Part shown: positions 1 through 23,722 of the stretch, piece after piece
How positions within the stretch are numbered: position 1 is the first letter of the stretch
Layout: every line of letters starts with the position of its first letter
Virus record (IMG/VR): IMGVR_UViG_3300005580_000024
Coordinates: 1-23,722 of that record
Origin: a virus
Length of the DNA: 23,722 bases
Reading direction: 5' to 3' (one strand)
Translations under genes and position numbers: made by a program
The notes under the pieces: model-generated
The model's input: only the letters and a program-made list of their open reading frames with translations
The model's database searches: none
Told to the model about the DNA's origin: nothing

Positions 1-1
1 C

Positions 2-139
2 AATGCTGGTGCAGAGTACAAGGATGGTGAACCAACAAGACTGCTTCTTTCGCTCAAGGCATGGGGTGCAACCTCAAAGGCTGACGCAAAGGCAAAAGCT
101 AAAGCTATATCCGACAGGAATAAGGCGAAGGCGAAATGA
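2..139 (+). CDS. C-terminal end of an upstream gene (partial)
   Basis: An open frame enters from the left edge and stops at TGA 137-139, leaving 45 residues. The tail is very rich in Lys and Ala (it ends ISDRNKAKAK), which suggests a flexible basic C-terminus. Its stop overlaps the ATG of the next gene (ATGA), as in most junctions of this operon, so it is translated as part of the virion-structure run. The position just upstream of connector genes suggests a head or connector protein, but the fragment is too short to identify. Confidence 0.7.
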   Translation, partial: NAGAEYKDGEPTRLLLSLKAWGATSKADAKAKAKAISDRNKAKAK

Positions 140-471
140 GAGCATTATCAGTTGGAGTTAGTCCCACAGCGGCGGTAGATACCACGGTATATACCTGTCC
201 GACTGGCTATTACTCTAAATTTACTGTAATGTATATACACAATACAGGTGGGTCTACCAAGCATATAACTGTTCAATGGTTTGACGCAAGTGCTAATACC
301 ACTCTTGATATATTGACTCAATACGATTTCACATCAAAAAACTACTTGCAGTTTGATGGCAATGCCTACATTGTTTTTGAAGAAGGCGATAAGTTAAAAA
401 TAACTACTCAATCTGGAAGCACATTCAGTTTTATAGCAACATTTGAAGAAGAAGGGTTAAGTAGAGCATGA
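136..471 (+). CDS. small virion-associated protein, probable beta-sandwich (111 aa)
   Basis: This 111-residue protein has no signal peptide or membrane segment. It is rich in Thr, Ser, Tyr and Phe with alternating hydrophobics (for example KFTVMYIHNTGG and HITVQWFDASANTTL), which suggests a beta-sandwich. Such small beta proteins are common between capsid and head-tail connector genes in podoviruses. It starts at the ATGA overlap with the upstream gene and its own stop overlaps the next start (468). The role is inferred only from position: a head decoration, stopper or connector accessory protein. I do not recognise the family by name. Confidence 0.75.
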   Translation: MRALSVGVSPTAAVDTTVYTCPTGYYSKFTVMYIHNTGGSTKHITVQWFDASANTTLDILTQYDFTSKNYLQFDGNAYIVFEEGDKLKITTQSGSTFSFIATFEEEGLSRA

Positions 472-1115
472 CCTACCTTGAACTAGTTAACGATGTACTC
501 GTAAGATTGCGTGAATCAACAGTTTCTACTGTTGCTCAAACATCTTATTCAAGTCTAATTGGCAAGTTTGTCAATGATGCAAAACGTCAGATTGAAGATG
601 TTTTTGCATGGAATGTGTTGGGTCAAACCATTACAGTCACTACCGCATCATCTACAGCATCCTATTCTTTGACAGGTGCTGGTCAGAAGTTTCAAGTGAT
701 GGATGTAATCAATACCACAAGCAATGTCGGACTTACAAACATCAGTTTTGTGGACATGAACCGCAAACTAAACTTCACTCCACTTGTCAATTCAATACCT
801 ACAGAATTTGCCTTTGATGGTGTTGATGGTAGCTACAACACTAAGGTAAATCTTTATCCGATACCTGATGGTGTTTACACAATCAAGTTTGCTTTGACAG
901 TGCCACAGGCTACGTTGACCTCAGATGCAACTGTTGTTGCTGTTGCTGACACTCTGGTGGCTCAGAATGCCTATGCTCGTGCATTGGTAGAGCGTGGTGA
1001 AGATGGTGGACTTACTTCTTCTGATGCGTACTCGTTATACAAAACCATGTTGTCTGATTACATTGCTTTGGAAGGTACTCGTTATCCTGAGAATCAGGAG
1101 TTTGTTGCAGTATGA
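468..1115 (+). CDS. head-tail adaptor-like protein (P22 gp4-type, tentative)
   Basis: The protein has 215 residues. Its N-terminus MTYLELVNDVLVRLRE, followed by a second helix (FVNDAKRQIEDVFAWNVL), is the helical pattern seen in phage adaptor proteins of the P22 gp4 / T7 gp11 kind, which sit below the portal ring and lead into the tail. A Thr/Ser-rich beta region follows (about residues 50-150), then a C-terminal alpha-helical segment (LVAQNAYARALVERGEDGG) that would pack against the portal. Four-base overlaps couple it to both neighbours, and the next gene looks like a P22 gp10-type protein, which supports a neck complex. The family is inferred from pattern and order, not from a search. Confidence 0.7.
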   Translation: MTYLELVNDVLVRLRESTVSTVAQTSYSSLIGKFVNDAKRQIEDVFAWNVLGQTITVTTASSTASYSLTGAGQKFQVMDVINTTSNVGLTNISFVDMNRKLNFTPLVNSIPTEFAFDGVDGSYNTKVNLYPIPDGVYTIKFALTVPQATLTSDATVVAVADTLVAQNAYARALVERGEDGGLTSSDAYSLYKTMLSDYIALEGTRYPENQEFVAV

Positions 1116-2671
1116 ACCAATCTCTGCAAATTGCTAGTATTTCAGCCCCAGGATTTTATGGGCTAAATACTCAAGATTCTCCGCTTAATTTGCAGAGTGG
1201 ATTTGCTTTGATTGCTACAAATTGCATCATTGACCAGTATGGTCGTATTGGCTCACGTAAAGGTTGGACTGCGCTAAATTCTTCTACAGGTAATTTGGGC
1301 GCTAATGATGTAACTGTCATACATGAGATGGTTGAGGCAGATGGGACATTGACTGTTTTATTAACTGGCAACAACAAACTTTTTAAGTTGGGCGCAAGTA
1401 ATGTACTTACAGAACTTACTTATGGTGGTGGGGGTACTGCACCTACTATTACCGCAAGTAACTGGCAATGTGCAACTCTAAATAGCGTAACCTACTTCTT
1501 TCAGTTGGGCTTTAATGCTTTGATCTATGACCCAACTGTCAGCACTACAACGTATCGCAGAGTTAGCGAAAAGACGGGTTATGTAGCTACTGTTCCTGAT
1601 GCAAACATTTGCATTTCAGCGTTTGGTAGATTGTGGGCGGCAAACACAACAACTAACAATGCTACTGTTTTCTTTAGCGACTTGATTGCTGGTCATGTTT
1701 GGTCAACAGGTACGGCTGGTTCTTTAAATGTAGATCGTGTGTGGGTAAATGGTGCTGATGAAATCACAGGTCTTGCCGCACACAATGGATTCCTGTTTAT
1801 CTTTGGCAAACGTCAAATTCTGATTTATCAAAATGCCACTACACCAGCATCAATGTCATTGAGTGACACAGTAGAAAGCATTGGTTGCATTGCTAGAGAC
1901 AGTATTCAGAATACAAGTTCTGATGTGATCTTCCTATCCAATTCTGGCATTCGTTCCTTGATGAGAACAATCCAAGAGAAGTCTGCTCCTGAAAGAGATT
2001 TGTCTAAAAATGTTAGAAAAGACTTATCGACAAAAATTAGCAGTGAAGTTTTAGCAAACGTCAAATCAATTTACTCTGAGAAAGAAGCAATTTATTTGTT
2101 GTCGTTGCCTATCAATCAACAAGTATATTGTTTTGACACAAAGGTTTCTTTGCCTGATGGTGCTTTACGAGTCACAGTTTGGGATTCAATACTGCCAAAA
2201 TCTTTTTGTTCAAGACGTAATGGTGATTTGTTAATTGGTAAAACAGGATATGTTGCTCAATACACAGGATTTCAAGACGGTGGTTCATCTTACAGATTTG
2301 CTTACTATACAAATCATAGTGACTTAGGTGATGTATCAAGAACATCTATCATTAAAAAAATATCTGCTGTTGTGATTGGTGGAAGCAATCAGTTTGTAAC
2401 GATCAAGTGGGGATATGACTTCTTGACAAACTACTTGTCTCAGAATGTATTGATTCCTACCCAAGGTGTTTCTGAGTATGGAACAGCAGAATATGGTGCA
2501 AATGCGACTATTGTGGCTTACTATTCTGAAGGTGTTGCATTGCAAACATTGATAGCAAATGGTTCGGGTTCTGGGAAAATTGTTCAAACAGGATATGAGA
2601 CTGATATAAATGGTCTTCAGTTGTCTATTCAAAAGATTGAAATTCAATCAAAACATGGTCGTTTGAGTTAA
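1112..2671 (+). CDS. head-tail / packaged-DNA stabilisation protein (P22 gp10-like, tentative)
   Basis: This 519-residue protein is mostly beta structure. Near the N-terminus it has a segment (NCIIDQYGRIGSRKGWT, residues about 37-53) that I associate with gp10-like stabilisation or tail-tube proteins of podophages, where a bound-Asn/Gly-rich start precedes a beta-propeller-like body. Recurrent short motifs (VTVIHEMVEADGTLTVLLTGNNKLFK, split here as hydrophobic strands with Gly turns, and AAHNGFLFIFGKRQILIYQ) fit propeller blades. In P22, gp10 follows gp4 and closes the portal channel, and the same order is present here. The start at 1112 overlaps the upstream stop (ATGA). The last codon lies 10 nt before the tail-fibre start. 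Confidence 0.7.
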   Translation: MNQSLQIASISAPGFYGLNTQDSPLNLQSGFALIATNCIIDQYGRIGSRKGWTALNSSTGNLGANDVTVIHEMVEADGTLTVLLTGNNKLFKLGASNVLTELTYGGGGTAPTITASNWQCATLNSVTYFFQLGFNALIYDPTVSTTTYRRVSEKTGYVATVPDANICISAFGRLWAANTTTNNATVFFSDLIAGHVWSTGTAGSLNVDRVWVNGADEITGLAAHNGFLFIFGKRQILIYQNATTPASMSLSDTVESIGCIARDSIQNTSSDVIFLSNSGIRSLMRTIQEKSAPERDLSKNVRKDLSTKISSEVLANVKSIYSEKEAIYLLSLPINQQVYCFDTKVSLPDGALRVTVWDSILPKSFCSRRNGDLLIGKTGYVAQYTGFQDGGSSYRFAYYTNHSDLGDVSRTSIIKKISAVVIGGSNQFVTIKWGYDFLTNYLSQNVLIPTQGVSEYGTAEYGANATIVAYYSEGVALQTLIANGSGSGKIVQTGYETDINGLQLSIQKIEIQSKHGRLS

Positions 2672-2681
2672 AAGGAATAAA

Positions 2682-4007
2682 ATGACAGCCTATACAAAAT
2701 CAACTAACTTTGCGAGTAAGGATACGCTTACCTCTGGCGACCCTTTAAAGATTGTCAAAGGTACTGAGATCAACACTGAGTTTGACAATATTGCAACTGC
2801 TGTCAATTCAAAGTCTGATACTGCATCGCCTACCTTTACGGGTACGGTAACAATTCCTACGTTAGCTTATGCTGGAACGACACTTACATCCGCAGTAACT
2901 GGTACAGGAAAAATGGTTTTGGATGCAAGTCCAACATTGGTAACGCCTATCCTTGGAACTCCTACAAGCGGTATTCTTACTAATTGCACAGGCATCAATT
3001 TTAACGGCTTCAAAAACCGCATCATCAATGGTGGAATGGATATAGCACAGCGAGGCACATCCTTTACCTCTACAGGCAGTGCAAACAATGACGATACTTA
3101 TGTATTGGACAGGTTTTATATTCTGTCTGATGGGGACGATATTATTGATGTCACGCAGACAACAACCATCCCGACAGGTGCAAAATACTCTATTGGATTA
3201 GATGTAGAAACAGTAAACAAGAAGTTTGGTATTGCTCAAATTATTGAAAACGCAAACTGTTTTGATGCGATTGGTGGAAATGTAACTGTGTCTTTTCAAG
3301 CAAAAGTTTCTGCCACAACCAACCTTGATAATATCAAGTGTGCAATCGTAGCTTGGTCTGGCACTGCTGATACTGTTACCTCAGACATTATTTCTGCATG
3401 GGGAGTAGAAGGTACTAATCCCACACTCATTGCTAATGCAACCTATGAGAACACTCCTGCTAATTTAAACGTCACTACATCTTTTGCTACTTATAGCGTT
3501 ACAGCAAATGTGGATACAGCATCAACTTCAAACATTATTCTGTTTATTTGGTCAGATGTAACTACCACTTCTTTAGGTGAGTTTTTATATATTACAAACG
3601 TACAGCTAGAAAAAGGCTCAACAGCAACTAGCTTTGATTACAGATCTTTTGGGACTGAGTTGGCTTTGTGTCAGCGGTATTTTTGGAGAAACAAATCTGG
3701 TGGTTCTGGAGCATCTTTGGGGGCTGGATATTTGGCAACAGCAACTATTTTTAGGGGTTATGCTCAATTTCCAGTAGCCATGCGGTCTGCTCCTACCTTT
3801 ACAATTAATACTGATAGCGGAAATTTAATTATTAATACCGCTACTGGAAACATAGCAATTACAACAGTAAGTGGGTCATTCAGCACTGATAGTGGAACTT
3901 TATCTTTAGATATGGGTTCATCTGGCACTGCAGGACAAGGGGCTGTTATTTTTGCTGGAGGCGGTGCTGCAAATGCGGCATATTTACAATTTAGTTCGGA
4001 GTTATAA
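2682..4007 (+). CDS. tail fibre / receptor-binding protein
   Basis: The protein has 441 residues. The N-terminus (KIVKGTEINTEFDNIATAVNSKSD, residues about 24-47) is typical of phage fibre attachment regions. A Thr/Gly repeat region with short collagen-like or beta-prism strands follows (GTPTSGILTNCTGINFNGFKN). From about residue 112 the NRIINGGMDIAQRGTSF motif opens a jelly-roll-like receptor-binding domain found in many phage fibres. The C-terminus is Gly/Ser-rich beta sequence, suited to trimerisation. An AAGGAATAA Shine-Dalgarno region precedes the ATG. The gene sits directly upstream of a 50-codon gene of the type often found after fibre genes. Host range probably depends on residues 112-441. 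Confidence 0.8.
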   Translation: MTAYTKSTNFASKDTLTSGDPLKIVKGTEINTEFDNIATAVNSKSDTASPTFTGTVTIPTLAYAGTTLTSAVTGTGKMVLDASPTLVTPILGTPTSGILTNCTGINFNGFKNRIINGGMDIAQRGTSFTSTGSANNDDTYVLDRFYILSDGDDIIDVTQTTTIPTGAKYSIGLDVETVNKKFGIAQIIENANCFDAIGGNVTVSFQAKVSATTNLDNIKCAIVAWSGTADTVTSDIISAWGVEGTNPTLIANATYENTPANLNVTTSFATYSVTANVDTASTSNIILFIWSDVTTTSLGEFLYITNVQLEKGSTATSFDYRSFGTELALCQRYFWRNKSGGSGASLGAGYLATATIFRGYAQFPVAMRSAPTFTINTDSGNLIINTATGNIAITTVSGSFSTDSGTLSLDMGSSGTAGQGAVIFAGGGAANAAYLQFSSEL

Positions 4008-4160
4008 ATGTATAAACTAATTAAAGATATGTCATGCGTTAATCGTCTAACAGATAATGCGGCAATCCCATTCGACCCCGCTAACACCGACTATCAAGCC
4101 TACCTAAAGTGGCTTGCAGAGGGCAATACACCATTGCCAGCGGATGAGGTGACTCAATGA
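4008..4160 (+). CDS. small protein following the tail fibre (50 aa)
   Basis: This short gene begins at an ATG directly after the fibre stop codon (TAA 4005-4007). It runs 50 codons to TGA and encodes MYKLIKDMSCVNRLTDNAAI... with a C-terminal DYQAYLKWLAEGNTPLPAD segment. Sequences of the form YxxYLxWLAEGNTPxPA are very common in small proteins encoded immediately downstream of phage tail fibres (XkdW-like or fibre-assembly-like). That makes this a likely real gene and possibly a fibre chaperone or accessory. It has no strong ribosome-binding site of its own, since GGAG lies inside the fibre end (about 3998-4001), so it is probably translationally coupled. Confidence 0.8.
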   Translation: MYKLIKDMSCVNRLTDNAAIPFDPANTDYQAYLKWLAEGNTPLPADEVTQ

Positions 4161-4191
4161 CACACAATGGTAATGTTTAAAGGAAAATATC

Positions 4192-6015
4192 ATGGCTACC
4201 AACTTACCTAAAGAACTCATTGATGCTTTGCCAAAGCAATTCACAACTCTAGCAAACCCTGTTGGAAAGGGTGAGTATCAATACAGTCTTAACTTACCTC
4301 CTAATGCAGAGGCTCAATATGAAAATCAGGGTAAGGGATATACAAGGCTCACTGGATACCAAATTCCATTGCAGATGCCTGCTAATTACCCTAAAACAGA
4401 TGCAAAGGGATTTCCTGTTCCTCCCTTAGTTGGTAACTATGATGCTCAAGGAAAATTAACATCAATTTCATCTAGCAATAGATATTGGGCAGACGACCAG
4501 TACCATATTCAACCCGAATACAGCCCAACTGGTGAGTTTATTGATGCAAGATCTGCGACAAATGAACAAGCTGGTAGTGGTGGTTTAGGTGGTTTTATAT
4601 CAGACATTGGTAAAGATTATGGTTCGATGATTTTGGCTGGATTGGGTGCAAATTATTTAGCTGGAAGTGGTGGATTACTAGGTGGTGGTGGTGCAACTTC
4701 GGCTTCTTATGGTGGCGTTTTAGGCGGTGGTTCAACTGCATTAACTGGTGGTGCTATCCCTTCCGCAACTGCTGGTGCAGGGTTGTTTACCAGTGAAGTA
4801 GCAACACTACCTACAGTTCAATCTATGGGTGGTGTCTTAGGTGGTGGTTCAACTGCATTAACTGGTGGTATTGCTCCAGAGATAATTGGAGGAATAACTG
4901 CCCCTACTATTGGTCAAATGGCTAACAGTTCAAGCATTATTAACAGCATTGCAAGTGCAACAGGTCTTGCCCCAGAAGATATTAAGAACTTTGCACCTTC
5001 TGCCATTCAAGGTTTGTTAAGTGCTGGTGGTTCTTATTTGCAATCATCAAGTGCAAAAGATGCGGCTGAAACACAAGCTAATGCACAGATTCGTGCGGCA
5101 CAGATTGCGGCAGATGCGGCTAGGTTTAGACCTGTTGGCGTAACTACTCGTTTTGGTGCATCTAACTTCCAAACTGATGCGGCGGGTAATGTTATTGGCG
5201 CTGGCTATACACCAAGCCCTGAGATTCTTGGTTACCAAAACCGATTGTCTACATTGGCTAATCAGGGTTTAACTGGTGCAGAGGGCGCTCAAGCGGCTTA
5301 TGCTCCTTTAACTGGTGCGGCTCAGAATCTATTTAGCCTTGGTCAAGGTTACCTTAATAAGAGTCCTGAAGAAGTTGCGGCTGACTACATTACTAAACAA
5401 CAGGCATTGCTTGCACCTAGCCAAGAGAATCAACTTGCCATGTTGCAGAACAAGTTACAACAACAAGGTCGAGGTGGTTTATCTGTTGCTCAAGGTGGTG
5501 CTATGGGTGCTACTACACCTGAAATGCAAGCCTACTACAACTCTATTGCACAAAGCAATTTGGTTCTTGCGGCACAGGCAGATCAAGAGGCTAGAAACCG
5601 CATAACTTATGGTGCTGGTTTGTTTGATACTGGTGCTAACTTGCAGGGTAGATTTTACTCTGGTCAAACAGCGGCTCTTGCGCCATTTACCAATCCTATG
5701 GATGTAACGTCAGGACTTGAGAGTCTTGCAGAACGACCATTGACTCTTGGCACTTCAATCGGTGAAAGAACTACTGCGGGTGCGGCACAAGCTGGAATGT
5801 TGACAGGTCAGGGCATCACCAGTGCGGCTCAAACAATGTCTCCAGCAAATGCCTATTCTTTAGGTGGTAATGTGTTGGCTGGTGTTGCAGGAAGTCCTAA
5901 TGTTACTGGTGCATTGAACAGAGCATTTGGTGTAACGCAACAACCTACACAACAGCAATTTACATATGATCAACGAACAGGACAATATGTTCCTGTCTCA
6001 TCAGTATTTACTTAA
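4192..6015 (+). CDS. large Gly/Ala-rich virion protein, probable ejection protein (607 aa)
   Basis: The gene is preceded by AAAGGAAAATATC, a good ribosome-binding site. Residues 1-125 look globular (Pro, Tyr, Gly rich). Residues about 128-260 are a Gly/Ala/Ser-rich low-complexity region with hydrophobic stretches able to insert in membrane, including a duplicated 14-residue block (GGVLGGGSTALTGG, 39 residues apart). From residue 280 the protein is Ala/Gln-rich and helical (AAETQANAQIRAAQIAADAARF; AGAAQAGMLTGQG). This composition and the place after the fibre and before two more long helical proteins match the internal or ejection proteins of podoviruses (P22 gp7/gp20/gp16, T7 gp14-16), which leave the capsid with the DNA and form a conduit. 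No enzyme motif was seen. Confidence 0.65.
   Translation: MATNLPKELIDALPKQFTTLANPVGKGEYQYSLNLPPNAEAQYENQGKGYTRLTGYQIPLQMPANYPKTDAKGFPVPPLVGNYDAQGKLTSISSSNRYWADDQYHIQPEYSPTGEFIDARSATNEQAGSGGLGGFISDIGKDYGSMILAGLGANYLAGSGGLLGGGGATSASYGGVLGGGSTALTGGAIPSATAGAGLFTSEVATLPTVQSMGGVLGGGSTALTGGIAPEIIGGITAPTIGQMANSSSIINSIASATGLAPEDIKNFAPSAIQGLLSAGGSYLQSSSAKDAAETQANAQIRAAQIAADAARFRPVGVTTRFGASNFQTDAAGNVIGAGYTPSPEILGYQNRLSTLANQGLTGAEGAQAAYAPLTGAAQNLFSLGQGYLNKSPEEVAADYITKQQALLAPSQENQLAMLQNKLQQQGRGGLSVAQGGAMGATTPEMQAYYNSIAQSNLVLAAQADQEARNRITYGAGLFDTGANLQGRFYSGQTAALAPFTNPMDVTSGLESLAERPLTLGTSIGERTTAGAAQAGMLTGQGITSAAQTMSPANAYSLGGNVLAGVAGSPNVTGALNRAFGVTQQPTQQQFTYDQRTGQYVPVSSVFT
4711..4869 (+). repeat. intragenic direct repeat, 42 nt units
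   Basis: Two copies (4711-4752 and 4828-4869), 117 nt apart and in the same reading frame, encode the identical 14-residue Gly-rich block in the 607-aa virion protein. They differ only at a few third positions. This suggests an in-frame duplication or recombination within a low-complexity segment. Confidence 0.8.
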
Positions 6016-6027
6016 GGAGAAAAGACA

Positions 6028-7425
6028 ATGGCAAGCGAAATCTTAGGATTGTTCACTACTCCTGAACAGTACCAACAAAATCAGTTAGCACAGTTTCGTA
6101 GTCGTGCGTTTCAGGAAGTGCAGTTAGACCCGTTCCAGCAAGCGGCTTTAGGTGCTAGGACTGCTGGTTACCAGTTGGGTCAAGGGGTTGGTAGTGCTTT
6201 GGGTGGTCAAGACCCACAGTTGCAGATGATTGCTCGTAGACAACAGTTGGCTAGTCAGTTAGATCCATCTGACCCTGCTTCATACATGAAAGTTGCAAAG
6301 ATGGCGGCTGATGCTGGTGACCAACAGTTTGCTATAGCTATTGCTAATGCAGGAAGACAAGCGTCTGTTCAGGTTGCACAAGCTAATAGAGAACGTCAAA
6401 TGGCTATTGCTCCTGATATTCAAAAGTCTCAACAAGTCGCCGTTATTTCTCAGGCTATTAAGCAATATAAGGCATTACCACCAACTCCAGAAACAGCACA
6501 AGCTATTGAAACTTTACAACTTCAATTAGATTTCCTTTCTCCTAAACAAAAGCCAGAAGCAACACCTGATGCTATTCAAGTTGCAAGACGGGTAGCTGAA
6601 CTAGAGACTCAATTGAGCCCTGATGCTGGAGTTGTTTTACCTCCTCAAGTTCGTGCTGGATTAGAGGCAGAACTTAACAATCTTAAAAAACAAGAAAAAG
6701 AAAGAAACATTCCATTTGGAACTGAAGCAGAAAGAAAATCTAAAGCAAAGTATGGAAAGCCTTATGCTGATTTAACTTCTGAAGAAGCTGGAATAATAGA
6801 TAAACTTGTAGAGGAATCTGAGCGAGCAAAAGCAAGGGAAACAAAACCAGAATTTAACATGGGTGGCACAAAAGCTGTTGAACCTAAAGATTGGTTGAAA
6901 TTTAGCGAATTCATCAACAAAGATCCCTTGATGAGCAGAACATCGTCAGTTCTTTCTGATGCGCCATCTGCAATTGAAACGATTAGAAATTCTACTCAAA
7001 ACAATTTTTCTTCCGCATCTTTACCTGCCGCAATTGCAAAGTTAACTGGTGAAGGCAAGAATATGTCTAATCAAGACATTGAGCGTTACACCAGAACTGG
7101 TGGATTAGACCAAAGAATTGCAGGAGATGTTGTTGGATTCTTTACAGGCAAAAAAACTGATGTTACAAAAGCACAAGCAGAACAATTTGCTGTTGCTTTA
7201 TATCGTGGCGCATTGCTAGAAAGAAAGCAATTTATTCAAGATCAAGCTGAATCTACAGGATACGATCAAACACCAAATTACAAAAAAACCATTGAGCAAC
7301 TTGACAAAAAACTAGGTCAATTTAAATTGGTTACTCCTAGTGCATCGAAAACTCCATCTACTCCTGCTCCAAAACCAGAAGATGAAGCGTTAATAAATAA
7401 ATATTTACCACCCAAAAAACCTTGA
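6028..7425 (+). CDS. probable internal virion protein (465 aa)
   Basis: An AAGGAGAAAAGACA ribosome-binding site precedes the ATG. The 465 residues are mainly helical: Gln/Ala-rich from residue 15 to 130 (EQYQQNQLAQFRSRAFQEVQ; QLQMIARRQQLASQLDPSDP), charged Lys/Glu-rich coiled segments from 190 to 275, and a Pro/Lys-rich C-terminus. There is no signal peptide, membrane helix or catalytic motif. It lies between two other long, helical, non-enzymatic proteins at the end of the virion operon, so I infer a second DNA-ejection (inner core) protein. That rests on gene order and composition; I cannot name the family. Confidence 0.6.
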   Translation: MASEILGLFTTPEQYQQNQLAQFRSRAFQEVQLDPFQQAALGARTAGYQLGQGVGSALGGQDPQLQMIARRQQLASQLDPSDPASYMKVAKMAADAGDQQFAIAIANAGRQASVQVAQANRERQMAIAPDIQKSQQVAVISQAIKQYKALPPTPETAQAIETLQLQLDFLSPKQKPEATPDAIQVARRVAELETQLSPDAGVVLPPQVRAGLEAELNNLKKQEKERNIPFGTEAERKSKAKYGKPYADLTSEEAGIIDKLVEESERAKARETKPEFNMGGTKAVEPKDWLKFSEFINKDPLMSRTSSVLSDAPSAIETIRNSTQNNFSSASLPAAIAKLTGEGKNMSNQDIERYTRTGGLDQRIAGDVVGFFTGKKTDVTKAQAEQFAVALYRGALLERKQFIQDQAESTGYDQTPNYKKTIEQLDKKLGQFKLVTPSASKTPSTPAPKPEDEALINKYLPPKKP

Positions 7426-7432
7426 GGTAATT

Positions 7433-10225
7433 ATGGCAACTTATGATGAAGTAATTCAGGCATTGCGTAATGCAGATGCGGCTGGAAATGTAGAAGATGC
7501 TCGTAAATTAGCAGAGATTGCTAACTCCATGAAAGCCACCCCTGATGAAGTTCCTCCTCAATTAACAATGGTTGGAGATGAACCCCCGCAACAAACAATG
7601 TTGGATTATGTTCTTAATCGTGCTCAAGTTGGAGCAACAGGAATTCCTGCCGCTTTAAATGCCGCAAGTGCTATTTATGGTTCTACCTTTGACCCTTCAG
7701 GCAGTGAATTTGCAGTTCGACTTCCTCCAGAAGGAACAGGACAACAAGCAATGGATCAGGTTCGTATGGGATTGGGGATTAATCCAAATATGCGCCCTAC
7801 ATCTGGATTGCAAAAATATGCTGGTGCTTTTACTGAAGGCGTAGTTGACCCATTAAATTTAATTGGATTGGGTGGTGTAAAAACAGGACTTGGATTATTG
7901 CAAAAAGGTATATTTTCTCGTGAAGGAATAAGAACGGGATTGCAATTAGGTTCGGCTGGTACTGCTGGTGTTGGCGGTGAATTTGGTGCTGAAGTTGGCG
8001 GTCAAATAGGAGGAGATACGGGTCAAATAATAGGTGGAATAGGAACGGCTATTCTTTTGGGTGGAGGAACATTAACTGCTGGTCAAAAATTATTTGACAA
8101 GGCACAATTTGATCCAAAAGACTTTGATATTGCAGACATGGCTAATGCAGAAGGCATATCAAAAGCCCAAGATTTAGTTAAACAAGCTATTGATGCCGAT
8201 CCTAACTTACAAGCCAAACTTAAAACTGTGCAAGATAGGGTACTTTTTGTTACTGGTAAACAAGGCACTGCGGCTGTAACAGGTATAGACAACATCACCT
8301 TAAAAGGAAAACTAGAACAACTTGCAAGAGATGATTTAGCTTTTGCCACTGAAGTTAAACAACTGTATGCAGATTTAAAAGTGGCAGTTAACAAAAAAGC
8401 TAATGAACTTTTTCCTGCTCCAAGTGCAGAAATACCATCAGCTAAAACAAAAATTGCAGAACAAGACATTGATTACGACAAACGCATAGGTTTTATTGAC
8501 AATCAATTAGACAAAATCACGGCTAATTTAGATATTACTGGCGGTACAAAGCCAGCAGAAATTGGCACATCTATTCAAAATCTTGTTTTGTCTAAAGAAA
8601 AAGCGGCTAGAAATGCTTTGCGACCTGAATATGATTCGGTGTTGACGCAAGCATCCAATCAAGGCGCATTGTTGCCAGCACAAGATACTCAATCGTTGCT
8701 CAATACTGCTTTTGATTTGTTTAACAAAGACCCTTGGGGTCGAAATTCTGATTTGCTAAAACTTGTTAATCAACAATCAAATAAGTTTAAAGCCTTGCGT
8801 AGAATGACATTGCCTGAAGGCGGTCAAGGATTGCTACCTACAACTACAGCGCCTGATTTATCTATGGGAATGGACATTACGAGTCTTGATTCATTGAAAA
8901 GGCGTGTTGCTCAAGACATAAGGACAATGCAAGACACAAGCATAAAGGCAAAATTAATTGTCTTACAGCAAAGAGTTGATGAAGCATTAGACAAAGTACA
9001 AAACGCTAGTGGAGATATTCAGGTTGATCTCAGAGGAGAAAAAATACCTTTTGGTCAAGCAATGACTAATTTGGATACTGACTATTTTAATAAAGTTGGT
9101 GTTCCATTTAAAGATGCGGCGGCAATCCAAAAGATTGGTTCTCTTGAATACTCAGAAAAAATTGCTCCGTTGATTGCATCAAGCCCAACAGCTATGACTC
9201 AATTCTTGCGTGTTGCTGGAGATGAAGGCATTGGTTTGGCAGAAAAAGCTGTTATGTCAAAGATGTATAACCAAGCATTAAACAAGAATGGCTACGTTGA
9301 TCCTGCAAAACTCCAATCATTGTTAAGCAAGACAAGCAACAATGGTGGATATAGTGACGTTATAGATCAACTCCCTGCACTCAAGCAAAGATTAGACAGC
9401 GCCACAATTAAAAGTCAATATTTAGCGTCTGAAAAGGTTGCTATAGATGATGCGGCTAAAGAAACAAGAAAAAATTTAGGCGAGAGTTTCTTGTCTAATT
9501 ATGATAAAGGCGGTGTTGAATCAATTGTTTCAAGGATGACAGATTCAACTGGCATAGGATACAGAAGGAAATTTTTTGTTGATCTAAAAAAACTATCCTC
9601 TGATGAGCAAACAAACGTGAAACTTGCCGTTAAAAATGGCTTAGTTAACAGGATGCTCTCTACCAATGATCCATTTGACTATTTAGAAAAAAATCAAGAG
9701 GCATTTACTCAAGTGTTTGGTAAAGAACATTTTGGTAATTTAGTTGCATTGTCTGATGTTGCTCGTTTATCCAACAAAATTGACATTGATCAAGTTGTAA
9801 AAGGTGTTGCCGCTAAAGAAACATCTGAATTAGAGAAACAAGTTCTTGGAGGAGTTTCTTTACAACGCATCAGTGGTATTGTAGTCAATCAAATTGCAAG
9901 TACATTTAACAAGGCTTTTAGAATTACATCTCTGATTGGTCAAGCAAACATTGATCAAGCAACGAAAGATGCTCATAGAACATTGTTTCTTGATGAAAAT
10001 GGCGTAAAGAAAATTATTGAAGCATCATCAAAAATCATAAGCAAAAAGGGCAAAGAAATAAATCTTAAAGATGCCATCAAATCATTAGAGTTTTCTGATG
10101 TTGGTGAAGCAATTGGGTTGGCTACATTGAGATCGGGTTATCTTGGTGCGGCTTCAACACTCAGCAAATCTGAGGTAGTAGAACCACAAACAAAGCCTTT
10201 TTACCAATATACGCCCACTGAATAA
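7433..10225 (+). CDS. large internal virion / DNA-ejection protein (930 aa)
   Basis: With 930 residues this is the longest protein in the window, starting at ATG 7433 after TGAGGTAATT. The N-terminus is acidic and Pro-rich. Residues about 160-220 are a Gly-rich hydrophobic region (GEFGAEVGGQIGGDTGQIIGG followed by a run of hydrophobics) that could cross a membrane. The remainder is long helical sequence (VKQAIDADPNLQAKLKTVQDR; LDSLKRRVAQDIRTMQDTS). Size, membrane-active Gly region and position as the last and largest structural gene resemble P22 gp16 or T7 gp16, which enter the cell envelope with the genome. No lytic transglycosylase or peptidase motif is evident. It ends 9 nt before the next gene's probable ATT start. 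Confidence 0.65.
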   Translation: MATYDEVIQALRNADAAGNVEDARKLAEIANSMKATPDEVPPQLTMVGDEPPQQTMLDYVLNRAQVGATGIPAALNAASAIYGSTFDPSGSEFAVRLPPEGTGQQAMDQVRMGLGINPNMRPTSGLQKYAGAFTEGVVDPLNLIGLGGVKTGLGLLQKGIFSREGIRTGLQLGSAGTAGVGGEFGAEVGGQIGGDTGQIIGGIGTAILLGGGTLTAGQKLFDKAQFDPKDFDIADMANAEGISKAQDLVKQAIDADPNLQAKLKTVQDRVLFVTGKQGTAAVTGIDNITLKGKLEQLARDDLAFATEVKQLYADLKVAVNKKANELFPAPSAEIPSAKTKIAEQDIDYDKRIGFIDNQLDKITANLDITGGTKPAEIGTSIQNLVLSKEKAARNALRPEYDSVLTQASNQGALLPAQDTQSLLNTAFDLFNKDPWGRNSDLLKLVNQQSNKFKALRRMTLPEGGQGLLPTTTAPDLSMGMDITSLDSLKRRVAQDIRTMQDTSIKAKLIVLQQRVDEALDKVQNASGDIQVDLRGEKIPFGQAMTNLDTDYFNKVGVPFKDAAAIQKIGSLEYSEKIAPLIASSPTAMTQFLRVAGDEGIGLAEKAVMSKMYNQALNKNGYVDPAKLQSLLSKTSNNGGYSDVIDQLPALKQRLDSATIKSQYLASEKVAIDDAAKETRKNLGESFLSNYDKGGVESIVSRMTDSTGIGYRRKFFVDLKKLSSDEQTNVKLAVKNGLVNRMLSTNDPFDYLEKNQEAFTQVFGKEHFGNLVALSDVARLSNKIDIDQVVKGVAAKETSELEKQVLGGVSLQRISGIVVNQIASTFNKAFRITSLIGQANIDQATKDAHRTLFLDENGVKKIIEASSKIISKKGKEINLKDAIKSLEFSDVGEAIGLATLRSGYLGAASTLSKSEVVEPQTKPFYQYTPTE

Positions 10226-10234
10226 GGACACAAA

Positions 10235-10924
10235 ATTGACCCAATCTCTATTTGTCTTCTTGCGGCTGGCTTGGTCAAAAACATCCAAGCTGGCTGTGAC
10301 CTCTATAAGCAAGCTAAAGAGCAGTTTGTCTCTATTAAGCGTACTGCTGATGAAGTTATTGCCATTGGCAAAGAAGTCAAAGGATTTTGGGGTTCATTGC
10401 GTAAACTATTTGGCGGTAGTCCCAAGCCTCAAGCTACAAAGTCTGTGGCAAAGGCTAAAAAGTCTGAGTACGTTGCTGTTGACGAAACTCAAGTCAAAGC
10501 TGACATCGTTAAGAACCTAACCGAGTTTTTCAAGTTACAGGAACAGTTAGAAGCGCATATCAGGGATTCAGAGGAAAAGGCAAGGACTGTAGTTTTTGCT
10601 GATGATGTGAACTTGATGGAAGAAGCCCTAAACAGGGTTTTGGCACAGCAGGAAATGGAGAGGTTGGTAGTTCAGATACGAGAGTGCATGGTTTACCAAT
10701 CCCCCCCTGAGATGGGCGCTTTGTATTCAGAAGTGTTTAGCATGAGAGACATCATTGCGGCAGAGCAGGAAAAAGCAAGGAAAAAGCGGGATGCAGAATC
10801 ATGGCTACGAAAGGAAAGGGAGCGACTTCTAGCAGAAAAACAAGCGTACCTGTTGGTAACTTTCCTGTTCCTCCTATACCTATGGATGCTGATAGGTCTG
10901 GTAAGCAAGATTGGGAGAACGTAG
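10235..10924 (+). CDS. coiled-coil membrane protein, probable ATT start (229 aa)
   Basis: The frame is open upstream of the first conventional start (TTG 10271), and a well-placed AAGGA (10224-10228) lies 6 nt before an ATT at 10235. From there the protein begins (M)DPISICLLAAGLVKNIQAGC, a natural phage-like N-terminus, whereas TTG 10271 has no ribosome-binding site. The protein has an amphipathic N-terminal segment, a Lys/Glu-rich coiled coil (about 80-195, including REKERLLAEKQ-like heptads) and a C-terminal membrane helix (LLVTFLFLLYLWMLIGLV). It opens the lysis region. The last 124 nt overlap the next gene in another frame. The function is unknown: a membrane-anchored lysis regulator or a late virion protein are both possible. 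Confidence 0.7.
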   Translation: MDPISICLLAAGLVKNIQAGCDLYKQAKEQFVSIKRTADEVIAIGKEVKGFWGSLRKLFGGSPKPQATKSVAKAKKSEYVAVDETQVKADIVKNLTEFFKLQEQLEAHIRDSEEKARTVVFADDVNLMEEALNRVLAQQEMERLVVQIRECMVYQSPPEMGALYSEVFSMRDIIAAEQEKARKKRDAESWLRKERERLLAEKQAYLLVTFLFLLYLWMLIGLVSKIGRT

Positions 10925-11088
10925 TGGGATGGATTGCCGCTTGTGTACTTGTCATATTGCTGTTGCCTATTTTGGGTATGTTATACATGGATGTACTGCA
11001 AACTAGAAATGAAGCACAAGAGCAGGTTCAGAAGGTTGAGAAACTCAGAAGACAGATTGAGCAGAAAGAAAGGGAGAAAGAGAAATGA
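10801..11088 (+). CDS. small single-pass membrane protein with C-terminal coiled coil (95 aa)
   Basis: It encodes a Pro/Ser-rich N-terminus (VPVGNFPVPPIPMDADRSG), one strong membrane helix (VVGWIAACVLVILLLPILGML, about residues 41-61) and a charged C-terminal coiled coil (EAQEQVQKVEKLRRQIEQKE). The first 124 nt overlap the 3' end of the upstream gene in a different frame. An alternative ATG at 10882 would reduce the overlap but also lacks a clear ribosome-binding site. The stop overlaps the next ATG (11085). Topology and place next to holin and spanin genes suggest a lysis-associated membrane protein (antiholin or second holin), but no family was recognised. Confidence 0.65.
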   Translation: MATKGKGATSSRKTSVPVGNFPVPPIPMDADRSGKQDWENVVGWIAACVLVILLLPILGMLYMDVLQTRNEAQEQVQKVEKLRRQIEQKEREKEK

Positions 11089-11270
11089 ACATTTACTGTA
11101 TTTGGGGCTTATCTATTCTGTTGGTACTGTTGATGGGTTGTGATGACCGCTACCGCTATCCCTGCCAAGACCCATTGAATTGGTCTAATGCTGAATGCAA
11201 GCCCCCGATCTGTACCGCTTCTGGTACTTGCCCCGAAATGTTAGTTAAAACCGAACAGGAGAAGAAATGA
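11085..11270 (+). CDS. small predicted lipoprotein (61 aa)
   Basis: The protein starts MNIYCIWGLSILLVLLMGCDD: a short charged-poor start, a hydrophobic core and a lipobox-like LLMGC with Cys19 as the likely lipidation site. Asp follows the Cys, which in enterobacteria would favour inner-membrane retention. The mature part has four further Cys (CQDPLNWSNAECKPPICTASGTC), possibly two disulfides in the periplasm. It overlaps both neighbours by 4 nt (ATGA). It is not the o-spanin, because a much better Rz1 is nested in Rz downstream. Its role in the lysis region is unknown; periplasmic modulation of the holin or superinfection exclusion are guesses. Confidence 0.7.
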   Translation: MNIYCIWGLSILLVLLMGCDDRYRYPCQDPLNWSNAECKPPICTASGTCPEMLVKTEQEKK

Positions 11271-11593
11271 TGGCAACCATTGGATATAAACCTAGTAACC
11301 GCCTAAGTGCTGATGAGATTGAAGTCAGAGTATGGGCATTTGTCATTGTGGTCTTGGTGAGCATTCTGTTGGCTTCTATGGGTATGTTTCTGTACTCTGT
11401 TTCGTTTGTGCAACAGCCAATGAACGGCAGTATGGCGGCGATTGACAAGGTGTATACACAGCAGATTAGCACCATCATGGTGTTTATTACTGGTGTTTTG
11501 GGTGGTGTAGCTGGTAGGTCTGGGGTTAAGGCAATAGCTAATGCGAGTGCCAAGGCTGAAGCCATTGACAACGATGAACCCCCAAAGCCATGA
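11267..11593 (+). CDS. holin candidate, two membrane segments (108 aa)
   Basis: This 108-residue protein has two hydrophobic segments: residues about 23-48 (VWAFVIVVLVSILLASMGMFLYSVSF, cited as a span) and about 69-86 (ISTIMVFITGVLGGVAGRSG). It ends in a charged tail (EAIDNDEPPKP). Two-helix topology, size and position immediately before Rz/Rz1 and the endolysin fit a class II-like holin that would permeabilise the inner membrane for lysis. A second ATG three bases in (11270) offers a dual-start possibility, as in lambda S, but only a one-residue difference. A good GGAG lies 6-7 nt upstream. The neighbouring 95-aa protein is the main rival for the holin role. Confidence 0.65.
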   Translation: MMATIGYKPSNRLSADEIEVRVWAFVIVVLVSILLASMGMFLYSVSFVQQPMNGSMAAIDKVYTQQISTIMVFITGVLGGVAGRSGVKAIANASAKAEAIDNDEPPKP

Positions 11594-12072
11594 GTTTGTT
11601 TAATCCTTGGGTGCTTTTGGGCATCCTTTTGGCGATAGGTAGTTCATTTGGTACTGGTTATCTCAAGGGGTCAAATGATGAGATTGCTCGTCAACAACTT
11701 GAGATTGCCTCACTTAATGCTCAAGCAAGGGAAAAGGAGCAAATCCTTGTAACTGCTATTCAGAACCAATCTTTAAAACTTCAAAAGGCAAATCAAGATG
11801 CAAAACTTGTTCAACAAAAGCGCAATTCTGATATTGCCGCTGGTACTCTCAAGTTGCGGATTCCTGTCCAAGCCCCCGTCTGCCCCGTACACACCGCCTC
11901 AGATGCCCCCGTTGCCAGCGGAGATAGCGTTCAAGCAACAGCCGAACTTGACCGAGAGGTTGCTAAATCTCTTGTCGCTATCACAGACCAAGGAGATGCC
12001 AACACAAGACAACTCAACGCCTGTATCGATGCCTATAACGCCGCCTACCAAACCCTGAAAGGAACAAAATGA
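11590..12072 (+). CDS. Rz: Rz-like i-spanin
   Basis: The protein has 160 residues, with an uncleaved N-terminal membrane anchor (WVLLGILLAIGSSFGTGYL, about residues 7-25). A long periplasmic coiled coil follows (IARQQLEIASLNAQAREKEQ, about 32-80), then a Pro/Cys-containing C-terminal part. This is the layout of inner-membrane spanins, which with Rz1 join inner to outer membrane in the last step of lysis of Gram-negative hosts. A complete Rz1-type lipoprotein gene lies inside this gene in another frame, which is the strongest support. Four-base overlaps link it to the holin candidate upstream and the endolysin downstream. The order spanin-then-endolysin differs from lambda. Confidence 0.85.
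   Translation: MSLFNPWVLLGILLAIGSSFGTGYLKGSNDEIARQQLEIASLNAQAREKEQILVTAIQNQSLKLQKANQDAKLVQQKRNSDIAAGTLKLRIPVQAPVCPVHTASDAPVASGDSVQATAELDREVAKSLVAITDQGDANTRQLNACIDAYNAAYQTLKGTK
11798..12058 (+). CDS. Rz1: Rz1-like o-spanin lipoprotein, nested in Rz
   Basis: These 86 residues are encoded entirely inside the Rz gene in a different frame. The N-terminus KSAILILPLVLSSCGF is a lipoprotein signal with lipobox LSSC (Cys at about residue 20). The mature protein is Pro-rich (PPSAPYTPPQMPPLPAE), the hallmark of Rz1 proteins. It would be lipidated, moved to the outer membrane and bind the C-terminus of Rz across the periplasm to fuse the membranes. The fully embedded arrangement is the same as lambda Rz/Rz1. 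At 86 residues it is longer than lambda Rz1 (60), with an added polar tail. The start is ATG 11798 with no strong ribosome-binding site. Confidence 0.85.
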   Translation: MQNLFNKSAILILPLVLSSCGFLSKPPSAPYTPPQMPPLPAEIAFKQQPNLTERLLNLLSLSQTKEMPTQDNSTPVSMPITPPTKP

Positions 12073-12536
12073 CTCAATTAAGTGCCAATTTTTCACTACA
12101 TGAAATGTGTAAGTCGGAAACTGCTTTGCGTATGGGGTTTGACAATACCCCTGATGATGAGGCAACAGAGAATCTGAGACTGCTTTGCGAGAATGTTTTA
12201 CAGCCTGTTCGTGACCACTACGGCAAAGGTGTAAAGGTCAACTCTGCCTATCGTAGTCCTGAGTCCAATGCGGCTGTTGGTGGGTCTAAGACCAGCGATC
12301 ACTGTAAAGGTATGGCGGCAGACATTGAGATTCCTAGTGTCGCCAATGCTGATTTAGCCCAATGGATTATGGATAATTTGGACTATACACAACTAATCTT
12401 AGAGTTCTACACACAGGGTATCCCTGATTCGGGTTGGGTTCATGTGTCGTATGACCCTAATAACCTCAAGAAGCAGGAATTGACTGCTGTTAAGGTGGCA
12501 GGGAAGACTCAGTATCTGAATGGACTACAGGCTTGA
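12069..12536 (+). CDS. endolysin, M15-family peptidoglycan peptidase
   Basis: The 155 residues carry the M15 zinc peptidase pattern (DD-/LD-carboxypeptidase or L-alanoyl-D-glutamate endopeptidase). SAYRSPESNAAVGG (59-72) is followed by SDHCKGMAADI with ligands His78 and Asp85, then GWVHVSY with His125 as the third ligand; Glu112 is a plausible catalytic base. The N-terminal part (FSLHEMCKSETALRMG) is the usual helical lead-in, and there is no signal peptide, so export needs a holin. Stop-start overlap with Rz (ATGA 12069) and the upstream lysis genes support an endolysin role. The 3' end overlaps the opposing gene by 47 nt (12490-12536). Confidence 0.9.
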   Translation: MTQLSANFSLHEMCKSETALRMGFDNTPDDEATENLRLLCENVLQPVRDHYGKGVKVNSAYRSPESNAAVGGSKTSDHCKGMAADIEIPSVANADLAQWIMDNLDYTQLILEFYTQGIPDSGWVHVSYDPNNLKKQELTAVKVAGKTQYLNGLQA

Positions 12537-12693
12537 TCTGACTCTTACAGAAGTGTTTGGGGACAAGGTGTTCAAAGAAGATCACCTCCCCGCACTTCTC
12601 ACATAGCCATGCTTCACCTCGGTCTATGGTGGTTACTTTGTTCCCACGTTGACCATGCCTTTTGCCGTAGAAGGTTCTGATCTTACGAATCAT
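12490..12693 (-). CDS. small zinc-ribbon-like protein (67 aa)
   Basis: A basic N-terminus (MIRKIRTFYGKRHGQRG) precedes AWLCEKCGEVIFFEHLVPKHFC, where CxxC at residues about 31-34 with a later His/Cys suggests a single zinc-binding site. It is the last gene of a leftward chain and its start overlaps the preceding stop (12690-12693, ATGA). Its 3' end runs 47 nt into the oppositely oriented endolysin gene, so the late and early transcripts converge here with no visible terminator. The function is unknown; small nucleic-acid-binding roles are usual for such proteins. Confidence 0.65.
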   Translation of the reverse strand: MIRKIRTFYGKRHGQRGNKVTTIDRGEAWLCEKCGEVIFFEHLVPKHFCKSQIKPVVHSDTESSLPP

Positions 12694-12872
12694 GTAGATG
12701 ATTTTGCTTTTGAATAGACATTAACCTGTTCTTTAGCCTCAAGATCTATTTTGGCTGGAGTTTGCCTACCATAATTCTGTCCTGTTAACAGTGCGTAACT
12801 CTTGAGTTTCTTATCTGTTGTCCAAACACTAGGTTGTCCTCGCCAATCAAAGTCATTCTTTGTTTTGTTCAT
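12690..12872 (-). CDS. hypothetical protein (60 aa)
   Basis: The 60 residues begin MNKTKNDFDWRGQPSVWTTD. It is polar, with no Cys, membrane segment or recognised motif. It is kept as real because its start overlaps the upstream stop and its stop overlaps the next start by exactly the ATGA pattern seen along this chain, and nothing longer exists in the other frames. The function cannot be inferred. Confidence 0.6.
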   Translation of the reverse strand: MNKTKNDFDWRGQPSVWTTDKKLKSYALLTGQNYGRQTPAKIDLEAKEQVNVYSKAKSST

Positions 12873-13102
12873 GTGTTTTCCTTATGTTCTAACAGTCTCT
12901 TTTTTAGTCTAGCAATCCTATCCTCGTTGTATTGCATGGCGGCATGAGCATACTCGGCGGCAGTCTCAGCTTCTAATTTGCGTAAGTGTGCGTCTTGTAG
13001 TTCTACTTGAATTACCTCTGCGATTGTCTTGGCTCTGAGAATGTCTTTGACGTATTTGATTGTTGTCTCTCTAAAGTTCAAAGTGTTCCCCTTAGTTGCC
13101 AT
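12869..13102 (-). CDS. small coiled-coil protein (77 aa)
   Basis: The 77 residues are helical throughout: IAEVIQVELQDAHLRKLEAE (about 30-50) and YNEDRIARLKKRLLEHKENT at the C-terminus form heptad-like coiled coil, with an Ala-rich hinge between them. It is cytoplasmic, with no membrane segment. Its first 25 nt lie inside the end of the preceding gene (13078-13102), and its stop overlaps the next start (12869-12872). The family was not recognised; it would be expected to act as an oligomer or as a partner of a small regulator. Confidence 0.6.
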   Translation of the reverse strand: MATKGNTLNFRETTIKYVKDILRAKTIAEVIQVELQDAHLRKLEAETAAEYAHAAMQYNEDRIARLKKRLLEHKENT

Positions 13103-13227
13103 CCAAGTACAAAGTAGTTCCAGCGGGTTTGTACGCTTGGGTTGATGTATCTACCTTTGGTTTGCTCTAGTTCTGTATAACCTTTGGCAACCATCATTGC
13201 CTCAAATACTTCTTGTGCTTTTTTCAT
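13078..13227 (-). CDS. small conserved-looking protein (49 aa)
   Basis: The reverse strand from ATG 13227 reads MKKAQEVFEAMMVAKGYTEL and ends RWNYFVLGWQLRGTL. The aromatic C-terminal NYFxLGWQLRG looks like a real folded microprotein rather than random sequence. The ATG overlaps the stop of the 74-aa gene upstream (ATGA) and the gene ends 25 nt inside the next one, so it fills what would otherwise be a 120-nt gap in a gap-free chain. No function is known to me. Confidence 0.65.
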   Translation of the reverse strand: MKKAQEVFEAMMVAKGYTELEQTKGRYINPSVQTRWNYFVLGWQLRGTL

Positions 13228-13448
13228 TTCTTCATCCCTTCAATGTAGATTGCCAAGCCATCAATCGTGTCTTTGCCAAAGCCAGTTAGCTTTCTAATCT
13301 CTCTAGTAACTTCATCAATTACGTTATTGCGTAGTTCGTCATAGAACTCTTGCGCTGATTTAGGCTTTAGAAAGTTTGCCTTGACAGACTCTTGTCTTTG
13401 CTTGGCTTGTCGTTCAATGTCGTTGAATGCTTCATCTTCTTCAGTCAT
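13224..13448 (-). CDS. hypothetical acidic/basic helical protein (74 aa)
   Basis: A start at ATG 13448 (MTEEDEAFNDIERQ) is preferred over the upstream in-frame start because another small gene ends exactly there (TGA 13441-13443) and the 8-nt overlap would couple them. The 74 residues are charged and helical (SAQEFYDELRNNVIDEVTRE), with a C-terminus KDTIDGLAIYIEGMKK. No membrane segment or metal site was seen. The stop overlaps the next start (ATGA at 13224-13227). The function is unknown. Confidence 0.65.
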   Translation of the reverse strand: MTEEDEAFNDIERQAKQRQESVKANFLKPKSAQEFYDELRNNVIDEVTREIRKLTGFGKDTIDGLAIYIEGMKK

Positions 13449-13560
13449 TGTCAGCCTCGTTTTGTAGGAAATAAAGCGCACCAATGAGAATTACCCCAAA
13501 TGCAATCACTGCAAATGCACCAAACAGCATCAGCATAAAAGTTACGAGTACATCCCACAT
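13441..13560 (-). CDS. membrane microprotein (39 aa)
   Basis: ATG 13560 has an excellent ribosome-binding site (AAAGGAGACTTTA) and opens a 39-codon frame: MWDVLVTFMLMLFGAF, then further hydrophobics to LIGALYFLQ, then a short polar tail NEADND. Nearly the whole protein is one long membrane helix. It overlaps the next gene by 8 nt. Small single-pass proteins of this type are frequent in phage early regions and may modulate host membrane proteins or exclusion, but the specific role is unknown. Confidence 0.7.
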   Translation of the reverse strand: MWDVLVTFMLMLFGAFAVIAFGVILIGALYFLQNEADND

Positions 13561-13571
13561 TAAAGTCTCCT

Positions 13572-14054
13572 TTATTTGTCCAAAAATTTAGAGTTCATAA
13601 CTTCGGTGTAGCTGAAGTATTCCTTAAAACATTGGGGCAAAGATACAGTCTCAGTGCTGTAACCTTCCACCACGTTGTTGTAAGTAAATACTTTCTTAGG
13701 TATCCGTACACCACTGTGAACAAAGTCCCTACCTAAATCTGTTGGTCGCCACGTTCCTGAATATTTAGAATCCGAATCTTCTGATCTAGGCTCACGCTCC
13801 ACCAATCCCCACCACTTCAACGTAGCCAATTGGTTTGAACGCACCAACCATCGGGGTGCGGTATTTGGTACATCAACCCATCCCAAATTATCAGCCTGTG
13901 CTTGACACAACCACATTAAAGACTTTGCCATTGTCTCGTTGATTGATCTGCCATAAATTCTTCCCCATCTATCACACACAGGGCAATGAGTGCCATCATG
14001 CTCAATAGCCATGCGCCAGCTATCTCTTAGACTGTTTAAACAACTATCTTCCAT
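13572..14054 (-). CDS. hypothetical protein with CxxC zinc site, possible winged-helix region (160 aa)
   Basis: The start at ATG 14054 (MEDSCLNSLRDSW) is chosen over a TTG 15 nt upstream because AGGAG lies 5 nt before it. Residues 20-27 contain HCPVC, and further Cys are spread along the chain. The middle (SNQLATLKWWGLVERE, then SGTWRPTDLGRDFV) reads like a winged-helix beta-wing followed by an extended C-terminal domain (VPKKVFTYNNVVEGYSTETV, split). I have the impression of a widespread phage protein of unknown function with this YNN-V-G-S pattern. It is the first gene after an intergenic operator-like site (14077-14094), so it probably heads the leftward group 12490-14054. Confidence 0.65.
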   Translation of the reverse strand: MEDSCLNSLRDSWRMAIEHDGTHCPVCDRWGRIYGRSINETMAKSLMWLCQAQADNLGWVDVPNTAPRWLVRSNQLATLKWWGLVEREPRSEDSDSKYSGTWRPTDLGRDFVHSGVRIPKKVFTYNNVVEGYSTETVSLPQCFKEYFSYTEVMNSKFLDK

Positions 14055-14076
14055 ATCAACTCCTATCAATTAAAAA

Positions 14077-14094
14077 GTTAGTGGGTACTCACTT
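14077..14094. promoter_or_regulatory. operator-like site, GTTAGTNNRYRCT family
   Basis: The sequence GTTAGTGGGTACTCACTT lies in the 62-nt gap upstream of the gene starting at 14054. It shares the GTTAGTNNRYRCT core with five other intergenic sites in the window, and its ACTT end and the AAAAA before it match the copy at 17000-17017. It is partly palindromic (AGT..G.AC...ACT). It probably marks a promoter region for the genes at 14054 and below. The binding protein is unknown. Confidence 0.55.
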
Positions 14095-14116
14095 ACGTTT
14101 TCCCCGTTGGTTTACA

Positions 14117-14359
14117 TCAGAAAGGCAGGTCTTCATCCATGTCTTCAATGGAAGACTTCTTCTTTGGTGAGGAAGTATTGGCTTCTTCTTTAGGACTTAC
14201 TGCAAGACCCATGAATTTGCCTGATTTACCCTCTTTAATCCAAGCTGAGAGCCAGTAAGACTGACCATCAACTGTGATGTTTCCCTTGTAATCGGGCTGG
14301 TTGCCTGTCTCTTTTTTGTCGTTCTTAAAGAGGACACCTGAATTGTCACGCTGTTCCAT
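14117..14359 (-). CDS. small ssDNA-binding-associated protein with SSB-like acidic tip (80 aa)
   Basis: The 80 residues have an OB-like small beta core ([32 protein letters not shown]), then a Ser/Lys linker and the C-terminus DMDEDLPF. The acidic-DLPF tip closely matches the C-terminal tip of bacterial SSB (DDDIPF), which recruits repair and replication proteins. It sits directly after an exonuclease and downstream of an ERF-type annealing protein, so a role in handling single-stranded DNA during phage recombination is likely. The ribosome-binding site is AAGGTGTAAAT. At 80 residues it is too short for a full SSB, so it may be a mini-SSB or a decoy of the SSB tip. Confidence 0.7.
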
Positions 14360-14361
14360 AT

Positions 14362-14982
14362 TTACACCTTGATTTCATTGAGTTTTTTAACCTTATCATC
14401 CACTTCCGCAAGAAACTGGATAACCTCATTTTCGAGTTCTGCAATATACCTATCATTGCGCTCGATTCTTTTGATGAACAGTTGTAGGTGTTCAGGCATT
14501 CGTGGGTCGAAACTCACAAATTCGCACCAACTTCTATCTGCACACCGCATCTGCCATTGCATTTGATCGTAATATTTCTTTGCTGGCTCATCTCCCAAAA
14601 TGGTATCAATGTGGGTTGCTGTATTGGGCGCTTTTATCTCTAGGCATCCATCATCACCCACCAAGCCATCAGGAGAGGCGGCAGACATGGGAATAGTTGG
14701 ATGGTCAATAGCACCTACCTGATTTACCATGTTGCCTGTTTTCAACTCATACGCCGCACGAGCAAAGGGTTCATTCTCAATTCCCCACTCCATAGCCGCA
14801 TTAGTGTAGGACTCTGCCACTTGGTTGGTCATACGCTCTACTACCAGTTGAGCCATGTAGTTAGTCCTGCTTGTGCTGTAGCCTGACTTAGTTTTGGCAA
14901 CAATGTCAGAGATGCGAGAGGCAGTTGCTTTACCGCAACGCTGTGCAAACCATTCGGGTGTGCCTTGTTCTACATCGCTCAT
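14362..14982 (-). CDS. phage-type 5'-3' exonuclease (YqaJ / lambda exo family)
   Basis: The 206 residues carry the order of motifs of YqaJ-like/lambda exonucleases. [20 protein letters not shown] (6-24 region) is the conserved opening, Glu71 lies in [18 protein letters not shown] gives Asp105, LEIKAP gives Glu115 and Lys117 (the D-ExK nuclease core), and YYDQMQWQM carries the conserved Gln140. It would resect linear dsDNA so the ERF-type protein encoded upstream can anneal strands, a Red-like system for concatemer formation and recombination. Start and stop are closely packed with neighbours (overlap with 14979). Confidence 0.9.
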
Positions 14983-15188
14983 ACTTCCCTCGCTTTCATC
15001 ATGTGGTCTGCCACCTTGTAAGCACTTGATGCAACATCATCAAAGAAAGTATCTCTGTCAATTAACGCTTGCATAGCTTTTGCCGCAAAGTAATCACGCA
15101 ATGTCATGCCGTTATATTGAGATAATTCTCTACCCCATTTAAAGGCAACTGGAAATGCTGGTGCATTTTTCATTTGTGCGTAGTTCAT
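14979..15188 (-). CDS. hypothetical small phage protein (69 aa)
   Basis: The 69 residues contain GMTLRDYFAAKAMQALIDRD (about 27-46), a phrase that recurs in many phage and prophage small proteins of unknown function. The protein is helical and cytoplasmic. Four-base overlaps with the ERF-type gene upstream and the exonuclease gene downstream place it inside the recombination operon, so it may be an accessory of that complex. That is inference from position only. Confidence 0.7.
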   Translation of the reverse strand: MNYAQMKNAPAFPVAFKWGRELSQYNGMTLRDYFAAKAMQALIDRDTFFDDVASSAYKVADHMMKAREV

Positions 15189-15766
15189 TTCAATGCTCCT
15201 TTACGCTTTTCTTTTGCATCAATTACCTTTTTCTGCCAATTTTTATCACCAGTGCAAGAAGCGTAAGCAGTGCTGTATACATTTTTCAATTCCTCTAAAG
15301 TTGATGCGGCATCAATAGCCGCCAAGTGGTCAATCATCAAGCCTACATCTACTGTTTCAATGTTGCCTGAACCTGTTGTTGAATCAAGTGCATCATGTTC
15401 AACAATCTCCATTGCTGTCACCCAAAGATAGCGTCTTTGGTAGGTTTCAACTGCACCAATGTTCTGCACTTCATGGCAACCTTTAAGAGCCGCAGATCCA
15501 AAGGGTGAAGTAATGACAATCCCGCCACCGCCATCAACGTCAATGATTAACAGTTCTGCTTGTTCTTTGGTGAACGTCACTATGCCGATCAAACCAATCT
15601 CATCAAATATTTCCATGATTGGGTGTAGGAAGTCGCCAAGTTCAAAATAGTTGTATCCAGCAAACTTATTGTGTCCTGACTTCTTAAGAACTTTTGCTCG
15701 TAGCTTTGCTCTTGCTACTATTAATTTCTTGTAAACGCCCATGTCGGGTTTGCTTTGTTCGTTCAT
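15185..15766 (-). CDS. ERF-type single-strand annealing protein
   Basis: The start ATG 15766 (MNEQSKPDMG) follows AGGAG by 5 nt and is preferred over a GTG 6 nt upstream, giving 193 residues. SGHNKFAGYNYFELGDFLHP (about 29-48) and a later QNIGAVETYQRRYLWV are the signatures I know for ERF superfamily recombinases, which anneal complementary single strands. The Gly-rich IDVDGGGGIVITSPFG lies between them. The C-terminal third is helical and charged (EELKNVYSTAYASC...). Paired with the exonuclease two genes downstream it makes a complete two-component phage recombination system. Confidence 0.88.
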   Translation of the reverse strand: MNEQSKPDMGVYKKLIVARAKLRAKVLKKSGHNKFAGYNYFELGDFLHPIMEIFDEIGLIGIVTFTKEQAELLIIDVDGGGGIVITSPFGSAALKGCHEVQNIGAVETYQRRYLWVTAMEIVEHDALDSTTGSGNIETVDVGLMIDHLAAIDAASTLEELKNVYSTAYASCTGDKNWQKKVIDAKEKRKGALK

Positions 15767-15847
15767 ATTCACTCCTGTTTAAAATTTTGAAAAGTTTTTG
15801 AAATGTTTGTGTTGATTGAGTCCGTGTAAACAAACTCGGATTTCTTG

Positions 15848-16063
15848 TCAGTCGCTCTTTTGGTTGGGTACACCTTTCTGTAAGTTGAAGATTGTGGATG
15901 CAATAGCGAATTGGGTATCAAAGTCAAAGTCGTTAAGTTTGAACCAAGTTCCTGATTGGTCGCAACAATCGACTTCATCGCCTTTAGGCTTTGTGCAAAA
16001 CGGGCAAAAAAGTTCATCTTGGTTTTCCTCTAAGATTGCGGCGATAGTGTGTTTGAGTTTCAT
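15848..16063 (-). CDS. small cysteine-rich protein (71 aa)
   Basis: The 71 residues contain FCPFC (Cys20, Cys23) and VDCCD (Cys33, Cys34), a likely zinc finger or ribbon. A helical start (MKLKHTIAAILEENQDE) precedes it and an aromatic helix follows (WFKLNDFDFDTQFAIASTIF). ATG 16063 follows AAGGGGAACAG and overlaps the upstream stop (ATGA 16060-16063). A competing frame (15769-16017) is rejected as a shadow. About 80 nt of non-coding sequence separate it from the ERF-type gene. The function is unknown. Confidence 0.65.
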   Translation of the reverse strand: MKLKHTIAAILEENQDELFCPFCTKPKGDEVDCCDQSGTWFKLNDFDFDTQFAIASTIFNLQKGVPNQKSD

Positions 16064-16341
16064 CTGTTCCCCTTATATTCATCTCTGAGCCATAGAGTTC
16101 TCAGGATACGCAATTCATCATCAGAGTCAACAGATGGTGTTTTAATCTTGTCGTAAAGGGCAAGTTCAGCCCTGCGTTGCATCTTATTCTCTATACGTTC
16201 TTTGATGAAATGTTGGGCATACTCCCAATCGTCTGATTTGATGGCTAGAGGGATAGCCACAGAGCCTTGAATGGCATCCATAATGTCGTCATCGTTGAGT
16301 TGCTGGTAGGCTTCCCACTTGGCTTTGTTAGATGCTGTCAA
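16060..16341 (-). CDS. hypothetical helical protein, probable TTG start (93 aa)
   Basis: The frame extends to an ATG at 16398, but that start has no ribosome-binding site and lies deep inside the preceding gene. A TTG at 16341 has GAGGAG 7 nt upstream and gives MTASNKAKWEAYQQLNDDD, with only a 14-nt overlap with the upstream gene, so I prefer it. The protein is helical, charged and cytoplasmic (DDWEYAQHFIKERIENKMQR) and ends RTLWLRDEYKGNR. The stop overlaps the next ATG. No family was recognised. Confidence 0.6.
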   Translation of the reverse strand: MTASNKAKWEAYQQLNDDDIMDAIQGSVAIPLAIKSDDWEYAQHFIKERIENKMQRRAELALYDKIKTPSVDSDDELRILRTLWLRDEYKGNR

Positions 16342-16555
16342 GAATAATCTCCTCAATCTGTTTTTCAATTGATTTAGATTCCTTGCTGGAGAGGTCATCA
16401 GTTATATTAATTCGTTGGTTGCCAACCATAAGGTAAGCTGACCAAATGAACTTATCGTAGACTCCCTCATAGGGAGCATATTCGGGGTCGTATTCCCATT
16501 CGACCCAAGTCTTGATCTCTATCTCAAGATCGCAAAAGTCTATATCGAATTCCAT
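16328..16555 (-). CDS. hypothetical acidic protein (75 aa)
   Basis: The start at ATG 16555 (MEFDIDFCDLEIEIKTWVEW) has the AAAGGCTTCAAC leader shared with several leftward genes farther right, which decides it over the longer in-frame start. The 75 residues are strongly acidic and aromatic (EYDPEYAPYEGVYDKFIWSAY), a composition seen in DNA-mimic or small anti-host proteins. That comparison is only compositional. The gene is directly downstream of a pair of operator-like palindromes (16591-16621). Confidence 0.65.
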   Translation of the reverse strand: MEFDIDFCDLEIEIKTWVEWEYDPEYAPYEGVYDKFIWSAYLMVGNQRINITDDLSSKESKSIEKQIEEIILDSI

Positions 16556-16590
16556 GTTGAAGCCTTTCAAAGTGTTGGTGGAGAATTCGT

Positions 16591-16621
16591 AGTGTGTCAC
16601 ACTTCTTAGTGTTGAACACTA
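16591..16621. promoter_or_regulatory. tandem palindromic operators (AGTGT-N3-ACACT)
   Basis: Two palindromes lie with centres 17 nt apart: AGTGTGTCACACT (16591-16603) and TAGTGTTGAACACTA (16607-16621). Both have AGTGT/ACACT arms around three central bases. They sit in the 86-nt gap between the leftward genes at 16642 and 16555. The second is identical to the site at 16907-16921. About one and a half helical turns separate the two dyads. A dimeric repressor or activator is the simplest reading. Confidence 0.7.
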
Positions 16622-16641
16622 GGATATACCCTAATCAGTAT

Positions 16642-16842
16642 TTAGCCTTTGCATCCTTTGCAATCGCATGGAACAACCCACCACCTAATATCATCTTTCA
16701 TATCTTTAATGGTGTCATATCCCCTAACGTGTTCTATGGCACATGGGTCGTTGTCAAACCTAAATCCATGTGGAAGATTAAGTATGTAAACATCAGGCTC
16801 ATCAGTGTCTACATCTCTTGCAAAATTTAACTTGTATTTCAT
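16642..16842 (-). CDS. hypothetical small protein with C-terminal Cys cluster (66 aa)
   Basis: ATG 16842 follows AAAGGGAAACC. The 66 residues begin MKYKLNFARDVDTDEPDVYI and end WWVVPCDCKGCKG, so three Cys cluster at the extreme C-terminus (CxCxxC), possibly metal-binding. It is the first leftward gene of its group and is read from the divergent control region 16843-17084. No family was recognised. Confidence 0.65.
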   Translation of the reverse strand: MKYKLNFARDVDTDEPDVYILNLPHGFRFDNDPCAIEHVRGYDTIKDMKDDIRWWVVPCDCKGCKG

Positions 16843-16897
16843 GGTTTCCCTTTACGCCTGTTAAAGAACTGGACTAGATTTTTTACCTAGTGATATT

Positions 16898-16926
16898 ATT
16901 ATATCGTAGTGTTGAACACTATACAT
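16898..16926 (-). promoter_or_regulatory. leftward promoter with embedded operator
   Basis: On the minus strand a perfect TATAAT (16898-16903 on the plus coordinates) lies 17 nt from a weak -35 candidate (ATGTAT, 16921-16926). The palindrome TAGTGTTGAACACTA (16907-16921) fills the spacer almost completely, so a bound protein would block the promoter. It would drive the gene starting at 16842 and those to its left. The weak -35 suggests either an activator or weak constitutive use. A TSS would fall near 16891. Confidence 0.55.
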
Positions 16927-16999
16927 CAGTATAAACCCTTGTTTTTAAACAATTATTTCTATTGATAATAAAAAATCAATAGTTTTTTTCTTGTAAAAA

Positions 17000-17017
17000 G
17001 TTAGTAAGCACTTACTT
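17000..17017. promoter_or_regulatory. operator-like site, GTTAGTNNRYRCT family
   Basis: The site GTTAGTAAGCACTTACTT is the best palindrome of the family (AGTAAG/CTTACT arms around CA). It lies in the divergent region between the leftward gene at 16842 and the rightward gene at 17085, about 70 nt upstream of the latter. It shares AAAAAGTTAGT and the ACTT end with the copy at 14077-14094. It probably controls the replication operon, the leftward group, or both. Confidence 0.6.
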
Positions 17018-17084
17018 GCCAATAAAAATTATTAGTAAAAACCCTGATTGTGGTATTTGTATAACACTACACAATCACGCCTCT

Positions 17085-17246
17085 ATGCCAAGACCTAAAT
17101 CAGACTTAACTGGACAGACAATTTATGTTGCTGTACGCACTACGCCCTCTCTTAAAGAGGAGTTCAAACGACTTGGCGGGGCTTCATGGCTACGCCGATT
17201 CTTATCCCAATCTATTGAAAAAAATAGACAACAGAAAAAGACTTGA
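17085..17246 (+). CDS. small basic DNA-binding-like protein (53 aa)
   Basis: The start at ATG 17085 gives MPRPKSDLTGQTIYVAVRTT, then PSLKEEFKRLGGASWLRRFL and a basic tail. The longer in-frame start at 17016 adds unrelated residues and overlaps the operator. The pattern (beta strand with alternating residues, then two helices) is that of ribbon-helix-helix or similar small phage regulators, and the protein is strongly basic. No ribosome-binding site is seen before 17085; a TATAAC at 17060-17065 could give an almost leaderless mRNA. As first gene after the control region it is a good candidate for the operator-binding protein. Confidence 0.65.
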   Translation: MPRPKSDLTGQTIYVAVRTTPSLKEEFKRLGGASWLRRFLSQSIEKNRQQKKT

Positions 17247-17351
17247 TACAATGTTTTGAAACGTGGCTAGGGAATGCAACCCGAAAAGGCGATTCGTTAC
17301 CGCCCTGCCAATGTTTCATCAGTAACGACAACCGACAACGTGAGGTTTAGC

Positions 17352-18101
17352 ATGAAACTTATACCCAAAAATTGGGCTGTATTCCAGCACTACAAAGACC
17401 GCAATCCACCTTGGATAAAACTCCATCGTGAAACTCTAAACGACAGAACATTTATGTGCTTGCCGATTGCTAGCAAGGCGCTAGCGCCATTGATGTGGTT
17501 GCTAGCATCAGAGTCCAAAAATGGTGTTTTTGATGGGTCAGTCGATGACCTCATGTTCAGACTGCATATCACTAAGAAGGAATACGATGATGGTGTTAAG
17601 CCATTGATTGATAAGGGATTCTTTGAGATTGCTAGCGGAGTGCTAGCGGAGTGCTTGCAAGATGCTAGACCAGAGACAGAGACAGAGACAGAGACAGAGA
17701 CAGAGACAGAGACAGAGACAAAGAGAGAGACAGAAGCCAAAAAGTCCACAAGAGGCTCACGCCTCTCTGCTGATTGGGTTTTGCCAAAAGAATGGGCAGA
17801 TTGGGCTAAACAGGAAAGACCTGATTTAGATTTGTGGAGTGTAGGAGAGCAGTTTAGAGATTACTGGAGTGCAAAAGCGGGTTCAGGCTCTACAAAGCTG
17901 GATTGGCAAGCAACATGGCGTAATTGGGTAAGAAACCAAAAGCAAGTGTTTAAACAGGCTGACATTGCTAGAACGACAGTACCATCAAGCTCACAGCGTG
18001 ATCCTGCCCTTGCAAAACTTGATGAAGATTACAAGAATGCCAAGCCAAACCCTGAGATTCTTGCCAAAATTAAAGAAGCACTTAGGGGTAAAGTAGCATG
18101 A
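17352..18101 (+). CDS. replication initiator, lambda O / DnaT-like
   Basis: ATG 17352 (MKLIPKNWAVFQHYKDRNPP) follows GAGG by 6 nt and is preferred over ATG 17274, where AGGGA directly abuts the start; this gives 249 residues. The N-terminal part (IKLHRETLNDRTFMCLPIAS to DKGFFEIASGVL) reads as a winged-helix DNA-binding domain. A linker of eight Glu-Thr repeats follows, and then a C-terminal domain (DWVLPKEWADWAKQERPDLD; LDWQATWRNWVRNQ) of the kind seen in DnaT-like and phage O-like primosome loaders. It would bind the origin and load host helicase. The gene itself carries five GCTAGC sites (17469-17647), as lambda ori lies within O. It is followed without gap by the rest of the replication operon. 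Confidence 0.8.
   Translation: MKLIPKNWAVFQHYKDRNPPWIKLHRETLNDRTFMCLPIASKALAPLMWLLASESKNGVFDGSVDDLMFRLHITKKEYDDGVKPLIDKGFFEIASGVLAECLQDARPETETETETETETETETKRETEAKKSTRGSRLSADWVLPKEWADWAKQERPDLDLWSVGEQFRDYWSAKAGSGSTKLDWQATWRNWVRNQKQVFKQADIARTTVPSSSQRDPALAKLDEDYKNAKPNPEILAKIKEALRGKVA
17469..17647. other. candidate replication origin: GCTAGC iteron-like cluster inside the initiator gene
   Basis: GCTAGC occurs at 17469, 17480, 17501, 17631 and 17642, and I found it nowhere else in the window. Spacings are 11, 21, 130 and 11 nt, close to whole helical turns within each cluster. The last two are an 11-nt tandem repeat (TGCTAGCGGAG twice). The sites are read in two different codon registers (GCT AGC and xG CTA GCx), so protein sequence alone does not explain them. 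Confidence 0.5.
17673..17720 (+). repeat. GAGACA x 8 in-frame microsatellite
   Basis: Eight perfect tandem copies of GAGACA encode (Glu-Thr)8, a flexible acidic linker between the DNA-binding and C-terminal domains of the initiator. The purine-rich tract is right after the GCTAGC cluster. Copy number changes would keep the frame and alter linker length by two residues per unit. Confidence 0.95.
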
Positions 18102-18107
18102 CGAAAT

Positions 18108-18374
18108 ATGAAGCCAATAGATTACTGGACAGACACAAAGAAACCAAGGAACTTAGCTACCTTGACGCCACAAGAATGCTTGCAATTACTGGAGACTATC
18201 AAGCAGATGGAAGCGAAAGAGTGGATAACGAGATACAAGAGGAAGTTTCAAGAAGTTGGGACACAGGGCGTTTCTTCATGGTGGTGGCAGACATTGCAAG
18301 ATATAGAGAAAAAACGAGGCTTACCAGCAACCAATGATCTGCGTAGACGCATGAACATAATCAAAAGGGGATGA
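18108..18374 (+). CDS. hypothetical helical protein of the replication operon (88 aa)
   Basis: The 88 residues contain LTPQECLQLLETIKQMEAKE and VSSWWWQTLQDIEKKRGLPA followed by LRRRM, a pattern I associate with small helical phage proteins encoded beside initiators and resolvases. A competing frame (18098-18337) starts at the initiator stop (ATGA) with a better ribosome-binding site and overlaps it almost completely. I favour this frame for its Trp/Leu helix pattern and because its stop lies 1 nt before the resolvase start. ATG 18108 probably depends on reinitiation after the initiator stop at 18101. The function is unknown; a helicase-loader partner is a guess. Confidence 0.65.
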   Translation: MKPIDYWTDTKKPRNLATLTPQECLQLLETIKQMEAKEWITRYKRKFQEVGTQGVSSWWWQTLQDIEKKRGLPATNDLRRRMNIIKRG

Positions 18375-18375
18375 A

Positions 18376-18840
18376 ATGGTGTATTTAGGTATTGATACTG
18401 GTGTTGCTAATGGCGCACTTGGGGCGATTAATCACAATGGCGAATACGTTGATTCGTTCATGATCGACCATAAAGACAAACACATTCTTGCCTTGGTGTT
18501 TAAAAGCAGAATCCTATCCATAGTTGACCCACGAGAAGGCGCTGAAATCTGTATGGAACAGGTGCATTCAATGCCAAACCAAGGGGTTAGTTCAACCTTT
18601 GCGTTTGGTCGTGCTGTTGGGGTCATTTCAGCAGTCTGTGAATTGACAAACTACCCTTTTCACCTTGTTACACCTCAACGATGGAAAAAGCACTTTGGGC
18701 TAACAGCAGACAAAAACGAGGCATTGGACAAGGCTAGAGAATTATTTCCAAAGGCTAAAAGCACATTAAAGTTGAAGAAGGACATTCACAAAGCAGAGGC
18801 ATTACTGATAGCCGAATACTGGAGACAATGCAATGTCTGA
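18376..18840 (+). CDS. RuvC-like Holliday junction resolvase
   Basis: AAGGGG precedes ATG 18376 by 5 nt. The 154 residues follow the RuvC fold order. Asp7 in VYLGIDTGVANGALG is the first acidic ligand, Glu61 in ICMEQVHSMPNQGVSSTF the second, and the C-terminal DIHKAEALLIAEYW supplies Asp136 with His138 or Glu141. It would cut branched intermediates made by the ERF/exonuclease system or clean the DNA before packaging. Its place in the replication operon fits phage-encoded RuvC proteins. The size is slightly below E. coli RuvC (173). Confidence 0.88.
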   Translation: MVYLGIDTGVANGALGAINHNGEYVDSFMIDHKDKHILALVFKSRILSIVDPREGAEICMEQVHSMPNQGVSSTFAFGRAVGVISAVCELTNYPFHLVTPQRWKKHFGLTADKNEALDKARELFPKAKSTLKLKKDIHKAEALLIAEYWRQCNV

Positions 18841-19030
18841 AGTTGACGACAAAAAAGGTGTAGTGGTGAAATTTGACCCGATTGAATACGAGGCACTTAG
18901 GGCAATAGGTGAAGGAAACATAAGCGAGGGTTTCAGGGTTTGCCTTAGATGGGCAGTCCATTTTCACGCCATTGGTTTGCGCTCAGATGATGACTTGAAC
19001 TATATCGGGCTTTGCACAGTGGCAGATTAG
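18833..19030 (+). CDS. small ribbon-helix-helix-like protein (65 aa)
   Basis: It overlaps the resolvase end by 8 nt, with GGAG 8 nt before ATG 18833. The 65 residues include a strand (GVVVKFDPIEYEALRAIGE) followed by ISEGFRVCLRWAVHFHAIGL, which resembles the strand-helix-helix of MetJ/Arc repressors. It is acidic overall at the N-terminus. As last gene of the rightward operon it could be an autoregulator acting on one of the palindromic operators of the window; that is inference. Confidence 0.65.
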   Translation: MSEVDDKKGVVVKFDPIEYEALRAIGEGNISEGFRVCLRWAVHFHAIGLRSDDDLNYIGLCTVAD

Positions 19031-19084
19031 TGCCTTAAAGGGGTTTTTAATGGCATGGGAATAGCAGGGTAGCAGTAGGCAAGA

Positions 19085-19105
19085 AAAAAGCCCCGAAGGG
19101 CTTAA
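19085..19105 (-). terminator. rho-independent terminator of the leftward early operon
   Basis: On the minus strand the stem AAGCCC/GGGCTT encloses a TTCG tetraloop and is followed by a T-rich run (TTTTTTCTT), the classical form. It lies 22 nt past the stop of the last leftward gene (19127). In the plus direction it lacks a U-tract but may still slow the opposing transcript ending at 19030. The same 16-nt hairpin recurs at 22704-22719. Confidence 0.85.
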
Positions 19106-19126
19106 AATTGAAAAGTGGTCACTAAC

Positions 19127-19309
19127 TTAGTGTTCTGTGTATGGTTCAAAGTCTTTTAACCATTCGTTAAATTCTTCAATTTGTTCTTCTTCAGTGGCAA
19201 ACCACAAGCATTCCATTACTTCATCAAACCCATCGCTTTCGTTGATTATTTCAATGACAAAAGGAAATTCAGGGTTATATTTTGGGTCATAAAATTTATG
19301 GATTTTCAT
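19127..19309 (-). CDS. small acidic protein (60 aa)
   Basis: ATG 19309 has the AAAAGGCTTAAAA leader. The 60 residues are highly acidic: NESDGFDEVMECLWFATEEE and IEEFNEWLKDFEPYTEH. It is the last gene of the leftward early cluster, before a strong terminator. Small acidic early proteins of phages are often host inhibitors or DNA mimics, but nothing specific can be assigned. Confidence 0.65.
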   Translation of the reverse strand: MKIHKFYDPKYNPEFPFVIEIINESDGFDEVMECLWFATEEEQIEEFNEWLKDFEPYTEH

Positions 19310-19311
19310 TT

Positions 19312-19779
19312 TTAAGCCTTTTCAATGTTGTACTTTTGGCGCAATGATGCAATGGCGCAAGCATCTTGCTTTTCTGTCAAAATAAATTGATTGTGTGGCG
19401 GTTTTTGGTACAAATTAATGGGCATTATGCCTGTCAAATGCCAGCCACTTGATTTTCTTTCAAGTCGGATACTTGTGCCAGTGCGTGAATATTTATAGCT
19501 ATGAGTAACAGTCTTACCCGAATAAGCAATAAATTTAGCACCTACTGCATCTTTTTTCAGAATGCCTAGTTTTTCAAGACCTGATTCAGCATCTTGAACC
19601 ACTTCTGCAATTTGCGAATAATCTGTAAAAGTGTGTTCTTTAGATTTGCCATTAACTAATGAGAGTGCAGTTTCAACAGCTATACAAATGGCAGAGGGTA
19701 AAAAATACACAATCCCCAAAGGGTCGGGAGTCGTGCTAGTACCTTTTTCATGCCCAAATTTTAAATTAATACTTTTCAT
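19312..19779 (-). CDS. hypothetical protein (155 aa)
   Basis: ATG 19779 has the GAAAGGCTTCAAA leader. The 155 residues include a hydrophobic segment (GIVYFLPSAICIAVETALSL, about 22-41) that may be a membrane or buried helix, then a mixed alpha/beta region with basic, aromatic strands (THSYKYSRTGTSIRLERKSSG). The stop codon TAA is part of the AAAAGGCTTAA leader of the following gene, so termination and reinitiation are coupled. No family was recognised. Confidence 0.65.
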   Translation of the reverse strand: MKSINLKFGHEKGTSTTPDPLGIVYFLPSAICIAVETALSLVNGKSKEHTFTDYSQIAEVVQDAESGLEKLGILKKDAVGAKFIAYSGKTVTHSYKYSRTGTSIRLERKSSGWHLTGIMPINLYQKPPHNQFILTEKQDACAIASLRQKYNIEKA

Positions 19780-19831
19780 TTTGAAGCCTTTCGGAATAGG
19801 ATTTTTAACAATAATGCAATTGTGGCGAACA

Positions 19832-20002
19832 TCATGCCATTTCTAAGATTAGCAGGGCATCAGCTTTGCACTGCTCAACTTGGTCAAAATCAAGCCCTTG
19901 GGCTATGCTTTCAGCCAAGTTAGATGCTTGGGTTGCCTTTTCATCATTAGGCGCAATAAGTGCCAATATAAGGGCTTTGGTAAGTGCTTGGGATTGTGTC
20001 AT
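19832..20002 (-). CDS. small helical protein (56 aa)
   Basis: The start at ATG 20002 (MTQSQALTKALILALIAPND) follows AAAAGGTGATCGC and overlaps the upstream stop by ATGA; the longer frame lacks support. The 56 residues are Ala/Leu-rich helices (NLAESIAQGLDFDQVEQCKA), probably a helical hairpin. The function is unknown. Confidence 0.6.
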   Translation of the reverse strand: MTQSQALTKALILALIAPNDEKATQASNLAESIAQGLDFDQVEQCKADALLILEMA

Positions 20003-20217
20003 GCGATCACCTTTTGAAATTGTTTTATCTGCCATGCACAGGCATAGTGCCAAGTACCAAGTGCATCAATGACTGAAGTCAACTCATAAACAGGAAATTC
20101 ACTAAGGTCTAATTTATTGATATGACAAGAAACTATCTTAGCTACTCTAACCTTGGAAATATCGCAAAATGTATTATCGTAAGCCTCTACAAAGGCTTTT
20201 TGTTCGTCTAAAGTCAT
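19999..20217 (-). CDS. hypothetical protein (72 aa)
   Basis: ATG 20217 (MTLDEQKAFVEAYDNTFCDI) follows AAAGGTGTAACC, which decides it over a start 15 nt upstream. It is a mixed helical protein with an aromatic C-terminus (GTWHYACAWQIKQFQKVIA). It is preceded by an intercistronic terminator-like hairpin, so its level may be set by read-through. No family was recognised. Confidence 0.6.
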   Translation of the reverse strand: MTLDEQKAFVEAYDNTFCDISKVRVAKIVSCHINKLDLSEFPVYELTSVIDALGTWHYACAWQIKQFQKVIA

Positions 20218-20234
20218 GGTTACACCTTTCAAAG

Positions 20235-20279
20235 TTAAAAAACCCCTTACCTACACTGTAGGCAAAGGGTAAGGGTTTT
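20235..20279 (-). terminator. intercistronic terminator-like hairpin
   Basis: On the minus strand AAAACCC-TTACC pairs with GGTAA-GGG(G)TTTT (one bulged base), followed by a run of T. The loop contains the palindrome TACAGTGTA. The stem begins at the stop codon of the gene ending at 20279, and the next gene's ribosome-binding site follows directly. It may attenuate the downstream genes of the leftward operon. Confidence 0.65.
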
Positions 20280-20650
20280 CAGTATTCGCTAGTCAACAAA
20301 TGAGTCCATGCAGTCCCGTTATACATTGCATAAGTTTTCATTTCATCCATCGGAAAATCAGTCAAAGGGATATATTGGGTCATCCAAATTAACCCATTGC
20401 CATCGTCTAAGGTCAATTCGGCATCAGTTTCACCGATTTTCTTAAGTTTTACAGATACGAATTCAGTGTTTTCGTTTAACCCTTGTGTAGTCAAATGACT
20501 ATCAATAGCATCAAATAGCCAATATGCCCCTGCCACTTCAGCCAAGTATTTACATCCATCAGTAAGCACTGATTTTGTAAGAGAATTCCATCTATAGAGG
20601 TTTTCTGACCCATAGAATTGAGACAAATCAATTTCGTTTTTCGTTTCCAT
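20279..20650 (-). CDS. DUF6876-like protein (123 aa)
   Basis: The start at ATG 20650 (METKNEIDLSQFYGSENLYR) follows ATAGGTGCAAAT; the extension to 20713 has no ribosome-binding site. The pattern LSQFYGSENLYRW (8-20) followed by LTDGCKYLAEVAGAYWLFDA (about 29-48) matches what I know of the DUF6876 family, found in phages, plasmids and other mobile DNA with no known activity. The C-terminus contains MTQYIPLTDFPMDEMKTYAM. It is cytoplasmic. The family call is from memory of the motif. Confidence 0.7.
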   Translation of the reverse strand: METKNEIDLSQFYGSENLYRWNSLTKSVLTDGCKYLAEVAGAYWLFDAIDSHLTTQGLNENTEFVSVKLKKIGETDAELTLDDGNGLIWMTQYIPLTDFPMDEMKTYAMYNGTAWTHLLTSEY

Positions 20651-20713
20651 ATTTGCACCTATCAAAAAAACACAAGGAAAGCCCTTGCAAGCCCTTACAT
20701 TGTCAAAATGCAA

Positions 20714-20744
20714 GCCAAAGCCCTAGGGTTTAGGGCAATGGTTT
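20714..20744 (-). promoter_or_regulatory. hairpin with CCTAGG between clamp and DUF6876 genes
   Basis: GCCCTA (20720-20725) pairs with TAGGGC (20731-20736) around a 5-nt loop, just after the clamp stop codon. On the minus strand the following sequence is TTTGGCTTG, a poor U-tract, so it is a weak terminator or an mRNA-end stabiliser at best. It contains one of the eight CCTAGG copies of this region. Confidence 0.4.
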
Positions 20745-20749
20745 ACACT

Positions 20750-21391
20750 TTATGCGGTTTCAGTTTCAAGTGCTTTAACTGTAGGCTTTTTGCACCATGC
20801 GGGAATGCTAGGGTTTAAACAATTATCACGCATCGGCATGATAATACCTACAAATAATTCAGTGCAATCAAGGGCAACAATGCCACTATCAGTGCCTCTT
20901 TGCATAATGGAAACTGCTACCCCTGTAGGCTTTTTAATGCCACTTAAATCACTAGCACAATCAAAAAATGCCATAACGTAATCGGGGTTATAAGTGCTAG
21001 GTTTTATATCAGCATCATCTAATTTGCTAGGCAAAACTCTATCACAATGGGGAAAACTACCATCTAATGCTGAAAATTGCATAGTTGAATTATCGGGTTG
21101 AATCACTGTTATTTTTATGCCATCTACAGTGAAGTGTAGGGTTTCATTACCCTGTTTAGCAGTGCCAAATAGGGTTTTCAGTGCATCATTAGGAATGATT
21201 ACACTGTTTTCACCATTTACAGGGGTTTCATCTATTAAAAGTCTACCTAGGATATGACCATTGGTTGATTCTAAGTATGTTCCCCTGTTATTTTGAACAA
21301 CATGGATACCACACAAATAATAACGAACGTCTTTAATGGCACTGAATCTAGACAATGCTTTCAGTTGTTTGCGTTGAATTGAAAATTTCAT
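20750..21391 (-). CDS. miniature DnaN-like sliding clamp (213 aa)
   Basis: ATG 21391 has an AAAAAGGCTTTAAT leader. Four blocks match the second and third domains of bacterial beta clamp, in order: KDVRYYLCGI (20-29; E. coli QDVRYYLNGM), STNGHILGR (42-50; ATDGHRLA), ALDGSFPHCDRVLP (108-121; VDGRFPDYRRVLP) and IIMPMR (183-188; VVMPMR at the clamp C-terminus). The first clamp domain is absent, and between DRVLP and the block YNPDYVMAFFDCA (like FNVSYVLDVLNAL) some 60 residues of domain three are missing. About 25 extra residues follow MPMR, with Cys and Pro. It may be a small clamp for phage replication or a mimic acting on host clamp partners. No polymerase is in the window. Confidence 0.75.
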   Translation of the reverse strand: MKFSIQRKQLKALSRFSAIKDVRYYLCGIHVVQNNRGTYLESTNGHILGRLLIDETPVNGENSVIIPNDALKTLFGTAKQGNETLHFTVDGIKITVIQPDNSTMQFSALDGSFPHCDRVLPSKLDDADIKPSTYNPDYVMAFFDCASDLSGIKKPTGVAVSIMQRGTDSGIVALDCTELFVGIIMPMRDNCLNPSIPAWCKKPTVKALETETA

Positions 21392-21472
21392 ATTAAAGCC
21401 TTTTTAGTTGAAAATGCCTAGGAAAATGCCTAGGTGATAGGATACTGTTACCAATACCCTATACCCTAGTTT

Positions 21473-21556
21473 TTAGCCCCATATCCCAATTATTAGCATT
21501 AAACAAATAAACCCTGTTAGGCTTACCCCTACTATGATTTTGTCGATTTTTTCCAT
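21473..21556 (-). CDS. membrane micropeptide (27 aa), tentative
   Basis: From ATG 21556, which overlaps the preceding stop (TAATG), the minus strand reads MEKIDKIIVGVSLTGFICLM and ends LIIGIWG: a charged start then one membrane helix. An AGG lies 7 nt upstream. Very short, but coupling and clear membrane character argue for translation. It lies in otherwise gene-free space upstream of the clamp gene, where promoter elements also seem to sit. Confidence 0.45.
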   Translation of the reverse strand: MEKIDKIIVGVSLTGFICLMLIIGIWG

Positions 21557-21831
21557 TATTGTGCCTGATCTTCAGCATAAGCTGATTCGATACGCTCGTT
21601 TGTATCATCGCAATACAAGCCAGCATCTTCCCAATTTATGTCGCACGCAATTACTTGCCAGCCATCATTAGAGTCGTTTTCAATAGAATCAATAATTAGG
21701 TGTTGATTGTGCAAAGCTGATTTATAAGACAATGCCGCACCATCGGAGGTTACAAAATATCTAGGATAACCCCCAGGCCATGCATAGGGTTCGCAAATGT
21801 CGGTTTTAAATTGTTGAATTGTATATTTCAT
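21556..21831 (-). CDS. hypothetical protein (91 aa)
   Basis: ATG 21831 (MKYTIQQFKTDICEPYAWPG) follows ATAGGTGTAGAC. It is an acidic, aromatic protein with GYPRYFVTSDGAALSYKSAL (about 20-39) and a Trp/Asp-rich C-terminus (DGWQVIACDINWEDAGLYCD). It has four Cys without a clear metal pattern. It looks like a small alpha/beta domain. No function was recognised; the neighbours are also short early genes. Confidence 0.65.
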   Translation of the reverse strand: MKYTIQQFKTDICEPYAWPGGYPRYFVTSDGAALSYKSALHNQHLIIDSIENDSNDGWQVIACDINWEDAGLYCDDTNERIESAYAEDQAQ

Positions 21832-21842
21832 GTCTACACCTA

Positions 21843-21992
21843 TTAAGTTAAAGATAAACCAGTGATACGAAAGCATTTGCCATTGGACAATTCAACATCT
21901 ATTGTGCCAAAGGGGTGAATTTTTATGACTTTGACTTGTTGCACTTTGCCAAAAATCGGCATCATGTAAATTTGATTGATTTGCAGTTTCAT
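21843..21992 (-). CDS. small basic beta-rich protein (49 aa)
   Basis: From ATG 21992, after the AATAGGTGTTCACA leader, the minus strand reads MKLQINQIYMMPIFGKVQQV, continues KVIKIHPFGTIDVELSNGKC and ends FRITGLSLT. Alternating hydrophobics with Gly turns suggest an SH3-like or OB-like barrel. The leader is the same type as for four neighbouring genes, which supports a real start. It is first after the operator at 22032-22046. Confidence 0.7.
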   Translation of the reverse strand: MKLQINQIYMMPIFGKVQQVKVIKIHPFGTIDVELSNGKCFRITGLSLT

Positions 21993-22031
21993 TGTGAACA
22001 CCTATTGAATGATTGAAGATTGATTGTGTGA

Positions 22032-22046
22032 TAGTGTTAAACACTA
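22032..22046. promoter_or_regulatory. palindromic operator TAGTGTTAAACACTA
   Basis: This is a perfect 15-nt dyad (17 nt with the flanking A/T), one base different from those at 16607 and 16907. It lies in the gap between the leftward genes at 22082 and 21992. On the minus strand GGGTTTAT...TATAGTGTT precedes it, as at 16907, so more than the dyad is conserved. It probably gives the downstream leftward genes their own regulated promoter. Confidence 0.7.
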
Positions 22047-22081
22047 TACCATAGGGATAAACCCTAGGCATAGCATTATTT

Positions 22082-22387
22082 TTACTGAATAGGTGTAGTT
22101 TGCGATACATGGAAAACAGTGCTAGACCTACACAATTTTGTAGGGTTACCAGTGACTTTATCTTTTGCGTCAATATAGGTAACTACTTTGACCCCATGCT
22201 CTCCCTTGTTGACTTGACGACCTAGTGCTTTCCATGCGTTATAGGTGAATACATTCTCCCTAGGAATAATTTCACTAGGGCTTATTCCCTTTGCAGTAAA
22301 CCCTTGCATGATGCTAGGGATATTGAGCAGAGAATCACCATTTTTTGCCCTTGCAAGGCTTTCCATTTGTTGCAGTTGTTTATCCAT
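22082..22387 (-). CDS. ArdC N-domain-like protein (101 aa)
   Basis: ATG 22387 follows ATAGGTGTTAAAA. The 101 residues include SEIIPRENVFTYNAWKALGR (about 39-58) and VNKGEHGVKVVTYIDAKDK, which resemble the N-terminal ssDNA-binding domain of ArdC antirestriction proteins (pattern of phage and plasmid DUF1738). The metallopeptidase domain of full ArdC is absent. Stand-alone N-domains of this kind occur in phages. It may protect entering DNA or bind single strands in replication. The assignment is from motif memory. Confidence 0.65.
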   Translation of the reverse strand: MDKQLQQMESLARAKNGDSLLNIPSIMQGFTAKGISPSEIIPRENVFTYNAWKALGRQVNKGEHGVKVVTYIDAKDKVTGNPTKLCRSSTVFHVSQTTPIQ

Positions 22388-22474
22388 TTTTAACACCTAT
22401 CAAAAAAGTTAATGAAATTCCTAGGAAAAACCTAGGGCATAAACCCCTACAAGTAAGGGTCTATAACCTAGAAT

Positions 22475-22684
22475 TTAAGCCTTTGCAAGTGTTTTAATGG
22501 TCTCAAATTCTGCAAGGGTAACAATGCGAACACTTCCCTTAACCTCGTAAAGGTTCCAGTTATTTGACGATATAAATTTAACTGCTTGAAGATAGGTTAA
22601 TGGGATTGTCCTATCAGTCCAAGTGTCATCATAGTCATTATGCCTAATGACAATATAGTCTTTTTTCCAAGCATTACTTTTCAT
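22475..22684 (-). CDS. hypothetical protein (69 aa)
   Basis: ATG 22684 (MKSNAWKKDYIVIRHNDYDD) has the TTTGAAAGGCTTAAAA leader, preferred over a start 15 nt upstream that lies within it. It is a mixed alpha/beta small protein (TIPLTYLQAVKFISSNNWNL; VKGSVRIVTLAEFETIKTLA). It is cytoplasmic and of unknown function. It ends AKA then TAA inside another AAAGGCTTAA copy, although no start codon follows that copy. Confidence 0.65.
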   Translation of the reverse strand: MKSNAWKKDYIVIRHNDYDDTWTDRTIPLTYLQAVKFISSNNWNLYEVKGSVRIVTLAEFETIKTLAKA

Positions 22685-22703
22685 TTTTAAGCCTTTCAAA
22701 AGT

Positions 22704-22719
22704 AAGCCCCGAAGGGCTT
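22704..22719 (-). promoter_or_regulatory. UUCG-loop hairpin, second copy
   Basis: The 16-nt sequence AAGCCCCGAAGGGCTT is identical to the stem-loop of the terminator at 19085-19105. Here, between the first and second leftward genes, it is followed on the minus strand by ACTTTTG rather than a U-run. It may be a partial terminator or a processing and stability element that lowers expression of genes after the first. Confidence 0.6.
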
Positions 22720-22723
22720 GGGT

Positions 22724-22993
22724 TTAGATGTTTGTCTTGTATTTCTTGATAAATGCCTTAAGTAGCCGAATGTCTTTTTTGGCTATCTCATTAGATTCAG
22801 GGTCATCACCTAAACGCATCTCATCGTTATTGATGTGACCATCCTCAAAGTATGTTGCAAGGCGATATTCTGCCTCTTTAACAATCTCTGCGTCCGTGTA
22901 ATCCGTGGGTTCTTTTTTGTCATCGGCACAGATACACTCAAATGCAAATTGCATCTCAGGTATAGCCAGTGCTTGATTAACTATTGGTCTCAT
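22724..22993 (-). CDS. hypothetical acidic protein, first leftward early gene (89 aa)
   Basis: The start at ATG 22993 (MRPIVNQALAIPEMQFAFEC) has the CAAAAGGCTTAAAC leader. A start at 23053 would place the 5' end inside a promoter-like sequence. The 89 residues are acidic and helical (EPTDYTDAEIVKEAEYRLAT; GDDPESNEIAKKDIRLLKAF). It is the first gene after the right-end control region and so would be the first early protein made. No family was recognised. Confidence 0.65.
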   Translation of the reverse strand: MRPIVNQALAIPEMQFAFECICADDKKEPTDYTDAEIVKEAEYRLATYFEDGHINNDEMRLGDDPESNEIAKKDIRLLKAFIKKYKTNI

Positions 22994-23020
22994 GTTTAAG
23001 CCTTTTGAGTTTATCGTCCG

Positions 23021-23072
23021 AAGTGTGGACACTTTTACTAATGCACATACCATGCCAGTTTTGCAGTTTCAA
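23021..23072 (-). promoter_or_regulatory. candidate early leftward promoter with dyad at the start site
   Basis: On the minus strand TTGAAA (23067-23072) and TATGTG (23044-23049) are 17 nt apart, a fair sigma-70-like promoter that would start RNA near 23037. Just after that, AAGTGT-GG-ACACTT (23021-23034) has the same arms as the AGTGT-N3-ACACT operators but a 2-nt centre. The resulting leader to ATG 22993 would be about 45 nt. Confidence 0.45.
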
Positions 23073-23094
23073 CAAAATCAAGCCATGCGATGAT

Positions 23095-23189
23095 AGTGCT
23101 CACTAACAGAGCGCACCAAACTGGTGATGTTAGTAAACACTCTGCACCAAAAAAGGGATGTTAGTAAATGCTATTCACCAAGATGGTGC
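23095..23189. repeat. 31-nt direct repeats with CACCA/TGGTG hairpins and GTTAGT sites
   Basis: Units beginning near 23113, 23144 and 23175 are exactly 31 nt apart. The first two share GCACCAAA...GATGTTAGTAAA; the third keeps CACCAA.TGGTG. The first and third contain CACCA-N3-TGGTG dyads. GTTAGTNNRYRCT-type cores fall at 23095-23107 (minus strand), 23129-23141 and 23160-23172. Iterated spacing and dyads suggest a control region or an origin. Confidence 0.65.
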
Positions 23190-23398
23190 AATATCGAATT
23201 GCCGTGAAATGGCGTTTCATAATGTGAAACCTAATTTATTGTATTCTGAATTCGGTGTGTATATGACTAGAAGTTATAAGGTATGGCGATTATGGTGCAT
23301 AAACCCCATATACCCGTTGCTAATGAATTATCATTATCACTAGCATTACCCGACCACCTAGTCGGTTAACTCATTCCGCATTATGAAACGTGTCTTAT

Positions 23399-23416
23399 GT
23401 TAGTTGGTGCTTACTT
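23399..23416. promoter_or_regulatory. operator-like site, GTTAGTNNRYRCT family
   Basis: The sequence GTTAGTTGGTGCTTACTT matches the sites at 14077 and 17000 over 18 nt, including the ACTT end. It lies just before the G-rich hairpin in the gene-free right end, about 230 nt from the 31-nt repeat group that contains three shorter matches. Confidence 0.55.
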
Positions 23417-23420
23417 TGAT

Positions 23421-23469
23421 GGGGGGGAGGGGTGGTGGTGTGTGTGTAAATATTTGTGTACCCTCCTCC
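23421..23469 (+). other. G-rich tract and 9-bp G/C hairpin
   Basis: Seven G, one A, four G and then TGG/TG repeats begin at 23421. The stretch 23423-23431 pairs with 23461-23469 (nine pairs including one G.U), enclosing a 29-nt loop with a GTGTGT run. The G-runs could also form a four-stranded structure. No U-tract follows, so it is not an ordinary terminator. Confidence 0.6.
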
Positions 23470-23520
23470 GCATAAGTTAAGCCAATCTTAGCGTTTAACA
23501 GCAATGGCTATCTGGATTAG

Positions 23521-23681
23521 GTAAGGAGTTGGTTGACAAATAGGATAGACACCCGTGAGTGGGAGTATCCTTTTAAAGGAGAGCCTCTCGTTTATCTAAG
23601 TTAGAGAAGGTTGTCAGTCCTTACTCTCCACGCTACTAGCCCCGTTCAAGTCTTGTGCTTTACTTGAGAACTACATGGTTC
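23521..23681 (+). ncRNA. candidate structured RNA element, function unknown
   Basis: GTAAGGA (23521-23527) pairs with TCCTTAC (23618-23624), and inside that TGACAA (23534-23539) pairs with TTGTCA (23611-23616). They enclose three small stems: AGGATA/TATCCT (23542-23547 with 23566-23571), GAGA/TCTC (23579-23582 with 23586-23589) and TCTA/TAGA (23595-23605). Two more stems follow: TCAAGT/ACTTGA (23646-23667) and GAAC/GTTC (23668-23681). It is not a tRNA: the stems around the GTTCAAGTC phrase do not fit a T-arm. No known family was recognised. Confidence 0.4.
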
Positions 23682-23722
23682 ACTACGTTTATCCTACTTG
23701 GTCGGCTCAACCGCATAGAGGG

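Follow-up and report, generated by a model that had tools for sequence, protein, structure and literature searches.

A probable phage replication origin of 11-bp-phased GCTAGC iterons inside the initiator gene

The segment 17458-17735 of the viral DNA analysed here (IMG/VR record IMGVR_UViG_3300005580_000024, 23,722 bp, hereafter the window) is very probably a phage replication origin that lies within the coding sequence of its initiator, the N-terminal domain (N-domain) of which would bind the iterons. The evidence is computational and comprises the sites and their phasing, the conservation of the sites and of an adjoining purine tract at the DNA level, the matching of N-domain and iteron, and the exchange of the whole unit as a cassette; from it we infer protein-DNA binding, IHF binding, melting of the tract, loading of a helicase and firing of the origin. 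In the proposed mechanism, a winged-helix N-domain would contact the palindromic iterons GCTAGC along a single face of the helix (spacings of 11, 21-22 and 32-33 bp), distributed over two arrays about 130 bp apart, between which the DNA may be bent by IHF or a similar host protein; the N-domain/iteron complex would open the DNA at or beside the purine tract abutting array 2, and the C-terminal domain (C-domain), together with the products of the next genes, would recruit the helicase machinery of the host or of the phage. To the idea of an origin, put forward in the original prediction, the present analysis adds the pairing of the arrays, an IHF-like site, a role for the purine tract as a candidate unwinding element and a code linking N-domain and iteron.

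The hexamer GCTAGC occurs exactly five times in the whole window (iterons 1-5 in Table 1) and, as had been claimed, a recount places all of them in 179 nt of the initiator gene (17469-17647), at spacings of 11, 21, 130 and 11 bp, in two codon registers (Ala-Ser and Leu-Ala) and with a purine GAGACA tract directly after them. This inventory stands as far as the exact copies are concerned; it had overlooked three one-mismatch members in the same 11-bp phase, with which array 1 (17458-17506) consists of a GCTTGC and iterons 1-3, and array 2 (17631-17669) of iterons 4 and 5, a GCTTGC and a GCTAGA, four repeats exactly 11 bp apart that end at the tract. The copy number is ordinary for the base composition (shuffled sequences contain 4.27 copies on average, and at least five in 41 of 100); what is unusual is the clustering, five random sites being expected within 179 nt with p ~ 5 x (178/23717)^4 = 1.6e-8, or, by an arithmetic estimate, ~3e-5 once all 2,080 hexamers are allowed for. 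At least three phased repeats lie inside the initiator gene, and the word is rare elsewhere. Between the arrays, 30 of the 74 relatives have an IHF-consensus match at the column where the window has it, whereas the flanks predict 0.03 per 420 bp, and the TTG ATT GAT codons at this place are invariant in 56/56 relatives; since the match, which is absent from most distant relatives, also overlaps codons for conserved protein residues, a function of IHF at 17597-17609 is suggested rather than asserted.

Table 1. Features of the probable origin and of the initiator gene, in coordinates of the window.
Feature	Coordinates	Strand	Remarks
Replication initiator gene, 249 aa from ATG 17352 (probable start)	17352-18101	+	PHROG matches; start codon by comparison
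Putative DNA-binding N-domain, type NTD1, KNWxxFQHYKDRxPPWIKLH	17352-17672	+	Alignment; AlphaFold2 pLDDT 87
C-domain, primosomal/DnaT-like by PHROG name	17748-18101	+	Common to initiators with different N-domains
Exchange cassette: N-domain, iterons and tract	17349-17747	+	Swapped as one unit in close relatives
Degenerate iteron GCTTGC	17458-17463	.	11-bp phase with 17469
Iteron 1 GCTAGC	17469-17474	.	Exact in 53/56 close relatives
Iteron 2 GCTAGC	17480-17485	.	
Iteron 3 GCTAGC	17501-17506	.	21 bp from iteron 2, i.e. two helical turns
Block of low synonymous variation AAAnnnGGTGTTTTTGATGGnTCAnnnGAT between arrays	17517-17546	+	O/E 0.47 over 10 codons; alone not family-wise significant
IHF-consensus match TAAGCCATTGATT (reverse complement of WATCAANNNNTTR) between arrays	17597-17609	-	Full match
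Iteron 4 GCTAGC	17631-17636	.	
Iteron 5 GCTAGC	17642-17647	.	
Degenerate iteron GCTTGC	17653-17658	.	11 bp past iteron 5
Degenerate iteron GCTAGA	17664-17669	.	11 bp past GCTTGC 17653; adjoins tract
(GAGACA)n purine-rich tract, encodes Glu-Thr linker	17671-17735	+	Candidate unwinding or strand-loading element

The initiator is composed of a predicted winged-helix N-domain, a Glu-Thr linker and a primosomal-type C-domain; its N part matches PHROG phrog_26426 'replication protein' (9e-36) and its C part PHROG phrog_3992 'primosomal protein' (2.4e-17), while searches of Pfam and NCBIfam returned no family for it, the Pfam search giving a match neither to Phage_rep_O (lambda O) nor to RepA_N (PF06970). 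In the AlphaFold2 model (pLDDT 87), the elements of the N-domain follow a winged-helix-like order, and the best four PDB structure matches of the model are RepA_N initiator N-domains, at a weak Z of 5.9-6.6 (next, 4.7); Foldseek is likewise weak (E about 1), a PDB sequence search with the N-domain profile gave chance-level matches only, with no RepA_N chain among them, and no relationship to RepA_N is claimed. The gene had been taken to start at 17274; the start is probably ATG 17352 instead, because 17258-17348 is kept as DNA and its frame differs among the relatives. Conservation of this stretch before the start codon extends to relatives whose N-domains differ and in which it is read in other frames; the stretch is possibly a leader or a regulatory element. 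Elsewhere in the window, a palindrome resembling an operator (TCGTAGTGTTGAACACT and variants) is present three times at 16587-16620 and 16904-16921; its copies flank a divergent region upstream of the initiator and look like repressor operators. The gene at 20750-21391 on the minus strand encodes a protein similar to a phage DNA polymerase sliding clamp (PF02767, 3e-6); its best PHROG, 3007, bears the name RusA-like resolvase, and one of these names is likely wrong. A direct repeat of GAAAATGCCTAG is found just upstream of the clamp-like gene (21410-21434).

Eighty relatives were collected from IMG/VR, and the codon analysis was based on the 56 distinct sequences that share the N-domain type of the window. 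The 13 codons overlapping the five sites show synonymous variation at 0.43 of expectation (n=56; amino-acid-matched permutation p = 5.5e-4), while a family-wise sliding-window test is significant at the purine tract and its left edge only and does not reach significance for the hexamer clusters taken singly. Two or more exact GCTAGC are retained in 70 of 74 non-redundant relatives (fewer than two in the other four), and the three close relatives lacking exact copies altogether (L015, L018, L021) carry one-mismatch hexamers at the same 11-bp positions; both comparisons to which the original prediction had pointed, that of the sites with synonymous change and that of their retention where the protein is conserved, came out in its favour, the repeats being conserved at the DNA level beyond the constraint of the protein. 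Its proposed analysis of GC skew did reveal a local cumulative minimum near 17.0-17.5 kb, and phage PhiPLPE has one near 0.5 kb, close to its probable origin; neither provides independent evidence, because gene direction turns there.

The purine tract shows zero synonymous variation among the 56 close relatives, and a purine tract above the 95% flank level follows the ladder of sites in 93% of the NTD1 regions and in 100% of those with the sister N-domain NTD2 (see below). In GC-rich phages, Arg is encoded by AGA in 52/63 tract codons compared to 29/423 outside, and Thr by ACA in 58/58 compared to 33/243; judging from these codon counts, the tract is kept at the DNA level and not by the protein alone. 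It represents a candidate unwinding or strand-loading element; since local duplex stability, computed in the search for an A+T-rich unwinding element, presents no clear minimum at the tract, which is not A+T-rich, the opening of the DNA at this place is proposed in conditional terms.

The same N-domain is present in the phages PhiPLPE, Cr-LKS3 and phiV208 and in prophages of 48 genome contigs from Proteobacteria, Planctomycetes and other phyla (some being metagenome bins, the taxon of which may be wrong); with the PhiPLPE N-domain as query, no match was obtained in IMG/VR and none in plasmids. Nearly all of the distant loci contain a GCTAGC ladder; their GC content spans 35-67%, the sites use all three codon registers, and the rest of each locus has 0-3 copies. 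In PhiPLPE, every one of the 5 GCTAGC in 47,453 bp is inside the initiator gene. When all hexamers were scanned over the 74 non-redundant NTD1 regions, GCTAGC and its overlap CTAGCA ranked first: GCTAGC has 283 sites, compared to 3.8 expected from the flanks (~74-fold) and 52.6 from synonymous shuffles, distributed over registers 0, 1 and 2 as 125, 11 and 147, the most frequent spacing of consecutive sites being 11 bp (76 times), followed by 21-22 and 32-33; in 135 further cases, a one-mismatch site is 11 bp away from an exact one. On our reading of the sequences, the strongest single argument for the sites acting as DNA is provided by the Massilia-type prophage loci (Massilia, Noviherbaspirillum and Collimonas; L096, L103, L104, L106, L112 and L117, around 2480-2900), in which the N-domain is a separate gene, encoding a stand-alone protein of ~97 aa, and the ladder is mostly downstream of its stop codon, followed by AGAAGAG purine repeats. 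These post-stop sites are non-coding in L106 and L117; elsewhere they fall in the start of the next gene, which in L096 is a DEAD/ResIII-type helicase with iterons in its first codons. A protein-level reason for the sites, already considered unlikely in the original prediction, is excluded as their main cause because they occupy all three registers, occur at 35-67% GC and extend past the stop codon in the Massilia-type loci. In a Bradyrhizobium vignae locus (L132, around 2501-2800), the N-domain is frame-broken and the GCTAGC ladder is still kept.

The iteron word depends on the type of N-domain, as observed when the 74 NTD1 regions are compared with 24 of type NTD2 and 25 of type NTD4. Regions encoding the sister N-domain NTD2 (NWxxFQHFKDR; L063, L083 and L375 included) contain GATATC in place of GCTAGC, the distance between neighbours being 11 bp in 41 of 45 pairs, in all registers and directly before a similar purine tract; Xanthomonas phage PBR31 is an annotated example, with GATATC at 1459, 1470 and 1481 of L375. 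At least two GATATC are found in 24/24 NTD2, 0/74 NTD1 and 0/25 NTD4 regions, and at least two GCTAGC in 70/74 NTD1, 4/24 NTD2 and 0/25 NTD4 regions. The NTD4 N-domains are DUF1376 (Pfam 1.3e-23; loci L059, L078 and L299-L343), and their regions carry 11-bp repeats of the type GGGCGTTGAAC (CGTTSAAC), then AACCAAT-like 7-bp repeats, which suggests DUF1376 as a candidate iteron-binding initiator domain and CGTTSAAC as its candidate iteron, a third class less fully tested than GCTAGC and GATATC. These comparisons of close and distant relatives as a whole can be taken as strong evidence that the GCTAGC sites hold DNA-level information tied to the initiator N-domain.

N-domain, iterons and tract are also exchanged together. 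In five close relatives (L059, L078, L054, L060 and L077), homology to the window ends at 17347-17349 and resumes at 17747-17748, with another N-domain, ladder and tract in between, breakpoints 17348/17748 excising exactly the N-domain, the iterons and the tract and leaving the C-domain; in the reverse case (L013, L070), N-domain, ladder and tract are the same and the match is lost from 17710-17716 into the C-domain. A precedent is the natural plasmid chimera pPR9, in which the N-domain and the origin have been swapped and the C-domain kept (PMC5703833). A wider interpretation, to which we give an even chance of being correct, is that of a plug-in origin system of phages, in which each of at least three N-domains (NTD1/GCTAGC, NTD2/GATATC and DUF1376/CGTTSAAC) would read a word of its own in 11-bp phase; the tract behind the word, of low complexity and strand-asymmetric (GAGACA or AACCAAT), would open without A+T-richness. 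The units of N-domain, iterons and tract would be swapped as one cassette onto a common primosomal C-domain, changing the replication specificity of a phage at a stroke, and DUF1376 would acquire a function.

Other roles can be envisaged for sites placed in this way. In particular, they might be in-gene operators through which the N-domain represses its own operon, with no origin being involved: a winged-helix N-domain can be a repressor, palindromes are typical of operators, and what the data contain are DNA-level sites matched to the N-domain, replication being a further step of interpretation. Such a role is nevertheless improbable, given that the sites are 100-300 bp inside the gene, that iteron origins are laid out in this way, as long phased ladders beside a conserved tract of low complexity, and that the C-domain is primosomal and has helicase loaders or helicases as neighbours in other phages; promoter signal in the region is not above chance, and the promoter/operator reading was rejected on this ground, although autoregulation could coexist with an origin. 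Centromeres and pac sites are repeat arrays too, and the segment is a recombination module; yet a partition, packaging, recombination-hotspot or RNA-level element residing by chance in the initiator gene is very unlikely, as the arrays track the type of initiator N-domain and not terminase or Par genes, and an RNA element would not be expected to survive in coding as well as in non-coding DNA and at the same time to change its word according to the N-domain.

A constraint on the protein or on codon usage, of which the sites would be a by-product through conserved Ala-Ser and Leu-Ala residues, might be read into the position of sites 1 and 3, within the conserved ASKALAP..LLAS stretch, and into the fraction of sites surviving synonymous shuffling (52.6 of 283); it is contradicted by the existence of non-coding sites and, besides the registers and the range of GC content reported above, it has to face an 11-bp phase that is no multiple of a codon and the different hexamer of NTD2 at the same phase, so that hardly any credence is left to it. 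Finally, an overlapping antisense ORF (17390-17749, 119 aa), which is open in the window, might lie behind the low synonymous variation; none of the 56 relatives has any alternative frame that stays fully open along the 321 nt of the N-domain segment, and an overlapping antisense gene, rejected on this count, has a vanishingly small probability.

Few phage origins are known beyond those of the model phages. If the interpretation as an origin is correct, the origins of many environmental and prophage genomes, including those of phages of Bradyrhizobium, Mesorhizobium, Massilia, Xanthomonas and Iodobacter, could be read from the iteron word that matches the initiator N-domain; the sister N-domains, which share a spacing and differ in their word (GCTAGC or GATATC), would offer a natural system for the choice of DNA by winged-helix initiators and bear on the co-evolution of origin and initiator when both share the same bases. 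The conserved purine tract would call into question the rule of the A+T-rich unwinding element, and DUF1376 would gain a testable role.

Iteron origins within genes are a known kind; in the literature searched, the coverage of which leaves out most subscription papers, no description was found of this initiator family, of its 11-bp words or of the N-domain/iteron code, and PHROG 26426 and PHROG 3992, matching the N and C parts, are protein clusters only, with no origin or iteron described. A close parallel in layout is the lambda ori in gene O of lambdoid and Stx phages, in which the iterons are within the coding sequence of the initiator that binds them and a special tract abuts them (PMC7466680); relatives such as Cr-LKS3 also have the lambdoid gene order. 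Differences are the palindromic hexamers in 11-bp phase, as opposed to the longer iterons of lambda, the purine-rich and not A+T-rich tract, the location of the sites partly within the sequence encoding the putative DNA-binding domain itself, and an initiator devoid of sequence match to the lambda O family; the suggestion of an unrelated iteron doing the same job as in lambda fits these observations, the nearest fold, at a weak match, being that of RepA_N plasmid initiators. In the RepA_N plasmids pSK41 and pTZ2162, the origin is located inside the rep gene, where the N-domain binds Rep boxes, the linker is coded by the origin and the C-domain is primosomal (DnaD-like there, primosomal by PHROG name here) (PMC5703833); apart from the weakness of the fold similarity, the present system differs in giving no Pfam RepA_N match, in its iterons and in belonging to phages of Proteobacteria and not to plasmids of Firmicutes. 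The replisome organiser gp38 of phage SPP1 likewise has direct repeats and an unwinding element in its own gene (oriL in gene 38; PMC6316719), unlike the present case in having A+T-rich unwinding elements and a second origin, oriR, away from the gene. As the sequence matches that define lambda O and RepA_N were sought and not found, membership in neither is assigned; the best explanation is that this family, absent from Pfam and NCBIfam, would function like lambda ori/O and like RepA_N of pSK41 while standing apart from both.
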